Of a stretch of DNA of 64,000 bases, positions 1-64,000 are shown piece after piece. The stretch is from Nitrospirota bacterium (lineage in GTDB: Bacteria > Nitrospirota > Thermodesulfovibrionia > Thermodesulfovibrionales > JdFR-85), in contig JAYWMQ010000007.1 of NCBI GenBank assembly GCA_035873375.1, forward strand, positions 1-64,000, in the 5' to 3' direction. The number at the start of each line of letters is the position of its first letter. The first letter of the stretch is position 1. Under the pieces are notes generated by a model. That model had not been told where the DNA came from. It did no database searches and was given only the letters and a program-made list of their open reading frames with translations. Position numbers and translations under genes: made by a program.

Positions 1-30
1 ATACTACGCAAACAGCACCAATCCGTTATC

Positions 31-50
31 TTTCCGGAAAGAAACGTTTC
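31..50. repeat. Two abutting 10-bp perfect palindromes
   Basis: TTTCCGGAAA at 31-40 is directly followed by GAAACGTTTC at 41-50, and both are perfect palindromes. They lie about 60 bases upstream of the promoter of the first gene. They could be operator half-sites or chance AT-rich palindromes. No regulator is identified. Confidence 0.3.
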
Positions 51-108
51 ATTTCAACGTGTTATACAAATATGCTAAACCTTTAAATAGAAACGATCCA
101 AAAAGGGG

Positions 109-137
109 TTGAAATATAAAAATAAATTGTCTATAAT
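109..137 (+). promoter_or_regulatory. Sigma70-type promoter for the NifU-like gene
   Basis: TTGAAA at 109-114 and a perfect TATAAT at 132-137 are separated by 17 bases. Transcription would begin near 144, just ahead of a GAGGGGA ribosome site and the ATG at 155. The leader would be only about 11 bases. Confidence 0.75.
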
Positions 138-154
138 GTCAGAGAGGGGATAGA

Positions 155-376
155 ATGAATGCTGAAAGGGTCGAAAAGGCAATCGAGAAAATAAGAGAAG
201 GCCTCAATAAGGAAGGTGGAGACATTGAGGTTATAGAGATAAAGGATACAATTGTATATGTAAGGCTCAAGGGCCAGTGCAGCAGTTGCATAATGGCAGG
301 GTTGACTATGAAAAACTGGGTGGAAAAGACACTGAAGGAAGAGGTTCCTGAAGTCACAGAGGTAAAAGCCCTCTGA
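155..376 (+). CDS. NifU C-terminal-domain-like Fe-S scaffold protein
   Basis: This is a 73-residue protein equivalent to the NifU C-terminal (Nfu) domain alone. Nfu domains hold a bridging Fe-S cluster between two subunits and pass it to apoproteins in the cytoplasm. The conserved CxxC is present as CSSC at residues 42-45, inside the family-like stretch VRLKGQCSSC followed by a helix resembling TLKNGVEKTLKE. The ATG follows a GAGGGGA ribosome site and a consensus promoter. The amidase gene starts 22 bases downstream, so the two are probably co-transcribed, though no functional link is evident. No N-terminal U-type or A-type domain is attached, which is common for stand-alone Nfu proteins. Confidence 0.85.
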   Translation: MNAERVEKAIEKIREGLNKEGGDIEVIEIKDTIVYVRLKGQCSSCIMAGLTMKNWVEKTLKEEVPEVTEVKAL

Positions 377-398
377 ATGTTTGAATGGATGCTAAAAA

Positions 399-1538
399 AT
401 GTTTAGGCAGCCTTTCAGAACTGGAATATTTACAGGCATTTACTTGCTGTTGACCTGTCTTGTCTCCTTACCCTCAATAGCAAGTGCCGGGGATATTGCC
501 GAAGTCAGTGATATAAGGTACAATGTCAACGGCACGAACACCCGCATTGTTCTTGAATTTAACCGCCTTCCCGCTTATTCAGCTCACCGGCTCAAGGATC
601 CTGACAGGATATATTTTGACCTTAAAAATGTAAAACTCTCACCTCAAACAATACCGCTTAAAAACCTGCAGAAGGGACTCCTGAAAAAAATCCGCATTGC
701 CCAGTACAACAAGGATACGGTCAGGATTGTGCTTGAACTCAAGAAATTGAACGACTACAGGACCTTCACCCTTGAATCTCCGCCAAGGCTGGTTATTGAT
801 ATCGGACAGGAGAGGAGCCCTTTTTACAGGGAAAAAAAGATAGTGGTGATAGACGCCGGGCATGGCGGTCACGACCCGGGGGCAACAGGTCCAAAAGGTT
901 TGAAGGAAAAAGATGTAACCCTGGACACAGCCCGCAAACTCAAGAAGATACTTCAGGAGCGTTATAACCTTGAGGTCTACCTTACAAGGAACAGGGACGT
1001 ATATATAGGGCTTGGGGAACGGACTGCTGTGGCTAACAAAAAGAAGGCAGACCTCTTTGTCTCCATCCATACCAATGCAAGTCTTAAAAGACGGGCAGGC
1101 GGGGTTGAGACCTATCTCCTGAACTGGACCAACGATACCGAGGCAATGAGGGTAGCTGCAAGGGAAAACGCCATCTCTCTGGAGAAGATGAAGAGGGCCA
1201 AAAGTGAACTGGGAACAATCCTTGCCTCCCTGGAAAGAGAGACCAAACGGGATGAATCACTGAGGCTGGCCCATTTTGTTCAGGACTCCCTGTTTAAAAG
1301 ACTCACCAGGGGTTATCGCGGCATTGGAAACCTGGGGGTTAAACAGGCCCTCTTTTACGTGCTGGTGGATGCAGAGATGCCGTCTGTGCTTGTTGAGGTT
1401 GCATTCATAAGTAATCCCCGTGAAGAGCGTCTGCTTGGAAACGGGAAGTTCAGGAAGACCGCTGCCGAGGCAATTGCATCAGGAGTCTACAGATACATCC
1501 TCTCTCTCCCGGATGCACCAAAACTTGCAATGAAATAA
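399..1538 (+). CDS. N-acetylmuramoyl-L-alanine amidase with AMIN domain (AmiC type)
   Basis: This periplasmic peptidoglycan amidase cleaves the bond between N-acetylmuramate and L-alanine, mainly during cell separation. Residues 1-30 are a signal peptide ending ASA. Residues about 35-135 resemble an AMIN domain, which targets septal wall, and 147-370 are an Amidase_3 domain. The expected zinc ligands are His155 (in DAGHGG), Glu170 and His224 (in SIHTN), with catalytic Glu333 in LVEVAFISN. All key residues are intact. A second AMIN-amidase gene with a more divergent active-site motif lies at 52,375. The gene follows the NifU-like gene by 22 bases. Confidence 0.9.
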   Translation: MFRQPFRTGIFTGIYLLLTCLVSLPSIASAGDIAEVSDIRYNVNGTNTRIVLEFNRLPAYSAHRLKDPDRIYFDLKNVKLSPQTIPLKNLQKGLLKKIRIAQYNKDTVRIVLELKKLNDYRTFTLESPPRLVIDIGQERSPFYREKKIVVIDAGHGGHDPGATGPKGLKEKDVTLDTARKLKKILQERYNLEVYLTRNRDVYIGLGERTAVANKKKADLFVSIHTNASLKRRAGGVETYLLNWTNDTEAMRVAARENAISLEKMKRAKSELGTILASLERETKRDESLRLAHFVQDSLFKRLTRGYRGIGNLGVKQALFYVLVDAEMPSVLVEVAFISNPREERLLGNGKFRKTAAEAIASGVYRYILSLPDAPKLAMK

Positions 1539-1613
1539 GGCAATCTGCCACAATTGTAACTGATATTTCACTGCAGAACCCGCAAAGATACAAAGCAAAC
1601 ATTTCCGGGGGGT

Positions 1614-2267
1614 ATGGCCACTTTGAGTGCATCAGCAAAGATATTACTGTATATCGCTTTCTCCATGTCTCTCTTTCTTGTGGAGGGCACTGCAACGGCC
1701 TTATGCCTGCTCTCATTGAGTCTTGTTATCCTCCTCTTTCCCGGCATGAGAGGAGGGATTGTACCGATAACCATCTTCCTGCTTACCACTTTTCTGGGCA
1801 ATCTTTTCTTCTACCCAGGCAGGGTTTTAATGGAAATAGGGCCTTTAGACATAACGGCAGAGTCTTTAAGGATTGCACTGGTAAGGGCAGCAAGGGTTTC
1901 AGGTCTTATTGCAGGGGCTAAACTTCTGACATTAAAAACACCGATTGAAGAAATCCTCGGAGTCCTGAAGAGGTTTTTTATGCCCCTTGAACGGATACGG
2001 GTACCGGTAAACGAGTTTTTTGAAACAGCATCATTAACCCTGAGACTGCTTCCCGGTATCCGGGATAGAGCACTTGAGAGTTACAGGGAAGGCATGAACA
2101 ATTCAACAAAAAATGGCTCTGTCCACAGAATCAGGCTTGTCGTAGCCTTAATGCTGCCCCTCATGATCAAAACAATACAGTCTCCTGCAGAACTTCTGCC
2201 CGATAAAGAAGAAACGCTGGACCCGGAGTTAAATGCGGTTAAGGGGGTCAGCCATGGGAACAAATAG
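1614..2267 (+). CDS. EcfT/CbiQ-like transmembrane protein of an ECF transporter
   Basis: This 217-residue membrane protein has about five hydrophobic segments and a cytoplasmic stretch (residues about 105-135) with an ALVRAARVSGLIAGAKLL helix like the coupling helices of energy-coupling-factor T components. Such proteins link vitamin- or metal-specific S components to ABC ATPases. The family's canonical Ala-Arg-Gly motifs are not clear, and no S component or ECF ATPase is adjacent, so the assignment rests on overall topology and similarity. A GGGGGG ribosome site precedes the ATG at 1614. The end overlaps the next gene by 14 bases, which suggests translational coupling. It could instead be a generic membrane protein. 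Confidence 0.55.
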   Translation: MATLSASAKILLYIAFSMSLFLVEGTATALCLLSLSLVILLFPGMRGGIVPITIFLLTTFLGNLFFYPGRVLMEIGPLDITAESLRIALVRAARVSGLIAGAKLLTLKTPIEEILGVLKRFFMPLERIRVPVNEFFETASLTLRLLPGIRDRALESYREGMNNSTKNGSVHRIRLVVALMLPLMIKTIQSPAELLPDKEETLDPELNAVKGVSHGNK

Positions 2268-3309
2268 GTTTTATGTCTTTACACTTATAACCCTGACATC
2301 TTTTCTCGGATACCTATGCTACCTGATCCTGAAGCCATTTCTGTCCTCTATTGCCTGGGCCATTGTGTTGAGTATCGTATTTTATCCTGTTTATGCATAC
2401 CTGTGCAGACTTGTAAAATGGAAGGTACTTGCCTCAGTCATAACCATCTCAATCACCGTTATTATCATTCTGGGTCCCTTCTCATATCTGACAATAGCCC
2501 TTGCCAACGAATTAAGCAACTTTGCAGATTATATTAATAAAGAAGGAATCGGCAAGGTACAGGACTGGATAAACAGTCCACAGGCACTCTGGATACAGGA
2601 GAGGATAAAATCAACCCTTAACCTGGAAAAGATCGACCTTGCAGCCATTATCTCGGAAAATATCTCCAGGATGGGCAAGAACATCCTGGGGAATGTCACA
2701 AAGGGAGTCGCCAATATTGCCTCCGTCTTTATGAATTTCTTCTTAATGCTCTTTGCAATGTTCTTCATGCTTAGAGATGCCCCGGACTTTATAAAAAAAT
2801 TCCACGACTACATGCCTTTTTCCGAACCGCAGAGGGACAGGCTTGAATCACAGATGAAAGATATGGTCATATCAACCATATATGGTGGAGTGGCTGTGGC
2901 CGTTGCCCAGGGGACCGTCGGCGGCATAACCTTCCTTATCCTGGGCATGAACTCCCCGATACTCCTGGGAACCGCTATCGGGCTTATGTCCTTTATACCC
3001 GGGGTCGGGACATTCTCCGTCTGGGGACCTGTGGTAATTTATTTCCTTATAAAAAAGGCATTTATAAAGGCCATTATTCTTTTATTTGTAGGCACCTTTA
3101 TAATAAGCACCATTGATAATATATTGAAACCGATAATAATAAGCGGCAGGACAAGGATGCCGACACTGGTCATCTTCTTCAGCGTAATCGGCGGACTTAA
3201 GGTCTTCGGGCTGATAGGACTTGTGCTGGGGCCCCTGGTTATGGCAATGTTTATATCCGTATTTGAAATATTCAGAAATCTTGAAGGAGGTGTAAATGCT
3301 GAATCGTGA
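2254..3309 (+). CDS. AI-2E family transporter / permease (UPF0118)
   Basis: This inner-membrane protein of about 351 residues belongs to the AI-2E transporter family, whose members export autoinducer-2 or exchange small ions. Two N-terminal helices, a periplasmic-type region at residues about 85-160 and a bundle of C-terminal helices match the family. Typical segments are present: a glycine-rich helix around LGTAIGLMSFIPGVG and a C-terminal GLIGLVLGPLVMAM. I chose the ATG at 2254 because AAGGGGG lies 7 bases before it, while the in-frame ATG at 2233 lacks a site. The gene overlaps the EcfT-like gene by 14 bases and the next gene by 14 bases. The substrate is unknown. Confidence 0.85.
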   Translation: MGTNRFYVFTLITLTSFLGYLCYLILKPFLSSIAWAIVLSIVFYPVYAYLCRLVKWKVLASVITISITVIIILGPFSYLTIALANELSNFADYINKEGIGKVQDWINSPQALWIQERIKSTLNLEKIDLAAIISENISRMGKNILGNVTKGVANIASVFMNFFLMLFAMFFMLRDAPDFIKKFHDYMPFSEPQRDRLESQMKDMVISTIYGGVAVAVAQGTVGGITFLILGMNSPILLGTAIGLMSFIPGVGTFSVWGPVVIYFLIKKAFIKAIILLFVGTFIISTIDNILKPIIISGRTRMPTLVIFFSVIGGLKVFGLIGLVLGPLVMAMFISVFEIFRNLEGGVNAES

Positions 3310-4420
3310 AGAGTTAAAGGATCTGTCGGAAATTCAGGGTAACGAAAACCATTATGTCAGTCTGTATCTGAATGTAAATCCCATCACAAACCCGAAGGGT
3401 GAATATGTCCTGCACCTCAAGAATATGATCAGGGAGGTCTCCGAAAATACCGAAAAGGGGATATACAGAAAGATAAAGACAGACCTTGAAAAGATCAGCG
3501 CCTATGTAACTTCCAACAAGCGGGAGTTCAGAAAGGGATTGGTGCTGCTGAGCTCTGAGGAGACGGGTTTCTGGAGGGAATACAATCTCCCGATCCCGGT
3601 TAAAAATCTTCTCATTGTCGACAATACACCTTACATAAAACCACTGCTTGATATTGTCGACAACAACCCCAGATACCTCATCCTGCTTGTTGAGAAGGAT
3701 GAGGCAAGAATCTTTGTTGTCCACCTTGGCGAGATAGTGGAGTACGGAGAGATTAAGACCGAAGACGTGCCGGGAAAACATAAAAAAGGCGGCTGGTTTG
3801 CACTTGCCGAGCCCCACTATCAGCGTCACATAGATTATCATGTGGGGCTGCACCTTAAAGAAGTTATAAAAAAACTTGAATCATTTCTATCAGCAGAACG
3901 GATCGACCTGATTTTTATCGGAGGTTCGGAAGAAGCAGTTACCATGTTTAAGGATATGCTACCGGAAACTGTAAGGAACAGGATCAAGGGGCAGTTTACG
4001 GTTGAGATGTTTTTAAAGCCTGACGAGGTTCTGAAACGTGCAGAACCACTCCTTTCAGTCTATGAAGCCGCAAAGGAGAAAAAGATTGTGGATGAGCTGA
4101 TAACACGTACCTTGAAGGGTAACCAGGCAGTGCTTGGCCTTGCAGATGTCATCGGCGCAGTAATGGAAGGCAGGGTCCATAAACTCGTATTTGTAAAGGA
4201 CTATACAGATTCGGGCTTCAAGTGCGTAAACTGCGGCCTGCTCTCTGTCCAGAATATTTCCAAATGCCCGTACTGTGGCAGTGAAATGGAACCTATCGAA
4301 TATATGGTTGAACTCGTTGTACAGAGGGCTGTTGAGCAGGGGGCAACGGTTGAGGTCCTGGCATATGAAACAGCCTCAATCAAAGAAAAAGGTAATATAG
4401 GGGCTATACTGCGATTTTAA
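3296..4420 (+). CDS. Bacterial archaeo-eukaryotic release-factor-like protein (baeRF, family 10 type)
   Basis: The 374-residue protein has the three-domain layout of eRF1/Pelota/Vms1 relatives found in bacteria. The central domain carries KHKKGGW at residues 161-167 and a following QRHIDYH segment, the bacterial counterpart of the GGQ-like region. The C-terminal L7Ae-like domain carries a zinc ribbon with Cys310, Cys313, Cys324 and Cys327. Family knowledge suggests peptidyl-tRNA hydrolysis or ribosome rescue, but most baeRF families are untested. The usual GGWSQ is replaced by GGWFALAEP. The start overlaps the AI-2E permease end by 14 bases and follows AAGGAGG. It is convergent with the AmrS gene downstream. 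Confidence 0.75.
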   Translation: MLNREELKDLSEIQGNENHYVSLYLNVNPITNPKGEYVLHLKNMIREVSENTEKGIYRKIKTDLEKISAYVTSNKREFRKGLVLLSSEETGFWREYNLPIPVKNLLIVDNTPYIKPLLDIVDNNPRYLILLVEKDEARIFVVHLGEIVEYGEIKTEDVPGKHKKGGWFALAEPHYQRHIDYHVGLHLKEVIKKLESFLSAERIDLIFIGGSEEAVTMFKDMLPETVRNRIKGQFTVEMFLKPDEVLKRAEPLLSVYEAAKEKKIVDELITRTLKGNQAVLGLADVIGAVMEGRVHKLVFVKDYTDSGFKCVNCGLLSVQNISKCPYCGSEMEPIEYMVELVVQRAVEQGATVEVLAYETASIKEKGNIGAILRF

Positions 4421-4480
4421 ACCTGCAGTAAAAACGGCAGTGTGTGCAGCCTGGCATAAAGAACTTTATAATTGTCTATC

Positions 4481-4506
4481 TACCCCTCCCTGCAAAGGGA
4501 GGGGTA
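4481..4506. repeat. GC-rich palindrome between convergent genes
   Basis: Ten-base arms beginning TACCCCTCCC (4481-4490) and GGGAGGGGTA (4497-4506) flank the loop TGCAAA. It sits between converging genes and may act as a bidirectional terminator, although no T-run follows. Similar CCCCTxx palindromes occur at 52,349 and 63,128, so it may be a dispersed repeat. Confidence 0.6.
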
Positions 4507-4520
4507 AGGCTTATTAACAC

Positions 4521-5531
4521 TTATGGCATACCGATTCCGTCGATTATGGAGTTACACTCAGGGCATTGACCATTTTTCATCGTTATTGCATTAAGTGAAA
4601 ACCCGAACCGCTCTATAAGGAGCTTTCCACAGGAGGGGCAATATGTGCTCTCCCCTCCCTCTCCCGGCACATTCCCCTCATAGACGTATTTAAGCCCTGC
4701 CTCAAGCCCTATCTCCCTTGCCCTTCTCAATATACTCATGGGGGTCCTCGGCTGGTCAAGCAGTTTGTACGTCGGATAAAACTGGGTTACGTGCCAGGGA
4801 ATAGCAGGGTCTACAGACCTTATAAAATCCGCCACCCATCTCAGAAACACTTCAGAATCGTTATATGCGGGGATAATAAGGGTTGTGACCTCAAGCCAGA
4901 CTCCCAGTTCTTTCATGAGCTTTATGGTATCAAGGACGGGCTGCAGCCTTGCACCAACTACCTTTTTATAGAAATCGTCATCTCCCTTCAGATCGATATT
5001 ATTTGCATCAAGATAAGGGGCAAACTCCCTTGCGGCCTCAGGGCTGGTATAGCCATTGCTAACAAAGACATTCTTTATGCCCCGCTCATGTGCAAGACGT
5101 GCACAATCATAGGCAAACTCCAGAAATATGGTCGGCTCTGTGTAAGTATAGGATATGCTCCTGCAGCCAGTCCTCTCAGCCTCATTCACCACATCCTCAG
5201 GCGTCATATCTTCACCCGCTATATCTGAATGGAGCTTCGGGTACTGTGATATCTCGTAGTTCTGACAATGAAGGCACCTGAAATTACACCCCACGGTAGC
5301 TATGGAATATGACCTTGAACCCGGATGGAAGTGAAAGAACGGTTTTTTCTCTATTGGATCTATATGCCGGGCAATTATCTTTCCATAAACGAGGCTGAAA
5401 AGGGTACCATCCCTGTTTTCCCTGACCGCACAGCGGCCGCGTTTACCGGGCTTAATTACACAGTAATGACAGCAGAGATGACATTTAACCTTTCCCTCAT
5501 CCAGCCTTTCATAAAACATCGCCTCTTTCAT
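4521..5531 (-). CDS. amrS: AmmeMemoRadiSam system radical SAM enzyme AmrS
   Basis: This 336-residue radical S-adenosylmethionine enzyme of the AmrS family resembles pyruvate-formate-lyase activating enzymes. The iron-sulfur motif C-x3-C-x2-C is at Cys82, Cys86 and Cys89 (GCNFRCLHCQNYEIS). An N-terminal Cys cluster (residues 17-24 and 34) and a C-terminal zinc-ribbon pair (CPSCGK and CPECNS) are present. AmrS proteins often accompany AMMECR1 and Memo homologues, but neither is nearby here. The reaction of the family is not settled. The gene is convergent with the baeRF gene and divergent from the DUF2007 gene. Confidence 0.88.
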   Translation of the reverse strand: MKEAMFYERLDEGKVKCHLCCHYCVIKPGKRGRCAVRENRDGTLFSLVYGKIIARHIDPIEKKPFFHFHPGSRSYSIATVGCNFRCLHCQNYEISQYPKLHSDIAGEDMTPEDVVNEAERTGCRSISYTYTEPTIFLEFAYDCARLAHERGIKNVFVSNGYTSPEAAREFAPYLDANNIDLKGDDDFYKKVVGARLQPVLDTIKLMKELGVWLEVTTLIIPAYNDSEVFLRWVADFIRSVDPAIPWHVTQFYPTYKLLDQPRTPMSILRRAREIGLEAGLKYVYEGNVPGEGGESTYCPSCGKLLIERFGFSLNAITMKNGQCPECNSIIDGIGMP

Positions 5532-5587
5532 AAAATAATGATACCACTTTATACGTCCTTCTGCAAGGGCCCTTTTGTCTATTCTCT

Positions 5588-5616
5588 TTTACAAATCAGC
5601 CTGCATAGGTTATTCT
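5588..5616 (+). promoter_or_regulatory. Promoter of the DUF2007 gene, probable leaderless start
   Basis: TTTACA at 5588-5593 and TATTCT at 5611-5616 are separated by 17 bases. The expected transcription start falls at or next to the ATG at 5623. No Shine-Dalgarno sequence is visible, so the mRNA may be leaderless. Confidence 0.55.
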
Positions 5617-5622
5617 ATAGCC

Positions 5623-5844
5623 ATGGATGAAAAATGGGTCACATTACGCATTACATACGACCCGCTTGAAGCAGAGATGATCAAGGGTCTGCTTGAAAGC
5701 GGCGGTATATCCGTTGTCCTGAGGTCAGCAAAGGTCAGCCCCTACCCTGTAAATGTAGGACGAATGGGGGAGGTCACGATTCTGGTAAAGGAAGAGGATC
5801 AGGAGGCGGCGGAAAAGGCTCTAAACGAGGAATCTTATGAATAA
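5623..5844 (+). CDS. DUF2007 small protein
   Basis: This 73-residue protein matches the DUF2007 family of putative signal-transducing proteins. Family-like features are the opening VTLRITYDPLEAEMIKGLLES, the GGISVVLRS strand and the ending EVTILVKEEDQEAAEKAL, forming a small alpha-beta ferredoxin-like fold. The function is unknown. I start at the ATG at 5623 rather than an in-frame upstream codon at 5575 because family members begin there and the promoter -10 element ends at 5616. The ABC ATPase gene begins 6 bases after the stop, so they are likely one transcript. Confidence 0.75.
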   Translation: MDEKWVTLRITYDPLEAEMIKGLLESGGISVVLRSAKVSPYPVNVGRMGEVTILVKEEDQEAAEKALNEESYE

Positions 5845-5850
5845 AATACC

Positions 5851-6915
5851 ATGGCTGAAATAAAACTGGAGAATGTAAATAAGGCATTTAAGGATACCGT
5901 TGTAATCAGGGATATGTATCTCACCATCGCCGAGGGAGAGTTTTTCACTTTTTTAGGGCCAAGCGGGTGCGGAAAATCAACGATACTCAATATGATTACA
6001 GGGCTTGAACCGGTAACCTCCGGCAGTATATATTTTGATAATACCCTCGTAAATGACCTTTCCCCCAAAGACAGGGATGTGGCAATGGTCTTTCAGAGCT
6101 ATGCCCTCTATCCGCATATGACGGTATACGAAAACATTGCATTTCCGCTTAAAATGAAAAAAACAGATAAGAAGACAATCCGGAAAGAGGTAAAAAAGGT
6201 GGCCTCTATCCTCGGGCTTGAGGAGCTGCTGCACAGAAAGCCAAAAGAACTCTCAGGCGGCCAGAGGCAGAGGGTGGCCCTTGGAAGGGCGATTATAAGA
6301 AAGCCAAAGGTCTTTTTAATGGATGAACCCCTCTCAAACCTTGATGCAAGGCTGAGGATTGAGATGAGGGCAGAGCTCAAGAGGCTCCACCGGGAACTCA
6401 AGACAACGATAGTATATGTCACTCACGACCAGGCAGAGGCCATGGGTCTTTCCGAAAGGATAGCGGTCCTGCACATGGGAGAGATTCAGCAGTGTGCAAC
6501 ACCATTAGAGATATATACAAGACCGGCCAACACCTTTGTTGCCGGATTTATAGGAAGCCCGTCAATGAATTTCTTTGAGGCTGAGGTGCTCTCAAAAAAA
6601 CCGCTGAGGGCGGGCTGTAACAACAGGGTTTTCGAACCTGAAGTCAGGACAATACCTGAGGCTGATACCATTTTACTCGGCATAAGGCCTGAGGATATAA
6701 CTGTTTCTACTGAAGAGAAAACAGATACAGAGGCAATTGTCGAGCTTGTTGAACTTGAGAGTTCAATCGTCTGGATTGATATGAGATGGAAAGAGACAAG
6801 GCTGAAAGGAAAGGCATCAATTGATGAAAAAATCCCGGCAGGTGAAAGGGTTTATATAAAAATGCCTGTTGAAAAGATTCACGTCTTTGACATGGAGACA
6901 GGCAGGAGACTATAA
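5851..6915 (+). CDS. ABC transporter ATP-binding protein (MalK/UgpC type)
   Basis: This 354-residue ATPase of the carbohydrate/polyamine uptake group has Walker A GPSGCGKST, a Q-loop in VFQSYALYPHMTV, signature LSGGQRQRVALGRA, Walker B VFLMDEPLSNLD and the H-loop in VTHDQAEAM. After residue about 235 comes a TOBE/MOP-like regulatory domain containing GIRPEDI. Such subunits normally work with two permeases and a binding protein, but none is in the window, so it may serve a transporter encoded elsewhere. It follows the DUF2007 gene by 6 bases. Confidence 0.85.
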   Translation: MAEIKLENVNKAFKDTVVIRDMYLTIAEGEFFTFLGPSGCGKSTILNMITGLEPVTSGSIYFDNTLVNDLSPKDRDVAMVFQSYALYPHMTVYENIAFPLKMKKTDKKTIRKEVKKVASILGLEELLHRKPKELSGGQRQRVALGRAIIRKPKVFLMDEPLSNLDARLRIEMRAELKRLHRELKTTIVYVTHDQAEAMGLSERIAVLHMGEIQQCATPLEIYTRPANTFVAGFIGSPSMNFFEAEVLSKKPLRAGCNNRVFEPEVRTIPEADTILLGIRPEDITVSTEEKTDTEAIVELVELESSIVWIDMRWKETRLKGKASIDEKIPAGERVYIKMPVEKIHVFDMETGRRL

Positions 6916-6929
6916 GCCTGTTACCCCCC

Positions 6930-7220
6930 TCAATATTCTCCGCAATGACTGCAGCTCCGTAATCCCACCCTGTATGACTCTCCCTCCCTGTTAACCCATC
7001 TTACAACGCCATATTTTGGAACTTCAGGAGCTGAGCTTTTTATCCTGATCATATTTCCCTGCATTAAAGGATAATCTGTTATAAGCCCAACCCCCCCAGC
7101 AGATACATCTCTTACAATACCCGTAAGCTGTATGTTCTTTACAGCTGACTGTTTCTTCACGGTTATAGAGTATTCAACAGTAAGCTTCAGAGATACCCTG
7201 TCATGTCTTCGCTTGGTCAA
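6930..7220 (-). CDS. PilZ domain protein (c-di-GMP binding)
   Basis: This 96-residue stand-alone PilZ domain has both c-di-GMP motifs: RRHDR (the RxxxR motif, residues 4-8) and DVSAGG (the D/N-x-S-x-x-G motif). It would bind cyclic di-GMP and act as a small adaptor on motility, exopolysaccharide or transcription partners. The start is a TTG at 7220, with a GGGGGG ribosome site 6 bases before it. It ends convergently 14 bases from the ABC ATPase gene. A second PilZ domain occurs in the transferase fusion at 63,124. Confidence 0.85.
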   Translation of the reverse strand: MTKRRHDRVSLKLTVEYSITVKKQSAVKNIQLTGIVRDVSAGGVGLITDYPLMQGNMIRIKSSAPEVPKYGVVRWVNREGESYRVGLRSCSHCGEY

Positions 7221-7271
7221 AACATTCCCCCCAGCAGAAAAATACGAGTTGATACTAAATTACGATGGATT

Positions 7272-7301
7272 GTTAAAACCCTTGGAACCGATGGTTTTAA
7301 C
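7272..7301. repeat. Inverted repeat upstream of the PilZ gene
   Basis: GTTAAAACC at 7272-7280 pairs perfectly with GGTTTTAAC at 7293-7301 across a 12-base loop. It lies 50-80 bases upstream of the PilZ start in an otherwise featureless gap, so it could be an operator or a weak hairpin. Confidence 0.4.
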
Positions 7302-7431
7302 CAATAGTTTTAGCTGTAATATCGGTTGAGCTAATTGGAACATTAATTTACATTATAGCAGTAACTGAACAAAATATACAATGATTCTTCTGAAAAGGAC
7401 AGGACGCGCCCTGTTTCCAGGACGTTACATC

Positions 7432-10400
7432 TCAGGCCAGCACTGAAAGAATCTCCTTTAAACTCTTCACCAACTCCGCTTTTGAACACCATGGTCCCTT
7501 TATAGAAAAACCTTCCTCATGAAGGTGCAATCTTCCCCTGCAGGCATTCTCGCAGCTCAGTATATCTTCAACCTTAACCGGTGTTTCGGGAGAGAACCGG
7601 ACCTTTGCAGTCCCATCCGTAGAACTCACAGAGACAATTTTCAATCCCCTTGCCAGGACCTTAAGTTTTATCAGGTCAACCAGGGCAACTGCAGGCTCAG
7701 GAAGTACTCCAAACCGGTCCGTCATCTCTTCGCCGAGTGTATTGACTTCCTCATCTGAATGACAGATGCTGAGTCTTCGGTACATACTGAGTCTCAGACT
7801 TATATCTTTAATGTATTCCTCGGGAATGTAGGCACTCATGCCAAGGTCTATCGAAGGCTCAAACTCCTCCTCCACAGGCATGCCTTTAAGGGCTGCCACC
7901 TCCTGCTGAAGCATCTCCATGTACATCTCAAATCCCACGGCATGGATATGTCCTGACTGATCAGCGCCGAGGAGATTTCCCGCACCCCTTATTTCAAGGT
8001 CCTTCATGGCAAGCCTGAGCCCTGCTCCCAGATAGCTCAGTTCCTCTATTGCCTCAATTCTCCTCCTGGCATCTTCAGTGAGCCTGTCAGGCGGGGGCAG
8101 GAGGAAATATGCATAGGCCCTCTGATTACCCCTACCTACCCTGCCCTTCAGCTGGTAGAGGTCTGCAAGACCCATTCTGTCCGCCCTGTTGATGATTATC
8201 GTATTCGCCGACGGTATATCAATACCCGAACCGATTATGGCCGTTGCCAGCAAAAGGTCTATAGCCCCATCCATGAACCTTAGCATCACATCCTCCAGCT
8301 CCCGCCCGGCCATCTGTCCATGAGCAATGGCAAGCCTTGCCTGAGGAACAAGTCTTAAAAGATATTCTCCCATCCCGTAAATGTCCTTCACCCTGTTATG
8401 TACAAAAAAGACCTGCCCGCCTCTGTCAAGCTCACTCAGCACCGCCTTTTTTATCACGGATTCATTGAATGTGCTAATCATACTCTTAATCGCAAGTCTC
8501 TCCTCAGGAGGGGTCTCAATCATGCTCATCTCCCTGATACCTGAAAGTGACATCTCAAGGGTCCTTGGAATCGGGGTTGCACTCATTGAGAGACAATCAA
8601 CACCTTTTTTCAGTTCCTTTATCCTCTCCTTATGGGTTACACCAAAGCGATGCTCCTCATCTATTATCAGGAGTCCGGGGTCATAGAACTGAACCTTTTT
8701 GCTCAAGAGCCCATGTGTGCCAATAATAATATCAATATCCCCGCGGCTCAAGGCCGCAAGGGTCTTCTTTGTCCCAGAGGCAGATTTAAAACGGCTCAGG
8801 AAATCAATCTTTAACGGGAATGCCGAGAACCTTGCCTGGAAATTCCTGAAATGCTGCTCACAGAGAATAGTGGTCGGGACAAGTACTGCAACCTGTTTTC
8901 CATCATAAACCGTCTTAAACGCTGCCCGCATTGCCATCTCTGTCTTACCATAGCCCACATCACCACACAGCAACCTGTCCATGGGCCGCGGGGATTCCAT
9001 ATCTCTCTTTATCTCTTCCCATGCCCTGATCTGATCCGCAGTCTCCTCAAAGGGGAAAAAGGCATCAAACTCCCTGTGGAGTTCCGTATCAGGGCTGAAG
9101 GAGTAGCCCTCGACTACCTCTCTCTGTGCATAAATGGATATGAGTTTACCGGCAAGCTCACGGACCTTTTTCCTCGCCCTCTCCTTTTTCTTCTTCCAGC
9201 GCCCCCCTCCAAGTCTGTCAAGATTGGGGATAACCCCTTCGGCAGCCCTGTACTTCTGAACAAGGCCGATATTCTGCAGGGGCAGATATAGCCTTGCACT
9301 ATCTGCATACTCTATGACCATGGCCTCTCCCTTGTATGCAGAGGCATGAAGGGGTTCAAGTCCTGAAAACCTCCCCATACCGTGCTCACGGTGAACAACA
9401 TAATCACCGGCCTTAAGGTCCTCTATAGTTTCAAGCAGTTTTTTAACTCTGGAAGCCTTGTGGGGTTTTAAGAGTGGTCTCCTTCCAAATATCTCTTTCT
9501 CTGTAAGGATTATCAGTCCTGGAATATGGAGTCCCCCGGAAAGCACACCAACAGTAATTGAATGCTTCCCGCTATAGCTTCCAATCTCCTCCACGGAAAC
9601 CATCGGAGCAACCACTCCCCCATCCCCAAGCACCTCATTTATCCTCTTTGCCTGAGATTCAGAGGAGAGCACAAAGACAACCTTCTCCTCCAACCTCTTC
9701 AACATTCCGGCAAGCCCGTAGATATCCTTTCTCTCATTATGAAGGAGGCCAAGGCCGGAAAGAGAACTTGTCGATGCCTCTGTCTCACCCTCCATAGGCA
9801 GTGAATGGAGGGCAATAAAAGAGGGGTCAGGTCTCAACATTTGACACTTCTCCAAACTTGTGTTGAATGTTGAGACCTGACCCCTTACAGTCTCTGAAAA
9901 ATAGCAAAAGGTCTCTCCATCAAAGGAGGAAATAAACGGACTCTCTTGTTTTTCAATTGCGGGCATAACTTCGGCCTCGTTAAGTTGGCTGTCGGAGCGC
10001 TGGGTATCGATCTCAAAGGTCTTTATATCATCCAGTTCATCTCCGAAGAATTCCAGCCTGATTGGTCTGTCCATATTTGATGGATAAAGATCGAAAACCC
10101 ACCCCTTCTCACTGAACTCACCTTTTTCGGAAACAAGAGGCACCTGCCTGTAGCCAATTGATTGAAGCCTTTCAGCAAGCCCTTCCCTGCTGATTGTCAT
10201 CCCTTTTTCAAGCTTTAAGATGGAGAGGGATAAGTCCTCAGGCCTCCACGTAGGAGAAAGGAATGCATCCATTGAACCAATAAACATCCTTCCCTTCTTA
10301 AGTCCCAGGATATTTCTAAGCCGTATACCTGTGGAATCGATATCTCCCTGCTCAGGCAGAAACACGGGGGTATCAGATGTGTCAGAACCATCAAGGATGT

Positions 10401-10626
10401 TTTGATAGAAAAACACGTCATCTCTCAGTGTCCCTGCCTCATTCTCTGTACCGGCAAACAAAATATGGTTGCAGTTCCTGTTTTGAAGGGCCATGAGGGC
10501 AACAAAAAGTGCCTTGGTTGAGTCCCTGAGATTGAAAACCTTAAAGGCAGGGGCAGATTGTGCTTCAGCCGTTTGCGGCAAAGCTTTAACAATATCTTTG
10601 AAGGAAGCAAGCAGAAGCGACTTCAT
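7432..10626 (-). CDS. mfd: Transcription-repair coupling factor Mfd
   Basis: The 1,064-residue Mfd translocase displaces stalled RNA polymerase and recruits UvrA for repair. It has a UvrB-like N-terminal region, the CarD-like RNA-polymerase-interaction domain (GDYVVHREHGMGRF, about residue 400), and a RecG-like helicase with GDVGYGKTEMAMRA, DEEHRFGV and the translocation segment near MSATPIPRTLEMSLSG. A C-terminal TRCF domain completes it. It is slightly shorter than E. coli Mfd. Residues about 248-268 are encoded by a palindromic repeat (9823-9884), an apparent in-frame insertion in the N-terminal part. The start overlaps rfaE2 by 4 bases, so it is the last gene of the minus-strand block. 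Confidence 0.96.
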   Translation of the reverse strand: MKSLLLASFKDIVKALPQTAEAQSAPAFKVFNLRDSTKALFVALMALQNRNCNHILFAGTENEAGTLRDDVFFYQNILDGSDTSDTPVFLPEQGDIDSTGIRLRNILGLKKGRMFIGSMDAFLSPTWRPEDLSLSILKLEKGMTISREGLAERLQSIGYRQVPLVSEKGEFSEKGWVFDLYPSNMDRPIRLEFFGDELDDIKTFEIDTQRSDSQLNEAEVMPAIEKQESPFISSFDGETFCYFSETVRGQVSTFNTSLEKCQMLRPDPSFIALHSLPMEGETEASTSSLSGLGLLHNERKDIYGLAGMLKRLEEKVVFVLSSESQAKRINEVLGDGGVVAPMVSVEEIGSYSGKHSITVGVLSGGLHIPGLIILTEKEIFGRRPLLKPHKASRVKKLLETIEDLKAGDYVVHREHGMGRFSGLEPLHASAYKGEAMVIEYADSARLYLPLQNIGLVQKYRAAEGVIPNLDRLGGGRWKKKKERARKKVRELAGKLISIYAQREVVEGYSFSPDTELHREFDAFFPFEETADQIRAWEEIKRDMESPRPMDRLLCGDVGYGKTEMAMRAAFKTVYDGKQVAVLVPTTILCEQHFRNFQARFSAFPLKIDFLSRFKSASGTKKTLAALSRGDIDIIIGTHGLLSKKVQFYDPGLLIIDEEHRFGVTHKERIKELKKGVDCLSMSATPIPRTLEMSLSGIREMSMIETPPEERLAIKSMISTFNESVIKKAVLSELDRGGQVFFVHNRVKDIYGMGEYLLRLVPQARLAIAHGQMAGRELEDVMLRFMDGAIDLLLATAIIGSGIDIPSANTIIINRADRMGLADLYQLKGRVGRGNQRAYAYFLLPPPDRLTEDARRRIEAIEELSYLGAGLRLAMKDLEIRGAGNLLGADQSGHIHAVGFEMYMEMLQQEVAALKGMPVEEEFEPSIDLGMSAYIPEEYIKDISLRLSMYRRLSICHSDEEVNTLGEEMTDRFGVLPEPAVALVDLIKLKVLARGLKIVSVSSTDGTAKVRFSPETPVKVEDILSCENACRGRLHLHEEGFSIKGPWCSKAELVKSLKEILSVLA
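9823..9884. repeat. REP-like palindrome inside mfd
   Basis: The left arm (9823-9846), starting GGGGTCAGGTCTCAAC, pairs with the right arm (9861-9884) at 22 of 24 positions across a 14-base loop. The GGGGTCAGGTCT palindrome resembles dispersed repetitive extragenic palindromes seen in many genomes (from memory, not searched). Here it is in frame within mfd and encodes about 21 residues. Confidence 0.8.
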
Positions 10627-11099
10627 GAAGCTTGACAGAACCTCTCAATAATCCGCTCAATTATACCCGTTGAGGAGATACCCTGTCTGTAAGGAAGGCT
10701 ATGAACCTCTTTGACAAGGTCTGCACCAACAATATCCTCTACCTCCCAGTCCCCCCCCTTAACAAGCACATCGGGCATAATTAACTTTATAACCTCATAC
10801 GGTGTATCCTCGGCAAATATGGTAACGTAACTCACCATCTCGAGGGCTGAGAGGACCTCGACCCGCTGCTCCTGAGGGACTATGGGCCTTTTGGTTTTTA
10901 ATCTCCGGACGGAAGCATCAGAGTTCACACCGACTACAAGTACATCGCCCAGGGCTTTGGCCTCCCCAAGGTACTGAATATGGCCTGCATGGATCAGGTC
11001 AAAACAGCCATTTGTAAAGACAATCCTCTTGCCCTCTGACCGCAGCCTCTCCATCTCTTTTCCGACTTCACCTCTCTGGAGGACCTTTCTATTTTTCAT
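10623..11099 (-). CDS. rfaE2: D-glycero-beta-D-manno-heptose 1-phosphate adenylyltransferase (HldE C-domain type)
   Basis: This 158-residue cytidylyltransferase-fold enzyme adds AMP to heptose 1-phosphate in the ADP-heptose pathway for LPS inner core. The nucleotide-binding motif appears as FTNGCFDLIHAGHI (HxGH), followed by NSDASVRRLK and KGGDW. Only the adenylyltransferase half is encoded, so the kinase half (RfaE1) must lie elsewhere. It overlaps mfd by 4 bases and the Nudix gene by 11 bases. Confidence 0.9.
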   Translation of the reverse strand: MKNRKVLQRGEVGKEMERLRSEGKRIVFTNGCFDLIHAGHIQYLGEAKALGDVLVVGVNSDASVRRLKTKRPIVPQEQRVEVLSALEMVSYVTIFAEDTPYEVIKLIMPDVLVKGGDWEVEDIVGADLVKEVHSLPYRQGISSTGIIERIIERFCQAS

Positions 11100-11535
11100 C
11101 TATACGTAAAAGCCTCTCTTTTGCCCTTTCAAGTATCTCCCTGTCGCCTTTATATTTTACCATTTTCAATGCGTCGTCAAGAGGAAACCATGAAGCCTCA
11201 TCAACCTCCCGGTCATGGTTATCCGTACTCCCGCCCATATACTCAATAAGATAATAATAGACTGTTTTATGATACTTTGTATTCTCATCCTTCAGGAAAT
11301 ACCAGTATGAGACAGTATCAAGGCTATCCACTATGCGTCCCCTCAGGCCTGTCTCTTCCTGCACCTCTCTCAGGGCAGTCACCTCCGGCTGTTCTCCCTT
11401 TTCAACCAGTCCTTTTGGAAGTGTCCATACCGAACCGTCCTTTACTGAAACAAGAACAACCTTTATTCCATCGCTGTCCCTTCTGAAAACAACCCCGCCG
11501 GCAGATACCTGTTTCTTTAGTAAGGCTGGCCTCAT
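11089..11535 (-). CDS. Nudix hydrolase
   Basis: This 148-residue protein carries the Nudix box GLVEKGEQPEVTALREVQEETGL-like pattern (G-x5-E-x7-R-E-x2-E-E-x-G) at residues about 42-64, which binds Mg2+ for hydrolysis of nucleoside diphosphate-linked substrates. The sequence around it (WTLPKGLVEKG) is typical of the Ap4A/ADP-sugar-like branch, but the substrate cannot be read from sequence. The 3' end overlaps rfaE2 by 11 bases, which suggests coupled expression. Confidence 0.85.
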   Translation of the reverse strand: MRPALLKKQVSAGGVVFRRDSDGIKVVLVSVKDGSVWTLPKGLVEKGEQPEVTALREVQEETGLRGRIVDSLDTVSYWYFLKDENTKYHKTVYYYLIEYMGGSTDNHDREVDEASWFPLDDALKMVKYKGDREILERAKERLLRIDEK

Positions 11536-11562
11536 CTAAATGTTCCGGCAATCACAGGGTTG

Positions 11563-11970
11563 TTACGACCTTCTCACTGCCAAAACCTGAAGGACGGATT
11601 CAGGAAGTTTTATTGGCTTCATCTGCTCTGACACAGAGGCAAGTTTCACAAGACCGGAGACAAGCAGCTCACCTGTCTGCTTTCTCATTACCTGATGTGA
11701 AAATGTAATACTGGCCGCCCCCTTATCCGCTATATCAGTCTCGATCATTAGAATATCGCCGTATCTCCCCGGCTGACGGTAATGTGCCGAGGCATCAACA
11801 ACAACAAAACAAATTCCCTTCTCCATCAGCTCCTTTAGAGAGACCCCTCTCTGCTCCAGGTATTCAGTCCTTGCACGTTCAAAGTATCTGAGGTAATTGG
11901 CATAATAAACTACCCCGCCACAATCCGTATCCTCATAATATACTTTAATCTCTATCCGGTCTTCTGTCAC
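11563..11970 (-). CDS. ybgC: Acyl-CoA thioesterase, YbgC/4HBT family
   Basis: This 135-residue hotdog-fold thioesterase has the family opening YYEDTDCGGVVYYANYLRYFERART, with the catalytic Asp in EDTDCGG. In proteobacteria YbgC accompanies the Tol-Pal genes and acts on short- or acyl-ACP-linked thioesters near the membrane. No tol genes are here. Instead the gene overlaps rseP by 4 bases, inside an envelope and isoprenoid block. Confidence 0.85.
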   Translation of the reverse strand: MTEDRIEIKVYYEDTDCGGVVYYANYLRYFERARTEYLEQRGVSLKELMEKGICFVVVDASAHYRQPGRYGDILMIETDIADKGAASITFSHQVMRKQTGELLVSGLVKLASVSEQMKPIKLPESVLQVLAVRRS

Positions 11971-13061
11971 GGGGTACTGCTTCCCGTAAAGATTCTGACA
12001 AAGTCATTATAGAGTGCGAATGCCATAAGAAGCAGTAGAAGCGCAAGGCCTATCTTTTGAGTAACAGCAATTGTCCTTTCACTGAGGGGTTTTCCCTTAA
12101 TCCCCTCTATCACAAACATGACGATGTGACCTCCATCAAGGATCGGAACCGGCAGGAGATTAAGGACACCAAGGTTTACACTCAACAATGCCATAAACAT
12201 GAAATAGGTCAGGAGGCCTGCAGAGGCTGCCTTCCCCGATTCCTGCAAAATAGTCACAGGACCGCTTATGTTCTTTAGAGACACCTGTCTCGTTATCAAC
12301 ATTTTGATGGAGTCTACAACAAAAAATCCCATCTTATAAGTGGCTGTCACGCCCTTGACCGGAGCTTCAAGAACTGAATCACTCTGAATGGACTCAAAAA
12401 AACCTCCTCCGAGTTTTTTGACCCCGATTCTTCCTATAACTACCTTTTTCCCGCCAGGGTCTACTTCTTCAACAGACTGAGGAACAATTTTAAGGTCTAA
12501 CAGTTTCCCATCCCTTTTTACAACAAAATCAAGTTTCTTCCCCGGGTTCTTGACAACAATATTCACCATATCAAACCAGGTATCAATCCTCTTGCTATCA
12601 ATCTTCACTATTACATCCCCGGCTTTCAGGCCTGCCTCAGAAGCCGGATAACCCTCCTGCACCTCATCTATAACAGGCAGGATGTTGCTCAGTACAGGGA
12701 CATTAACAGGAAGTCCTGTTGAAAGCACCGCGGTGAAGATTATATAGGTCAGGAATATATTAAACACAGGTCCGGCAAGAACGATCAGGATTCTTTTTGT
12801 AACACTTTGCTGATTAAAAGCCCTCGCCTTATCAGCCTCGTCAAGTTCCTCACCTGCTTCCTCGCCGAGCATCTTTACATAACCGCCGAGGGGAACGGCA
12901 GAGAGCATGTACTCTGTCTCACCTATCTGTTTGCCTATCACTTTTGGTCCAAAACCAAGTGAAAACTTCAGGACCTTTACACCTGAAAACTTGGCCACAA
13001 GAAAATGGCCGAGTTCATGCACAAAAATAAGAATTCCCAAAAGTATTATTGCTGATAGAAT
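11967..13061 (-). CDS. rseP: Site-2 zinc metalloprotease RseP, proposed AUU start
   Basis: This inner-membrane intramembrane protease typically cleaves anti-sigma factors. It has HELGH at residues 15-19 of the proposed protein, one PDZ domain (about residues 115-200) and the C-terminal LNLLPVPILDGGH motif that provides the third zinc ligand. The first conventional codon is a TTG at 13040, which would start inside the first helix and has no ribosome site. AAAGGAGG (13068-13075) lies 6 bases before an in-frame ATT at 13059-13061, giving the usual N-terminal helix MLSAIILLGILIF. No ATG, GTG or TTG occurs between that codon and the upstream stop. I therefore favour AUU initiation. It is followed by ybgC with a 4-base overlap. 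Confidence 0.92.
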   Translation of the reverse strand: MLSAIILLGILIFVHELGHFLVAKFSGVKVLKFSLGFGPKVIGKQIGETEYMLSAVPLGGYVKMLGEEAGEELDEADKARAFNQQSVTKRILIVLAGPVFNIFLTYIIFTAVLSTGLPVNVPVLSNILPVIDEVQEGYPASEAGLKAGDVIVKIDSKRIDTWFDMVNIVVKNPGKKLDFVVKRDGKLLDLKIVPQSVEEVDPGGKKVVIGRIGVKKLGGGFFESIQSDSVLEAPVKGVTATYKMGFFVVDSIKMLITRQVSLKNISGPVTILQESGKAASAGLLTYFMFMALLSVNLGVLNLLPVPILDGGHIVMFVIEGIKGKPLSERTIAVTQKIGLALLLLLMAFALYNDFVRIFTGSSTP

Positions 13062-13130
13062 ATTAGACCTCCTTTTATACGCTAATTGTTTAAGGAAACA
13101 AACAGAGACTGTTTATAAATTACGGTCATT

Positions 13131-13172
13131 TGTCATTCCGCAATCCTGAACGCATTCGGGAGTCGGGAATCC
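13131..13172. repeat. Imperfect REP-like hairpin upstream of rseP
   Basis: ATTCCG (13135-13140) pairs with CGGGAAT (13164-13170), and an inner stem CCTGAA/TTCGGG closes on CGCA. This resembles the dispersed TCATTCC...GGGAATCC palindromes common in bacterial intergenic DNA. It lies in the 176-base gap between dxr and rseP, which otherwise shows only the rseP ribosome site. Confidence 0.5.
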
Positions 13173-13237
13173 TTAGACTTGAAGCGTGATTCCTGACAAG
13201 ACAAAATAACGGAAAAGACGACAAAGGTCCGAGTTTA

Positions 13238-14386
13238 TCAACAGACACAAACTAATTCCCTGAACTTTCTTCTTGCCCATTCATCAGCCAACATAACTGT
13301 CTCTATATCCTTAAGCGATACCGGCTCGTGGGCATTGAGCACTTTTTCTATTATAACAGGTATCTGGTGGAAAGTTATACGACCTTCCATGAACGCCTCC
13401 ACTGCCATTTCATTTGCTGCATTAAGAACCGCAGTGGTTGTACCTCCTGCATTCAAGGCCTCATAAGCATATCTGAGACAGGGAAATCTCTCAATGTCAG
13501 GTCTCTCAAAGGTAAGCGCCCCCAATTCATAGAGATGACAGGGTGCCAGAACCCCCTCAAGCCTCTCCGGATAAGAAAGGGCATAAGCGATCGGACCCTT
13601 CATATCAGGATGTGACATATGAGCAATAAGCGCTCCATCCAGAAACTCCACAAGTGAGTGCACAATGCTCTGAGGATGTATAATTACATCAATGTCATGT
13701 GAAGCAAAACCAAAGAGATAATGGGCCTCTATTACCTCAAGCCCCTTATTCATCAAAGTTGCAGAATCAATGGTAATCTTCTTTCCCATCTGCCAGGTGG
13801 GGTGATTAAGGGCTTCTTCGGGTTTTATCTCCCTGAGATCATCAGCCTTTCTTCCATGAAAGGGTCCACCGGAGGCCGTCAGAATCAGCCTCCTGATATC
13901 CGAACTGTTATACCCGTGCATGCATTGAAATATGGCACTATGTTCACTGTCAACCGGAATAAGCCTGGCCCCGTATTTTGCTACGGCCTCATTGACAAGT
14001 GGCCCGGCCATTACAAGGGTCTCCTTGTTGGCAAGGCCAACGGTCTTTCCCTCCATAATGGCTGATAATGTGGGTAACAGTCCTGCAGAACCCGAGATGG
14101 CTGAAAGCACAAAATCCGCCCCCGGATAAGCAGCAACTTCCTGTATCCCCTCGGGACCGGACAAAACCTCTCTAAATCCCGTATTTTCCCTTAGCCTGCC
14201 TGCCTCGGCATCATCCGCCACTGCCGCAACAAGAGGCCTGAATTCTTCGATCTGTCTTTGAAAGAGCTCAATATTGCGTCCTGCTGTAAGACCGACCACC
14301 CTGAACCTGTCCGGATATCTCCTTATAACCTCAAGGGTTGCAGTACCGATTGAACCTGTTGAACCAAGAATTGTTATATTTTTCAT
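13238..14386 (-). CDS. dxr: 1-deoxy-D-xylulose 5-phosphate reductoisomerase
   Basis: This 382-residue enzyme converts DXP to 2-C-methyl-D-erythritol 4-phosphate with NADPH, the committed step of the MEP isoprenoid pathway. The N-terminal nucleotide-binding motif is LGSTGSIGTATLEVI. The substrate region includes NKETLVMAG, DSEHSAIFQC, TASGGPF and the catalytic-loop HPTWQMGKKITIDSATLMNKGLE-like block. The length is normal. The gene lies between rseP and cdsA in the same order as in many bacteria (uppS-cdsA-dxr-rseP). A large hairpin separates it from cdsA. Confidence 0.96.
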   Translation of the reverse strand: MKNITILGSTGSIGTATLEVIRRYPDRFRVVGLTAGRNIELFQRQIEEFRPLVAAVADDAEAGRLRENTGFREVLSGPEGIQEVAAYPGADFVLSAISGSAGLLPTLSAIMEGKTVGLANKETLVMAGPLVNEAVAKYGARLIPVDSEHSAIFQCMHGYNSSDIRRLILTASGGPFHGRKADDLREIKPEEALNHPTWQMGKKITIDSATLMNKGLEVIEAHYLFGFASHDIDVIIHPQSIVHSLVEFLDGALIAHMSHPDMKGPIAYALSYPERLEGVLAPCHLYELGALTFERPDIERFPCLRYAYEALNAGGTTTAVLNAANEMAVEAFMEGRITFHQIPVIIEKVLNAHEPVSLKDIETVMLADEWARRKFRELVCVC

Positions 14387-14415
14387 CTACCGGCTTTCAA
14401 GAATTAAAAGAGTAA

Positions 14416-14472
14416 GGAGTCATGGATTGATGGAGTATTGGGTCATGCATCACTCCATCAATCCATGACTCC
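14416..14472. repeat. 21-bp perfect inverted repeat between cdsA and dxr
   Basis: The arms at 14416-14436 (beginning GGAGTCATGGATTGATGG) and 14452-14472 are perfect complements with a 15-base loop. In the minus-strand transcript this would form a strong hairpin between cdsA and dxr. The core is built from GGAGT/TGGAG words also found at 31,141 and 54,797. Confidence 0.85.
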
Positions 14473-14496
14473 GACACTCCGGTTTTAAATATCTTC

Positions 14497-15285
14497 TTAT
14501 GAAACTACATATTTAACAACTAAATAAACCAGTGGGGTTACAAACAGCATCCCGTCTATCTTGTCAAGCACCCCACCATGTCCAGGAATTAAGGAGCTTG
14601 AATCCTTCACACCTGAATCACGCTTGAACATCGACTCCGTAAGGTCTCCAAGGACGGCAATACACCCTATGAGAAACCCTACTGCCAACACCTGATAGAT
14701 AGTTATGCTGTCTATCAAGAGTATCTTTATCAGAACCCCTGCCAACACCCCTCCGGCCATTGAACCAACAGCGCCTTCAATAGTCTTCTTCGGACTTATA
14801 GATGGATAGAGTTTTCTCTTGCCAAAGTTTTTACCGATATAATAAGCAAAACTATCCGACGCCCATACTGTTGCGCCAATAAATATAATCCATTCAGGGC
14901 CTGCATCCCTCAGGGCAATCTGCAGACTGAGGATCAGGGGAATATAAGAAAACCCCACGACCACGGGTGCTATATCAGAAAGCGCCTGTTCCGGCCCAGC
15001 TTCCCTGTCAAATAGTCTGAAGAGGACCAGGACCAGGAAAGAAACTATCAACAGTAATCGAACCTCACCCCACCCGGTATAAACAGAATACAAAAAGAGT
15101 AGCCCCGCAAATATCCCCAAAAAGCTGAGCGATTTCTTTACTCTGTACATTGAATAAAACTCCAACTGTGCACCTGCTGAGATAAAGAACAGAAGACCAA
15201 GAAAAAAAACAGATGGCAGTTTCATTATATAAAGATATATTAAAGGCAGCAGAGCTAAGGCAACGATCTCTCTTTTTTTATTCAT
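14497..15285 (-). CDS. cdsA: Phosphatidate cytidylyltransferase
   Basis: This 262-residue membrane enzyme makes CDP-diacylglycerol from CTP and phosphatidate for phospholipid synthesis. About seven or eight hydrophobic segments are visible. The C-terminal family signature appears as SMFKRDSGVKDSSSLIPGHGGVLDKIDG, with the metal-binding D residues in KRDSGVKD and LDRxD-like LDKID. ATVWASDSFAYYIGK and the PSISPKKTIEG block are also typical. It overlaps the uppS end by one base. Confidence 0.93.
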   Translation of the reverse strand: MNKKREIVALALLPLIYLYIMKLPSVFFLGLLFFISAGAQLEFYSMYRVKKSLSFLGIFAGLLFLYSVYTGWGEVRLLLIVSFLVLVLFRLFDREAGPEQALSDIAPVVVGFSYIPLILSLQIALRDAGPEWIIFIGATVWASDSFAYYIGKNFGKRKLYPSISPKKTIEGAVGSMAGGVLAGVLIKILLIDSITIYQVLAVGFLIGCIAVLGDLTESMFKRDSGVKDSSSLIPGHGGVLDKIDGMLFVTPLVYLVVKYVVS

Positions 15286-15995
15286 TATGATTCTGAAGGG
15301 GACATAATTCCCCCAAATCTCCTTTCTCTACGCTGATAATCCTGCATGGCACAAAGAAACTCCTCCCTGGTGAAATCAGGCCAGAGTGTCTCTGTAAAAT
15401 ATAATTCAGCGTAAGCGCCCTGCCACAGGAGAAAATTGCTGAGCCTTTTTTCTCCACTCGTTCTTATGATCAAATCAACTGCCGGCAACTCCGAGGTGTC
15501 AAGTAACGTCTCAAATTTTTCCTCGGTTATCTCCTCAGGCCTTACCCCCCCGGAAATAGCCTTTTTTACGGCCCTCAGTATTTCATCCCTTCCGCCATAG
15601 CTTAACGCAATAACAAGTGTCAAGCCTTTATTTGCAAATGTTCTTTCCTCTATCTCTGTAATGATTGCCTGTATCACGGCGGGCAGTTTTTCCCTGTCAC
15701 CAATAACTCTGAATCTGATACCCTCCATTATTAAATCCTTCAACTCCTTGGTCAGATACAGCTGCAGCAACTCCATAAGTGTAGTCACCTCATCATCAGG
15801 TCTCTGCCAGTTCTCCAGAGAGAAAGCATAAAGGGTGAGCACATCTATCCCTACTTCCTGAGCAGCCTTGATTAACTCCTTTGTCCGCTCAGCCCCCTTT
15901 CTATGACCCTCCACTCTGGGCAGACCTCTCAACTGTGCCCACCTTCCGTTACCATCCATTATCACGCCTACATGTCCTGGGATATTTGTCTGCAC
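15285..15995 (-). CDS. uppS: Undecaprenyl diphosphate synthase (isoprenyl transferase)
   Basis: This 236-residue cis-prenyltransferase makes the C55 carrier for peptidoglycan and other envelope polymers. The active-site motif VIMDGNGRWA carries the catalytic Asp and is followed by GHRKGAER (diphosphate binding) and FSLENWQRP. The C-terminal RTSGEKRLSNFLLWQGAYAEL and LWPDF segments are intact. The gene is positioned 3 bases after the FG-GAP protein gene and overlaps cdsA by one base. Confidence 0.95.
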   Translation of the reverse strand: MQTNIPGHVGVIMDGNGRWAQLRGLPRVEGHRKGAERTKELIKAAQEVGIDVLTLYAFSLENWQRPDDEVTTLMELLQLYLTKELKDLIMEGIRFRVIGDREKLPAVIQAIITEIEERTFANKGLTLVIALSYGGRDEILRAVKKAISGGVRPEEITEEKFETLLDTSELPAVDLIIRTSGEKRLSNFLLWQGAYAELYFTETLWPDFTREEFLCAMQDYQRRERRFGGIMSPSES

Positions 15996-15998
15996 AAT

Positions 15999-17738
15999 CT
16001 ACCTTCCCCTTATTGAATATATCTGAAGAATTGTCACCATCGGGTTTTTTCCTCTTAATATATTTCCGGCCTTTATCCCCAGCAGAGGTTTGCTCAAAAC
16101 CGCCACCTTATCATCAAAAATTGAGTAGTCAAGTACTTTACCACTTATCTTGTCAACGAGTGTCGATCCATCCACAGTAGTACCGGAATATCTGTATCCA
16201 CGCAACTGGGAGCTCTTATACCCCAGGGCCCTTCCTATCAGTGGATTTCGTTTTATCACTACAGCCTCGTTATTTCTTTTCACCATCCTGTCATTTAGAT
16301 GCCAGACAACCCCGTCGGCATCTGTTAAAGGAGGCTCTGTTGTAAATTCTCTTACAAAACCTCCCATACTCTCAACACTACGCCAGACGGCATTGCCATT
16401 GCTATCTATCAGCTTAAGATGATTGTTATCATCCATTAACAGATAGACAGTCCTTCCTTCTTCATTCCTGAGTGTAACAAAATCGTAAATATTAAAACCT
16501 TCCAACCCCCTGTAAGCACCCTCCATCCTGAAACCATCCTGATGATTTATCAGGATTATGGGACCTGAATAACCTTCGGAGTTCGAATATTTCTGGTATA
16601 GAATTTTTCCATCCATTACCCTGATAAAGCCATCTGTTTTCCAAAGGGTTTCAAGTTTTTGATCATTCAGCTTATATATATAGGAGTTAACTGCTTCATG
16701 ACCGGAAGATACCACGCTCAGGAAAATCTCGTCTTTTCCGTCTGTATCAATATCAAACACCTGCATCCGGATAACCGTCCCGGATGGATTCATTTTCAAT
16801 CGATAGAGGACCTCCAGTTCGATGTCATAGTTGTAAACATATATTATTCCATCACCTGTGCTCACCACCAGATCAATCCTTCCGTCGCCATCAATGTCTC
16901 CGGCACTTATGATATCCGCTCCGTTGGGAAGGTCGTAACTTAAAAGCGGGGCATTCTGAACATCTGTAAGAAGCTCTGATCCAAACCTCAACTCACTAAA
17001 AAAAGCAGCGGGTATATATAGGGAGTCTTCCGAGAGAATCGCACCATCCGGCCATAACAGGGTTTGCTTCAGATTGATCTTCTCACCTGTGTTCGCGGAA
17101 CCCAGGATGAGCACAAGGTCTGTCTTTTCTGAAGCAGCAACTTTGAGGAGTTTTTCGGCATCTAACTGTCCAACAGGAGCATCAACGATCTCGAACCTGC
17201 CGGTTGTCTTCAATCCCTTGTAGTATGCGTCACCAAGGTAATAATCAACAGATTCTTCCTGATAAAAAAGTAACTTCTTTTTTGAGGCCGATATTCTTGC
17301 AATGTCACCACTCTTTGCCTCTCCCTCTATTATTTTACAAGAGGCAACTGCTCCTTCCACCTGAAGGACCTCTATTGCCCCCACAGCTTCTTCAGCCCTC
17401 CCGATAGGCTCCTGAGTCACAGGATGATAAAAAAACCCTCCTCTTCTGAGCACCTTTAAGCGCATCCCTTCAGATAAACCGTCCTTGGTTCCCAGGCCAA
17501 TCCTGACCACCCCGTCATCCACAGAGACAACCTCCCCTGACATGGGCTTAACAAACGAGACCGTCCTCTCTATAAGTGGAGTCAGGGGGGAATCTTCAGC
17601 ATAGGCATTAAAAGAAACTGCCAATACAAAGAAGAAGCAACAGACAACATACATAATCGATGCTGTGCGTCCTGCATCAGTTATGCTTAAATTATCTATC
17701 CTTATATTAAATCTATCGATAGATATATACTTCCCCAT
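15999..17738 (-). CDS. FG-GAP/VCBS repeat protein with FlgT-like N-terminal module
   Basis: The 579-residue protein is likely exported or anchored: a cytoplasmic stretch of about 28 residues precedes a hydrophobic helix (MYVVCCFFFVLAVSFNAYA). Residues about 55-125 resemble the C-terminal domain of FlgT-like proteins (GEVVSVDDGVVRIGLGTKDG). The second half has calcium-binding FG-GAP/VCBS loops such as GDIDGDGRIDL and FDIDTDGKDEI, typical of beta-propellers. The ATG at 17738 follows GGAGAGG. The function is not known. It heads the uppS-cdsA-dxr block, 3 bases from uppS. Confidence 0.65.
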   Translation of the reverse strand: MGKYISIDRFNIRIDNLSITDAGRTASIMYVVCCFFFVLAVSFNAYAEDSPLTPLIERTVSFVKPMSGEVVSVDDGVVRIGLGTKDGLSEGMRLKVLRRGGFFYHPVTQEPIGRAEEAVGAIEVLQVEGAVASCKIIEGEAKSGDIARISASKKKLLFYQEESVDYYLGDAYYKGLKTTGRFEIVDAPVGQLDAEKLLKVAASEKTDLVLILGSANTGEKINLKQTLLWPDGAILSEDSLYIPAAFFSELRFGSELLTDVQNAPLLSYDLPNGADIISAGDIDGDGRIDLVVSTGDGIIYVYNYDIELEVLYRLKMNPSGTVIRMQVFDIDTDGKDEIFLSVVSSGHEAVNSYIYKLNDQKLETLWKTDGFIRVMDGKILYQKYSNSEGYSGPIILINHQDGFRMEGAYRGLEGFNIYDFVTLRNEEGRTVYLLMDDNNHLKLIDSNGNAVWRSVESMGGFVREFTTEPPLTDADGVVWHLNDRMVKRNNEAVVIKRNPLIGRALGYKSSQLRGYRYSGTTVDGSTLVDKISGKVLDYSIFDDKVAVLSKPLLGIKAGNILRGKNPMVTILQIYSIRGR

Positions 17739-18046
17739 CACCTCTCCATAGTTTTCTTGTTATTTTATTATTGAAGGATATATCCAATACATAAAACCCA
17801 GAGATTAAAGATATTAGACAATTGAATTATGAAATTGCATCACATGACACGATTATGCAGCAACTCAAAAATAAAGAACCTGTATCAATTAAAACCGGAC
17901 ATTTTCTGCCATAGTCGGCATCCAGCCAGATTTCTACACCGGATTAACTGAATGCTATTATAGCACACTTGACTAATATTGAGAGTATTTGTTAATCTTT
18001 ATGCCAACAGCATTGGCTTAATATTGAGAAATGCAAGGAGCACAAT
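17739..18046. promoter_or_regulatory. Divergent intergenic region with a direct repeat
   Basis: This 308-base gap holds the promoters of two divergent genes. TAATATTGAGA occurs twice in direct orientation, at 17974-17984 and 18019-18029 (45 bases apart), ahead of the DksA-like gene. TTGACT (17969-17974) could be a -35 element, with only a weak -10 near TAATCT (17993-17998). AAGGAG at 18035-18040 is the ribosome site. I see no gene in the rest. Confidence 0.4.
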
Positions 18047-18508
18047 ATGCCTGAGAAAAAGAAACAAAACAAAAAAAATAAATCCGGTGCAACCACAACA
18101 GCAAAGAAAAAGAAATGCAAAAAGGCATCAACCGACAAGGAAGTCTCTGAAAGGCAAAGAAGGATTCTTGAGATAAAAAAGACATTGGTTCAACAAAAGG
18201 AGCTGTTGCTGCAGGAAGCGGGTTCTGCACTGAATGCACTCCCTGATGAGAATGCATTTCCTGATATGGGTGATCAGGCCACAGCAGAGATTGACAGAAA
18301 TTTCATGCTCCGCCTCCGCGGACGTGAACAGAGGTTACTGAAAAAGATCGAGCTTGCCCTCGAAAGGATTGACAATGGCACCTACGGCGTCTGTGACATC
18401 TGCGGCTGCGAGATCGGGATAAGAAGGCTTGAGGTTCGGCCTGTAACAACAATGTGTATAGAATGCAAAACCGAACAGGAAGAAGAAGAGAAGGTTATAG
18501 AGCCCTGA
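18047..18508 (+). CDS. DksA/TraR-type zinc-finger transcription regulator
   Basis: This 153-residue protein has a lysine-rich N-terminus, a long coiled coil and a C-terminal four-cysteine zinc finger (CDIC then CIEC). The DxxDxA signature at the coiled-coil tip is present as DMGDQA, the motif that reaches into the RNA-polymerase secondary channel in E. coli DksA. It probably tunes transcription initiation together with (p)ppGpp. AAGGAG lies 6 bases before the ATG. The 40-residue basic N-terminal extension is longer than in E. coli DksA. Confidence 0.85.
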   Translation: MPEKKKQNKKNKSGATTTAKKKKCKKASTDKEVSERQRRILEIKKTLVQQKELLLQEAGSALNALPDENAFPDMGDQATAEIDRNFMLRLRGREQRLLKKIELALERIDNGTYGVCDICGCEIGIRRLEVRPVTTMCIECKTEQEEEEKVIEP

Positions 18509-18577
18509 TTTTTAAATAAGCAAAGTTTCCTTCCTTAATAGTTCTATCTATTACTTACTATCCTAATGGTTTGGAGA

Positions 18578-19264
18578 CTACTTACCTTTTACATATGTTA
18601 CAAGAGACCTTATCTGAGACTCGGTCAGTGGACCACCAGCCTTCCAGGAAAATCCAGGCATCATTGTATCAGGAACCCCTTTTTCAATAGCTGCCAAAAG
18701 CCTCTTCTCCGGTAATTTCTTGAGTAAAGCAAGTGATGGAGCACTCTTACCTCGCATATGACACATTATACAGTCTGCCCTGAAAAGGTTTGCACCCAGT
18801 TGCCCTCTTCCTCTGTCAACATGGCACTTTCTGCAGGGAGAACGGAATATCTCCTTTATATCAAGGTTCTTTCCGTGAAAAGAGTCGATCACCTTTGCCT
18901 TCAGATTGAGTATAACAAGTGGCTTTACGGGATCATTCGTCCTGACCTGTACGGTCCTGGATATAAACCCCTTTTTCCTGTCAGTCCTTATGGTTACCTT
19001 TATCTCTCCCTGTTCACCAGGAGCGAGGCGGTCTGAACTGACCACCGTTGCAGTACACCCTCACGACGCTGTTACTTTCTCTATTACCAGTATATCCGTC
19101 CCGTCATTACTAAAGACAAAGGCATGCTCAAGAAGATCGCCCTGGCTCACATCTCCAAAGTCAAAGGTCTTGTCCTCAAACAATATGGAAGGCTCGGCAA
19201 AAACGCCCTGAACTGCTGAAAGCAAAGGGAAAAAAAGGATCAGGGAAACAAGAAAATATTTCAT
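18578..19264 (-). CDS. DUF1573-diheme cytochrome c protein with in-frame TGA (candidate selenocysteine)
   Basis: A single 229-codon frame is interrupted by TGA at 19061-19063 (codon 68). Residues 1-23 are a signal peptide. Residues about 28-115 form a DUF1573 domain, and the C-terminus carries two CxxCH heme motifs (CRKCH at 144-148, CIMCH at 165-169) and a possible axial Met near 201. DUF1573 proteins usually read SCGCT; here it is TAS-TGA-GCT, so the stop replaces the first Cys. The frame continues without shift into family-typical LAPGEQGEIKVTI. A hairpin like a bacterial SECIS starts 14 bases after the TGA. The second half has only an internal GTG without a ribosome site. Selenocysteine insertion is favoured; a nonsense mutation or a sequence error is the alternative. 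Confidence 0.7.
19027..19046 (-). promoter_or_regulatory. bSECIS-like hairpin downstream of the in-frame TGA
   Basis: On the minus strand GGTGGTC, loop AGTTCA, GACCGCC form a 7-bp stem (one G-U pair). The loop has G in its second position followed by U, like bacterial SECIS apical loops. That G is 22 bases after the TGA, inside the usual 16-37 base window. Confidence 0.55.
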
Positions 19265-19343
19265 ATATTAATCTTACTATAAAAAGACTGCTTTTTGCCA
19301 TAGAATGCACTGGCCGCAAACAGAGAAAATCTGTAAGCGGTTC

Positions 19344-19372
19344 TTGACAAAAACAGCATATGATTGTAATAT
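19344..19372 (+). promoter_or_regulatory. Promoter of the TPR gene, probable leaderless start
   Basis: A perfect TTGACA at 19344-19349 and TAATAT at 19367-19372 have 17-base spacing. The ATG at 19378 begins 6 bases after the -10 element, so transcription would start at the initiation codon. There is no Shine-Dalgarno. Confidence 0.6.
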
Positions 19373-19377
19373 TAAAT

Positions 19378-20118
19378 ATGGAAAAAGATGATGATGTTGT
19401 AAATATCATTTCCAGGAAATTCTCTGACTTCTCCACCAAAATAGAACATCAAGGCAAACCATTTTATGTTATTACAGATTTACACGGAAGTGAACCTGTT
19501 ACCATAAAAACCTCCATATATCTGGAAGGAGCCCACATAGAAACCTTAAAAATTACCACATCCGTAAAGGAAAAAAGTGAATTGTCTAATCTTATTGATA
19601 GTCAGCACCGCAGGGCAATAAAAAAGGTAACGGAAGAGGAAACAGCCAATAAGACACGAATAGCATATTTCAGGGAAATCAAACGGTTTGTTAAGAAGGG
19701 AGAGCTTTCCCGTGCAATGGATGCAACCAGGAAGGCCATTACAGAATTTCCCGAAGATCCCCTTTTGATCTCCTACCATGGATATCTGACTTCAACTGTT
19801 GATAATGACTACAATAAGGGTCTGGAAATCTGCAAGAAAGCGCTAAAAAGAGTGAAGGAATACGAAGACTCTGATACGGACTTTCCTTATCCTCTCTTTT
19901 ATTTAAACCTTGGCAGGACATATGGCATGTCAAACCTGAAAAAAGATGCCATAGAAGCATTTCAGAAGGGCCTGTCCCATGATCCCAAAAACAAGGAACT
20001 TGCCTCCGAACTACAGTTTCTCGGAATGAGAAAGAAACCCATCTTCCCTACTCTTCCAAGGAGCAATCCCCTGAATAAATATCCGGGAATTATTCTCACA
20101 AAGCTGAAAATCAGGTAG
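19378..20118 (+). CDS. TPR-like hypothetical protein
   Basis: This 246-residue cytoplasmic protein has an N-terminal beta-rich segment of about 75 residues, a basic linker and tetratricopeptide-like helical repeats (KGELSRAMDATRKAITEFPEDP, then YPLFYLNLGRTYGMSNLKKDAIEAFQKGLSHDPKN). The N-terminal part (EHQGKPFYVITDLHG) resembles small PilZ-like or DUF beta modules, but I cannot assign it. I use the ATG at 19378 because the promoter ends at 19372; an upstream in-frame ATG at 19360 lies within the promoter. The role is unknown, with protein-protein interaction the only safe inference. Confidence 0.6.
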   Translation: MEKDDDVVNIISRKFSDFSTKIEHQGKPFYVITDLHGSEPVTIKTSIYLEGAHIETLKITTSVKEKSELSNLIDSQHRRAIKKVTEEETANKTRIAYFREIKRFVKKGELSRAMDATRKAITEFPEDPLLISYHGYLTSTVDNDYNKGLEICKKALKRVKEYEDSDTDFPYPLFYLNLGRTYGMSNLKKDAIEAFQKGLSHDPKNKELASELQFLGMRKKPIFPTLPRSNPLNKYPGIILTKLKIR

Positions 20119-20172
20119 CACCGAATAAAATCCTTGATAAAATACCTGCAATAATTTTAACTTAATCCTGTT

Positions 20173-20859
20173 ATGTTAACACTTGCTATTGATACTTCCA
20201 CTCCTGTAGGGGGGATTTCTCTCTTTGACGGTGACTCTGGTCTCAGGGGGGAGATACGTCTTGGAATAAAACGGACTCACTCCGAGCAGATCATGAAGAG
20301 CACTGACTTCCTGCTTAAACATTGCAGTACCGGATTCAATGAGATAGATTTTTATACAATCGCCATCGGGCCTGGCTCTTTCACAGGTCTGAGGGTTGGC
20401 CTCAGCACCGTCAAGGGCCTCTCATTTGCAACCAACAAACCCATTGTAGCCGTATCCACTCTTGAGGCCTTTACCGCCTCGTTTCCCTTTACAAAAAAAT
20501 TGATCTGTCCCTTGCTTGATGCAAGGAGAAAGGAAGTCTACGGGGGACTGTTCAGATGGACCGAAACAGGGCTCTGGAAACTTGTACCCGAGGCTGCGCT
20601 TGACATAAAATCCATTTTAACCCTCATAAATGAAGAGACCGTCTTTACTGGGAGTGGCGCCGCACTTTATAAAGATGCTATTCTAAGTACCCTTGGAGAG
20701 AGGGCCCATTTCCCGGGGGAAAACCTTATGCACCCACTGCCGTCAGCCCTCTGTATTATCGGTCTGCAGAAGGCCGGGAAAGGAGAGTTCTCAGACCCTG
20801 TAAAACTGACTCCCACATACCTGAGGAAATCCGAGGTGGAAATTAAGATAAAGACCTGA
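20173..20859 (+). CDS. tsaB: tRNA threonylcarbamoyladenosine biosynthesis protein TsaB
   Basis: This 228-residue ASKHA-fold protein partners TsaD in making the t6A modification at tRNA position 37. The opening LTLAIDTSTPVGGISL and the signature GPGSFTGLRVGLSTVKGLSFA are diagnostic. TsaB lacks catalysis itself and serves as a platform for TsaD and TsaE, neither of which is in the window. No clear ribosome site precedes the ATG. A repeat-derived inverted repeat follows the stop. Confidence 0.92.
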   Translation: MLTLAIDTSTPVGGISLFDGDSGLRGEIRLGIKRTHSEQIMKSTDFLLKHCSTGFNEIDFYTIAIGPGSFTGLRVGLSTVKGLSFATNKPIVAVSTLEAFTASFPFTKKLICPLLDARRKEVYGGLFRWTETGLWKLVPEAALDIKSILTLINEETVFTGSGAALYKDAILSTLGERAHFPGENLMHPLPSALCIIGLQKAGKGEFSDPVKLTPTYLRKSEVEIKIKT

Positions 20860-20863
20860 CTTC

Positions 20864-20949
20864 AGCCGCAGATAAACGCAGATATGCGCTGATTTTAGAA
20901 AATTATTTTATCCTGGTATCTTACAAGTAATCTGCAGTAATCTGCGGCT
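20864..20949. repeat. CCGCAGAT-family inverted repeat
   Basis: The arms at 20864-20883 (AGCCGCAGATAAACGCAGAT) and 20930-20949 are complementary at 17 of 20 positions with a 46-base AT-rich loop. Related inverted repeats occur at 39,895-40,119 and 41,182-41,277, so this is a dispersed family. Confidence 0.8.
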
Positions 20950-20988
20950 AAATTTTTTAATTAAACTCTGAAAAAAAGGAGAAGATAG

Positions 20989-22065
20989 ATGAAGATAGGT
21001 ATTATTGGACTTGCAAACTCGGGTAAGACTACGATCTTTAATGCACTTACCGGACAGAATATCCCCACCACGGTTTACCCGACTACAGAGGCACAACCCA
21101 ATGTCGGTGTTGTGAAGGTGCCTGATGAGCGGGTGGAGAGACTAACAGAAATATACCAGCCAAAAAAGGTCACCCTTGCAACTGTTGAATACATAGATTA
21201 CTTAGGAATAACAAAGGGATACCCTCAGCAGAACCGCAAGGTGCTGGACATGATAAAGGATGTGGATGCCGTGGTACACGTCATAAGGGCCTTTGAAGAC
21301 GAATCAATAATCCATCCCACGGGAAATGTCGCCCCTTTGAGGGACGCCGAAACAGTTGAACTCGAACTGATATTTTCGGACCTCGAACTGGTGGAAAAAC
21401 GGCTTGAGCGGATGGAGGAAGGTGCAAGAAAGGGAAAGAAGCAGGATGAAAATGAACGGGCCGTGCTCCTTAGATGCAAGGAAGTGCTTGAAGAAGAGAT
21501 TCCCCTGAGGAGAGTTGCTTTTAACGAGGATGAACTCCTCTCTTTGAGGCACCTCCAGTTTATCTCCATAAAACCGGAAGTTATGCTTCTGAACCTGCAT
21601 GAGGATGACATTGGCTCTGAAAAAGGCTCTGCCCTGGTGGAGCAGCTCCGGAAAAGGTTTGAGCTCCCTGTGGTAGCACTTTCAGGCAAAATAGAGATGG
21701 AGATAGCCCAGTTAGGTCAGGATGAGGCAAAAGAGTTCCTGAAAGACCTTGGAATAGAGGAACCCGCAATGGCCCGGCTTATCCGCATCTGTTATGACCA
21801 CCTCGGCCTGATCTCATTTCATACTGTCGGCAAGGATGAGGTGAGGGCCTGGACAATCAAAAAAGGCACCACAGCCCAGAAGGCGGCAGGCAAAATCCAT
21901 ACTGATATTGAAAGGGGATTTATCAGGGCCGAAGTCATCTCTTTTAACGATTTCATCCAGTCAGGCTCAATGGCAGCTGCCAGAGAGAAGGGACTTGTAA
22001 GACTTGAAGGAAAGACCTATGAGGTCCAGGATGGGGATATTATTAATTTCAGGTTTAATGTATAA
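20989..22065 (+). CDS. ychF: Ribosome-associated ATPase/GTPase YchF (Obg family)
   Basis: This 358-residue protein has the Obg-type G domain, a coiled-coil insertion and a C-terminal TGS domain (FISIKPEV, then the C-terminal TYEVQDGDIINFRFNV). The P-loop is GLANSGKTT instead of the common GLPNVGKST but keeps G-x4-GKT. YchF proteins prefer ATP, fitting a changed fourth nucleotide motif; here the position reads LNLHED. A role in ribosome and stress physiology is known for the family. AAAGGAG precedes the ATG. It ends convergently, overlapping the MBL gene by 11 bases. Confidence 0.9.
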   Translation: MKIGIIGLANSGKTTIFNALTGQNIPTTVYPTTEAQPNVGVVKVPDERVERLTEIYQPKKVTLATVEYIDYLGITKGYPQQNRKVLDMIKDVDAVVHVIRAFEDESIIHPTGNVAPLRDAETVELELIFSDLELVEKRLERMEEGARKGKKQDENERAVLLRCKEVLEEEIPLRRVAFNEDELLSLRHLQFISIKPEVMLLNLHEDDIGSEKGSALVEQLRKRFELPVVALSGKIEMEIAQLGQDEAKEFLKDLGIEEPAMARLIRICYDHLGLISFHTVGKDEVRAWTIKKGTTAQKAAGKIHTDIERGFIRAEVISFNDFIQSGSMAAAREKGLVRLEGKTYEVQDGDIINFRFNV

Positions 22066-23020
22066 ATGCACTCATCACCTCCTCCATTATCCTTTCAGGA
22101 AAGGCCTTGTATTTAGGTGACAGGTGCATGGGGATAACCTCTCTTACGCCTGCCCGGCTTGCTATCTCACCTGCCATCCGTGCAGTCAGATGGTTTCTCT
22201 GAAATGCCCGGTCTCTGTCCTCGTCCAGGAAATAGGCCTCAATATACAGGGTATGTGAGCCCTTGGCAAGCTCCACCACCCTCTCAATATTCTCCGCTGA
22301 TGGCGAGATATCCATAACATAGGAGACCTTCTGCCCATCAGTGATCCTCACAATATCGCCAAGTTCATTCATTGAATATTTACGGCCTTCAATAACCGCA
22401 GAAAACCCTTTCTTCCCTTCCCTTATTGCAGCCTTGAAGTCGGAAAGCCACGGGCCAACCGGAAGCCCCCTTTCCAGGAGCACCGCCTTATCAATGTTTA
22501 TGTGGACACTCTCCTCAATGCAGAAGCCAAGAACGGCAATGTCATGCCTGAGACAGATGGCTTTTACTGAAAAGAGCGGGTCGTTCAGTATGGTTTCAGA
22601 GCTTTCCGTAGTGCCTCTATCAAGTCTCTGAAAGCCACTTCTTGCGGAAAACTCTGTTACAGTAACCGAAGAGTCCGACACTTCATGGACAGAGAGACTG
22701 GCCGGATACTCTTCTATAAGGTTCCAGGTATAGCCCCTCAATTTACCCTCCACACACTCTGTTATTCCCTCCGGACCATACACCCTGAGGGGTCTCTCTC
22801 TCCTGAGTATTACCCTCAGTATCCGGTCAAACCCGGTAAAATGGTCGATATGGGTATGTGTCACAAAGACGTCTGTTATCTTGTGTATCTCCCCGGCTGA
22901 CAGACGGCCTATATCTCCTGCATCAAACAATAATGCCCTCTTTTCCCTCAGTAGCCTGAGGTACACAACAGGGTCTTCAAAAGGGCCGTTAACCGTCCTG
23001 TGATGAAAGGTGGGCTTCAT
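22055..23020 (-). CDS. Metallo-beta-lactamase-fold hydrolase, RNase Z-like
   Basis: This 321-residue MBL-fold protein carries the zinc motif THTHIDHFTGFDRIL (HxHxDH) and later Asp and His ligands (YVMDISPS, MHLSPKY). The layout resembles RNase Z-like proteins, which process tRNA 3' ends, though family members can be phosphodiesterases. I start at the ATG at 23020, where the MBL fold begins (MKPTFHHRTVNG); a longer frame to 23236 would overlap the alaC start. It diverges from alaC. A TATATT box lies 6 bases before the ATG. Confidence 0.75.
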   Translation of the reverse strand: MKPTFHHRTVNGPFEDPVVYLRLLREKRALLFDAGDIGRLSAGEIHKITDVFVTHTHIDHFTGFDRILRVILRRERPLRVYGPEGITECVEGKLRGYTWNLIEEYPASLSVHEVSDSSVTVTEFSARSGFQRLDRGTTESSETILNDPLFSVKAICLRHDIAVLGFCIEESVHINIDKAVLLERGLPVGPWLSDFKAAIREGKKGFSAVIEGRKYSMNELGDIVRITDGQKVSYVMDISPSAENIERVVELAKGSHTLYIEAYFLDEDRDRAFQRNHLTARMAGEIASRAGVREVIPMHLSPKYKAFPERIMEEVMSAFIH

Positions 23021-23143
23021 ATGTATAATATAACTGATTCGTTCAACTTCAATCCCGTAAGCTCCAGCCCCATATATTGTCTTTATACAACCATTAGAGT
23101 TAAAATAATCAGATAAACCAAAAGATTTGCCGGAGACAAGATC

Positions 23144-24337
23144 ATGAATGAAGGATATGAGAGGGAAATGTTTAATTTTAACAGGATAAAGAGGCTGCCT
23201 CCCTATGTCTTTGCCATTGTTAATGCCCTCAAGCATGAAGCAAGGTTACAGGGAGACGATATTATAGACCTTGGTATGGGAAATCCCGACCTGCCGGCTC
23301 CAAAACATATAGTTGACAAACTCTGTGAGGCATCAAGGAATCCCAAGAACCACAGGTATTCTGCATCAAAGGGGATAACCCAGCTGAGAATGGCAATATG
23401 TGAGTGGTACAAGAGGAGATTTGATGTAGATCTTGACCCTGAATCAGAGGCAGTCGTGACTATCGGGTCCAAGGAAGGCCTGAGCCACCTGGCCCTTGCC
23501 ATAGTAGAGCCCGGGGATGTAGCACTCACACCAACCCCTGCCTATCCGATCCATCCATACAGTGTAATAATTGCAGGAGGAGAGGTAAGGAGTGTACCTA
23601 TAGGGCCGGGAATAAATTTTCTTGAGGAACTTGAAAAGGCCTACAAGAATACGTGGCCAAGACCAAAACTCCTTATAATCAACTTCCCTCACAATCCGAC
23701 CACAGAGGTGGTTGACATTGAATTCTTCAAATCCGTTGTTGATTTTGCAAAAGAGAACAAACTCATAGTGATCCATGACTTTGCCTATGCCGACCTTATC
23801 TTTGATAATTATAAGGCTTCAAGCTTTCTTCAGGTCCCCGGGGCCAGGGATGTTGGTGTCGAGTTTTTCTCCCTCACAAAGAGTTATTCCATGGCTGGCT
23901 GGAGGGTTGGTTTCTGTGTCGGCAACCGCAAACTTGTAGGCGCACTCATAAAGATGAAGAGCTACCTTGACTACGGGATGTTTCAACCTATTCAGATAGC
24001 AAGTATCGTTGCTCTGCGTGGCCCCCAGGACTGCGTGGAGGAGATAAGAAAGACCTATGAGAAGAGGAGAAACACTCTCTGCAGGGGACTGAACCGGATG
24101 GGCTGGGAAGTAAAGCCCCCGAAGGCCACAATGTTTGTCTGGACAAAGATACCGGAACCCTACGTCAAGATGGGCTCCCTTGAATTTTCAAAATTCGTAC
24201 TTAAAGAGGCAAAGGTGGCCGTATCACCCGGCATAGGTTTTGGAGAGGGCGGGGATGAATACGTAAGGTTTGCCCTTGTTGAGAATGAACACCGTATAAG
24301 ACAGGCTGTTAAAGGGATCAGGAGGTTATTCAAATAA
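23144..24337 (+). CDS. alaC: AlaC-like alanine/PLP aminotransferase
   Basis: This 397-residue class I/II PLP aminotransferase is very similar in layout to E. coli AlaC (opening [49 protein letters not shown], then [18 protein letters not shown]). The PLP lysine lies in [11 protein letters not shown]. It likely makes alanine from pyruvate and glutamate. The next gene, hom, starts on its last base, so the pair is translationally coupled, which may point to an aspartate-family amino-acid role. GGAGA precedes the ATG. Confidence 0.85.
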
Positions 24338-25650
24338 TGATAAATGTCGGGATTATCGGTTTTGGGACTGTGGGAACAGGCACAGCAAAAATACTGCTTG
24401 AAAACAAGGATGTCATAGAAGAGAAGACGGGCCTGCAGATAAACCTTCAGAGCATTGCCGACCTCGATATCAAAAGGGACCGGGGCGTAAAAATACCTGA
24501 AGGAATACTTACTCGTGAAATCTCCGATGTCATTGACAACCCTGATATCCATGTTGTGGTGGAACTTATCGGAGGAATTCAGCCTGCAAAGGATTTTATC
24601 CTCCGGGCATTGCGCAACGGCAAACACGTGGTGACTGCCAACAAGGCCCTCCTTGCTACAGAGGGGAGAGAAATATTTGAAGAGGCTGAAAAGAACTCTG
24701 TATCCGTAGGTCTTGAGGCGGCGGTTGCAGGCGGTATACCAATCATAAAGGTTCTTAAAGAAAGTCTTGTGGCCAACAGGATTCTTTCAATTTACGGCAT
24801 CATAAACGGCACTTCCAACTATATACTCACAAAGATGACAGAGGATGGCATTGATTTTTCAGATGCACTCAAAGAGGCCCAGAGTCTGGGTTATGCAGAG
24901 ACCGATCCAACCCTTGACATTGAAGGATTTGATACAGCTCACAAACTCACGATCATCTCCTCACTGGCCTTTGGCATTCCCCTCTCTTACGAGAAGATTC
25001 ACATTGAAGGGATTACAAGACTCACGTTACAGGATATAGAGTTTGCCGGAGAATTAGGTTACAAGATAAAGCTTCTTGCGATTACAAAGTCTGTAAACGG
25101 AGAGGTTGAGCTCAGGGTGCATCCAACCATGATACCTGAAAAATACCTGATATCCAGGGTTGACGGCGTCCTGAATGCTGTTTACGTTATGGGAGATGCA
25201 GTTGGCGAAACCCTTTATTATGGCAGAGGGGCAGGAGATATGCCGACAGGCAGTGCTGTTGTGAGTGACATTGTGGACATAGCACGAGATATTAAGAACA
25301 AAGGTGTCTCCTCTCATGGTATTGAGTTTATCGGGAAAAGGAGTGACCTTAAAATAAAGGCTATAGGTGACATAGAATCCATGTACTATTTCAGGTTCAC
25401 CGCCCTTGACCGTCCTGGTGTCCTCTCCAGGATATCCGGAATCCTCGGGGAGTATAATATAGGCATAGCTGCAGTTATACAGAAGGGCAGACGGGCCGGT
25501 GCAGCAGTTCCGCTTGTAGTGCTGACTCATAAGGCAAGGGAGCGTGATGTTCAGAAGGCCCTTCAGGAAATAGACAGGCTCGACGTCGTAGCCGACAGGA
25601 CAGCCTTTATACGTGTTGAAGGCGAGGAAACAGAGGGATTAAACGATTGA
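24337..25650 (+). CDS. hom: Homoserine dehydrogenase with C-terminal ACT domain
   Basis: This 437-residue enzyme reduces aspartate semialdehyde to homoserine with NAD(P)H, on the path to threonine and methionine. The Rossmann motif is GFGTVGTG. The substrate region has TANKALLATEG, GIINGTSNYILTKM and the LGYAETDPTLDIEG block. Residues about 350-430 are an ACT domain (FRFTALDRPGVLSRISGIL) for amino-acid feedback. It directly follows alaC with a one-base overlap, and the TusA-like and ThiF-like genes follow. Confidence 0.95.
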   Translation: MINVGIIGFGTVGTGTAKILLENKDVIEEKTGLQINLQSIADLDIKRDRGVKIPEGILTREISDVIDNPDIHVVVELIGGIQPAKDFILRALRNGKHVVTANKALLATEGREIFEEAEKNSVSVGLEAAVAGGIPIIKVLKESLVANRILSIYGIINGTSNYILTKMTEDGIDFSDALKEAQSLGYAETDPTLDIEGFDTAHKLTIISSLAFGIPLSYEKIHIEGITRLTLQDIEFAGELGYKIKLLAITKSVNGEVELRVHPTMIPEKYLISRVDGVLNAVYVMGDAVGETLYYGRGAGDMPTGSAVVSDIVDIARDIKNKGVSSHGIEFIGKRSDLKIKAIGDIESMYYFRFTALDRPGVLSRISGILGEYNIGIAAVIQKGRRAGAAVPLVVLTHKARERDVQKALQEIDRLDVVADRTAFIRVEGEETEGLND

Positions 25651-25701
25651 CGAAGGACGATTTAATCTGGTAATCTTCAATTCTTGAAGAGGAGGCAATT
25701 T

Positions 25702-25947
25702 ATGGAAGAGATTAAGCCGGATAAGACCATTAACATAAAAGGCCTGGTCTGCCCTTATACCTTTGTAAAATCCAAACTCGCTATAGAGGATATGGAGGTT
25801 GGAGAGGTGCTTGAAATTATTCTCGACTATCCGGAGGCATCAAGAAGCATACCCAAGTCCATGGAAGACCACGGCCACAAGGTACTGAAGGTTGAAAAGA
25901 TCAATGACACAGACTGGGTAATTGTTATAAGAAAGGAGAGGGAGTGA
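25702..25947 (+). CDS. TusA/SirA-family sulfur-carrier protein
   Basis: This 81-residue protein has the TusA-like fold with the conserved Cys-Pro in GLVCPYTFVKSKLAIEDM; the second proline of the common CPxP is threonine. TusA proteins carry persulfide sulfur between enzymes. The ATG at 25702 follows GGAGG with a 6-base spacer. Its stop overlaps the next ATG by one base, tightly coupling it to the MoeB/ThiF-like gene. Together with hom this suggests a sulfur-transfer role in methionine or cofactor synthesis, which is inference. Confidence 0.75.
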   Translation: MEEIKPDKTINIKGLVCPYTFVKSKLAIEDMEVGEVLEIILDYPEASRSIPKSMEDHGHKVLKVEKINDTDWVIVIRKERE

Positions 25948-26753
25948 TGGAACTTAACGACGAGCAGATACATCGTTACAGCAGACATATTATTTTACCT
26001 GAGGTTGGAGGCAAGGGACAGAAGAAACTGCTCTCGGCAAGGGTCATCCTGGTTGGCGCCGGGGGGCTCGGGTGTCCGGTGGGTTATTACCTTGCTGCAG
26101 CCGGTGTGGGGACTATAGGAATAATAGACAACGACACTATCGAACTGAGCAATCTGCAGCGCCAGATCGCCCACAATACAGAGCGTGTCGGCATGCATAA
26201 GACCGACTCGGCAAAGAAGACATTCGAGGCACTTAACCCGGACGTTAATGTGATTGCAATAAAGGAGAGAATTACAAAGGATAATATCCTTGACCTTATA
26301 AAGGATTATGATATTGTAGTAGACGGCAGTGACAACTTTCCCACAAGATACCTTGTAAACGACGCCTGTGTCCTCTCCGGCAAACCGTTGGTGAGTGGTG
26401 CAATCCTGAGATTTGAAGGCCAGGTAACTACAATCCTGCCTAAAGAGGGACACTGCTACAGGTGTCTGTTTGAGGAGCCACCTCCTCCGGGGCTTGTCCC
26501 GTCATGTCAGGAGGCAGGGGTTTTGGGGGCGCTTCCAGGTGTTATAGGCGGATTGCAGGCCATGGAGGTGCTGAAGCTGATACTCGGAAGGGGAGAGCCA
26601 CTAAAAAACCGGCTACTCATCTACGATGCCTTAAAAACATCCTTCAGAAAGGTCAAGATACCCAAGAATCCTGCATGTCCTGTATGTGGAGAAAACCCTA
26701 CAATTACAGAGCTTCATGATTATGAGGCTGAATACTGTCAGATGAGGTTTTAA
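25947..26753 (+). CDS. MoeB/ThiF-family adenylyltransferase
   Basis: This 268-residue E1-like enzyme would adenylate the C-terminus of a ubiquitin-like sulfur carrier. The ATP-binding GAGGLGCPVGYYLAAAGVG and the NLQRQIAH arginine motif are intact. Zinc-binding pairs are CYRC and CPVC, and the candidate active-site Cys is in PSCQEAGVLG. No MoaD/ThiS-like carrier is adjacent, but a TusA-like gene overlaps upstream. It may serve molybdopterin, thiamine or protein-thiocarboxylate-dependent methionine synthesis; which one cannot be decided here. Confidence 0.85.
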   Translation: MELNDEQIHRYSRHIILPEVGGKGQKKLLSARVILVGAGGLGCPVGYYLAAAGVGTIGIIDNDTIELSNLQRQIAHNTERVGMHKTDSAKKTFEALNPDVNVIAIKERITKDNILDLIKDYDIVVDGSDNFPTRYLVNDACVLSGKPLVSGAILRFEGQVTTILPKEGHCYRCLFEEPPPPGLVPSCQEAGVLGALPGVIGGLQAMEVLKLILGRGEPLKNRLLIYDALKTSFRKVKIPKNPACPVCGENPTITELHDYEAEYCQMRF

Positions 26754-26787
26754 AAAGGTCTGCTTTAGTCACAGAGGGGGAAACGGA

Positions 26788-27945
26788 GTGGACAGCATTG
26801 AAAGCGGTCCCGGAGTAGAGGGAGACAGAGTGCCTTCAAAAGTCTTTTTTGCACCTGCAAGGGTTACGAAGTGGAAATATGACGACAGTATGCCCGGAAA
26901 GCTTCAACGCCTCCTAAAAACCTTTAATCTGTCTGCAGTATTTGACAGAGACGAGTGGGTAGCAATAAAAACACACTTTGGTTCCCCGGGTGCTCACCGG
27001 ATTGTCAGGCCTGTCTTTCTGAGCAGGGTCGTTGACGCAGTAAATGAAGTGGGGGCAAACCCCTTTGTCACAGACACGGTAAGGATCAGGGGACTTGAAT
27101 ACCTGAAGGTGGCAAATTCAAACGGAATAAACCATCTCTCGGTCGGAGCCCCTATAATACTTGCTGACGGACTCTTCGGCAATGACAATATCATATTGCC
27201 CGCAGGTGAAATTCTCGGCAGGATTGCCGTGGCCTCGGCAATACATGATGCAACGGCCATGGTGGTCTGCTCCCATGTAAAGGGACATATAAATGCCGGA
27301 TATGCCGGGGCATTAAAGAATATGGCCATGGGTGGTGTAAGTTCCTCTCACAGAGAGTGCGGATGGAAATGCGGCAGGGGATCCATGCATACCATCGGAG
27401 AGGGAGAACTTACATGGGATATGGAACTCTGCAACTACTGCATGCAGTGTGTGGAGCTCTGTCCCCTTGAATTGATCGCATTCAAAGATAAAAAACTCAG
27501 GTGGGACAAGGAGCACTGCTGGAGATGCGGCCGTTGTGAAAGGGCTTGTCAGACAGGCGCCATCCACTTGCCGGGAGATGACGAAAGGTTCATGAAGTCC
27601 CTGGCAGAGGCTGCCATGGTTGTACTTAAAACCTTCAGGCCCGACAAGATAATCTACATAAACTTCCTCACAGAGATTCAGCCTGAATGTGACTGTATGC
27701 CGGCGGCTGATGTACCTGTTGTGCAGGATATCGGCATATTGTTAAGCAACGACATAGTTGCAATTGAACAGGCCTCCATTGACCTTGTTCTGAAAGAAAA
27801 ACACCTGCCGTCCTCCATGGCTGAAGGAGTGGATGAAGAGGGCGATATATTTAAAGGGCTACACAGCAAGCCCTATGAGCTACAGGTATCGGAGGCTGAG
27901 CGTCTCGGCCTTGGCAGCAGACAATACGAGTTAGTCACTGTTTAA
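26788..27945 (+). CDS. DUF362 protein with ferredoxin domain
   Basis: This 385-residue protein has a DUF362 domain (residues about 20-215) followed by two 4Fe-4S motifs (CNYCMQCVELCP and CWRCGRCERACQTG) at about 210-260. DUF362 ferredoxin proteins are common in anaerobes, and their reaction is not established. The start is a GTG at 26788 after GAGGGGG. It follows the MoeB/ThiF-like gene by 34 bases and is probably co-transcribed. A redox role in the sulfur or amino-acid block is possible but only inferred. Confidence 0.75.
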   Translation: MDSIESGPGVEGDRVPSKVFFAPARVTKWKYDDSMPGKLQRLLKTFNLSAVFDRDEWVAIKTHFGSPGAHRIVRPVFLSRVVDAVNEVGANPFVTDTVRIRGLEYLKVANSNGINHLSVGAPIILADGLFGNDNIILPAGEILGRIAVASAIHDATAMVVCSHVKGHINAGYAGALKNMAMGGVSSSHRECGWKCGRGSMHTIGEGELTWDMELCNYCMQCVELCPLELIAFKDKKLRWDKEHCWRCGRCERACQTGAIHLPGDDERFMKSLAEAAMVVLKTFRPDKIIYINFLTEIQPECDCMPAADVPVVQDIGILLSNDIVAIEQASIDLVLKEKHLPSSMAEGVDEEGDIFKGLHSKPYELQVSEAERLGLGSRQYELVTV

Positions 27946-27993
27946 TTAAGTAAGGCTCACCATCCTGTTAATCTGCAAAGAAAGGAAAAATAC

Positions 27994-28536
27994 ATGTTGA
28001 TAGAAGAGCGGCTCAGGGAACTTGAAATCGAACTCCCTGAAGCACCCTCCCCCCTCGGCTCTTACACCCCTGCCCTGAAGACCGGAAATCTGCTCTTTCT
28101 CAGTGGAATATTACCCCTGAAAGACGGGACTCTGATTGCAGAGGGTATCGTTGGCAGGGATGTTGATATTGATACTGCCGGAGAGGCAGCACGCCGGATA
28201 GTGGTTAATGCCCTGTCAATCGTCAAGGAGACCTGCGGTCTCGAAAATATCAGCAGGTGCATCAGGCTGAACGGTTATGTTGCTTCAGGGACAGACTTCC
28301 ATGAACAGCCCGCGGTACTGAATGCAGCCTCTGACCTTCTCAGGGAGATATTCGGGGAAAGGGGTATTCACACAAGAACAGCCGTAGGTGTTGCTGTCCT
28401 GCCGATGAATGCACCTGTAGAGATAGATTTTATTTTTGAGGTGAGACCAATAACAGACGGGCAAACAACAGACGGGCAATTACAAAAAAGGATAGGGCAA
28501 CCACAGGGGGGTGCCCCTACCGGGATTGTGCAATGA
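27994..28536 (+). CDS. ridA: RidA/YjgF-family enamine-imine deaminase, C-terminally extended by a REP
   Basis: This RidA-family protein would hydrolyse reactive enamines and imines released by PLP enzymes. The normal core runs to about residue 152 (IDFIFEVRP), with NLLFLSGILPL, IVKETCGLENISRCIRL and TAVGVAVLPMNAPVEIDF matching the longer YjgF branch. The last 27 or so residues (TDGQTTDGQLQKRIGQPQGG...) are encoded by a GGGCAACC-type palindrome and short GACGGGCAA repeats. This tail looks like an insertion that replaced the native stop. The stop overlaps the RAYT start by 4 bases. Confidence 0.85.
   Translation: MLIEERLRELEIELPEAPSPLGSYTPALKTGNLLFLSGILPLKDGTLIAEGIVGRDVDIDTAGEAARRIVVNALSIVKETCGLENISRCIRLNGYVASGTDFHEQPAVLNAASDLLREIFGERGIHTRTAVGVAVLPMNAPVEIDFIFEVRPITDGQTTDGQLQKRIGQPQGGAPTGIVQ
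28452..28520 (+). repeat. REP copy A, overlapping the 3' end of ridA
   Basis: GGGCAACCACAGG...TGCCCCTAC (28495-28520) is a single REP arm, preceded by two AACAGACGGGCAA words (from 28452). It matches the right arms of copies B and C. It is translated as the ridA tail. Confidence 0.85.
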
Positions 28537-29183
28537 AATACAATCCCGACATCCATCACCGCCGTTCCATTCGATTGAAAGGGTACGATTATTCACAGGC
28601 GGGATTATATTTCATAACCTTTTGCACACAAAACCGATTGTGTTTGTTCGGGGAGATTGAAAAAGGAGAAATGATTTTAAATGATGCGGGCATAATGATA
28701 AAAACCGTATGGCATGAAATACCGGAATATTATAATGAATTCAATGTTCATGAATTTATTGTTATGCCAAATCATGTTCATGGAATCATTCAAATCATAT
28801 CCAATCCCGTAGGGGCTGGCCCCCGTGCCTGCCCTATCTGTTGCCACCCTATCTGTGCCTGTCCTACCCCTACCCGCCCTATCAATGAATTTCGACAAAC
28901 AAACGGGCAATCAACAACGAATGGTCGACAGACAACGAATGGGCAACCACAGGGGGATGCCCCTACGATGTCGTTATCAGATATTATACATCGGGTTAAA
29001 ACATTAACCACAAAACGGTATACGGACGGCGTTAAAAATAATGATTGGCCTCGGTTTAACAAAAAATTATGGCAACGCGATTATTACGAGCATATTATCC
29101 GTGATGAAAAATCATATTATCAGATATCAGAGTACATACAAACCAATTCTCTGAAGTGGCAGGATGACGAATATTATGCATAA
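28533..29183 (+). CDS. REP-associated tyrosine transposase (RAYT, Y1/HUH) with an internal REP
   Basis: This 216-residue IS200/Y1-type transposase has the HUH motif VMPNHVHGI (His81, His83) and a tyrosine-rich C-terminal helix (LWQRDYYEHI to EKSYYQISEYI, about 180-202) that should carry the nucleophile. RAYT proteins nick and join single-stranded REP DNA. Residues 91-145 (GAGPRACP... to GQPQGDAP) are encoded by a REP pair (28809-28966), placed between the HUH motif and SLSDIIHRVKTL. The frame stays open. Copies A and C lie directly on both sides. It is a single-copy chromosomal gene, not a mobile insertion sequence. Confidence 0.9.
   Translation: MKYNPDIHHRRSIRLKGYDYSQAGLYFITFCTQNRLCLFGEIEKGEMILNDAGIMIKTVWHEIPEYYNEFNVHEFIVMPNHVHGIIQIISNPVGAGPRACPICCHPICACPTPTRPINEFRQTNGQSTTNGRQTTNGQPQGDAPTMSLSDIIHRVKTLTTKRYTDGVKNNDWPRFNKKLWQRDYYEHIIRDEKSYYQISEYIQTNSLKWQDDEYYA
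28809..28966. repeat. REP copy B, inverted pair inside the RAYT gene
   Basis: The left arm GTAGGGGCTGGCCCCCG... (28809-28834) and right arm ...TGCCCCTAC (28941-28966) are inverted relative to each other, with about 106 bases between. Both begin or end with GTAGGGGC or its complement. It is fully translated in the RAYT gene. Confidence 0.85.
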
Positions 29184-29196
29184 AATCACGAAACCC

Positions 29197-29318
29197 GTAG
29201 GGGCCGGCCCCCGTGCCTGCCCTATGTCTTGCCCAACCCATGCCTGCCCTGACATTGATGAACATCAAGAACAGATGAACATCAAGAACAGCGGGCAACC
29301 ACAGGGGGTTGCCCCTAC
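29197..29318. repeat. REP copy C, inverted pair downstream of the RAYT gene
   Basis: The left arm (29197-29222), GTAGGGGCCGGCCCCCG..., and the right arm (29293-29318), ending TTGCCCCTAC, match copy B. Between them is a 17-base tandem duplication (29257-29273 and 29274-29290, GATGAACATCAAGAACA). It lies in the 218-base gap before der. Confidence 0.85.
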
Positions 29319-29383
29319 ATTATTATCCTGAATCATGCAAAAACCTTCGCCCATAGACAGTCAAACCTGATTTCTGCCATATC

Positions 29384-29392
29384 TGTTATAAT
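29384..29392 (+). promoter_or_regulatory. Extended -10 promoter of der, probable leaderless start
   Basis: TGTTATAAT, an exact TGn-TATAAT, ends 9 bases before the ATG at 29402. No good -35 or Shine-Dalgarno is present. Transcription would start within about 4 bases of the ATG. Confidence 0.55.
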
Positions 29393-29401
29393 ATTGATTC
29401 C

Positions 29402-30718
29402 ATGCCTAAACCTGTAATCGCAATAATCGGAAGGCCCAATGTGGGCAAATCCACACTATTTAACAGAATGACCCGCACACACAAGGCCATAGTTGAAGAC
29501 ATACCTGGTGTCACGAGGGACAGGATTTATGAGGAGGCCACTTATGACGAGAGGGAATTTATCGTCATAGATACCGGCGGCCTCTTCCCTGAGACAGATG
29601 AGGAAATTCTGATTCAGACCAGACAGCAGGCCATGTTTGCCGTAGAAGAGGCTGACCTTATAGTGTTACTCCTTGACGGCAAAGAAGGCCTTACAGAAGT
29701 GGACAGGCAGATTGTCAATATGATGAGACCTGTAAGAAAAAAGGTCCTCTATGTGGTCAACAAAATAGACGCACGCAACAGGGAGGACAGGCTATTTGAC
29801 TTCTATTCCCTCGGGGTCGATGAACTGATTCCTTTATCAGCAGCTACTGGATACGGTTTTGCTGAATTCATGGAAAAAGTCCTTGAAAACCTGCCCGAAA
29901 AAGAGGCTACCGAAAAGGCCGCTGAGGGCCTGCCGGGAATTGCCATTGTGGGAAAACCGAATGTTGGAAAGTCCACCTTTGTTAACTCCATGCTTGGAAA
30001 GGAGCGAATGATTGTAAGTAGTGAACCAGGGACTACACGGGATTCCGTTGACAGTATCTGCAAATATTACGGAAAAGAATACGTCATCATTGATACAGCA
30101 GGACTACGCCGTAAATCAAAGATAGCAGACTACTCGCTGGAGAAATTCATGATTATCAGGGTGGTCAGGAGTATCGAAAGGGCTGATGTTGTACTCCTGC
30201 TCATAGACGCCCGCGAAGGTATATCAGAGCAGGACCAGAAGATAGCAGCATTGATCAGCAGATATGGAAAAGGACTTGTCCTGCTCTTTAACAAGTGGGA
30301 CCTCATTGAAGACCCCGACAAGAGGTACAAGGAACTCCTGAGGGAGGTCCACTGGAAACTGCGCTTTGTTGAATATGCCCCTGTCCTGACAATATCCGGA
30401 CTCTCACACAAGAGGATTACAAAGGTCTTTTCCATGGTTGATGAGATTATAAGCGAACGGAAAAAGCGTATATCCACCTCAGCCCTGAACAAATTCGTCT
30501 CGGAGATAGCCCAGTTACTCCCAACACATAAGGGTAAAAAGACAAAAATATTCTACATGACCCAGACAGACATCGAGCCACCGACTTTCGTCCTGTTTGT
30601 AAACTATCCCCAGGTCTTCAAACCGGAACATGTAAGGTTCATAGAAAGACTCATACGGCAGAAGTATACCTTTAAAGGTACCCCCGTAAGGGTCTTCATC
30701 CGTCAAAGGAGCAAATGA
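29402..30718 (+). CDS. der: Ribosome biogenesis GTPase Der (EngA)
   Basis: This 438-residue double GTPase is needed for 50S subunit maturation. Domain 1 has GRPNVGKSTLFNRM, DTGGL and NKID; domain 2 has GKPNVGKSTFVNSM, DTAGL and FNKWDL; a KH-like domain follows (residues about 350-438). All nucleotide motifs are intact. The ATG has no ribosome site and lies 9 bases after an extended -10 element. Confidence 0.96.
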   Translation: MPKPVIAIIGRPNVGKSTLFNRMTRTHKAIVEDIPGVTRDRIYEEATYDEREFIVIDTGGLFPETDEEILIQTRQQAMFAVEEADLIVLLLDGKEGLTEVDRQIVNMMRPVRKKVLYVVNKIDARNREDRLFDFYSLGVDELIPLSAATGYGFAEFMEKVLENLPEKEATEKAAEGLPGIAIVGKPNVGKSTFVNSMLGKERMIVSSEPGTTRDSVDSICKYYGKEYVIIDTAGLRRKSKIADYSLEKFMIIRVVRSIERADVVLLLIDAREGISEQDQKIAALISRYGKGLVLLFNKWDLIEDPDKRYKELLREVHWKLRFVEYAPVLTISGLSHKRITKVFSMVDEIISERKKRISTSALNKFVSEIAQLLPTHKGKKTKIFYMTQTDIEPPTFVLFVNYPQVFKPEHVRFIERLIRQKYTFKGTPVRVFIRQRSK

Positions 30719-30774
30719 AATAAACCTTACCCTTTCCGCAGCAGTGAGATCTCAGAACAGCGCATAAATAAACG

Positions 30775-30948
30775 GTGCCATGGCTGAGCAAGGATTATAT
30801 CCTTATACCTGGGTTCTCCATAAGAAGCCAGCCCCATTACCTTGTATTCACCGGAATTAATCTTGAAACCCGTGTAGTAAGTGAAGGCAGAATAAAAGAG
30901 GCCCGGCGACTATTGCTTGACATGGTCTCATATCAGGGGTTAACATAA
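30775..30948 (+). CDS. Small ORF or gene remnant (57 aa)
   Basis: A GTG-initiated frame encodes 57 residues (MPWLSKDYILIPGFSIRS..., ending SEGRIKEARRLLLDMVSYQG). It fills the 240-base gap after der and looks protein-like, with mixed polar and hydrophobic content. It has no ribosome site and no family I recognise. It may be the tail of a decayed gene. Confidence 0.3.
   Translation: MPWLSKDYILIPGFSIRSQPHYLVFTGINLETRVVSEGRIKEARRLLLDMVSYQGLT
30917..30946 (+). promoter_or_regulatory. Promoter of the 71-residue protein gene
   Basis: TTGACA (30917-30922) and TAACAT (30941-30946) have 18-base spacing. The ATG at 30959 follows 12 bases later without a Shine-Dalgarno, so the leader would be only about 6 bases. 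Confidence 0.45.
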
Positions 30949-30958
30949 AACATAGTCC

Positions 30959-31174
30959 ATGATAGAACTTATAGGCAAAAACGTATTAGTAGAGGCAAAC
31001 GGGATAACCTATACCGGCAAACTCGTAGAGATAAGCGAAACTGAGGTACACCTTGAGACAGAGCTTGGATGGGTGACACTTATGACGGAACATGTGGTTA
31101 ATATCAGGGAGGCAGAAGAAGGGGAAGACTTGGAGGGAAAGGCTTGGAGTGATGGAGTTGCAGGCTTGGAGTGA
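30959..31174 (+). CDS. Small hypothetical protein with a repeat-derived tail
   Basis: This 71-residue protein (MIELIGKNVLVEANGITYTG...) alternates strand-like segments (KNVLVEANG, YTGKLVEISE, EVHLETELG, WVTLMTEHVVNI), suggesting a small beta-barrel of SH3 or Sm-like kind. That is inference only. The last residues and stop are encoded by an 18-base direct repeat (31141-31158 and 31163-31180), so the native end may be around residue 58. No partner gene is evident. Confidence 0.5.
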   Translation: MIELIGKNVLVEANGITYTGKLVEISETEVHLETELGWVTLMTEHVVNIREAEEGEDLEGKAWSDGVAGLE

Positions 31175-31180
31175 TGGAGT
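31141..31180 (+). repeat. TGGAGT-type direct repeat
   Basis: GGCTTGGAGTGATGGAGT occurs at 31141-31158 and again at 31163-31180 with TGCA between. The TGGAGTGATGGAGT words resemble those at 14,416 and 54,797. Confidence 0.75.
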
Positions 31181-31239
31181 GGAGACCACTATCCCATGTT
31201 TTTTTCAATCGTCAATAATTCAATACTTCAATAGTCAAC

Positions 31240-31953
31240 CTAAAGGTCCCCAAAAAGAAACTGCAAAAGTGCTGCTCCCACTATTGAGGCCGTCTCAGCC
31301 CTCAATATCCGTTTGCCAAGCCCCGCGCTGATAAATCCGGACTCTTTTGCTCCCTGAACCTCCTTATCAGTAAAACCACCCTCGGGCCCTACCATGTAAT
31401 AGACAAAGGAGCTGGAAATTGAAGATGGCGGGTTGAAGCCTTTCTTCTCACTTTCAGAAAAGATAATCCTGAGTGATTCATCCTCCAGACTGTCAAACAC
31501 ATCCTTCATTTTGCAGACATCGTGAATCACCGGAACCAGCAGCCTTCCCGACTGTCTGGTCGCCTCTTCTGCCACTCTCTTCCAGTGTTCAAGCTTTCGG
31601 CTGAACCTGACCTGTGACCTCTCGGTCACCACAGGGAATATCTCTCTTACACCCAGCTCAGTCGCCTTCTGTATCACAAGGTCCATTCTGTCTCCTTTCA
31701 AAAGGCCCTGAATCAGCACAAGGTGCAACGGAGACTCTGTATCCATGGGGCATCTACCCAGGACCTCAAGCAGGATTTGTTTTTTTCCCATCTCCCGCAC
31801 ACAGGTCTTTAAAGCAAGCCCATGACCGTCCAGGACTATAACCTCATCATCCCTTGAGACCCTGAGTACATCCCTGAGGTATTTCAGGTTTTGATCTGTG
31901 ACAGCCAAATCTCTGTCATCCGGGTTTATTGAAGGAAGGATTATACGAGGCAT
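31240..31953 (-). CDS. rsmE: 16S rRNA m3U1498 methyltransferase RsmE
   Basis: This 237-residue SPOUT methyltransferase modifies U1498 of 16S rRNA. The N-terminal PUA-like region is followed by the knot motifs KGDRMDLVIQKATELGV and MVGPEGGFTDKEV, with LGKRILRAETA at the end. It is the last gene after dnaJ, 22 bases away, a common placement. Confidence 0.93.
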   Translation of the reverse strand: MPRIILPSINPDDRDLAVTDQNLKYLRDVLRVSRDDEVIVLDGHGLALKTCVREMGKKQILLEVLGRCPMDTESPLHLVLIQGLLKGDRMDLVIQKATELGVREIFPVVTERSQVRFSRKLEHWKRVAEEATRQSGRLLVPVIHDVCKMKDVFDSLEDESLRIIFSESEKKGFNPPSSISSSFVYYMVGPEGGFTDKEVQGAKESGFISAGLGKRILRAETASIVGAALLQFLFGDL

Positions 31954-31975
31954 GACATACTATTTTGATTCGCGG

Positions 31976-33070
31976 CTAAGTGAAAAACTCCTTTAACTTC
32001 TCCATAAACCCACTCTGAACCTCATCACCGCTTAAACTTGCAAACTCTTCAAGGAGTTCCTTTTGTCTTTTGGTGAGTTTTTTCGGTACATCAATATAGA
32101 TTCTGACTATCTGATTGCCCTTTGAGTAACCTCCGAGCTTTGGCACTCCACGCCCCTTAAGGACAAACTCCTTTCCCGAAGGTGTGTGCGGAGGGATTTT
32201 AATCTTCTCGTTACCATAAAGCGTTGGCACCTCAATCTCCGCCCCAAGGACTGCCTGTGTGAAACTAACGGGGACATCGCAATAAAGATTCAGCCCCTCC
32301 CGTTTAAAGAATTTATGAGGTTTAACGGTAATAACTATATAAAGATCACCTGATGGACCACCATTGGTGCCGGGTTCTCCTTCTCCTGACATCCTGAGCC
32401 GTGAACCTGTATCAACACCGGGAGGCACCTTGACAGACAAAACCCTGAACTTCCTGACCCTGCCGTCTCCACCGCATTCCGAACACGGAGTTGTGATGAA
32501 CTGTCCAGTCCCTCCACACCTGCTGCACGTCCTTGTTACTGAAAAGAAACCCTGCTGAAACCTTCTCTGACCTGCTCCGTTACAATCAGGACATGTTACG
32601 GGACCATGCCCCGGCTTGGCACCGGAACCTCCGCAGACCCCGCAGATTTCCCAGCTCGGCAGCTTGAGTTCTTTTTCAACACCCCTGACAGCCTCCTCAA
32701 GGGCAAGAGTAAGGTCATATCTCAGGTCAGCGCCCTTGGTTGCCCTGGCCCTGCCCTGCCCTGCAAAAGTCCCGAAAAAATCCCCGAATATATCCTCAAA
32801 TATATCCGAAAAATTTGAATTAAAGGGCCCAAAACCGGCACCACCGCCGCCCATTCCTTCAGCAGACCCAAAACGGTCATAATTAGAGCGCTTCTCGGGA
32901 TCACTCAGGCAGGCATAGGCCTCATTGATCTCCTTAAACTTGTCTTCTGCATCCTTGTTTTCCGGATTCCTGTCAGGATGGTACTTCATTGCAAGCCTTC
33001 TAAAGGCCTTTTTCATCTCACCATCTGTAGCATCCCGGTTTACGCCCAGTATTCTGTAATAATCTTTCAT
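31976..33070 (-). CDS. dnaJ: Chaperone DnaJ (Hsp40)
   Basis: This 364-residue co-chaperone stimulates DnaK ATPase and delivers unfolded clients. It has a J domain with the HPD motif (YHPDRNPENK), a Gly/Phe-rich segment (about 70-95), four CxxCxGxG zinc repeats (CGVCGGSG, CPDCNGAG, CSRCGGTG, CSECGGDG) and the C-terminal substrate-binding domain. It is downstream of dnaK with a 77-base gap that contains a hairpin. It belongs to the CIRCE/HrcA operon. Confidence 0.96.
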   Translation of the reverse strand: MKDYYRILGVNRDATDGEMKKAFRRLAMKYHPDRNPENKDAEDKFKEINEAYACLSDPEKRSNYDRFGSAEGMGGGGAGFGPFNSNFSDIFEDIFGDFFGTFAGQGRARATKGADLRYDLTLALEEAVRGVEKELKLPSWEICGVCGGSGAKPGHGPVTCPDCNGAGQRRFQQGFFSVTRTCSRCGGTGQFITTPCSECGGDGRVRKFRVLSVKVPPGVDTGSRLRMSGEGEPGTNGGPSGDLYIVITVKPHKFFKREGLNLYCDVPVSFTQAVLGAEIEVPTLYGNEKIKIPPHTPSGKEFVLKGRGVPKLGGYSKGNQIVRIYIDVPKKLTKRQKELLEEFASLSGDEVQSGFMEKLKEFFT

Positions 33071-33102
33071 ATGTATTAATGTATGTTCAGGTATCGGGTT
33101 TT

Positions 33103-33129
33103 AGGTGACAGGTTCTAAACCTGCCACCT
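33103..33129. repeat. Hairpin between dnaK and dnaJ
   Basis: AGGTGACAGGTT (33103-33114) pairs with AACCTGCCACCT (33118-33129) at 11 of 12 positions with a CTA loop. It is in the intercistronic gap and could tune relative dnaK/dnaJ expression or be a repeat remnant. Confidence 0.6.
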
Positions 33130-33147
33130 GTTATCCATTACCAGTAC

Positions 33148-35067
33148 CTACGATTTGTCCTTATCAACGTCTTCAAACTCTGCCTCAACTACGTCTTCCT
33201 CAGCAGGCTTACTACCATCACTCTTTTCCTCAGAAGCGCCACCAGCCTCCTGCTGTGCCTGGGCACCCTTATAGAGGTGTTCTGCAAGCTTATAGGAAGA
33301 CTGTGTCAGCCGCTCAATGGCCGCCTTTATCTCTGATGCATCAGTGCTTGTATCCTTGACTTTCCTGCAGTTTTCGAGGGCCTCTTCGATCTCCTTCCTC
33401 TCTTCCTCTGAAATCTTGTCCCCATAATCCTTCAAGGACTTTTCCACGCTGTAAACAAGATTATCCGCCTCATTTTTTGCCTCTGCAAGCGTTTTCTTCT
33501 TCCTGTCCTCCTCAGCATGTTCTTCAGCGTCACGGGCCATCTTTTTTATCTCTTCCTCAGTAAGACCACTTGATGCAGTTATCCTTATAGACTGCTCCTT
33601 GCCTGTACCAAGATCCTTGGCAGAGACATGAAGTATGCCGTTTGCATCAATGTCAAAGGTAACCTCGATTTGTGGCACCCCTCTTGGCGCTGGAGGAATT
33701 CCCACAAGCTCAAATACCCCAAGGACTTTATTATCTGCAGCCATCTCCCTTTCACCCTGGAAGATCTTTATGGTTACAGCCGGTTGATTATCGGTTGCAG
33801 TTGAAAATATCTGACTCTTCTTGGTGGGAATTGTGGTATTCCTCTCGATTATCTTTGTAAAAACCCCGCCAAGCGTCTCAATTCCAAGTGACAGGGGGAT
33901 GACATCAAGGAGAAGTACTTCCTTGACCTCGCCTTTAAGTACAGCCGCCTGAATAGCCGCCCCTATTGCAACCGCCTCATCAGGGTTGATGGTCTTGTTC
34001 GGGTCCTTACCAAATATCTTTTTCACAACTTCCTGAACTTTTGGTGTTCTCGTCTGTCCACCAATGAGCAGGACCTCATCAATATCTTTCTCTGTCAGTT
34101 TTGCATCTTCAAGCGCCCTCTTGCATGGACCTGCCGTCCTTTCAATAAGATCTGAGACAAGCTGCTCGAATTTTGATTTGGTAAGCTTTATAACAAGGTG
34201 TTTGGGACCTGTTGCATCCGCGGTTATAAAGGGAAGGTTTATCTCTGTCTCCAAAGCAGTAGAGAGTTCTATCTTTGCCTTTTCAGCAGCCTCCTTCAGC
34301 CTCTGCAGTGCCATCCTGTCCTGCTTCAGGTCAATCCCCTGGTCCTTCCTGAACTCCTCTACCAGCCAGTCTATAATCCTGAGATCAAAATCGTCACCAC
34401 CAAGAAATGTGTCCCCACTTGTAGAATGCACCTCAATAACACCCTCACCTATCTCAAGAATGGATATATCGAAAGTGCCTCCACCAAGGTCATATACAGC
34501 AACCTTTTCTTCTGCCTTTTTATCGAGCCCGTAAGCAAGGGCTGCTGCCGTAGGCTCGTTAATTATCCTCAGGACATTCAATCCTGCTATTTTCCCGGCA
34601 TCCTTGGTCGCCTGTCTCTGACTGTCATCAAAGTAGGCAGGCACGGTTATAACGGCATCGTTAACAGGCTCGCCAAGATAGTCCTCTGCAGCCTGTTTCA
34701 GTTTTTGCAGGATCATTGCAGATATCTCCTGCGGAGAATATTTCTTGCCACGTGCCTCTACATGGGCATCCCCGTTAGAGGCCGGAACAATCTTATAAGG
34801 CAGCCTCTTCATGGCCTTCTTGACTATTTCGGAATCGTACTTCCTGCCCATAAGCCGCTTTATTGAGAATATCGTATTCTCGGGATTTGTAATGGACTGA
34901 CGCTTTGCAATCTGACCAACCAGCCTTTCACCCTTTTCAGTAAAGGCAACTACCGAGGGTGTTGTACGGCTTCCCTCCTGGTTTGGTATCACTACAGGCT
35001 CACCACCCTGCATAACGGCCACAACTGAATTTGTTGTCCCAAGGTCTATTCCAATCGCTTTCCCCAT
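33148..35067 (-). CDS. dnaK: Chaperone DnaK (Hsp70)
   Basis: This 639-residue Hsp70 folds and refolds proteins in an ATP cycle. The N-terminal [17 protein letters not shown], the phosphate loop [11 protein letters not shown], the linker [18 protein letters not shown] and the helical lid with an acidic tail ([10 protein letters not shown]) are all present. The length is typical. It lies between grpE and dnaJ in the HrcA-regulated operon. Confidence 0.98.
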
Positions 35068-35145
35068 AATATTTATTCCTCCTTCTTTATTTCTTCTGTT
35101 TATTCAGGTTGTTCATCGTAACGACTCTCATTCCCCGTAACATCA

Positions 35146-35742
35146 TTACTCATCCTCGGGTTTGGTCTTCTTGGAGACTGCTACCAGAGCCGGTCTTATA
35201 GTCCTGTCCTTCAGCATATAGCCTTTCCTATACTCTTCGACTACAGTCTTGTCCTCAAGATCGCTTCTCTCTACCTGGCTCATCGCATGATGATAAGCCG
35301 GATCAAAAGGCTTTCCAACTGCCTCTATCTCGCTAATACCATACTTGTTCAATACCTTTCTGAACTCCTTTAGCGTCAGCTCAACACCCTGAATGAGACT
35401 TTCTGCAGAAACTTCCTTTTCAGCATGCTGTATGGCCATCTCAAGGTTGTCAAGCACTGTCAGCAGATCCTGAAGGAGTGGCTCAGTGCCGTATTTTAGC
35501 ATTTCTTCCTTATCCTTCTGAACTCTCTTTTTATAGTTCTCAAATTCTGCGTAAAGTCTGAGGTATCTCTCCCTGCTTTCAGTCAACTCAGCCTCCAGCT
35601 CCTTTACCCTCTCTTCAGGCGGCTGCTCAACCGGCACCACCTCTTCAGGCCCCTCTTTTTTCTCCTCTACAGGGTGTTCTTCCTTTATTTCCAGATCCTT
35701 TATCTCTCTTTTTTCCATTCCTGATATCTCTCTTTTTTCCAT
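35146..35742 (-). CDS. grpE: Nucleotide-exchange factor GrpE
   Basis: This 198-residue GrpE releases ADP from DnaK. A disordered acidic N-terminus (residues 1-50) leads to a long coiled coil (VKELEAELTESRERYLRLYAEFENYKKRVQK) and a C-terminal beta domain (FDPAYHHAMSQVE). The ATG at 35742 follows AGGAGG by 6 bases. A 24-base tandem duplication at 35701-35748 gives the start MEKREISGMEKREI and a second possible ATG at 35718. The first 43 bases overlap the hrcA end. Confidence 0.93.
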   Translation of the reverse strand: MEKREISGMEKREIKDLEIKEEHPVEEKKEGPEEVVPVEQPPEERVKELEAELTESRERYLRLYAEFENYKKRVQKDKEEMLKYGTEPLLQDLLTVLDNLEMAIQHAEKEVSAESLIQGVELTLKEFRKVLNKYGISEIEAVGKPFDPAYHHAMSQVERSDLEDKTVVEEYRKGYMLKDRTIRPALVAVSKKTKPEDE

Positions 35743-36773
35743 TCCTGACCTCCTTCATCTAAAATTTCCGTTAGGAATCTTGCAGTTACATCCACAAGTG
35801 ATATGGCGGAAGAGTAATCCATCCTTGTAGGCCCTATTATCCCAACGACTCCAGCAGGCTTATCCCCCTCTTTATATGTTGATGTAATGATGCTCAAGGT
35901 CTTCATCTCTTTAACTGTGTTTTCCGCACCGATTACAACCTGAACCCCCTCCGCATTGGCAAGACTGTCTATCAGTTTTATAACTGCATGTTTATCTTCT
36001 ATCGTCCTTGATATCTCCTTTATCTTCTCTATGTCGGAAAACTCGGGCAGCTCCAATATCTCGGTGAGACCCGAGATAAAGACATTGGCCCCATAACAGG
36101 ACATCACATCTCCGCAAAGGCTGAGGGCCTGCAATATAAGTGTATCGCATAGCTCCTTGTCCCTTACCATCTCTTCAAGGAGACGCTGCCGTATCTCTTT
36201 TATAGTATATCCCGAAAACTCTCTATTGAGATAACGGGCAATCTTGTTCAGGTCATTCCGTGAAAAAGAAAAGTTATTTTTAAGAATCTTATGTTTAATT
36301 ATACCTTCATTGGTAAATAAAATTACAGCTATTCTGTCATCACTGTAAGAAATAAGTTCAATGCGCCTCAGGGTGCTGCCGTCCGGCCCTGGAGAGACTG
36401 CAATGCCAAGGTAGTGGGAGTGGATCGAGAGGGTCCTTGTTGTCTCGTCCAGCAGAGTATAAATATCTTCCCGTAAGTCTTCCAGCCTCCTGGTCAATGA
36501 GTCAATGAGGCCCTTGTGGCAACAGACATTTTCATCCATAAGATTCTCTACATAGAATCTGTAACCCTTGTCTGTAGGTACCCTGCCCGCTGATGTATGT
36601 GGCTGGCTCAGGAACCCCAGTTCCTCAAGGTCTGCCATTATATTTCTGATTGTGGCAGGAGAAAAATCAAATGCATACTTCCTGGTTACATACCTTGAAC
36701 CAACAGGATCAGGGTTGTTTATATAACTATGTATAACAGCCCAGAGAACTTTTATGCTCCTCTCGTCAAGCAT
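35700..36773 (-). CDS. hrcA: Heat-inducible transcription repressor HrcA
   Basis: This 357-residue repressor binds CIRCE and controls this operon, with GroEL as its usual folding partner. The N-terminal winged helix (RSIKVLWAVIHSYINNPDPVGSRYV, then PATIRNIMADLEELGFLSQPHTSAGRVPT) is typical. The last residues EWKKERYQEWKKER come from the 24-base tandem duplication and overlap grpE. A perfect CIRCE lies upstream at 36898-36924, so autorepression is expected. Confidence 0.95.
   Translation of the reverse strand: MLDERSIKVLWAVIHSYINNPDPVGSRYVTRKYAFDFSPATIRNIMADLEELGFLSQPHTSAGRVPTDKGYRFYVENLMDENVCCHKGLIDSLTRRLEDLREDIYTLLDETTRTLSIHSHYLGIAVSPGPDGSTLRRIELISYSDDRIAVILFTNEGIIKHKILKNNFSFSRNDLNKIARYLNREFSGYTIKEIRQRLLEEMVRDKELCDTLILQALSLCGDVMSCYGANVFISGLTEILELPEFSDIEKIKEISRTIEDKHAVIKLIDSLANAEGVQVVIGAENTVKEMKTLSIITSTYKEGDKPAGVVGIIGPTRMDYSSAISLVDVTARFLTEILDEGGQEWKKERYQEWKKER
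35701..35748 (-). repeat. Perfect 24-bp tandem duplication at the hrcA/grpE junction
   Basis: The 24-base unit (starting TCAGGAATGGAAAAAAGA on the minus strand) is present twice without gaps, at 35725-35748 and 35701-35724. It is read in two frames, as the HrcA tail and the GrpE start. Confidence 0.95.
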
Positions 36774-36897
36774 CCGGAGGACTCACCTCTATGAATGGAA
36801 ATCTTATATTAAACATACGCAACCAGAGAAATTTCGTCTTGATGTAGGGATATGTATCTTTTAACCATAATCTGCTTCTTTGCAGCAATGCATCTCT

Positions 36898-36924
36898 TTA
36901 GCACTCATTAGCTTAGAGTGCTAA
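36898..36924 (-). promoter_or_regulatory. CIRCE operator
   Basis: TTAGCACTC-N9-GAGTGCTAA is a perfect match to the CIRCE inverted repeat bound by HrcA. It lies just downstream of the -10 of the hrcA promoter, where bound repressor would block initiation. Confidence 0.95.
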
Positions 36925-36926
36925 TA

Positions 36927-36955
36927 ATTTAACAATTATTTCGTATGCCTGTCAA
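36927..36955 (-). promoter_or_regulatory. hrcA operon promoter
   Basis: On the minus strand TTGACA (36955-36950) and TTAAAT (36932-36927) are 17 bases apart. The CIRCE begins 3 bases after the -10, so it covers the transcription start. Confidence 0.8.
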
Positions 36956-37011
36956 GTGGGACAAAAATGAAGGAAAAAAGACAGATGCGGGTTTTTCTTT
37001 TTTCCTTTCGC

Positions 37012-37040
37012 TTGCCAACACCCCTGCCAAGCGGTTAAAT
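37012..37040 (+). promoter_or_regulatory. Promoter of the B12 radical SAM gene, probable leaderless start
   Basis: TTGCCA (37012-37017) and TTAAAT (37035-37040) have a 17-base spacer. The ATG at 37050 follows 9 bases later, with no Shine-Dalgarno. Confidence 0.5.
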
Positions 37041-37049
37041 TAAAACTGC

Positions 37050-38690
37050 ATGATTGGCCGGAGATTAATCAAAAAAACAGAGGCACTGCTTGGAAAAGAA
37101 GAGGGAACTGTATATAAAGACCCCGGCGGCAGGGTTAATGTATGTCTTGTATATCCAAACACATACCACGTCGGCATGTCCAGCCTCGGGTTTCAGGGTA
37201 TATACTCAATCCTTAACTCAAGGGATGACACAGTATGCGAAAGGGCATTTCTGCCTGATGAATCAGACCTGATAGAGTTTGAGCGTACAGGCTCCGAGCT
37301 CTTCTCACTCGAGTCAAAGAGGCCACTTAGCAGGTTTGATATCGTTGCCTTCTCTGTATCCTTTGAAAACGACTATCCATCCATCCCGCTGATGCTGAGA
37401 CTTGCACGGATAGGAGCCTTCAGCTCAGGGCGCAAGGAGAGGGAGCCTTTACTCCTCCTTGGAGGGGTATGTGCGATGTTCAACCCGGAACCCCTTTCAG
37501 ATTTTTTTGACCTCATATTCATAGGTGAGGCAGACGGCAGCCTTGACGAACTAATAGAGGAATATAAAGGATCTGAAGATAAAGGGTCATTTCTCAGGGC
37601 AATCTCTGAAAAAGAGGGTTTTTATGTCCCGGGAAGGTATGAGATCATATACTCTGATGACGGGAAGATAAAAGAAAGAAGAACTACAGGAGCCTTCCCC
37701 CGGACAATAAGGAAGAGGACGGAGAGGGTACTGAACGGCAGACTCAGGCCGGCCATCACCACACCGGAGACAGAGTTTTCAAACATGTATCTCATTGAGG
37801 CCATGAGGGGATGTGTCTGGAGTTGCAGGTTCTGCGTTGCCGGACATATATATAATCCTCCACGGCACAAGGACATAGGGATATTGAAACAGGAGATAGA
37901 CCTTGCCATGGAGACTACAGGCAGGGTCGGGCTGATCGGGCCTTCACTAACCGACTATCGTTATGCAATAGAGGCCTTGCAGATAGAGGGGGTGGACTTC
38001 TCCATTACCTCCCTGCGGGCAACACCAAAGGCGGAAAAGCTCCTCTCCCTCATGAAAGGACACCGCAGCATATCAATAGCACCGGAAGCGGGCACCGAAC
38101 GTTTAAGAAGAATAATCAACAAGAGGATCACTGAAGAGGATATCATGGAGACGGCAGAACTGATACTCCGGCATGATATTCAAACCCTCAGGCTCTATTT
38201 TATGATCGGTCTGCCATTTGAGACAGAGGAGGATATAAACGGGATAATCGATCTTGCCAAAAAGATCCGCTCACTAAACACGCGGGGCACCATAGTCCTG
38301 AGCACAAGCACCTTTGTTCCAAAACCTTTTACGCCCTTCCAATGGCATCCCATGACAGCGGAGAAGACGATCAAGGCCAGGCTGAAAATGATCAAGTCAG
38401 GCCTGAACATAAAGGGGATCAGGGTATTTCACGACGTTATAAAATACGCCTTTATGCAGGGTGTGTTTTCAAGGGGTGACCGGAGGCTCTCCAGGGTATT
38501 GCATGACATGAAAGAACACGGCAGGTGGAAAGAGTCGACCAGGAATGCCGGAGTGGACCCTGACTTTTATCTCTTCAGGGAGAGGATGTTTGAAGAGATA
38601 CTGCCATGGGACTTTATTGATGCAGGCATTTCAAAGGAGGCACTGTGGGGGGAATATATGAAGGCACGGGAGTCAGCGGGCCTTCACTGA
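37050..38690 (+). CDS. B12-binding-domain radical SAM protein (TIGR03960 type)
   Basis: This 546-residue protein pairs an N-terminal cobalamin-binding-like region (VYPNTYHVGMSSLGFQGIY, FSVSFENDYPSIPLML) with a radical SAM core carrying the cluster motif RGCVWSCRFCVAG (C-x3-C-x2-C). The family is widespread next to ribosome or DUF2344 genes, but its substrate is unknown. Here DUF2344 is not adjacent. The mRNA appears leaderless. The 3' end overlaps the convergent MFS gene by 18 bases. Confidence 0.85.
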   Translation: MIGRRLIKKTEALLGKEEGTVYKDPGGRVNVCLVYPNTYHVGMSSLGFQGIYSILNSRDDTVCERAFLPDESDLIEFERTGSELFSLESKRPLSRFDIVAFSVSFENDYPSIPLMLRLARIGAFSSGRKEREPLLLLGGVCAMFNPEPLSDFFDLIFIGEADGSLDELIEEYKGSEDKGSFLRAISEKEGFYVPGRYEIIYSDDGKIKERRTTGAFPRTIRKRTERVLNGRLRPAITTPETEFSNMYLIEAMRGCVWSCRFCVAGHIYNPPRHKDIGILKQEIDLAMETTGRVGLIGPSLTDYRYAIEALQIEGVDFSITSLRATPKAEKLLSLMKGHRSISIAPEAGTERLRRIINKRITEEDIMETAELILRHDIQTLRLYFMIGLPFETEEDINGIIDLAKKIRSLNTRGTIVLSTSTFVPKPFTPFQWHPMTAEKTIKARLKMIKSGLNIKGIRVFHDVIKYAFMQGVFSRGDRRLSRVLHDMKEHGRWKESTRNAGVDPDFYLFRERMFEEILPWDFIDAGISKEALWGEYMKARESAGLH

Positions 38691-39872
38691 AGAGAGAATG
38701 GCCAGTCCCAGGATAAACAGGACAAGCACTGAAAGCACCGCAGGCCTCTGACTTCCTGCAGCAGATGAAATTATGCCAAAAAGCACCGGCCCGATTATCG
38801 CTGATGTCTTTCCTGCAAAGGCATAAACACCAAAATATTCCCCCTCCATACCCGGAGGTATGAACCCCGAAAAAAGGGCCCTTGACGCAGCCTGTACACT
38901 TCCAAGCCCCAGGCCGGCCATCGTGGCTATGCCCCAGAAGAATCGCTTGTCTTCCACAAGGTATGCACACACTGTAACTGCAATCCAGAGTAAAAGTGAG
39001 AGGACAACCACCTTCTTTGCCCCCCACCTGTCAGTGGGAGTTGAAAGGGCGATTGAGCCAATCATTGCAGTAACCTGCACAAGGAGATACAGAAAAACGA
39101 GTTCGGAACCAGTAAAGGCGAGTGTAACCGATGCATAAATACCTGAAAACACAATAATCGTATTAACTCCATCCTTATAGAGCCAGTAAGCAAGGAGGAA
39201 TCTCCTCACTTTTTTAATTCGCAGAACATCTCTCAATAATCTCAGGGTCTTCCTTATCCCATCAAGTGCTGACTTTCGGGGTGACCCTGATGGCCTGTCC
39301 GGAGGCAGAAAATAAAATGCGGGCAAGGCAAAGAGGAGATAGAAAATCGATACCATTGGCCATGAAAAACGAATCACCCCACTTTTTATAAACAGCAGGG
39401 ATATCAGGAGAGCAAGTACCGAACCCGCGTAACCAAGGCCAAACCCCCATCCCGAAACCCTTCCCTGGTGGTCTTTTGGCGCAATATCAGGCAGATAGGA
39501 GTTATAAAAGACGAGAGAACCTTCCATAGCAATATTTGCAATGATGATAAGCAAAAAGGCCTCAAAAACCATACCCTTTTCAATAAAGAACAAAAACGCA
39601 ACAGCAATCACACAAACAAGGGAATAAGCCATTAGCAGACGTTTTCTCATGCCCGCATAATCAGATATACCACCAACAACAGGAGAAGTAAGAGCCACTA
39701 TCAGCATACTGAGAGAGACCGCCCTTCCCCACCAGAGGTCACCCTCTGCCGGGGTTTCAGCAATCACCTTCACAAAATAGACCGGAAAGATTACTGCAGC
39801 AATCACCGCAGAATATGAGGAGTTGGCAAAGTCATAAAGACACCAGCTTAGTATCTGACGTTTGTTTTTCAT
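38673..39872 (-). CDS. MFS transporter, UMF1 family
   Basis: This 399-residue membrane protein has about 12 hydrophobic helices and the UMF1-like opening SWCLYDFANSSYSAVI. An intracellular MFS A-like motif (GGISDYAGMRKRLL) follows the second helix. Substrates of the family are unknown. I use the ATG at 39872; upstream ATG (39878) and TTG (39887) codons are possible, and none has a good ribosome site. Its end overlaps the radical SAM gene by 18 bases. Confidence 0.8.
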   Translation of the reverse strand: MKNKRQILSWCLYDFANSSYSAVIAAVIFPVYFVKVIAETPAEGDLWWGRAVSLSMLIVALTSPVVGGISDYAGMRKRLLMAYSLVCVIAVAFLFFIEKGMVFEAFLLIIIANIAMEGSLVFYNSYLPDIAPKDHQGRVSGWGFGLGYAGSVLALLISLLFIKSGVIRFSWPMVSIFYLLFALPAFYFLPPDRPSGSPRKSALDGIRKTLRLLRDVLRIKKVRRFLLAYWLYKDGVNTIIVFSGIYASVTLAFTGSELVFLYLLVQVTAMIGSIALSTPTDRWGAKKVVVLSLLLWIAVTVCAYLVEDKRFFWGIATMAGLGLGSVQAASRALFSGFIPPGMEGEYFGVYAFAGKTSAIIGPVLFGIISSAAGSQRPAVLSVLVLFILGLAILSSVKAR

Positions 39873-39894
39873 GAACATGAAACTCAAGAAATTC

Positions 39895-40119
39895 TATCCA
39901 CAGATTTCACGGATTTTCGCAGATTTTTCTTAAAACACTAATTTAAAGTACAATTCCCCGAGGCTTTCGGGGAATAACAGATAAAAAGTTAGATTTACGA
40001 TAAATTAAAAGCCCTGAGAGCTGTCACCCTGAATTTATTTCAGGGTCTCGTTTTTGGAAGTTCTGAAATAATCTTGATCTTATTTTTAAATCTGTGAAAA
40101 TCCGTGAAATCTGCGGATA
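39895..40119. repeat. Long inverted repeat of the CCGCAGAT/CCGTGAAAT family with internal hairpins
   Basis: The arms at 39895-39926 and 40088-40119 are 32 bases and complementary at 30 positions (words CAGATTTCACGGATTTTCG). Between them are two further hairpins: ATTCCCCGA/TCGGGGAAT (39953-39961, 39967-39975) and ACCCTGAA/TTCAGGGT (40026-40033, 40039-40046). It fills nearly all the 260-base gap between hemE and the MFS gene. Confidence 0.85.
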
Positions 40120-40132
40120 AACAAGTCTTTGT

Positions 40133-41161
40133 TTATTTTCCGCTCAATTCATGAACAATATCAACAAGGGCCTTTGCCATATCAGGAGAGGTCTGGGGAA
40201 GTATGCCGTGTCCGAGATTGAATATATGCCCCCTTGCTGCACGGCCCTTCTTCAGTATATCCCCGGCCTTTGAACGCAGCACATCTTCTGAGGAAAATAA
40301 AGTACACGGGTCAATGTTGCCCTGAACAGAGACTTTTGAACCAAGACGCTTTATCGCCCTGCCTATATCAACCCTCCAGTCTATACCTATGACATCGGCA
40401 CCGGATGTACGCGCCTGTTCAAGCAGCCCCCCGCAGTTATTGACAAAGTAGATTACAGGCACTCCAAGCGGTATGAGCGCCTTAATGGTTTCTTTCACAT
40501 ACGGTAATGAATATACTCTGTAATCATCCGGGGCAAGGGCACCTGCCCAGGAGTCAAAAACCTGCACTGCCTGTGCACCTGCCTTTATCTGTGACGAGAG
40601 ATAGGCTATTGTAGTATCCGTTATCTTTTTCATCAGGGCATGGAAGGCCTCGGGCTCCCTGTACATCATGGTTTTGGTATTAATAAAGTTCTTTGATCCG
40701 CCGCCTTCGATCATGTATGTGGCAAGTGTGAAAGGGGCACCTGCAAAACCTATAAGAGGAACCTTCCTCCTCAATTCCTTCTTGAGTATCCTGATTGTCT
40801 CAAGGACAAAAGGGACACTCTCCTCAGGCACAGGCACCCTCAACCTCCCGACATCGTTCGCTTTTCTTACCGGATTACTCATGACAGGCCCCTTATTCTC
40901 ATAAAACCTGAGCTTCATCCCCATGGCCTCAAGGGGAATCAGGATGTCGGAAAAGAGTATGGCAGCATCAACACCCAGCAGGTCCACGGGCTGAAGCGTC
41001 ACCTCGGCAGCGAGTTCCGGGGTTTTGCAGAGTGTAAGAAAGTTCACCTTGGTCCTTACCCTCTGATACTGGGGCAGGTACCTGCCTGCCTGACGCATTA
41101 TCCAGACAGGTGTATAATCCACATCTTCGCCACGACAGGCCCTGAGAAAAGTATCGTTCAT
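40133..41161 (-). CDS. hemE: Uroporphyrinogen decarboxylase
   Basis: This 342-residue enzyme turns uroporphyrinogen III into coproporphyrinogen III. The N-terminal signature FLRACRGEDVDYTPVWIMRQAGRYLP and the second signature GFAGAPFTLATYMIEG are intact, with the catalytic Asp in LFSDILIPLEAMG. It lies 139 bases downstream of ahbD on the same strand, with a hairpin repeat between. The pairing suggests a coproporphyrin-to-heme route. Confidence 0.96.
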   Translation of the reverse strand: MNDTFLRACRGEDVDYTPVWIMRQAGRYLPQYQRVRTKVNFLTLCKTPELAAEVTLQPVDLLGVDAAILFSDILIPLEAMGMKLRFYENKGPVMSNPVRKANDVGRLRVPVPEESVPFVLETIRILKKELRRKVPLIGFAGAPFTLATYMIEGGGSKNFINTKTMMYREPEAFHALMKKITDTTIAYLSSQIKAGAQAVQVFDSWAGALAPDDYRVYSLPYVKETIKALIPLGVPVIYFVNNCGGLLEQARTSGADVIGIDWRVDIGRAIKRLGSKVSVQGNIDPCTLFSSEDVLRSKAGDILKKGRAARGHIFNLGHGILPQTSPDMAKALVDIVHELSGK

Positions 41162-41181
41162 AAAACCTCCATAAATTAATC

Positions 41182-41277
41182 AGCCGCAGATTTACGCAGA
41201 TTAACACAGACACACAATTTCTATAAACAAAAAAACTGTTTTTTTGAATCCGTGAAGATCTGCGTAAATCTGCGGCT
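41182..41277. repeat. CCGCAGAT-family inverted repeat between ahbD and hemE
   Basis: The arms at 41182-41201 (AGCCGCAGATTTACGCAGAT) and 41258-41277 are perfect 20-base complements with a 56-base loop. It is the cleanest of three related copies in the window. Confidence 0.9.
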
Positions 41278-41300
41278 AAATCTTTATATTTATTTCTTTG

Positions 41301-42368
41301 TTACCCCCTCATTCTCTTAGGCATATAACCACAGAAGGGCTCTTCATCAAGGTAATCTCCGGAGACTGCGTACGCCCTTGCCCGGCATCCACCGCAGACA
41401 TTTATATACTCACAGGAGCCGCAGCGGCCTTTATAGCTCTTAAAATCCCTCAGTTCCCTGAAGAGCTCGGAGTTCTCCCATACGTCCCTGAATGACTGTC
41501 TGAATATATTACCCGCCGGCAGGGGAAAGTAACTGCAGGGCAGTACATTGCCATCCACATCTATAAGGCATATAACCTGACCTGCAATGCAGCCCTTGGC
41601 ACCACCGGTTGAAAACTTGAGGGACCTCCTCTCAAATCCTTCTCCATCCTCACGGGCCTTCTGCCGGACGATCCTGTAGTAATGGGGTGCACAGGTCGGA
41701 CGTACGAGCATCTCCCGTTCATCCTTCTCCATCCGGTAATGCCACTGAAGTATCTCTTCGTAATCTTCTTTTGAGATGAGTTCCTTCATCATCTCTTCAC
41801 CCCTTCCGGTAGGCACGATCATGAACATGTACCATGCCGTGGCACCAAGGCTTTTGGCAAGCCTGTATACATGGGGGATATCCTCCTGGTTACGTTTTGT
41901 GAAAGAGGAATTTATAATAAACTCTATCCCGTGCCTCCTGAACAGTTCTGCAGCCCTTAGCGCGCCCTCAAAGGCACCAGCCTGCCCGCGGAAGTTGTCA
42001 TGCACCTCTGCAGTAGAACCATCAAGGCTCAGGGAAACTATCTTTATCCCTGCGGCCTTCATCTCTCTGCACTTCCCGTCATCTACCAGAACACCGTTTG
42101 TTGCAAGGCACATCCTTAAACCCTTTTCCGTCCCATACCTCGCTATATCAAAGACGTCTCTGCGCATGAGGGGGTCACCACCTGAAAGCACAATAACAGG
42201 TTTGCAATAACCCGAGATATCGTCCAGTACCCTGAAGGCAGCCTCTGTTGAGAAATCCGGGTGCTCCTGCACAACTGTCTCTGAGGCAGAGCGGCAATGC
42301 AGGCACCTGAGATTACACCTCCGTGTTATCTCCCAGGCAATCCACTTTGGATTGAATTCCATGTCCAT
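41301..42368 (-). CDS. ahbD: Radical SAM/SPASM heme b synthase, AhbD-like
   Basis: This 355-residue enzyme is likely the AhbD type, which oxidatively decarboxylates Fe-coproporphyrin III to heme b in sulfate reducers and archaea. The SAM cluster is in [15 protein letters not shown] (C-x3-C-x2-C), followed by [14 protein letters not shown]. Close matches to my memory of AhbD are CAPHYYRI and [22 protein letters not shown]. The C-terminal SPASM cysteines bind a second Fe-S cluster. NirJ or AhbC homology is the alternative. It precedes hemE. Confidence 0.75.
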
Positions 42369-42379
42369 AAATTTAATCT

Positions 42380-44017
42380 CTAACCCATGGCCTTTGCCAA
42401 CTTATCACTCCACAGATACCCCTCAATTGACTCAAGGAGGGGCAGAAATGTTCTGTTGTCCATGGCTGAGACAGCTATTGCCCCATACCTGTTGCAAAGG
42501 TTGTTAATCTCCTCCACCGGAACTCTGTCAATCTTGTTAAAGACCAGCAACCTGTGCTTGCCGGAGAGTCCCAATTCATCCATCAGCCTCTCAACGGACT
42601 CTATGTGCTGCTCAAACCTGTCACTCGATGCATCAACAAGGTGGATAAGGAGGTCTGCATCCTCAAGCTCTTCAAGGGTCGACCTGAATGCAGTCATAAG
42701 GTCTTTGGGAAGGTCTCTTATGAACCCGACCGTATCTGTAATTATAACTTCCCGCTCCTTTGGAAACCTCAATCTCCGGCTTGCAGTGTCGAGCGTGGCA
42801 AACATCCTCTTTTCAGTGAATGTCCTGCTGTTGGTAAGGTTATTCAGCAGGGTGGACTTGCCGGCATTTGTATATCCGATAATAGAGACTATCGGAATGT
42901 CTCTCTCGATCCTGCGGTGTTTTCGCTGCTTTCTTGCCTCGGAGAGTTTTTTCAGCTCCCGCTCAAGCAGGTGTATCCTGTCACGCACCCTTCGTCTGTC
43001 TATCTCAAGCTTCATCTCACCAGGTCCTCTTCCGCCGATGCCACCTGTAAGACGGCTCATGGCAGTACCCTTACCGGAGAGTCTCGGCAACCTGTATTTC
43101 AGTTGTGCAAGCTCCACCTGCACCTTACCGTCACGGCTGTGGGCCCTTCTGGCAAAGATGTCGAGGATGAGCTGGGAACGGTCTATAACCTTCAGTTCCG
43201 TAAGTTCCGTTATCGCCTTCATCTGTGAGGGAGAAAGGTCCTGGTCAAATATCAGAAGCGTTGCACTTTTTGTAAGGGCATCGATTATCAGGTCTTTCAG
43301 CTTACCGGTCCCCATAAGGTAACGGGGGTTTATCTCCTTCAGTCTCTGGATGATTGAACCGAGGACCAGGACATCAGCAGATCCGGCTAATTCACTCAGC
43401 TCCTCAATGGATTCCTCCTGCTCATACCTTGGCCTTGCTGAAGCACTTATGAGGATCGCCCTTTCCCTCGGGTCATCCTGTGATATGAGATTGCGGCGCT
43501 CCATCTCCTCTTCAATCGCACGGACAGAGGGCAGGAAATCAAACCGGAAAGAGTGAAAACTCTGAGGGGCCAGTACTTCATAGGGTTTGCCATCTCCATC
43601 AGGTAGCAGATAAGCAACATAGACCCTGTCAGGAAGCGCACCCTTTATACTTATTGCAGCAATCATATCGAGCCTCAGGAGGGCAAGGTCTGTGAGATCG
43701 TCCTGGTTGAGTGGTTCATCCCTGAGGTGCGTATGGATGAGCCTCATCCCCCGCAGGGACTTTCTACCAAGGGGATAATCACTCAGGTCAGGGATATAAA
43801 GACCCCGTGCATCTCCAACAATGACATGCGTTACTACCCCCGACCTTGTAACAAGAATCCCTATCTGCCGCCCGATCCCCTCTGATAGCCCGGTTATAAA
43901 CCTTGCAACCTCAGGGGTAACGATCTTCTCTGAAGGGATGCGTCTTCTGTATATCCGCTCAATGGCGTTTATATCCTGTTTCTTTAATCCTGATAAATTA
44001 CCGTAAACCGTTGCTAT
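42380..44017 (-). CDS. hflX: GTPase HflX (long form), proposed AUA start
   Basis: This 545-residue ribosome-splitting GTPase has the G domain [24 protein letters not shown] and NKID, and the HflX-specific domain with GTGKLKDLI and [12 protein letters not shown]. The first ordinary start (ATG 43747) would omit about 90 residues that match long HflX proteins ([20 protein letters not shown], then [15 protein letters not shown]). Upstream to the stop (44030-44032) there is no in-frame ATG, GTG or TTG. AGGAGG (44025-44030) lies 7 bases before ATA at 44015-44017, so I propose AUA initiation. It precedes ahbD by 11 bases. Confidence 0.92.
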
Positions 44018-44161
44018 ATGCGTTCCTCCTTATTGTTACTGACTAAACTCATTTTTACTGCAGTAAATCCAAAAAACACCACAGTAATTATGGTTATTAT
44101 ATTTTAACACAAAATATCTCTCCATCTCCCAAGGTTACCGATTAAAAACCCGTCAACTCCT

Positions 44162-44303
44162 GGGAACAGACATGGATACAGAGTTTGAACGGGTTTAATT
44201 ATCACTTTTGCATCACCCGGATGGTGATGCGTGATAATTACCTCGGAGACAGACAGGATGTCTGTCGAGAATGAGTGAAAATTCTGTGTCCATGTCTGTT
44301 CCC
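44162..44303. repeat. Composite palindromic element with nested hairpins
   Basis: The outer arms GGGAACAGACATGG... (44162-44182) and their complement (44283-44303) match at 20 of 21 positions. Inside are a hairpin with AATTATCAC/GTGATAATT (44197-44205, 44231-44239) enclosing GCATCACC/GGTGATGC (44210-44217, 44223-44230), and GACAGACA/TGTCTGTC (44248-44255, 44259-44266). CTCTCCATCT words flank it. It occupies the 316-base gap between hflX and the kinase; no gene is seen there. Confidence 0.85.
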
Positions 44304-44333
44304 CATCTCTCCATCTCTCCCACATGCCGGTGT

Positions 44334-46976
44334 TCAGGAGAGTATCTGTTTCAATGCCCTTGCTATGGTCTTTCTGGTAAATGGTTTCTGCACAAAACCT
44401 TTCACACCGCTGTCAAGCAGCTCCTTAATGCCTGCCAGACCCTCATGACTGTAGCCGGAGCAGAGAATGACATTTACATCAGGGTCTATGGACTGCAGAC
44501 TCTGGAAAACCTCGGAGCCGCTCATCCCCGGCATAATCATATCAAGGAGGACTATCACTATTTCCTCCTTTCTTTCCCTGAAAAGAGTAATTCCCTCCAT
44601 ACCCTTAGCCGCCGTAATAACCGTATAGCCAAGGGACGCCAGCAGATCCTTTCCAAGCTCTCGGATATTCTGATCATCATCTATCACGAGTATCGTTCCA
44701 CTGCCGGTCAACTCCTCTTCCGCAAAGCTCTCGGAATCTTTAACCTCCCCCCTGCACACAGGGAAATACATATTGAATCTCGTCCCCCTGCCGGGCTCGG
44801 AATAAAGATTAATATAACCACCATGGTTTGTAACTATTGAATGGATTATATAGAGACCAAGCCCCGTCCCCTTTCCGGTATCCTTGGTTGTAAAAAAAGG
44901 ATCAAATACCCTGCTCTGGAGATCATTATCCATTCCCGCTCCTGTATCGGATACAGCAAGCTTTACAAAACCGCCATCTGAATCTGAGGCAATTCCGTTT
45001 GCAGCCCCGTTTTCCCTGCCGACCCTGTCCGTTTCTATCCTTAATGTTCCACCATCAGGCATGGCGTCTTTGGCATTGATGGCAAGATTCATGATTACCT
45101 GCTGAATCTGCGTAGGGTCAGCTTTTATCGGTGGTATTCCGTCCCTGAGATTCAGTTCGATGTTAATCTCTTTGGGTATGCTCCTGTTTAATATGTCAAA
45201 CGTCTCTCTAATAATTGCATTAATGTCCACTACCTTCAACTCAAGTTTTTCCTTCCTTGTTATACCCAGTATCCTGCCGGCAAGGGCTGCCCCCTGCTGT
45301 GCCGATTTTTCAATAATGTCAATCCCCTTATATATCTGGTCATCCTTGCTGATTTTGTGCTTGATAACCTCCGCATAACCAAGAACAGCAGTGAGTATGT
45401 TGTTAAAGTCATGGGCAATACCCCCGGCAAGTGTCCCTATTGCCTCCATTTTCTGAGCCCTGAGCAATTGCGCATACAGCTTCTTTTCCTCTGTTATATC
45501 CCTCTGAATGGAGACAAAGTTGATAGTTCTGCCACTGTCGGAGTGGATGGGAAAAATAACTGAAGAGACAATAAATTCCTCACCGTTTTTCTTTCTGTTA
45601 ATCAGTTCACCCCTCCAGGGATTTCCGGACCTTATGCTGTTGAATATATCTGAATAAAAATTTTCATTGTATATTCCTTTATTCAGAGCGAACAACCCCT
45701 TCCCTGACATCTCGGACTTCATGTAACCCGTCAGCTCCTCAAATGCCCTGTTCACATAAATAATATGCCCCTCTTCATCAGTAAAGGTGATAATATCAAA
45801 GGCAGAGTCTATAATCTTTTTAAATCTCCTTAACTCCTCTGTTGCAGATACGCGCTGAATAGCAACGGCCGCATCAGAGGCAATTGCCATAAGAAACCTT
45901 TCGTCCTCTTCGGTAAAGGAACCCGTAGCCTTGTTTGCAAAATAAATAGAGCCAAGCGGGAAACCCTTACTTGAAAATATTGGATAACCAAGGAAATTTC
46001 TTATTGAAGGATGGCCGTCGGGCAGACGCCCTGAAAAGGCCCCGTGTTTCGTTACATCATCTATTCTGACCGGCGTAAGACTCAGTTGCATCATCCTTAA
46101 AATCCCCTTCCCCTCGGGATACATCCCAACCCTCTGTCGTATCTCCTCTGTATCAATGCCATTGGAAATGATCTTCGAGAATTCCCCCTTCTCATTAAAG
46201 AGGGCAATTGCAGCATAGTCGGCAAAAATCAATCCCCTTGCCGCATCAAGTATTGTCTTGAGTGTGTCATCAAGGGACATGGACTCATTAAGCGCTACAG
46301 CAGCCCTGTGAAGTATCTCTGTCTTTAAGCGTTGTTCCTTCTCTGAATCAAATGCCCCGTTTATCGCATCCACGAGAAAGTCAAACTCCTTCACTCCCGT
46401 ATGCGTAAGGGGTTGACCTTTTCTCAGTTTCCGGATAAGTTTGTCAAGGGGCACCTTCAGGTTCCTGTTCACTACCGCCATTATCCCGATAATGAAGAGA
46501 ACGGCGGCAAAACTTATACCTGATATCATTATATTATTGGCTGCCTCAACAGAACCCGGCATCACGGGTGAACTAAGCAGAACGATATCCCATCCCCACG
46601 GGAGATAAGCGAATCGGTAAGCATAACCTCTCGTACCTCCAACTCTGGTTTTCACAAGTTTATTTCTCTCCTTGATCTCCTTTGCTCCGGATATGTCGCC
46701 TTTACTTGAAATGGATATGCCATCCTGAAATATTGCATATGTGATACCTTCCTTATTTTGATGTTTTTTTATCAATTCTATGGCATCATCCATGCTTTTC
46801 GATGATTTGATAATTGACTCGATCTGCAATCGATGGAGTTCAAAGAAGGTGTTGAAATATTGCCTGGAGACCCGGTTGACTGTTGAAATTGAAACAGAGA
46901 GAATAAAGATAATGATTAGTAAGAGAAAAAAAAGGATGGGTATACGTATTCTGGAACTTATACTTCCATTTCTCAT
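44334..46976 (-). CDS. Hybrid sensor histidine kinase with GAF, PAS and receiver domains
   Basis: This 880-residue membrane kinase has helices at about 10-32 and 148-168 flanking a small periplasmic sensor, a GAF domain (about 215-380), a PAS domain (about 385-500), a HisKA/HATPase core and a receiver. The phosphoacceptor motif is AGGIAHDFNNILTAVLG; the ATP lid has DTGAGMD and GTGLGLYI. The receiver has VIDDDQ and the phosphorylatable Asp in VLLDMIMPG. No response regulator is adjacent, so output may be through phosphorelay. The stimulus is unknown. Confidence 0.9.
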   Translation of the reverse strand: MRNGSISSRIRIPILFFLLLIIIFILSVSISTVNRVSRQYFNTFFELHRLQIESIIKSSKSMDDAIELIKKHQNKEGITYAIFQDGISISSKGDISGAKEIKERNKLVKTRVGGTRGYAYRFAYLPWGWDIVLLSSPVMPGSVEAANNIMISGISFAAVLFIIGIMAVVNRNLKVPLDKLIRKLRKGQPLTHTGVKEFDFLVDAINGAFDSEKEQRLKTEILHRAAVALNESMSLDDTLKTILDAARGLIFADYAAIALFNEKGEFSKIISNGIDTEEIRQRVGMYPEGKGILRMMQLSLTPVRIDDVTKHGAFSGRLPDGHPSIRNFLGYPIFSSKGFPLGSIYFANKATGSFTEEDERFLMAIASDAAVAIQRVSATEELRRFKKIIDSAFDIITFTDEEGHIIYVNRAFEELTGYMKSEMSGKGLFALNKGIYNENFYSDIFNSIRSGNPWRGELINRKKNGEEFIVSSVIFPIHSDSGRTINFVSIQRDITEEKKLYAQLLRAQKMEAIGTLAGGIAHDFNNILTAVLGYAEVIKHKISKDDQIYKGIDIIEKSAQQGAALAGRILGITRKEKLELKVVDINAIIRETFDILNRSIPKEINIELNLRDGIPPIKADPTQIQQVIMNLAINAKDAMPDGGTLRIETDRVGRENGAANGIASDSDGGFVKLAVSDTGAGMDNDLQSRVFDPFFTTKDTGKGTGLGLYIIHSIVTNHGGYINLYSEPGRGTRFNMYFPVCRGEVKDSESFAEEELTGSGTILVIDDDQNIRELGKDLLASLGYTVITAAKGMEGITLFRERKEEIVIVLLDMIMPGMSGSEVFQSLQSIDPDVNVILCSGYSHEGLAGIKELLDSGVKGFVQKPFTRKTIARALKQILS

Positions 46977-47124
46977 GACTTACACCCAATTGACTGAAAA
47001 TTCATATAGTTCAACCTTTATTGCAAAAATGCACCGGTTTGTAAGTTAAGTCTATACTGGTAATTTGCCCCTGCTTCCATTTTACCATAACACCCACCTC
47101 TTTGAAGATACAGGCACAGACTAC

Positions 47125-47889
47125 CTAAACGGAATAGAATGCATCCATCTCCTCTGTGTATAAACCATCCCTTTCATATACAAATAGAGGGTTTTCCACT
47201 TTTAGTTCTACCCCTCCGCCCTTGACTGCCTCAATGAGTACTATTGCAGCCTCTGAGGTATTGTCGGGATGGACAAACCTGACCCTCTTCGGCTCAAGGA
47301 AAAACTCTTTCATTGTATTTATTACTTCACTGAACCGGCACGGGTGATAGACCATAAAAAACCGCCCCCTGCCCTTTAAGAGCGCTGACGATGTCCTGAT
47401 GAGGTCTGTCAGGGTCAACTTGATCTCGTGTCTCGCTATAGCCCTTTCACTGTAAGGACTTATCCTGCCCGTGCCGGGCTTTCTGAAGGGTGGATTTGAT
47501 ACAACGGCATCAAACCCCTCTATGAAATCAGGAGAGTTCTCGTGAAGGATAGATGATATATCAGCCCTCAGCACCTGAACCCTATGTCCGAGCTGATTGA
47601 GCTCTACATTCCTTTGTGCAAGAGCGGAAAGCCCCTCCTGAATCTCAATCAACAGCACCTCTGTCCACGGGTATCTCATTGCAAGAACAAGCCCCACCAC
47701 ACCGGAGCCGGCACCAAGGTCAGCCACCCTCCTGACTCCTCTGGAACATCCTGCAAAACCGGCAAGCAATACGGAATCAAGGGAGAACCTGTACCCCTCC
47801 ATCCTCTGGTATAATCTGACTCCACAAATACTGTCAAGGGTAAGGTTATCCACTATAAAACCCTCTGCCTCCAAGGTAAAGGTGGACAT
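47125..47889 (-). CDS. tRNA1(Val) adenine-N6 methyltransferase-like (TrmN6/YfiC family)
   Basis: This 254-residue Rossmann methyltransferase has the SAM motif ADLGAGSGVVGLVLAMRYP and the amino-methyltransferase motif VVSNPPF. The opening LYQRMEGYRFSLDSVLLAGF matches the YfiC/TrmN6 family, which methylates A37 of tRNA1(Val). I use the ATG at 47889. It overlaps the end of the cobyrinate synthase by 44 bases. Confidence 0.8.
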   Translation of the reverse strand: MSTFTLEAEGFIVDNLTLDSICGVRLYQRMEGYRFSLDSVLLAGFAGCSRGVRRVADLGAGSGVVGLVLAMRYPWTEVLLIEIQEGLSALAQRNVELNQLGHRVQVLRADISSILHENSPDFIEGFDAVVSNPPFRKPGTGRISPYSERAIARHEIKLTLTDLIRTSSALLKGRGRFFMVYHPCRFSEVINTMKEFFLEPKRVRFVHPDNTSEAAIVLIEAVKGGGVELKVENPLFVYERDGLYTEEMDAFYSV

Positions 47890-49168
47890 AGCTGCCAAGG
47901 GTGTTCAGGTATCTGTAACCCCCTCTGGTCTCAATCCCCGGGGGATAGGCAACCCTGTATATACGCTCGATATTTTCAGGCATGGGATCTATATCCGAGT
48001 AGTGGAACTCGTGACCCCTCACCCGGGTACCCTTCTCCCCGGCAATGGAATCCTCCAAGAGAAGAATCTCCCTGTAACCAAGTCGCATCCGCTTCTTTCT
48101 CATCGTGGCCCTTGTTGGGAAGACCCCGGCCATTGGATAAAAATTATCCTCAAAATCACTGATACCCTCTGTAAGGTACATTAAACCTCCACACTCGGCA
48201 TAGGTGCGCCCACCGGAAAGGCACCATTGCCTTATAGCCTCCCTCATCGAGGAATTTTCTGAAAGCCTGTCGGCATAAAGTTCAGGATACCCGCCTCCAA
48301 GACAGAGTATATTAATCCCCTCTGGAAGCACCTTGTCACTGAGTGGACTGAAGAAAACAAGCTCAGCCCCCTGAGCCCTGAGGGTCTCCAGAAAATCCTC
48401 GTAATAAAAAGAGAACGCCCTGTCTCTTGCAATGGCTATCCTCATCGCATCAAGTGATTTTTTTACCTCTGTGTTCCTCATGTCAGTTTCAGGTATTTTA
48501 TAGTCAGTCAGGGTGAGGAGTTTATCCAGGTCCAGATTTGCTTCAATGAATGCAGCAAGCCTCTCTGTCCCTGATTTTTCCAGCGGAATCTCATCTGCAG
48601 TATAAAGCCCCAGGTGTCTCTGTGGAATTGCAACTGCTTCCTCAGAGGGGAGAAATCCAATTATCTCCACGCCTTCCACACTCTCCATCCCTTTCTTTAT
48701 CAGTTCCCTGTGCCTCTGGCTTGATACCCTGTTAAAAATGACACCTGAAACCCTGAGACCCTGCTGATAATCCCGGAACCCTTTTACCACAGCCCCTGCA
48801 GACTCAGCCATTGAACGGGCATCTACGAGCAATATAACAGGGAGCCCGAGTACCACTGAAAGCGAGGCAGAAGAGCTTACGCCGCCATCATAAAGCCCCA
48901 TTACCCCCTCAACAACGGCAACATCAGCGCCTGCGCATTTATCCGCAAAGAGGACCCTGACGTAATCACCTCCAGCCATCCAGATATCGAGGTTGTAGGA
49001 TTTACTGCCGCTAACAAGGCCGTGCAGTCCCGGGTCTATAAAATCCGGCCCCACTTTAAAGGGCTGCACCCTCAGTCCCCGCTTCATCAGGGCGGCCATC
49101 ACTCCGATAGATACCGTGGTCTTGCCTGCACCGCTGTGTACAGCACCAATCAGAAATCCCTTCATCAT
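47846..49168 (-). CDS. cobB: Cobyrinate a,c-diamide synthase
   Basis: This 440-residue enzyme amidates cobyrinic acid at positions a and c with glutamine and ATP in cobalamin synthesis. The N-terminal dethiobiotin-synthetase-like domain has the P-loop GAVHSGAGKTTVS and DARSMAESAGAV. The C-terminal class I glutaminase domain has CGGLMYLTEGI with the catalytic Cys. No other B12 genes are nearby. I start at ATG 49168; ATG 49165 is also possible. It overlaps the TrmN6-like gene. Confidence 0.9.
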   Translation of the reverse strand: MMKGFLIGAVHSGAGKTTVSIGVMAALMKRGLRVQPFKVGPDFIDPGLHGLVSGSKSYNLDIWMAGGDYVRVLFADKCAGADVAVVEGVMGLYDGGVSSSASLSVVLGLPVILLVDARSMAESAGAVVKGFRDYQQGLRVSGVIFNRVSSQRHRELIKKGMESVEGVEIIGFLPSEEAVAIPQRHLGLYTADEIPLEKSGTERLAAFIEANLDLDKLLTLTDYKIPETDMRNTEVKKSLDAMRIAIARDRAFSFYYEDFLETLRAQGAELVFFSPLSDKVLPEGINILCLGGGYPELYADRLSENSSMREAIRQWCLSGGRTYAECGGLMYLTEGISDFEDNFYPMAGVFPTRATMRKKRMRLGYREILLLEDSIAGEKGTRVRGHEFHYSDIDPMPENIERIYRVAYPPGIETRGGYRYLNTLGSYVHLYLGGRGFYSG

Positions 49169-49296
49169 CCCCCATGCCCTCAGGCGGCTAAAATGCCCAT
49201 ATTGCACCAGTCATTCCTTTACTGCAAATGATTATAGCAAAACGCCGGTTCTAAACTCCCGGGACTATCCTGAAACTATCACCCTAAAATTACTAC

Positions 49297-49326
49297 TTGA
49301 CATATTCTGTTTTTTTTGTGTATATT
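49297..49326 (+). promoter_or_regulatory. Promoter upstream of the small ORF and cytochrome gene
   Basis: TTGACA (49297-49302) and TATATT (49321-49326) have an 18-base spacer that is T-rich. It precedes the 29-codon ORF and the cytochrome gene in the 372-base intergenic region. Confidence 0.7.
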
Positions 49327-49358
49327 TCAATCGTTAAAAGTGAAAGGAGGTTGTTTTT

Positions 49359-49448
49359 ATGTGTGTTAATCTTTCCATATATCATAATGTGACCATAAAA
49401 TTCACTTATAAGCATGGAGTCTTTCAGGTTTATCTCAATCTTTGCTAA
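49359..49448 (+). CDS. Short ORF / possible leader peptide (29 aa)
   Basis: ATG at 49359 follows a strong AGGAGG (49345-49350) with an 8-base spacer and encodes MCVNLSIYHNVTIKFTYKHG... ending in Cys before TAA. A similar AAAGGAGGT site precedes the cytochrome. It could be a leader peptide in the cytochrome mRNA or a duplicated fragment. No family is recognised. Confidence 0.35.
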   Translation: MCVNLSIYHNVTIKFTYKHGVFQVYLNLC

Positions 49449-49474
49449 AAATGTCCTGTCATTCTTTACTGATT

Positions 49475-49504
49475 GGCATAAATTTTGTATAACAAATTTA
49501 TGCC
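49475..49504. promoter_or_regulatory. 11-bp inverted repeat upstream of the cytochrome gene
   Basis: GGCATAAATTT (49475-49485) and AAATTTATGCC (49494-49504) are perfect complements with an 8-base spacer, 36 bases before the cytochrome start. It looks like a dimeric-repressor operator or a small attenuator hairpin. Confidence 0.55.
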
Positions 49505-49540
49505 GGTAGAAAATAATTCAATGAAAGGAGGTGAGATTAG

Positions 49541-49855
49541 GTGAAGAAACTACTTATTTTAGCGATCATTCTGACTGTTGCACTTGCCTTTATTGGAACT
49601 TCCCTGGCTGTCCCCCCTGGTAAGACGATCGAGTTTACCAAAAGTCCGATGGGCAAGGTTGTCTTCTCCGGCAAAATACATGCTGATGCCGGCAAGAAGT
49701 GCACTGACTGCCATCCGAAGATATTCAAAATGAAAAAGGGTGCGGACGAGATAACCATGAAAGACATTTATGCCGGTAAGTTCTGCGGAACCTGCCATAA
49801 CGGCAAAATTGCATTTAATGCAAAAACCGGTTGTATGAAATGCCACAAAAAGTAG
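49541..49855 (+). CDS. Three-heme cytochrome c7-like protein
   Basis: This 104-residue exported cytochrome has a signal peptide (residues 1-23) and three CxxCH motifs at 54-58 (CTDCH), 82-86 (CGTCH) and 98-102 (CMKCH). FSGKIH at 42-47 provides a likely axial His. This three-heme pattern resembles periplasmic cytochrome c7 electron carriers of metal- and sulfur-reducing bacteria. The start is a GTG at 49541 after AGGAGG. Its partners are not nearby. A strong terminator follows. Confidence 0.85.
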   Translation: MKKLLILAIILTVALAFIGTSLAVPPGKTIEFTKSPMGKVVFSGKIHADAGKKCTDCHPKIFKMKKGADEITMKDIYAGKFCGTCHNGKIAFNAKTGCMKCHKK

Positions 49856-49886
49856 CAATAAGAACACACTATATTTAACAAAAAAC

Positions 49887-49919
49887 AAAAGAGGGCTTCT
49901 GATTCAGAAGCCCTCTTTT
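49887..49919. terminator. Bidirectional rho-independent terminator
   Basis: A 14-bp perfect stem (AAAAGAGGGCTTCT with its complement) has a GATTC loop and T-runs on both strands. It separates the cytochrome gene from the convergent ilvE. Confidence 0.95.
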
Positions 49920-49946
49920 GTTTTATCTTTAAAAACTCCATCGTCC

Positions 49947-50861
49947 CTAAATTACAGTTAACCACTCCCTGTATCTTTTATTCTCTCCCCTTACAATACT
50001 GAAAAATATATCCTGAAGTCTCCTTGTAATTCCTCCCGGCTTGCCGTCACCTACAGGCCTCCCATCAAGCTCCCTTATCGGGGTTACTTCTGCAGCCGTT
50101 CCTGTAAAAAAGGCTTCGTCGGAAACATAAACCTCATCCCTTGTAAAACGCTCTTCTACAATCCCGATACCCTCGTCTCCGGCAATGGTGATCATGCTGT
50201 TCCGTGTGATCCCCTCAAGAATGGAAGTAAGGGGTGTGGTCTTTAGATTGCCACCCCTTGCAATAAAGATATTTTCACCGCTGCCCTCAGAGACAAAGCC
50301 TTCGGTATCAAGCAAAAGTGCCTCGTCATAGCCACATGAGATAGCCTCTTTCTTGGCCAGCTGAGAATTGACGTAATAACCACATACCTTGCCGTGCGAC
50401 ATATTTGAATTAACATGGTTTCTTATAAAAGAAGATGTCTTCACCTTTATACCCTTTTCCAGACCTTCATCCCCGAGGTATGTACCCCATGGCCATACGG
50501 CAATAGAGACCCTGACAGGATTACCCTTTGGATAAAGCCCCATGGCCCCATAGCCGATATAAACAAGGGGTCTTATATAACACTCTTTTATTCCATTGAC
50601 CTCCACGGTCTTTATAATGGCCTCCTCGATCTGCTCCTCGGTGTACGGAATATCAAGGAGAAAGATTTTCGCTGATTTAAAGAGTCTGTCAACGTGTTCC
50701 TTAAGCCTGAATATGGCAGGCCCCTCTGCAGTCTCATAGCACCTTATCCCCTCAAAAACACCAAGACCGTAGTGCATTGTATGTGTAAGGACATGAACCT
50801 TCGCATCATCCCATGCAACCAGTTCTCCATCCATCCATATCTTTTCAGTCTTGTCAATCAT
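49947..50861 (-). CDS. ilvE: Branched-chain amino acid aminotransferase
   Basis: This 304-residue class IV PLP enzyme transaminates Val, Leu and Ile. The opening [25 protein letters not shown], the PLP region [24 protein letters not shown] and [13 protein letters not shown] are typical. It stands alone, bounded by the terminator and an upstream inverted-repeat region. Confidence 0.93.
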
Positions 50862-50923
50862 GTTGTATATTTAAGCAGTAACGGCTAAAAACTGTCAATA
50901 TTATTTTCATGGACTCCAATAAG

Positions 50924-50990
50924 ACGGTAACGTCAAAAACCCGAATAAGGTAATCCCGCAAAAATGCGGAAAAATCGGCATCGTTACCGT
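50924..50990. repeat. Inverted repeat upstream of the PLD gene
   Basis: ACGGTAACG (50924-50932) pairs with CGTTACCGT (50982-50990), with a small inner hairpin CCGCA-AAAA-TGCGG at 50956-50969. A TATAAT follows immediately at 50990-50995, so the structure overlaps a likely promoter without a clear -35. Confidence 0.6.
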
Positions 50991-51021
50991 ATAATGATAC
51001 TATGAACGGGATTAAAGAGTG

Positions 51022-52188
51022 ATGATTTTTAACAGAAAAAAGATAGAGTCAATCCTCAGGGAACGTTTTGTTGACGGCAATATGGTGCTGCTTCTGCACC
51101 GGGGTCCCGAGACGTTTGAGACTATTTTCAAGTACCTGGAGAGGGCAACTGATATCATATGCCTTGAGTTCTATATCTACCGCAATGATGAAACCGGGGA
51201 GAGGCTTGCTGAAATACTCAGGAGAAAGGCATCAGAGGGTGTTGATGTTTACGTCCTCTATGACCACTTCGGCTCATTCGGCACACCACGTGCCTTCTGG
51301 AAAGGACTGGCAGGGGCAGGCATAAAGGTCAAGGCCTCTCATCCCTTTACCTGGAAGGCACCTGGAACCTATCTCAGGCGGGACCATAAAAAACTCATTG
51401 TAATAGATGGAGAGGTTGCCTTTACAGGCGGACTCAACATAGCAAACGAATACAGTGGATTCCACCTCCTTCACCATCCCATTAAACTAAAAGACCGGAA
51501 ACTCCATGCATGGAGAGATACCGGCGTCATCTTGAAAGGTCCGGCTGCAATGGTACTCCTTGATTACTTCAGAAAGGCATGGCGTTTATGGTCTGGAGAA
51601 GAGATTACCTTCAGAAAAGATCCCCCATTTTATCCAGACGGCTTCCCCGTAATACCCATATTCGCCTCCTCGGCCCGCGGCCGGAGACGTATGAGAAAAC
51701 TGCTGTACTGGAGCATAGAGAATTCACAGACAGGCATTAACCTTACAACAGCATATTTCACACCAAGCCTGCGAATGCTGAGCACTCTCAGAAAGGCCGT
51801 TGCCAGAGGGGTAAGGGTAAGACTTCTTCTGCCCGGAAGGAGTGATGTCCCGGCGGCACATTATGCCGCCAGGGCCTCGTTTACAAAACTCCTCAGGCAT
51901 GGGATTGAGATATACACCTATTCAGGAACGATCCTGCACTCAAAAACCTATCTCTTTGACAGTGTATGGTCCATAATCGGATCTGCCAACCTTGATTTTC
52001 AGTCCCTGAGGAAAAATGATGAGGGAAATGTGGGAATACTTGACGAAAGGTTCGGTAAGGAAATGCTGAGTATTTTTGAAAAGGACATCGAGATGTCTGA
52101 AAGGATAGAGCTGGATGAGTGGCTCAGGCGTCCATTTTGTGAAAAGATTAAAGAAAGGTTTTTTGCCACCTTCAGAAAACGGCTTTAA
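51022..52188 (+). CDS. Phospholipase D-like cardiolipin synthase
   Basis: This 388-residue protein has two HKD motifs, DHKKLIVIDG and LHSKTYLFD, each H-x-K-x4-D, typical of ClsB/ClsC-type cardiolipin synthases that condense two phosphatidyl groups. FTGGLNIANEY and IGSANLDFQSLRKNDE follow them as expected. It lacks an N-terminal membrane domain. It may also act on phosphatidylethanolamine. The ATG at 51022 follows a short AAAGAG. Confidence 0.85.
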   Translation: MIFNRKKIESILRERFVDGNMVLLLHRGPETFETIFKYLERATDIICLEFYIYRNDETGERLAEILRRKASEGVDVYVLYDHFGSFGTPRAFWKGLAGAGIKVKASHPFTWKAPGTYLRRDHKKLIVIDGEVAFTGGLNIANEYSGFHLLHHPIKLKDRKLHAWRDTGVILKGPAAMVLLDYFRKAWRLWSGEEITFRKDPPFYPDGFPVIPIFASSARGRRRMRKLLYWSIENSQTGINLTTAYFTPSLRMLSTLRKAVARGVRVRLLLPGRSDVPAAHYAARASFTKLLRHGIEIYTYSGTILHSKTYLFDSVWSIIGSANLDFQSLRKNDEGNVGILDERFGKEMLSIFEKDIEMSERIELDEWLRRPFCEKIKERFFATFRKRL

Positions 52189-52275
52189 TTTTAAAACTAT
52201 TTCCAGCACCCCGCTTGCCTCCCAGGACTGTGCATTTTAAAGCCAAGGAAGTTTATAATATAAGTTGTCCTGTAT

Positions 52276-52305
52276 TTGAATCAGTTAATGAACTGTATCT
52301 ATAAC
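52276..52305 (+). promoter_or_regulatory. Promoter of the amiC-murI-ftsH-pheT run
   Basis: TTGAAT (52276-52281) and TATAAC (52300-52305) are spaced by 18 bases. Transcription would start near 52312 and read through a palindrome before the GTG at 52375. Confidence 0.55.
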
Positions 52306-52348
52306 AGGTTAAAAATAAATAACGGAGCAACTAATATTGATTAGTTTT

Positions 52349-52364
52349 CCCCTCTTGAGAGGGG
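52349..52364. repeat. CCCCTC palindrome in the amidase leader
   Basis: CCCCTCTTGAGAGGGG is a 16-base perfect palindrome ending 10 bases before the GTG start of the amidase gene. The following ATTAAGGGGTG resembles common dispersed repeats. It is related in style to 4,481 and 63,128. Confidence 0.7.
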
Positions 52365-52374
52365 ATTAAGGGGT

Positions 52375-53394
52375 GTGTTTCTTTTGATACTGAGAACTTC
52401 TGTTCTATTGCTGATTCTTTTAGCATTTCCACATGTTTCCATTGCTGAACAGGGCAAGGTTACCCTGCGTTACAGCCTGCAGGATGAGATGGTACGGATA
52501 GTTCTGCAGTCAGAAAAAAAAGATATGATCCGGAAAGCAAAAGTGCATTCCTCCTATACACTTGTAAGGGTTGAGTTTCCCGAGGATTTCAAGCTCTCTG
52601 CACCCCGGGCAACAGGGAATTTCGAATATACAAGAAGGGGCAAAAACCTCTTTCTCAATATCAGGGGATTGAAATGGATTAAACTCCTCAGACTGAAATC
52701 TCCCCCACGGCTCGTAATAGATGCCTACCTGAAGAGCGGTATTGTCAAGGAACTTCCTGACCGGAAGACTCCCCCTGAAATCAAGGACCTGCCACCGGTT
52801 CTCCCTGAGAACAAGCCGGAGGAAACAATAGAAAAGCTGATCTCAACAATCGTGCTGGATCCCGGACATGGTGGTTATGACCTCGGAATCTATACCCGGA
52901 ACTCCAGTGAAAAATCCCTTGTTCTTAAAGTTTCGAAATCTCTCAGGTATAAGCTGCAAAAGAAACGGAAAAAGGTCTTCCTGACAAGGAGAGACGACAG
53001 ATATAAATCATTAATGGAGCGAATCCTTTATGCACGGAAAAAATCCCCTGACCTCATCCTGTCGCTCCACATGACCTCATCCAACCATGTAGCAATATAT
53101 ACCACTCCCCTGAAGCAGATACATGGTGAAGAACGTTACTTGCTCAGCAACTCTCAGGCTGACCATATTGATGACAGCAGGCTTATTGCAAGAAAAATCG
53201 GTTCCACCATCATGCAGGACCTGAACGTCGGCGTCTTCTTCAGGGAACTGGACATTCCGATACTTTCCTATGCCGACTCACCTGCCATCCTGATCGAGTT
53301 GCCAGGCGCTGATTTTTTTGATTATAGCAGAAAAAACATTGAACTGCTCGTTAACTCAATAATGGAGGGACTTCTTGCATATGAAAAAGGGTAA
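52375..53394 (+). CDS. Second AMIN/Amidase_3 N-acetylmuramoyl-L-alanine amidase
   Basis: This 339-residue periplasmic amidase has a signal peptide (1-24), an AMIN-like domain (about 28-125) and an Amidase_3 domain with His165 (LDPGHGG), Glu179, His232 and Glu308. The last motif is LHMTSS instead of SIHTN and ends LIELPGAD, so it is more divergent than the paralogue at 399. The start is a GTG with no clear spacing to AAGGGG, possibly displaced by the upstream palindrome; a TTG at 52384 is an alternative. It overlaps the GerMN gene by 14 bases. Confidence 0.8.
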   Translation: MFLLILRTSVLLLILLAFPHVSIAEQGKVTLRYSLQDEMVRIVLQSEKKDMIRKAKVHSSYTLVRVEFPEDFKLSAPRATGNFEYTRRGKNLFLNIRGLKWIKLLRLKSPPRLVIDAYLKSGIVKELPDRKTPPEIKDLPPVLPENKPEETIEKLISTIVLDPGHGGYDLGIYTRNSSEKSLVLKVSKSLRYKLQKKRKKVFLTRRDDRYKSLMERILYARKKSPDLILSLHMTSSNHVAIYTTPLKQIHGEERYLLSNSQADHIDDSRLIARKIGSTIMQDLNVGVFFRELDIPILSYADSPAILIELPGADFFDYSRKNIELLVNSIMEGLLAYEKG

Positions 53395-53950
53395 TCTCCT
53401 GATAATACTGCTCGTCCTCGTCTCCCTGGCCGGAATTGGCTTTGGCGTCTTCTATTTCTATTTTTACGAACCCCGGTCAGAACCTGTTCCTGTCAGAGAG
53501 GACATTAACGAGAGCATTTTAAAAGACTATACAACCCTGAAGGTCTACTATCCCATGGGTAACAGGCTTGAACTGAGAGAGAAAAAGGTGCCGGGAATTC
53601 TTTCACCAATAAAGATGGCGGATATTCTGATAAGGGAGTATCTGAATCTCTCCGGTGAATCCGAGACCGCTATCCTGCCCGAGGGCACCAGGTTGAATAA
53701 TATCTTTATTAGCAGTGACGGCATTGTCTACCTGGACTTTAACCAGGAATTTACAAGAAATTTTCAGGGTGATGTGCTGGATGAATATATGCTCCTGAAG
53801 AGCATTTTCAATACAATGCTGAGTAACCTCGACATAAGAGACGTCATGATACTCATTAACGGTAAGGAGGCAGAAACTATTGGCGGACACTTTATGATAA
53901 ACCAGCCCCTGAAGAGAATCGTGGCCCAGGAGATAAGAGTTGAAGAATAA
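53381..53950 (+). CDS. GerMN domain protein
   Basis: This 189-residue protein has an N-terminal anchor helix (residues 5-25) and a GerMN domain (about 45-180), with LKVYYPMGN and IVYLDFNQEF typical. GerMN domains are found in spore germination and in envelope proteins of non-sporeformers, where they bind cell-wall or proteins. Adjacent to an amidase and murI, a wall-related role is likely. The ATG at 53381 follows GGAGGG. It overlaps murI by 11 bases. Confidence 0.75.
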   Translation: MKKGNLLIILLVLVSLAGIGFGVFYFYFYEPRSEPVPVREDINESILKDYTTLKVYYPMGNRLELREKKVPGILSPIKMADILIREYLNLSGESETAILPEGTRLNNIFISSDGIVYLDFNQEFTRNFQGDVLDEYMLLKSIFNTMLSNLDIRDVMILINGKEAETIGGHFMINQPLKRIVAQEIRVEE

Positions 53951-54794
53951 TCAGTCAGGAAATTGTGAAAGGACTCAAAACAACGGGTCTGCAGAACAGC
54001 CTATCGGCATATTTGATTCAGGCATAGGCGGGCTCACAGTCCTGAGGGAAATATTGAACCTGATGCCCCGGGAGAATATGATTTATTTAGGTGACACTGC
54101 AAGGGTACCTTACGGCATACGTTCTTCTGAAACGGTGACGAAATACGCCATGGAGAACACGGAATTCCTCCTTGGCAAAAAGATTAAACTCATTGTGGTG
54201 GCCTGCAACACGGTCTCAGCCATAAGTCTCGATATGCTAAAAAAAAAGACAGAAGTCCCGGTTATCGGGGTGCTGCTTCCAGGCGCTGAAGCAGCCATAA
54301 GGAGCACAAGGAACAAGAGGGTCGGTGTCATAGGGACCGAGACAACTATACAGAGCAGCGCATACCACAGGGCCATTATATCGCTTGACCCTGAAGCAGA
54401 AGTCCTCGGAGTTCCGTGTCCACTCTTTGTACCCCTTGTAGAGGAGGGATGGACTGATGAAGAAGTTACCCTCAAGGTAGCAACCAGATATCTTAACGGG
54501 CTTAAAGAGAGCAACATAGACACGCTTGTTCTTGGGTGCACTCACTATCCCCTCTTGAAGGGAATTATAAATGAGGTGATGGGAGACGGGATAACACTTA
54601 TAGATTCCGCTGTTGAGACAGCAAGGGTTGTAGGTGGGATTTTAAAAGGAGAAAGACTATTAAGGAAAAACGATGCCCCGCCTGAAAGGAGATTCTTTGT
54701 AACCGATTCTCCTGACAGATTCCGGAAGGTGGGAGAGAGATTTCTCGGACACAGGATAGAATATATTGAAAAGGTGGAGATACCGGTGATTTAA
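53940..54794 (+). CDS. murI: Glutamate racemase
   Basis: This 284-residue enzyme makes D-glutamate for peptidoglycan. Catalytic cysteines are in VVACNTVSA and [10 protein letters not shown]. The opening [17 protein letters not shown] is typical. The start is a TTG at 53940, 6 bases after AGGAGA, making the first 20 residues a non-conserved leader. It overlaps GerMN by 11 bases. Confidence 0.93.
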
Positions 54795-54796
54795 AG

Positions 54797-54838
54797 AATG
54801 GAGACTTGGAGTGCTGGAGGATTGGAGGATCGGAGGCT
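54797..54838 (+). repeat. TGGAGG-type short tandem repeats
   Basis: A run of GGAG words spaced 7-9 bases (ATGGAGACTTGGAG, TGGAGGAT, TGGAGGAT, CGGAGGCT) fills the gap before rph. It is built of the same TGGAG words as 14,416 and 31,141. Confidence 0.7.
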
Positions 54839-54861
54839 TGATTAGATCAAAAGGAGGAAGA

Positions 54862-55593
54862 ATGAGGAAGGACGGACGCAGGAAGGACGAACTGAGACCC
54901 GTAAAGGTTACAAGACATTTTATCAAACATGCTGAGGGTTCGGTTTTAATTGAGGTTGGACAAACAAGGGTAATATGTACTGCATCCATAGAGGAGAGGG
55001 TCCCATCGTTCCTGAGAGATCAGGGCAGGGGATGGTTAACAGCGGAATACGCAATGATTCCAAGGTCAACTTCCACAAGGATTACAAGGGAGGCAGCAAC
55101 AGGTAAGATTGGTGGCAGGACTCATGAGATTCAAAGGCTCATAGGCAGGAGTCTGCGGGCCGTGGTAGACCTTGAATCCCTTGGTGAAAGGACTGTATGG
55201 ATTGATTGTGATGTCATCCAGGCCGACGGCGGTACAAGGACGGCCTCAATCACCGGTGCATATATCGCCCTCGTAAATGCCATGCGGTATGCAGTAAGGA
55301 ACGGTATTATCGAAAAAAATCCGGTAAAGGATTACCTCGCTGCCGTCAGTGTCGGTGTAGTGGATGGGGAGCCGATGCTGGATCTCTGTTATGAAGAGGA
55401 TTTTAAGGCAGAGGTCGATATGAATATCGTCATGACGGGCAGCGGCAAGTATGTCGAGGTTCAGGGTACTGCCGAGGGTGAACCCTTCGAAAGAGAGACC
55501 CTCGACAGGCTCCTCACCCTTGCAGAGACAGGGATTAAAGAGCTTATCGGAATACAGAAAGGTGCACTTGATGAAGATTCTTTTAGCTACTAA
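54862..55593 (+). CDS. rph: Ribonuclease PH
   Basis: This 243-residue phosphorolytic exonuclease trims tRNA 3' ends. The opening [17 protein letters not shown], the [14 protein letters not shown] and [15 protein letters not shown] blocks and the GTAEGEPF motif are typical. I use the ATG at 54862, preceded by AGGAGG; the upstream GTG at 54811 lies in the TGGAG repeats. It overlaps rdgB by 23 bases. Confidence 0.95.
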
Positions 55594-56167
55594 AAATCCC
55601 GGGAAAATCAGGGAGATGAACCGGATATTCAGCAACATTGGTGTAGAATTTATTGGGCTGGATACATTGGAAGATGTCCCTGAAGTCGTAGAGGATGGCC
55701 GGACATATCACGAAAATGCCATGAAAAAGGCAATGACCTTCTATAATCTGGCATCCATGCCGACACTTGCCGAGGATTCCGGGCTTGAGGTGGATGCACT
55801 CAACGGAGCGCCGGGCATATTTTCGGCAAGGTTCGCCGGTGAAAAGGCCACTGACAAGGAAAACTATGAGAAACTCCTTACCCTTTTAAAAGAAATGCCT
55901 GAGGAGAAGAGAACGACCAGGTTTGTCTCTGTTCTCTGTCTCGTAGTTGATGGAACCCCTTACTTCTTTGAAGGAGAGGTGTGGGGACGCATACTTGAAC
56001 ACCCAAGAGGCGAATCAGGATTTGGCTATGACCCGATATTCGTGCCGGTGGAATACAACATGAGTTTTGCTGAACTCGGAGCCGATATCAAGAACCGGAT
56101 AAGTCACAGGGCAAGGGCCATGAAAAAACTAAAAGATTTTCTGAAAGAACAATTTGGCAAGCAGTGA
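55571..56167 (+). CDS. rdgB: XTP/dITP pyrophosphatase (RdgB/HAM1)
   Basis: This 198-residue house-cleaning enzyme hydrolyses deaminated purine triphosphates. The opening [38 protein letters not shown] and GFGYDPIF are typical. The ATG at 55571 overlaps rph and follows GAAAGG. Its stop overlaps the ClC GTG by 4 bases. Confidence 0.94.
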
Positions 56168-57924
56168 AAAAAATCCTCAAACTATTAAAATCGGTGCTCT
56201 CATCCATGCGGCCCGGCAAACACTCCTCCCTTATTGCCATGGCAATACTGGTCGGTGTTCTGAGTGGAGGGGCAAACATGCTCTTCCGCTTTACACTGGA
56301 ATGGACAAGGAACACGATTTTCCATGGCGGCTCAGAGCTTCTCGGCATCAATAAGGGCGGCTTTTACAGGATACTGCTTCCGCTGCTGCCCATAACAGGC
56401 GCGCTCCTGCTCATACCGCTATCGTACAAGTTTCCCGGTATGGTAAATGGTTATGGCTTCCCGGCATTTCTTGAAAAGGTAAACATCAAGGACGGCATAA
56501 TCAAGCTCAAGACCATATTCCTGAAGATTATTGCCCCTGCACTCACAATAGGCTCAGGTGGCTCGGCAGGCGTGGAAGGCCCAATAGCACAGATAGGCGG
56601 CGGGCTTGGTTCTCTCACGGGTCAGTTCTTCAAGGTCTCCGGCAACCGCATGAAACTCCTGATTGCTGCCGGGGCTGCCGGAGGAATAGCCGCCACATTC
56701 AATGCACCTATTGCCGGAGTTATGTTTGCCACAGAGATTGTGCTGCTTGGAAATTTCGAACTCACCTCTTTTGGGGTGATCGTAATCTCATCCGGAATAG
56801 CAACGGTTATATCCAGAATATACTACGGCTCAAACCCGGCATTCATTGTCCCGCAGTATGAACTGGAAGGACTACTCGAAACCCCTCTTTATCTCATTAT
56901 GGGACTTTTTATAGGCCCTGTGGCCGTACTCTATACAAAGTTCTTCTACAAGGTAAAGGACAGGTTTGAGAGTGCAAACATAAACCCGTATCTGAAACCT
57001 GTTGTAGGCGCTCTTATGGTCGGGACAATAGGCATATTCTTACCACAGACAATGGGTGACGGTTATGAATACATTGAAGAGGCCCTCAAGGGGAACATGG
57101 TCTTCTCATTAATGTTCCTCCTCATCTTCCTGAAGATACTGGCTACATCCATTACCCTTGGCTCTGGTGGCGCAGGCGGGGTATTTGCACCTGCACTTTT
57201 TATTGGTGCCATGACAGGTGGGGCCTTCGGCATAGTTGTCAACTACCTGTTCCCCGGTTACACATCATCCCCCGGTGCCTATGCCATGGTTGGTGTGGGG
57301 TCCTTTCTTGCTGCTGTTACACATGCCCCTCTTACGGGAATGTTCCTTTTATTTGAGATGACTGGAAACTACAAGATTATTATCCCCACGATGTTTGCCA
57401 CAACCATAGGAACCTTTGTTGCACACAGGTTATTCAGCGAATCAATTGATACATTCGAACTCTCAAAACGGGGAATCAATATCCATGCGGGCAGGGAAGT
57501 AACCCTTTTAAGCTCTATAAAGGTCAAGGATGTGATGAGGCGGGATTTTACCCCTGTGAGAGACAAGGTAAACCTGAAGGAATTTTTAGAACTTGTAATA
57601 AACGGCAGCGGCGGATTCTATTATCCTGTTGTGGATTCAAATGGGGATATGTTGGGAATCATCTCTCTTCAGGATATGAGGAGGGTATTGTTTGAGGATT
57701 ATATCAAGGAAATAGTCACGGTCGGTGAACTTGCAACAGAAGACGTCCTTGTCCTTACCCCTGAGGATAATCTGACCACAGCCATGAAAAATTTTGCCCT
57801 CATGGATATAGAGGAAATACCGGTAGTTGCGCCTGACAACAATAAAAAGGTTGTAGGTATGCTCAGAAGAGGTGATGTCATAGCCATATACAATAGAGAG
57901 ATACTGAGGAAACACTCAGTTTAA
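56164..57924 (+). CDS. ClC-family chloride channel or H+/Cl- antiporter with CBS pair
   Basis: This 586-residue membrane protein has the ClC core (selectivity motifs GSGGSAGVEGP with the gating Glu, and GGVFAPALFIGAM) and two C-terminal CBS domains (about 455-580) that may bind adenine nucleotides. The Glu in GVEGP is the proton/chloride gate. No Glu203-like residue can be assigned without a structure. The start is GTG at 56164, overlapping the rdgB stop by 4 bases. Confidence 0.88.
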   Translation: MKKILKLLKSVLSSMRPGKHSSLIAMAILVGVLSGGANMLFRFTLEWTRNTIFHGGSELLGINKGGFYRILLPLLPITGALLLIPLSYKFPGMVNGYGFPAFLEKVNIKDGIIKLKTIFLKIIAPALTIGSGGSAGVEGPIAQIGGGLGSLTGQFFKVSGNRMKLLIAAGAAGGIAATFNAPIAGVMFATEIVLLGNFELTSFGVIVISSGIATVISRIYYGSNPAFIVPQYELEGLLETPLYLIMGLFIGPVAVLYTKFFYKVKDRFESANINPYLKPVVGALMVGTIGIFLPQTMGDGYEYIEEALKGNMVFSLMFLLIFLKILATSITLGSGGAGGVFAPALFIGAMTGGAFGIVVNYLFPGYTSSPGAYAMVGVGSFLAAVTHAPLTGMFLLFEMTGNYKIIIPTMFATTIGTFVAHRLFSESIDTFELSKRGINIHAGREVTLLSSIKVKDVMRRDFTPVRDKVNLKEFLELVINGSGGFYYPVVDSNGDMLGIISLQDMRRVLFEDYIKEIVTVGELATEDVLVLTPEDNLTTAMKNFALMDIEEIPVVAPDNNKKVVGMLRRGDVIAIYNREILRKHSV

Positions 57925-58126
57925 CCCTGACAACCGTTTTATCTCTATTTTTTCACTAATGCGCAACGACACTCTAATGTGGCCTGATGTAAAAACCCCC
58001 TGAGATATGGTAAAATTGTAGTAACACTTTACGGCTTTGGGGTCCGCTGCTCTTATGCTCTCCGGCCCTGGGTCATGTCATCGATCATGGACGGGTCTTA
58101 CCTGTCTTAAAACAACGGAGGTTAAT
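57925..58126 (+). promoter_or_regulatory. Gap before ftsH
   Basis: This 202-base region separates clc from ftsH. A TATGGTAAAAT box near 58006-58016 could be a -10 element. The GGGGTCC...GGCCCTGGG segment at 58040-58075 is GC-rich, but I see no convincing RNA fold or ORF in it. GGAGG at 58117-58121 is the ftsH ribosome site. Confidence 0.3.
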
Positions 58127-59935
58127 TTGAATATTTATAGAAGTATTTTCATATGGTTACTCATAGGTGCGCTTATGATCCTCCTATTTGACCTTATCAG
58201 CACACCAAGGAAAACATACAAGGAACTAACCTTTTCAGACTTTATATCCAGTGTGGACTCAGGCCAGGTAGATGAGATATCCATAAAAGAGAATGAGGTA
58301 ACCGGAACTCTCAAGGATGGAACAAAGTTTAGAACCTATGTGGAAAAGTACCCTGATTTCATCAATGAGCTAAGAAACAAAAATGTAAATATAGTGGTCA
58401 AACCACCGGCACAGAATCCATGGTATATAACATTCTTCTTCTCCTGGGGTCCTATAATATTTTTGGCCCTCATCTGGATATTCTTTATGCGGCAGATGCA
58501 GATGGGAGGAAACAAGGCCCTGTCTTTTGGAAAGGCCAAGGCCAAACTCGTCTCTGACAAGTCAGGAAAGGTCACGTTTCAGGATATTGCCGGAATAGAA
58601 GAGGCAAAGACGGAAGTACAGGAGATTATCGAGTATCTGAAGGACCCCCAGAAAATGACAAGGCTTGGAGGAAAGATTCCCAAGGGGGTATTGCTTGTCG
58701 GATCACCAGGCACAGGCAAGACCCTTCTTGCAAAGGCCATTGCAGGAGAGGCAAATGTGCCCTTCTACTCCATATCGGGCTCGGAATTTGTTGAAATGTT
58801 CGTGGGGGTCGGCGCTTCAAGGGTCAGGGACCTCTTTGAGCAGGCAAAAAAGACTGCACCCTGTATTATATTCATAGATGAAATAGACGCAGTCGGACGT
58901 CATAGAGGCGCAGGTCTTGGCGGTGGACACGATGAGAGAGAGCAGACACTCAATCAGCTCCTTGTAGAGATGGACGGCTTTGAGGGCAAGGAGGGGATTA
59001 TAGTAGTAGCCGCTACAAACAGGCCCGACGTCCTGGACCCGGCCCTTATGCGGCCTGGAAGGTTTGACCGCCAGGTTGTGGTCTCCACACCGGATGTAAA
59101 GGGTAGGCTTGAGATCCTGAAGGTACATGTCAAGAAGATACCTTTGGCTGAAAACGTCGAGCTTGAGGTTATTGCAAGGTCTACTCCGGGATTTACAGGT
59201 GCAGACCTTGCCAACCTCGTAAATGAGGCTGCCCTGCTTGCTGCAAGGAGGTCAAAAGATGTGGTTGAAATGGAAGACTTTGACGAGGCCAAGGACAAGG
59301 TCCTTATGGGTGTTGAACGGAGGAGCATGATTATCAGTGATGAAGAAAAGAAAAATACTGCTTACCACGAGGCAGGTCATACACTTGTTGCAAAGCTTAT
59401 ACCCGGAACAGACCCTATTCACAAGGTCAGCATAATCCCGAGGGGAAGGGCGCTTGGGATAACACAGCAATTACCCCTTGATGACAGGTATACCTATTCC
59501 AGGGAGTATCTCCTGAAGACACTCAGGGTCCTGCTTGGCGGCCGGGCAGCTGAAGAGGTCGCACTGAAACATCTGACTACCGGGGCAGGTAACGACCTGG
59601 AGAGGGCAACCGAACTCGTCAGGAAGATGGTATGCGAATGGGGTATGAGCGAAAAACTTGGCCCCCTCACCTTTGGAAAAAAAGAAGAGCACATCTTCCT
59701 CGGTAAAGAGATATCCAAGAGCAAAGATTACAGCGAAAAGACCGCTGAAGAGATTGATGAGGAGATAAAGAGCATTGTCAAGGAGGCGTACCGCAATGCC
59801 AAGAATCTCCTTACGGAAAACTCGGATCTTCTTGAGGCCCTTGCCAAGTTACTCCTTGAAAAAGAGACCCTTGATTCCAAGGAAATAGATGCCCTCATAG
59901 AAGAGGTGAAACGGGAGAGGACAGTAGAGGCTTGA
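58127..59935 (+). CDS. ftsH: ATP-dependent zinc metalloprotease FtsH
   Basis: This 602-residue membrane protease degrades misfolded and regulatory proteins. Two N-terminal helices flank a periplasmic segment. The AAA domain has [29 protein letters not shown] and the SRH RPGRFDR; the M41 zinc motif is YHEAGHTL. I start at the TTG at 58127, 5 bases after GGAGG; the upstream frame to 58037 encodes a non-conserved 30-residue leader. It overlaps folP by 4 bases. Confidence 0.96.
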
Positions 59936-60774
59936 GGTTATCCTTCCGCAACTTCTCCCTTGATTTCTCCCAAAAGACTTATGTGATGGGAATACTGAAC
60001 GTCACTCCCGATTCCTTCTCTGATGGCGGTCAGTTCCTGGATGGAAGCAGCGCCATAGAGAGGGCGCTCCGTATGGAGGCTGAAGGGGCGGATATAATCG
60101 ATATCGGCGGCGAATCCACAAGACCTGGTTCCGAGCCGGTATCTCTTGAGCAAGAATTACGAAGAACAGTACCTGTTATTGAAGCGATAGCAGGAAGACT
60201 CAGGATACCCGTATCAATTGACACATACAAGTCGGAGGTTGCAAGGAGGGCTATTGAGGCCGGGGCTGCCATGGTTAATGATATAAGCGGCCTGAGGTTT
60301 GACCCTGAAATGGCCCCTACCCTTTCACAATATGATGTTGCCCTTGTGCTGATGCACATAAAGGGGACTCCGCGGAACATGCAGAAAAACCCGGTATATA
60401 CTGACCTCTTTCCCGAGATTACGGATTACCTGAAAGAGGGCATCAATATAGCCACAGAGTGTGGCATTGCAAAAGAGAGGATTGTCATAGACCCGGGCAT
60501 AGGCTTCGGCAAGACCCTTGAACATAACCTGCAGATTATAAATAACCTCGACAGACTATCGCCCCTTTGCCGGCCTGTCCTTATTGGGGCATCGAGGAAA
60601 TCATTTATCGGCAGGATTCTCAACAATGCACCGGCTTCAGAACGGCTGGAAGGCACTGCGTCGGCTGTTGCCATATCAGTAATGAAGGGAGCCAATATAG
60701 TGAGGGTTCACGATGTTAGAGAGATGGCACGTGTAGTAAAGGTTGCTGATGCCATCAGGAGAGAGGAAATTTGA
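59932..60774 (+). CDS. folP: Dihydropteroate synthase
   Basis: This 280-residue TIM-barrel enzyme joins pABA to pterin pyrophosphate in folate synthesis. Signatures [25 protein letters not shown] and [12 protein letters not shown] are intact, and [16 protein letters not shown] follows. The start is TTG at 59932, overlapping the ftsH TGA; no ATG precedes the conserved N-terminus. pheT follows after 15 bases. Confidence 0.95.
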
Positions 60775-60789
60775 CAATAAGGAGATTCC

Positions 60790-62862
60790 ATGCTTTTACC
60801 TGTTGAATGGTTAAAGGATTTTATTGAAATCAAAGAGGGCATCAAAGAGATCTCTGATATGCTTACAATGATAGGACTTGAAGTCGAGGGAGAAGAGACA
60901 TCAGACGGCACTGCCATATTTGAGGTCAATATAACACCCAACAGACCTGATTGTCTGAGTGTTATCGGCATTGCCAGAGAACTGAGGGCGGCAACCGGAA
61001 GGACACTGAAATTTCCGGACTATCATGTAGAGGATGAACTCGAAGAAGATTTTCAGGTTACCATTGATTCTCCTTTCTGCAACCGCTACACAGGAAGGAT
61101 AATAAGGGGCATCAGGACAGGGGAGTCTCCTGACTGGATAAAGAAGAGGCTTGAGCTCTCAGGCATACGCCCTGTAAATAATATAGTGGATATTACAAAT
61201 TACGTCCTCATGGAACTCGGCCATCCCCTGCATGCCTTTGATCTTGACAAACTCCGTGGAAAGACCATCAGGGTCAATAACGCAGGAAAAACACTTCAGT
61301 TCAAAACTCTCGACAATACTGAAAGGACCATACATCGGGAAGGACTGCTGATCTGGGATGCTGAAAGGCCGGTTGCCATAGCAGGTATTATGGGTGGGCT
61401 GGAGACAGAGGTGTCTGAGGAGACCACAAATATTTTTCTTGAAAGTGCATACTTTAAACCTGAATCCATCAGACGGACATCAAGGCTGCTTGGATTAAAG
61501 ACAGAGGCATCATACAGATTCGAAAGGGGTACTGACGTTGAAGGGCTCTCTGTTGCCCTGGACAGGGCTGCCTACCTTATAAAAAACCTTTGTGAAGGCG
61601 TTGTATCGAAAAAGATCGATATCTATCCGGCAAAACTGAAAAAGACGGAAATAAGGCTTCGATACAGGAGGATATCCCGGGTTTTAGGGATTAACATTCT
61701 CAAAAGGGATGTCCTGAATATCCTTGAGCTGCTCGGCTTCTCCATTAGTTCCACAAGTGAGAGCGACGTCCTGCTGACCGTTCCATCTTACCGGGTCGAT
61801 ATTAAGGATGAAACAGACCTCATAGAGGAAGTTGGAAGGCATTATGGGTATGAAAAGATACCGGAACAAATACCTCTGGCACCGATTGGACAGGTTTCTC
61901 CTGATTCCCTGGTTAAGCGGACTGAACAAAAAAGCAGACTAAACAAAATAAAAACAATCGTAAGGACATCAGGATTTAATGAGGCAATCAATTTCAGCTT
62001 TATGAACCCCCGATTGCTTGATATATTAAATATCTCCGGGACCGATGAGAGAAGAAAGACCGTGACCCTGATAAACCCCCTCAGGAAAGAAAACCCTTCC
62101 ATGAGGACATTTCTTCTGCCTTCCCTTGTTGAAAATCTCATCCACAACCTGAATCAGGGAATCCGTGATATAAAGCTCTTTGAGGTCTCAAGGGTCTTCA
62201 TAAACAAGGGAGAAAAACTGCCCTGTGAAAAACCCGTCCTTGGAGCAATCTATCTTTACCAGCACGGTCAGAAACTCTGGGAGGATAGAGTTGAAGTCTA
62301 CTATATACTAAAGGGCATTATCGAGAAGGCCTTCCAGTCAAATCTGATCAGTTCCTGCACCTTTTCCGTAACAACAGAACCTTTTCTGCATCCAGGCAAG
62401 TCAGCGGATATTTATGCAGGAGCCAAAAGGGCCGGTTATGTGGGCTGCCTCTCACCCGAGATAAAAAATGCTCTTGACATCAAACATATAAAATCTGAAA
62501 TAGGGGTATTTGAACTGGACCTCGTGAGTCTTGTTGAACACACCGGAAGAGAGATTACATACACTGCCCTACCCCGTTTTCCTTATATACAGCGGGACAT
62601 ATCACTCCTTGTCGACAGCACAATAGCCTCAGAAGAGATACTTGAACTTGTCAGGTCGTTCCCCTCTGAACTGATAGAGGACTCATGGCTCTTTGACCTC
62701 TACCAAGGGAAAAATATTCCAGCAGGGAAGAGGTCTCTCGGCTTTACCATCCAATACAGGGCAAAGGATAGAACTCTTACTGATGATGAAGTTGACCGCC
62801 TCCATCAGGAGATAATCACTTATATCATAAAAAAGACAGGGGGTCAGCTCAGGAGTTTATAG
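60790..62862 (+). CDS. pheT: Phenylalanyl-tRNA synthetase beta subunit lacking the B2 tRNA-binding domain
   Basis: This 690-residue beta subunit has the B1 start (LLPVEWLKDFIEIKEG), the B3/B4 editing region (NPRPDCLS-like NRPDCLSVIGIARELRA, GHPLHAFDLDKL), B5 and the C-terminal FDX-ACB anticodon domain (PRFPYIQRDISLLVD, FTIQYRAKDRTLTDDEV). Usual bacterial PheT is about 800 residues. Here MIGLEVEGEETSDGTAIFEV passes straight to the editing module, so the EMAP-II-like B2 domain (about 110 residues) is absent. pheS is not adjacent. AAGGAG precedes the ATG. Confidence 0.94.
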   Translation: MLLPVEWLKDFIEIKEGIKEISDMLTMIGLEVEGEETSDGTAIFEVNITPNRPDCLSVIGIARELRAATGRTLKFPDYHVEDELEEDFQVTIDSPFCNRYTGRIIRGIRTGESPDWIKKRLELSGIRPVNNIVDITNYVLMELGHPLHAFDLDKLRGKTIRVNNAGKTLQFKTLDNTERTIHREGLLIWDAERPVAIAGIMGGLETEVSEETTNIFLESAYFKPESIRRTSRLLGLKTEASYRFERGTDVEGLSVALDRAAYLIKNLCEGVVSKKIDIYPAKLKKTEIRLRYRRISRVLGINILKRDVLNILELLGFSISSTSESDVLLTVPSYRVDIKDETDLIEEVGRHYGYEKIPEQIPLAPIGQVSPDSLVKRTEQKSRLNKIKTIVRTSGFNEAINFSFMNPRLLDILNISGTDERRKTVTLINPLRKENPSMRTFLLPSLVENLIHNLNQGIRDIKLFEVSRVFINKGEKLPCEKPVLGAIYLYQHGQKLWEDRVEVYYILKGIIEKAFQSNLISSCTFSVTTEPFLHPGKSADIYAGAKRAGYVGCLSPEIKNALDIKHIKSEIGVFELDLVSLVEHTGREITYTALPRFPYIQRDISLLVDSTIASEEILELVRSFPSELIEDSWLFDLYQGKNIPAGKRSLGFTIQYRAKDRTLTDDEVDRLHQEIITYIIKKTGGQLRSL

Positions 62863-62886
62863 GGAGACGTCCCCTTTGTTTACCGA

Positions 62887-63096
62887 TTACCGCACACTCC
62901 TTACTTTATAGCCTGCATCCTGCACTGCCTTCTCTATGATATCCCTGTCCGTCTTCGACTCATCATAAACAACTCTTGCAGAACCGGTGGAAACATCCGA
63001 AGAGCTTACACCATCAATCCCGTCAATCGCCTTCTTCACCCTCATAACACAGTGTTGACAAGTCATGCCTTCAATCTCCAATGTTATCTCAGCCAT
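62887..63096 (-). CDS. Heavy-metal-associated (HMA) domain protein, CopZ-like
   Basis: This 69-residue metallochaperone-like domain has GMTCQHC (the MxCxxC copper-binding motif, residues 10-16). It would bind Cu(I) and pass it to a P-type ATPase. No ATPase is adjacent. It lies between the convergent pheT and the transferase gene, 27 bases from the latter. Confidence 0.88.
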   Translation of the reverse strand: MAEITLEIEGMTCQHCVMRVKKAIDGIDGVSSSDVSTGSARVVYDESKTDRDIIEKAVQDAGYKVRSVR

Positions 63097-63123
63097 ACCT
63101 CAACCTCCTATTTTTGTAATAGC

Positions 63124-64000
63124 TCATCCCCTTTTGCCAAAGGGGGGAACTTTTTTATTTCTCTTCTCAAGGCTTGCCAGATAATCCTTTAAAACCCTGG
63201 CCTGAGACTTGTCCATATTGATAAACTTAAATCCGTACAAGTAACCTTTATCTTCCCTGGAAAGCCACGCAACTGCTACAGTTACAAAAAAGCTGATTTC
63301 CTTTTCTTCTTCCTGCAAATAGATAACCACTTCCAGCTTCTCTCTCAAGAGAATTAAATCTTTCAGGCTGGCTGAAAAGCCACAGGTGCCGATATTTATT
63401 ACTGTACCGAAAAAAGTCTCTTCCCCATTGATGCGGGAGCATGAAAAAGGCAGTTTTACACTGTATCTGTTTGTCCTCTTTATAGCCCTTAAGGCTTCCT
63501 TAAGTTTAATTAAAACTATCAAAACCTTCCACATCTTTCTGCCTGTCCGTCTCCTCTTTCTTATAAACCTCAACCGGAGTATCAGGAGCTTTCTGATAAA
63601 GAATGATGTGGCAAAATATAAACCAAAATAAGCTGAGAATATTAGGAACAAGCGGTAGTCGGGTATATCCAGTGTTACCCCGATAATACCGATAGCAGCG
63701 AACATGCAAGATACCAAAAGGATGATCCTGACGGTAGTCCTTTTCCTGTAGCCGTATTTCATGGTAATATGGTGCAGATGGTACTTATCAGCCTTGAAAG
63801 GGCTCCTGCCTCTCAACAACCGCTTTATCATAACAGTTATAGTATCTACAATAGGCACAGCAAGAACTAACATAGGGACGACAGGTGAGACAAGGCTGTT
63901 TTCCTTCTGACTTATTGATATCGAAAGAAAAACCAGGGAAAATCCAAGAGCAAGACTTCCTGCATCCCCCATAAATAACTTTGACGGGGGCCAGTTATAT
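63124..64000 (-). CDS. WecA/MraY-type glycosyl-1-phosphate transferase with C-terminal PilZ (partial)
   Basis: The frame continues past the window edge (the codons before ATG 63972 read YNWPPSKLF, family-typical), so the N-terminus is missing. The visible part has FMGDAGSL-like DAGSLALGFSL, several helices, the cytoplasmic HHITMKYGYRKR loop and then, after about residue 165 of the visible part, a PilZ-like domain (RTNRYSVKLPFSC, NIGTCGFSA). The second PilZ motif has Gly instead of Ser. Such a transferase loads a sugar phosphate onto undecaprenyl phosphate. The fused PilZ suggests c-di-GMP control. The last codons overlap a palindrome (63128-63145). Confidence 0.8.
   Translation of the reverse strand, partial: YNWPPSKLFMGDAGSLALGFSLVFLSISISQKENSLVSPVVPMLVLAVPIVDTITVMIKRLLRGRSPFKADKYHLHHITMKYGYRKRTTVRIILLVSCMFAAIGIIGVTLDIPDYRLFLIFSAYFGLYFATSFFIRKLLILRLRFIRKRRRTGRKMWKVLIVLIKLKEALRAIKRTNRYSVKLPFSCSRINGEETFFGTVINIGTCGFSASLKDLILLREKLEVVIYLQEEEKEISFFVTVAVAWLSREDKGYLYGFKFINMDKSQARVLKDYLASLEKRNKKVPPFGKRG
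63128..63145. repeat. CCCCTTT palindrome in the 3' end of the transferase gene
   Basis: CCCCTTT (63128-63134) and AAAGGGG (63139-63145) with a TGCC loop form a hairpin. The T-run CTTTTTT (63150-63156) is on the coding-strand 5' side and so is not a terminator tail. It encodes the last residues PPFGKRG. Confidence 0.65.

Follow-up and report, generated by a model that had tools for sequence, protein, structure and literature searches.

Results

The gene occupies positions 18578..19264 on the minus strand of the window, by which we mean the whole stretch of 64,000 nucleotides that was analyzed. It ends in a TAG stop codon (18578-18580) and, with a single TGA read through, would encode a DUF1573-diheme cytochrome c selenoprotein of 228 amino acids, including a selenocysteine (Sec) at residue 68. 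A plus-strand reading of 18578-19264 was rejected, as no coding frame exists there. The protein is 98% identical over 228 residues to a homologue from "Bacterium BMS3Bbin07," and its other nearest named relatives are from Nitrospirota MAGs.

All features of the gene are on the minus strand. Residues 1-23 (19196..19264; MKYFLVSLILFFPLLSAVQGVFA) form a probable signal peptide, called by eye and from a predicted helix at residues 2-19. Then comes a DUF1573 domain (residues 28-125; 18890..19183), predicted to fold as an Ig/PapD-like beta sandwich, and a cytochrome c domain; profile searches of the window protein gave 84.2 bits for PF07610 (cut-off, 26.1) and 43.7 bits for PF13442 (cut-off, 27), respectively. 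The orientation of the domains in the predicted structure is uncertain (pTM, 0.58). The best structural match of its DUF1573 domain was PDB 2qsv, a Porphyromonas gingivalis protein of unknown function, and it also matched PapD-like domains of HYDIN as well as CEP192 and the accessory domain of VesB. While 2qsv shares the DUF1573-type Ig domain, it differs in being a 220-residue protein in which the match is confined to this domain, with no cytochrome part matched.

The TGA (19061..19063) stands in the context S-U-G-C-T and would specify Sec68 of a U-G-C motif. The candidate resolving Cys of this motif, Cys70 (19055..19057), is invariant in alignment A1. Two heme c motifs follow, CRKCH (residues 144-148; 18821..18835) and CIMCH (residues 165-169; 18758..18772), and in both the Cys and His residues (C144, C147, and H148; C165, C168, and H169) are invariant in A1. 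The same holds for a Met-Pro-Gly sequence (residues 202-204; 18653..18661), the Met of which is a candidate axial ligand of the cytochrome c domain by analogy with cytochrome c families. With two invariant CxxCH motifs and this invariant MPG, the protein has the features of a diheme c-type cytochrome.

A homologue is present in 102 of 200 relatives. Among the 49 full-length DUF1573-cytochrome proteins collected, the UGA column holds TGA in 40 and TGC or TGT in 9. The 40 TGA-bearing genes come from 37 related genomes and all have the same architecture; the 9 Cys forms belong to Nitrospirota relatives. Cys also occupies this column in 35 fused homologues, mostly from Melainabacteria-type MAGs, and in six from Desulfobacterota, and the in-frame UGA is thus aligned with Cys of homologues that include other phyla. 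These Melainabacteria-type and Desulfobacterota cytochromes share both domains, the two CxxCH motifs, and a CGC at the same column with the window protein but carry Cys instead of Sec and need no hairpin. When the UGA column was masked for tree building, 3 changes sufficed to explain the distribution of Sec and Cys on the tree, compared with approximately 23 for shuffled labels. Downstream of the UGA, dN/dS against four congeners is 0.07 to 0.21, indicating purifying selection on the cytochrome part.

A bSECIS hairpin lies downstream of the UGA, inside the coding sequence (19027..19046). It consists of a 7-bp stem (19040-19046 paired with 19027-19033) and the loop AGUUCA (19034-19039), with the conserved G at 19038; 22 bases lie between this G and the UGA. 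The published bSECIS model, as described in PMC13188914, allows a loop of 3 to 9 nt and a stem of 4 to 16 bp, with a minimum free energy (MFE) of at most -7.5, a G at loop position 1 or 2, and a spacing of 16 to 37 nt. The window hairpin agrees with it throughout (loop of 6 nt, stem of 7 bp, G in second position, spacing of 21 nt, MFE of -12.6 kcal/mol), and none of 200 shuffles was as stable. Synonymous-codon shuffles of the window gene matched the hairpin with a P value of 0.010. When the whole 41-nt stretch after the UGA was folded, the result was unremarkable compared with shuffles (z, -1.2), and an Rfam scan of the window at gathering thresholds gave no match. The weight of the evidence is with the hairpin alone and with the comparative data, not with the fold of the 41 nt.

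The AGUU loop is found at the same position in all 40 fused UGA genes. In 38 distinct sequences, 94.4% of the stem cells are paired and both partners have changed in six of the seven stem pairs, although five fused genes (L043, L068, L070, L071, and L087) have a stem mismatch. Covariation is 0.486, compared with 0.247 for shuffled sequences, of which 0 of 500 reached 0.486, and at most 0.218 for slid structures. Since the covariation is far above both controls and the synonymous shuffles gave P = 0.010, the hairpin goes beyond chance. Across 86 sequences, the codons flanking the loop are mostly reverse complements of each other, namely, GCT/AGC (Ala/Ser; 30 sequences), GTC/GAC (Val/Asp; 18 sequences), and GCC/GGC (Ala/Gly; 12 sequences). 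These residue pairs track the stem and make a clear case of an RNA element driving covariation between protein residues. The loop motif occupies the expected position at 84 of 86 UGC-type Sec-UGAs, compared with only 2 of the 42 UGAs classed as non-Sec. The latter are nearly all terminal stops, but one of them, the second UGA of G008:C267, is a Sec site filed there in error, and its own hairpin is located three bases further on. The hairpin is absent from all 9 Cys relatives. The original prediction had pointed to a frame intact from signal peptide to cytochrome c except for one TGA, to the position of this TGA at the first Cys of an SCGCT motif, and to a 7-bp hairpin with the loop AGUUCA and a G 22 bases after the UGA; each of these observations is confirmed, and we add the strand, which it had not given.

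The genome (2.67 Mb, 99% complete) contains selA, selB, selC, and selD. The tRNA-Sec scored 73.5 bits and is likewise called as tRNA-SeC by ARAGORN, and profile searches found selB (377.7 bits), selA (598 bits), and selD (330 bits). The selD gene (L248, G000:C2) is itself a selenoprotein gene with an in-frame TGA in the sequence AAGUAGKLGP, which is further evidence that this genome translates UGA as Sec. A global reassignment of UGA was rejected, as TGA is the ordinary stop of 13 of the 39 genes in the window.

Among the 200 relatives, selA is above the cut-off in 175 and selB in 183. This is near saturation for the order, and the presence of the machinery consequently says little there as a test of co-occurrence. 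The 24 genomes with Cys forms of DUF1573 proteins are evenly divided, with selA above the cut-off in 12 and not in the other 12. No selA match was found in 5 of the 88 genomes that bear a Sec-type UGA, all five being drafts; selB is strong in four of these, and G046 lacks both genes.

Discussion

The comparative data make it almost certain that UGA68 is decoded as Sec and that the product combines a DUF1573 domain with a two-heme cytochrome c domain. Decoding most probably follows the usual bacterial pathway, in which tRNA-Sec and SelB act on the codon as directed by the bSECIS hairpin within the coding sequence. Under the default genetic code the TGA would be a true stop, as it is for a third of the genes in the window, or it could be an assembly error, with the downstream cytochrome being a gene of its own or a pseudogene in decay. 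This is highly improbable and is largely contradicted by the comparison of homologues: the TGA is common to 40 of them from 37 genomes, the part after it evolves under constraint (dN/dS, 0.07 to 0.21), the covarying hairpin is missing at true stops, and Cys takes the place of the UGA elsewhere. When Sec is not considered, such genes show up as a truncated protein of 67 residues and a downstream fragment.

UGC-type DUF1573 selenoproteins are known since 2007-2008 as "OS_HP2," a name that reportedly points to a 2007 study of Olavius symbionts. A Sec-containing DUF1573 (pfam07610) protein with the motif UxC was tabulated in 2008 as OS_HP2 (PMC2398784), and a "DUF1573 domain-containing protein, UGC" is among the selenoproteins of PMC9312934 and PMC13188914. 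NCBIfam has the model NF041425, "OS_HP2 family (seleno)protein," with which the DUF1573 domain of the window protein aligns over model positions 2 to 97 of 98 (E value, 2e-22). Like this family, the window protein carries Sec in the U-G-C motif of a DUF1573 domain, but it differs by the added diheme cytochrome c domain, and its score (79.3 bits) is below the curated cut-off of 100. In the literature searched, outside which most subscription papers lie, we found no description of a cytochrome fusion of DUF1573, and the fusion appears to be a new architecture within a known selenoprotein family. Other bacterial selenoproteins that are c-type cytochromes, ExtKL (NF040886) and an octaheme cytochrome of the tetrathionate reductase family (TIGR04315), are listed in PMC13188914. 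They differ, as judged by their descriptions, in being multiheme or octaheme, and no DUF1573 or UGC is given for them in that paper.

The computational checks named in the original prediction thus came out in its favor: all four components of the Sec machinery are encoded, UGA alternates with Cys at the column (40 TGA, with Cys in 9 Nitrospirota, in Melainabacteria-type, and in Desulfobacterota proteins), and the hairpin both fits the bSECIS model and covaries. Of its "candidate new selenoprotein," the selenoprotein is strongly supported and the newness is not, given OS_HP2 and NF041425. Likewise, its remark that Sec had not been described for DUF1573 is contradicted by the entries in PMC2398784, PMC9312934, and PMC13188914 and by NF041425.

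DUF1573 is a domain of unknown function, and the occurrence of Sec in its CGC motif together with the fusion to hemes argues for a motif that is redox active or metal binding. In the model that we favor, the product would be secreted and consist of a two-heme c-type cytochrome joined to a periplasmic Ig-like DUF1573 domain, which carries the Sec-Gly-Cys pair. The pair would cycle between a selenenylsulfide and the selenol/thiol form, most likely passing electrons to or from the hemes, and the overall role would be that of a periplasmic oxidoreductase between a thiol (or sulfur compound) and a cytochrome. For heme attachment, redox cycling of the pair, the direction of electron flow, and the substrate, we put the chance of this model at even or somewhat lower. 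More tentatively, a selenenylsulfide/dithiol center and two c-type hemes within one small periplasmic polypeptide might constitute a direct selenol-to-heme electron relay, which would make the protein a thiol:cytochrome c oxidoreductase built on an Ig-like scaffold. If true, this would be the first defined function for DUF1573. Being small and spectroscopically visible, the protein could serve as a test bed for the role of the DUF1573 motif.

The main rival to this redox reading is that the Sec-Gly-Cys sequence serves as a ligand site for a metal or for heme iron, for instance in copper binding or delivery or as a selenolate ligand of heme, rather than as a redox-active selenenylsulfide. We consider this rather unlikely. 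Thiol oxidoreductases also use U-G-C and U-x-x-C as redox motifs, and the invariant columns of A1 around the UGC motif contained no further His or Met; both points speak against a ligand role. Conversely, such a role would fit the fusion of Sec-DUF1573 domains from the same order to SCO1/SenC, whose family is linked to copper handling, the presence of NosD/NosY-like genes (assigned by eye) next to the same Sec-DUF1573 genes, and the remark in a review that Sec may be a metal ligand in several selenoproteins (PMC13188914). It is also conceivable, if doubtful, that the protein is a peroxidase or reductase for a small substrate, in which the selenol acts as the catalytic nucleophile and the hemes do no more than deliver electrons. 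That no redox enzyme is among the structural matches of DUF1573 (2qsv, HYDIN, CEP192, and the VesB accessory domain) argues against such an enzyme, even though Sec is frequently found at catalytic positions and c-type cytochrome domains frequently supply electrons to a catalytic domain to which they are fused.

The gene neighborhood is not decisive for a thiol:cytochrome oxidoreductase or for the other roles. The gene is adjoined by dksA in its own family and elsewhere by uvrA, ubiA/ubiX, or an isoaspartate-methyltransferase-like gene, and the neighbors examined (dksA, a TPR protein, ubiA/ubiX, and uvrA) name no substrate. In several genomes, the neighbors of Cys-type DUF1573-diheme paralogues (L080 and L082-L086) encode a secreted protein resembling rhodanese and a chemotaxis-receptor-like protein.

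The relatives encode further Sec-DUF1573 proteins. Six apparent two-Sec proteins of approximately 470 to 490 amino acids (L143:3512-4981, L128:4475-5893, L145:3619-5058 on the plus strand, and equivalents in L135, L123, and L124) have a carboxypeptidase-regulatory-like domain at the N terminus and a tandem pair of DUF1573 domains, both of which contain an in-frame UGA and an AGUUC hairpin of their own. Their motifs, LIPAU-R-x-C followed by [PS]SU-[KR]-[KR]-[AS], are of the UxxC instead of the UGC type, and two of the proteins score approximately 141 bits against NF041425. In the review, however, the DUF1573 family is given with one Sec and UGC (PMC13188914). In L125:4699-5601 (minus strand), and likewise in L127 and L138, a gene joins a SCO1/SenC-like domain to a DUF1573 domain whose Sec stands in U-[KR]-A-C, and a bSECIS-like hairpin is present. 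Judged by eye, the recurrent neighbors of the UxxC genes (L123, L124, L128, L135, and L143-L147) are an ABC ATPase and permease, a NosD-like protein whose membrane part is of the polyferredoxin type, transglutaminase-like and thioredoxin-like proteins, and an oxidase-like membrane protein; this neighborhood may be a cluster for the maturation of copper or respiratory enzymes. Finally, in the single-domain Sec-DUF1573 proteins of L108, L120, L130, and L132, the Cys of the UGC motif is replaced (U-G-Y, U-G-A, U-G-G, and U-G-V) and the hairpin is kept in some, which reflects either a Sec that works without a partner Cys or gene decay.

Follow-up and report, generated by a model that had tools for sequence, protein, structure and literature searches.

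A RAYT gene of a Nitrospirota bacterium carries, in the linker between its HUH motif and its putative catalytic tyrosine, an inverted pair of REP hairpins, and we consider it on the whole probable, if well short of certain, that this RAYT subclass inherits such a pair as a resident cis substrate, kept as a DNA structure. The position of the pair, its independence of the reading frame, its conservation at synonymous sites, its match to the REPs of the gene's own flanks, the agreement of REP type with the protein tree, and the existence of genomes in which the REP occurs inside the gene only were all observed directly. The gene lies in the window, i.e. the whole stretch of 64,000 nucleotides that was analysed, for which a preliminary description had claimed an in-frame REP of the RAYT's own type inside the gene; this is borne out by the in-gene pair at 28809-28966.

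The RAYT gene and its neighbours

27994..28536, + strand: ridA, extended so as to take in copy A; stop codon TGA overlapping the RAYT ATG (ATGA, 28533-28536)
28495..28520, - strand: copy A, a single REP in the ridA 3' extension (REP pattern match)
28533..29183, + strand: RAYT gene (Y1 HUH transposase, TnpA-REP subclass 2.4-like), 216 aa; profile match 4er8 'TnpArep', fold match 4er8 and IS608/ISDra2 TnpA
28809..28834, + strand: in-gene left REP, GTAG on the + strand; stem with a single T.T mismatch
28809..28967, + strand: codons of residues 93-145, spanning the in-gene REP pair; modelled coil
28835..28940, no strand: in-gene spacer, 106 nt; its length varies among the three genus orthologues
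28941..28966, - strand: in-gene right REP, GTAG on the - strand; stem with a single T.T mismatch
29197..29222, + strand: copy C left REP; C.T mismatch
29293..29318, - strand: copy C right REP; perfect 8-bp stem

A profile search with the RAYT returned 4er8 as its sole match, and the best Foldseek matches of the structural model include ISDra2 TnpA, IS608 TnpA, and 4er8. Pfam Y1_Tnp matches residues 144-204 with 34.9 bits against a cut-off of 23, a stretch spanning only positions 61-120 of the profile, and NCBIfam REP_Tyr_transpos reaches 64 bits, split in two stretches and below its cut-off of 80. The PNHVH motif occupies residues 79-83, with H81, H83, and Y201 (the putative catalytic Tyr) invariant in A1. 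The motif table for subclass 2.4 in the main text of Quentin et al. (PMC6006769) gives NH[IFV]H, WQ, and YIxNNP; NHVH and WQ are present in the window RAYT, and the third motif reads YIQTNS, the consensus of the relatives being YIxxNP. Judged by its sequence, the RAYT appears to be another member of the published TnpA-REP subclass 2.4 type. Its core shows a dN of 0.031-0.047 against a dS of 0.177-0.263 in three orthologue pairs, and the gene is therefore under purifying selection. Translational coupling is suggested by the overlap of the ridA stop with the RAYT start. The RAYT and ridA of G353 (locus L131) form a single open frame of 387 codons. The gene on the far side of the RAYT from ridA we take, by its sequence, to be der.

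REP hairpins at the locus and in the host genome

REPs of the form GTAGGGGC...GCCC were sought at the locus, and two REP patterns gave 3 and 5 matches, with 0 expected by chance (100 shuffles each). The RAYT is flanked upstream by the single REP at 28495-28520 and downstream by the inverted pair at 29197-29222 and 29293-29318. The preliminary description had rightly seen that related REPs cluster here, with copy A in the ridA tail, copy B in the RAYT coding sequence, and copy C downstream; its count of three in under 900 bases becomes five, A being a single REP, C an inverted pair, and B, given as residues 91-145, two inverted REPs that lie 106 nt apart and encode residues 93-145.

The only perfect hairpin among the five is that at 29293-29318 (z -3.07). 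On the GTAG strand the in-gene hairpins fold with z of -1.7 and -1.2, little better than shuffles, and these mismatched in-gene stems in the window's own lineage speak against a resident substrate. A hairpin score applied to the window gave 6 real matches (5 of them the REPs) as against 0-6 in 10 first-order resamples; single matches therefore weigh little, and it is the linker statistics that carry the case.

In the host genome, of 2.67 Mb and 99.33% completeness, a search for the right-REP pattern at up to 3 mismatches recovered the three locus sites and one 3-mismatch site (contig C5), and no further copy, as a dispersed cognate REP, was found at up to 2 mismatches; GTAGGGGCN{8,24}GCCC matched 12 places, five of them at the RAYT locus. 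Given this scarcity of matches elsewhere, the REP is nearly private to the RAYT locus. The preliminary description had looked to other genome copies as a check on the embedding, which is not refuted by their near absence outside the locus, and REPs confined to the gene recur in other genomes. No in-gene REP was found in the two of the six other Y1 genes of the host genome readable by the motif script.

The host genome has a further family of GTAG palindromes, GTAGGGGCGGGGTCTCCCCGCCC-like, at C13:65890, C37:37034, and C50:219; no RAYT matching these palindromes, which also occur in G353, was identified. The spacer of the downstream REPs contains an exact 17-nt tandem duplication, GATGAACATCAAGAACA, at 29257-29290, of which one unit or none is seen in the alignment of G396 and G353. 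The idea that the downstream pair (repeat family D3) is a decayed RAYT fragment was judged by eye and found unconvincing.

Distribution of in-gene REPs

A protein search gave matches in 88 of the 395 genomes of the phylum, from which 110 loci were taken (30 plus 80 stretches of the same match table, some short fragment matches being left out). An ORF with both HUH and Y was read in 79 of these loci and none by the motif script in 31; with one locus holding two genes and one gene being a duplicate, the phylum sample comprises 79 distinct genes. A GTAG hairpin lies in the linker of 74 of these 79 distinct intact genes, 5 being without a detected linker REP. A wider scan over the genomes of 84,980 species yielded 80 loci from many phyla, 77 of them intact and 60 with the hairpin; after the removal of 3 duplicates, the hairpin is found in the linker of 57 of 74 genes and went undetected in 17. 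By phylum, the in-gene hairpin was present in 12/12 genes of Pseudomonadota, 16/20 of Bacteroidota, 3/9 of Chloroflexota, and 1/5 of Cyanobacteriota, among others. Where at least 700 nt could be read on both sides (128 genes), 109 had an in-gene REP and 76 a flanking REP. The first forward REP begins 12-54 nt past HUH in the 64 phylum-sample genes having one.

No conserved linker domain without REP DNA was found in the set, and the claim of embedding in the preliminary description stands. Its suggestion of a tolerated transposition trace, if taken as a local accident, is not supported, relatives in many phyla having a REP at the same linker position, as published for subclass 2.4.

Two individual linkers deserve mention. 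The RAYT at L036 (G365) has a linker of 32 aa in which GTAGGGG is kept and the hairpin is absent, possibly a REP loss allele. The linker at L069 (G016) holds four tandem 51-nt REP units (VGADLRVRPDV repeated), i.e. an in-frame REP minisatellite, and near-identical copies of these units lie upstream of the gene.

Cognate match and inheritance

In-gene REPs resemble the REPs of their own flanks: over 42 rows, the median edit distance is 1 as compared with 9 to the flanks of other genes, with none of 2000 permutations as low, and in 8 of the 42 rows the own flanks are no nearer than the median of the other genes' flanks. Such a match would also be expected if REPs repeatedly entered or converted a permissive loop and, having no function there, simply mirrored the ambient REP family. 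This tolerated insertion with renewal, which we regard as unlikely, accords with locus L027 (G174), where the 89-nt in-gene unit has an identical copy upstream, within a decayed RAYT fragment, although the adjoining coding remnant has diverged, and with the suggestion in the main text of PMC6006769 that the variable region of subclass 2.4 may have little impact on activity.

Four observations weigh against renewal. Across 153 genes from many phyla, most have a REP at the same position. REP types track the protein tree, with 29 changes on a core-protein tree against a shuffled mean of 55.6 (0 of 200 as low), the tree having been built by a quick method that leaves 39 of 76 inner branches open. 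Furthermore, there are genomes without any other copy of the pattern from which to renew. G104 has two GTAGGGGC hairpins genome-wide, both inside the RAYT, and G329 has three, of which the RAYT holds two; in G182, G339, and G170 the in-gene pair is the sole one of its type among the matches listed. The right-REP pattern at up to 2 mismatches has one site each in G329, G182, G339, G170, and G325, inside the RAYT, and the single T2 palindrome of G285 likewise lies inside the RAYT. The in-gene REP is hence the sole copy of its pattern in seven genomes (G329, G182, G339, G170, G325, G104, and G285), all of them drafts of 91-100% completeness, and does not depend on resupply there.

The fourth observation comes from the genus of the host, in which G353 and G396 have the same RAYT and, at corresponding positions, its REPs. 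At one stem position, all three orthologues have T in the in-gene left REP and C in the downstream left REP, and the two copies have therefore not been homogenised. The ridA-der junction is empty in G307 and G291, where RidA ends in IFELG or IFEVD, as compared with the window RidA that extends through copy A. A recent local transposition into the window RAYT was rejected, as the orthologues in G353 and G396 share all the REPs and other relatives have them at the same spot.

Dispersed copies are numerous in other genomes; in G174, for instance, parts of the in-gene unit are matched 57 times, counting the matches within its own gene. At up to 2 mismatches, 59 of the 395 genomes contain the window's right-REP type, many of them without a matching RAYT type, and the T2 double-foot palindrome is present in nine copies each in G284, G023, and G264, in which no T2 RAYT was read in the sample. 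An exclusive tie of REP type to RAYT presence is not supported, some genomes having the REP without a RAYT of that type seen. Such occurrences, the 8 rows no nearer to their own flanks, the scarcity of RAYT remnants beside flank REPs, and the relatives in which no linker REP was detected all count against the resident-substrate reading. Downstream of the RAYT at L025 (G154), remnants of a RAYT C-terminus come after a REP copy, and RAYT copies or parts stand in tandem at L034 and L096. As a general rule, RAYT remnants beside flank REPs are not supported, being few among the 93 genes with flank REPs.

Judging by the same-spot REPs of many phyla and the genomes with in-gene copies only, the enzyme and its target seem to be passed on together, as a single unit.

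Conservation of the linker DNA

The hairpins are far more frequent in the linkers than codon choice would give: 74 of 79 phylum linkers have one versus 5.3 (resampled) or 12.0 (permuted) expected under synonymous nulls, and 57 of 74 wider-scan linkers versus 6.1 (resampled) or 10.6 (permuted). A control segment before HUH has hairpins in 1/79 phylum genes and 2/74 genes of the wider scan, and the 35 codons from the Y motif onward in 0/79 of the phylum sample. Codon choice in the linker is narrow, with VGA written as GTAGGG in 46 of 49 cases and APT as GCCCCTAC in 44 of 46. Over both sets, the first forward REP is in phase 0 in 82 genes, phase 1 in 30, and phase 2 in 1, a phase-2 GTAG being a stop. 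One palindrome is read in two frames, as VGARHAVP in L028/L062 and as GRGTACRAPT in L082/L084 (one group, support 92).

Fourfold sites agree in 294 of 326 cases in REP codons versus 327 of 752 in the core, pooled over the 28 pairs formed by eight genes that share the window's REP type, pairs that are not independent; because the gene groups were chosen by REP type, part of this conservation is built in. In the distant pair L034-L037, the agreement is 6/24 in the core (near saturation) versus 14/14 in the REP.

The structure might alternatively be kept for its effect on the message, the hairpins slowing or capping RAYT translation or transcription, possibly while the encoded protein is bound to its mRNA; the preliminary description, too, had raised control of the protein or its mRNA by the RAYT's own activity as a possibility. 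The mid-ORF hairpins are indeed GC-rich, and the overlap of the RAYT start with the ridA stop may couple expression, yet REPs with GTAG on the antisense strand still wobble by the GTAG strand (13 G.T, 3 A.C), the opposite of what such regulation would lead one to expect. The corresponding G.T : A.C ratio of GTAG-strand mismatches is 16:1 for sense REPs, the effect being mild and counted by a symmetric detection rule on small numbers of related sequences with some spurious hairpins; autoregulation at the mRNA level is accordingly considered distinctly unlikely.

In the AlphaFold2 model, built from 52 sequences (mean pLDDT 80), the strand bearing HUH (residues 81-88) and helix 148-170 are predicted well and residues 89-147 are coil, with pLDDT block means of about 51-55 over residues 91-140, so that the in-gene segment is modelled as a low-confidence loop outside the RAYT fold. 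A protein-level function, in which the linker peptide is selected and the DNA pattern is a consequence of its residues, is already disfavoured and seems highly improbable: the linker does stay in frame whatever its spacer length and often reads VGA...APT, but one REP is read in two frames, the hairpin is lost on synonymous recoding in the in silico null, the loop is of low model confidence, and linker dN is 2 to 6 times core dN in three orthologue pairs. The linker as a protein domain was discarded on the first three of these grounds.

Relation to known systems

According to the main text of Quentin et al. 2018 (PMC6006769), subclass 2.4 alone has REPs inserted in frame within tnpAREP, as a rule between HuH and Y; the subclass is equated there with RAYT group 4 of Bertels et al. 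The genes described here share with that subclass the HUH motif NH[IFV]H, WQ, a stretch of variable length or sequence inserted after strand b3 and before helix aC, long and double-foot GTAG REPs, and the in-frame REPs between HUH and Y. The genomes with in-gene copies only, the synonymous conservation, the reading in two frames, and the match to the tree go beyond that main-text description. E. coli TnpA-REP (PDB 4er8) appears alike in fold, HUH/Y chemistry, and GTAG foot, a likeness drawn here from sequence and model; it belongs to subclass 2.2 in PMC6006769, whose main text states in-gene REPs to be unique to 2.4. As reported in the text of PMC8266576, the E. coli enzyme recognises and cuts single-stranded REP in a GTAG-dependent manner, and not iREP. 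In-frame REPs inside other genes are described in the text of PMC3733652, and are similar in being palindromes in frame within coding sequence; those REPs are scattered over unrelated genes, whereas here they occupy one site in one gene family and are cognate to its own flanking REPs. Among main texts, only PMC6006769 was found to treat in-gene REPs in tnpAREP, and no literature on single-copy in-gene REPs or their selection was found. What is added to the published kind is evidence for the in-gene REP as a resident copy kept as a DNA structure, together with clean test systems.

Proposed mechanism and implications

Under the resident-substrate reading, the REP pair would occupy a loop tolerated by the RAYT fold and would persist because the encoded enzyme has its cognate substrate in the pair's GTAG-strand hairpin. 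By analogy with E. coli TnpA-REP, the subclass may bind and nick its own REP; the predicted binding and nicking would happen while the gene is single-stranded, and the binding of the in-gene REP would be what selection keeps. With the substrate lying within the gene, enzyme and substrate would travel and co-evolve as one gene, and REP copies in the flanks and elsewhere would be optional, decayed RAYT fragments holding them at two loci.

A further step, put forward tentatively as a possibility that we rather doubt, is that the REP pair resides permanently in the RAYT coding sequence, the gene being a self-contained enzyme-plus-substrate replicator of which the dispersed REPs are secondary exports. 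If this is true, the enzyme may act on its own single-stranded gene, leading to a cis preference or to autoregulation at the DNA level. Genes holding the sole REP of its type represent a minimal one-gene system for how RAYTs keep a matching REP. Given that synonymous recoding can abolish the embedded hairpin and leave the protein unchanged, the roles of substrate, regulation, and protein are separable.

Follow-up and report, generated by a model that had tools for sequence, protein, structure and literature searches.

At which codon does translation of hflX begin in the 64,000-nucleotide stretch of DNA analysed here (the window)? A listing of open reading frames from ATG gives the gene as 42380-43747. 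Read along the minus strand, the sequence runs TAAGGAGG, seven bases, ATA and GCA ACG GTT TAC GGT, and this frame stays open as far as a stop codon ending at 42380 (Table 1). The first in-frame ATG, GTG or TTG past the ATA (these three codons are called canonical below, and AUA, AUC and AUU collectively AUH) is the ATG at 43747, 90 codons downstream. A preliminary description of this DNA had proposed an AUA start for hflX, pointing to AGGAGG 7 bases before the ATA and to about 90 residues upstream of ATG 43747 without any canonical codon. Both the motif and the ATA are present in the sequence, and the canonical codons are absent as described. An in-frame stop had been placed further up; it exists, and it lies closer than implied, with only the codons GGA GGA ACG CAT between the TAA and the ATA. 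The product scores 437 bits against TIGR03156 (curated cut-off 216.75) and thus belongs to the HflX GTPases. The comparisons described below strongly support the ATA at 44017-44015 as the only plausible start of hflX, and they assign to the gene the arrangement typical of infC, a start other than AUG, GUG or UUG with a Shine-Dalgarno sequence (SD) at normal spacing.

Table 1. Positions of hflX, its start region and the rseP start in the window.
Feature	Position	Strand	Remarks
hflX	42380..44017	(-)	545 codons from the ATA onward; predicted JAB/MPN-like domain at the N-terminus, followed by HflX GTPase
hflX AUA start codon	44015..44017	(-)	from sequence; AUH at the same position in 137/148 distinct 5' ends
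hflX SD AGGAGG	44025..44030	(-)	7 nt (44024-44018) before AUA; fuller stretch 44032-44025
In-frame stop TAA	44030..44032	(-)	shares bases with the hflX SD; excludes an upstream start in the hflX frame
First in-frame ATG of hflX	43745..43747	(-)	rejected as start; Met in 3 of 108 aligned rows, counting that of the window (a further 40 rows lack coverage)
TATAAT-like -10 box, possible promoter	44096..44101	(-)	1 found, 0.9 expected in shuffles
rseP AUU start	13059..13061	(-)	ATT after SD AAGGAGGT 13074-13067; AUU within the genus only

The extended N-terminus and the hflX leader

The 89 codons between the ATA and ATG 43747 are, judged by their codon-position bias, coding. In comparisons with five relatives, substitutions in these codons concentrate at codon position 3 (13/20, 40/56, 50/65, 55/87 and 52/104; in two of the five, positions 1/2/3 account for 11/5/40 and 12/3/50), and the 60 nt upstream of the ATA show substitutions without phase in the four more distant relatives. 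AlphaFold modelled residues 1-175 with a mean pLDDT of 87.7 and a pTM of 0.86 (the full-length model is weaker, with 74.3 and 0.54, respectively). Residues 1-66 are predicted to be a folded half of one domain, pLDDT reaching 91-96 over residues 11-70, and ATG 43747 encodes the residue at which the next predicted beta strand (residues 90-96) begins, so that a start there would halve the N-terminal domain. Translation from ATG 43747, leaving the upstream 90 codons untranslated, would agree with its being the first in-frame canonical codon and with the location of the Pfam HflX domains (GTP-bdg_N, GTP-bdg_M and MMR_HSR1), which lie wholly downstream of it. This alternative is nevertheless extremely unlikely in view of the rarity of Met at this position (Table 1), the codon-position bias upstream and the predicted fold.

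The first approximately 175 residues (window 43490-44014, minus strand) form a domain without a Pfam match, and the HflX structures matched by sequence align from residue 166 or later and lack it. The top fold matches of the N-terminal model are JAB1/MPN/JAMM proteins, with CSN5 first (E 1.6e-3) and none below 0.001. Residues H94, H96, D106 and D109 are invariant; they do not follow the exact JAMM spacing. Going by the model, a metalloprotease-like domain on a ribosome-splitting GTPase is possible.

The predicted RNA structure of the hflX leader is not more stable than expected (z -0.02). Coupling to a leader ORF was considered and rejected: a 12-codon out-of-frame ORF with ATG (44052 onward) ends in a TAG that overlaps the AUA, and it is not conserved, its frame stopping early in locus L010. 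Overlapping out-of-frame ORFs with ATG occur upstream of hflX in 32 of the 137 AUH loci. Directly upstream of the gene lies a palindromic dispersed repeat (window 44146-44296, minus strand) with 25-nt arms that are 92% complementary; it has 29 matches in the source genome, itself included, and is MITE- or REP-like.

Conservation of the start codon across Nitrospirota

The source organism belongs to Nitrospirota. HflX was sought in 61 genomes, the source genome and 60 relatives, all of which contain a match at E 1e-3; the matches listed for two of them (G008 and G033) are weak GTPase matches without a true hflX. A phylum search at E 1e-60 gave HflX matches in 106 of 118 genomes, of which 30 came with loci and 40 of the remainder were also taken for 5' ends. 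Together, 171 hflX loci were collected; 4 are cut by contig edges, and the 167 aligned loci comprise 148 distinct 5' ends once 90-nt stretches that are identical have been merged and near-identical ones kept separate. At the start position these have ATA (64), ATC (47), ATT (26), ATG (9), GTG (1) or TTG (1), which amounts to AUH in 137 and canonical codons in 11 of the 148. The single TTG case (L021) is ambiguous, as is L031, which was scored as ATC; both belong to one genus. None of the 28 loci that reach the N-terminus among L009-L038 (n=30) has ATG at this position, and 78 of the 80 named loci (L039-L118) reach it, with 74 AUH and 4 ATG. By the tool's family codes, which the named loci do not carry, 22 groups contribute a distinct 5' end, and AUH starts are present in 20 of them. 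In families f14 (1 locus) and f15 (4 loci) every hflX start is canonical; f1 and f17 contain both kinds.

Thus, in nearly the whole phylum hflX apparently starts with AUA, AUC or AUU, and the AUH start is, as far as this comparison of sequences can tell, a trait of the gene across Nitrospirota and not of the source organism. The proposal that the gene starts at AUA is thereby strongly supported. A sequencing error or a local mutation of ATG would require only a single base change (44015), and the genomes are mostly metagenome assemblies; the relatives refute this explanation, which can be practically dismissed, since AUH recurs among the distinct 5' ends of many assemblies. In 131 of 146 cases the start is followed by Ala, Pro or Ser. 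A starter Met is normally removed before these residues, so that the starter Met of HflX would mostly be lost.

Could the AUH codon be a conserved internal Ile codon? This was rejected, because in 108 of the 137 AUH loci the open frame upstream contains no canonical codon. An upstream in-frame start was rejected as well: in the other 29 loci, which do have such a codon, an SD of >=5 precedes it in none. An SD-like 5-mer lies 2-10 nt upstream in 133/137 AUH cases as opposed to 2/11 canonical cases (Fisher p 5e-10, the rows not being independent). On a FastTree phylogeny of 108 full-length HflX proteins, built with the start codon left out, a minimum of 27 start-codon changes was counted, just 3 of them between AUH and canonical codons, a pattern that marks the start as kept non-canonical by selection in the manner of infC. 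ATA and ATG are one transition apart, and the rarity of this step argues for selection against AUG. AUA makes up 63% of 102 AUH starts, compared with 38% of 4926 Ile codons in the same genes. Taken at the level of sequence, the conservation of AUH points to a retained translational brake rather than to a sequencing slip or to one organism's sloppy start choice.

In four loci (L106, L109, L114 and L116, of which L114 is from Magnetominusculus) hflX starts with an ATG that lacks an SD and is preceded, at a distance of about 6 nt, by a TAAAAT-like box. Their hflX mRNA may be leaderless, a putative replacement of the AUH/SD arrangement.

Start selection in the source organism

The preliminary description had counted two near-cognate starts in the window, hflX and rseP, and had taken them as a sign of relaxed start selection in this organism. 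Both codons are indeed there, the ATA of hflX and the ATT of rseP. However, the AUU of rseP is confined to the genus: it occurs in 5 of 29 loci, all from genus members (5/5 in the genus), and the other 24 have canonical starts. The genome was scanned for further non-canonical starts behind strong SDs in 20 stretches of 400 kb in total plus the window (464 kb, 17% of the genome), with 309 ORFs defined by a codon-usage rule. Under the scan rule (SD >=5 and no canonical codon upstream), which misses AUH starts that have a chance canonical codon upstream, AUH starts were found in 2 of the 309 ORFs, hflX and rseP only, and are thus not common. Other non-canonical codons flagged by the scan look like noise, with the exception of ksgA, whose real start is the adjoining CTG. 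Inspection of IF3 gave a single-copy infC gene with 215.7 bits against a family cut-off of 60; at the level of this score IF3 is neither altered nor missing, and nothing suggests a broken discriminator in the source genome.

By a uniform rule, 24 of 30 ksgA loci are canonical, 3 have CTG and 3 are mixed or unclear. Within the genus, an apparent CTG start after TAAGGAG is present in 3 of 4 loci (L289, L285 and L288; L289 is the source genome, G000, at C43:20909), and L283 has TTG. The AUU of rseP and the CUG of ksgA indicate that odd starts in the genus are not limited to factors acting on ribosomal subunits, and they would fit an organism-wide relaxation of start selection. This reading is nevertheless very unlikely, as AUH starts are so few among the sampled ORFs, the one IF3 gene scores well over its cut-off, and the hflX start is phylum-wide whereas rseP is mostly canonical.

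As a known IF3-controlled gene, infC is both a positive control for hflX and its companion. It has AUH in 30/30 order-level loci (25 assigned by rule, 2 of them ATC, plus 5 ATA assigned by eye) and in 17/20 phylum-level loci (one by eye), the rest being two ATG (L309 and L310) and one unclear case (L305). In family f15, infC stays AUC while hflX has ATG or GTG; the pairing of the two genes is thus not obligatory.

Known non-canonical starts and a possible role of IF3

Earlier work describes repression by IF3 of infC, which starts with ATT in Escherichia coli and ATC in Streptomyces, and of sigR with its GTC start (PMC5472188). In Staphylococcus aureus, infC starts with AUA, and the non-canonical starts of ccpN and cvfC1 are conserved and preceded by extended SDs (PMC13009471). 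An AUU start is also known for pcnB of E. coli and has been suggested for lepA in Borrelia and B. licheniformis (PMC1780047). As in infC, the AUH codon of hflX stands behind a strong SD, is conserved in the same genomes and belongs to a gene whose product acts on ribosomal subunits. In contrast to hflX, which would be a target, infC encodes the discriminator itself and forms a direct autoregulatory loop. With Streptomyces sigR (PMC5472188), hflX shares a non-canonical start in a gene other than infC, for which annotation picks the wrong canonical codon; sigR differs in having GTC and in encoding a stress sigma factor. With ccpN (AUA) and cvfC1 (AUU) it shares the conserved start and the extended SD. 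IF3 repression of sigR is experimental and the starts of ccpN and cvfC1 were demonstrated by ribosome profiling and reporters, whereas that of hflX is proposed from sequence comparison. The ccpN start is described (PMC13009471) as common to two genera (S. aureus and B. subtilis), while that of hflX spans a phylum with exchange among AUA, AUC and AUU. The AUU starts of pcnB and lepA, the latter coding for a translational GTPase, resemble what is proposed for hflX in limiting expression, but they are isolated cases in few genomes (PMC1780047).

Outside the phylum, ten annotated hflX genes from plasmid or chromid records have annotated ATG, GTG or TTG starts, 9 of them plausible. Among these ten only Fusobacterium has the long N-terminus, and both Fusobacterium loci start with ATG. 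In Ilyobacter polytropus (L261 near 1069) the annotated GTG lies inside an SD-like GAGGTGA, and an ATT nine bases later is better placed; as a lead only, this hflX may hide an AUU start. No HflX was found in the viral contigs searched. A literature search of titles, abstracts and passages retrieved no paper on the hflX start codon; arXiv 2008.10758, on genes preferring non-AUG starts, may list hflX. The best reading of the comparison is that hflX would be a new and unusually deep case in the known class of IF3-discriminated start codons.

We consider it likely that hflX has an infC-type, IF3-sensitive AUH start that selection on a ribosome-splitting factor has maintained. This proposal builds on what the comparison reveals, namely the start position, its conservation in the phylum, the exchange among AUA, AUC and AUU with almost no escape to AUG, and the AUH start of infC. 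The initiator tRNA would start hflX at the near-cognate codon (AUA here), held by the strong SD, and IF3, by rejecting P-site mismatches at the third base, would keep HflX synthesis low. HflX synthesis would then be tied to the level of free IF3, as infC is to its own product. IF3 has been described as an anti-association factor that acts on freed 30S subunits, and HflX as splitting stalled 70S ribosomes (PMC9067457). With HflX splitting 70S ribosomes and IF3 keeping the freed 30S subunits apart, both genes would answer to one signal, the ratio of IF3 to free 30S. From the published repression of non-canonical starts by IF3 and these subunit roles, we infer the IF3 step, by which hflX would be IF3-controlled or at least throttled.

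Alternatively, the AUH start may be real but act as a fixed throttle, the weak start keeping HflX scarce with no response to the IF3 level. This would fit the same sequence data equally well, including the strong SDs that accompany AUH, and has likewise been proposed for pcnB; weak hflX starts also occur elsewhere (TTG in E. coli, GTG in Listeria and Xanthomonas). However, AUH is kept specifically, and not GUG or UUG, which are weak yet not rejected by IF3. We regard a fixed throttle as unlikely, although by no means negligible. An extension of the IF3-sensitive start, which we put forward tentatively and with some doubt, is that hflX and infC form an IF3-read regulon across Nitrospirota, in which free IF3 relative to 30S would set both syntheses via AUH starts.

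To our knowledge, very few bacterial genes are established to start with a codon other than AUG, GUG or UUG. Gene callers are blind to such starts, and hflX in Nitrospirota would be shortened, by 90 codons in this case. A simple screen for a conserved N-terminus, a strong SD and no canonical codon could reveal more of them. Across a phylum, this start has been exchanged freely among AUA, AUC and AUU and hardly ever for AUG, which strongly indicates that non-canonical initiation is itself under selection. With hflX, the possible control of a ribosome-rescue factor by IF3 can be put to a direct test. If the regulon is real, it would couple the anti-association factor with the 70S-splitting factor in a subunit-homeostasis circuit that consists solely of start codons and has lasted as long as the phylum.
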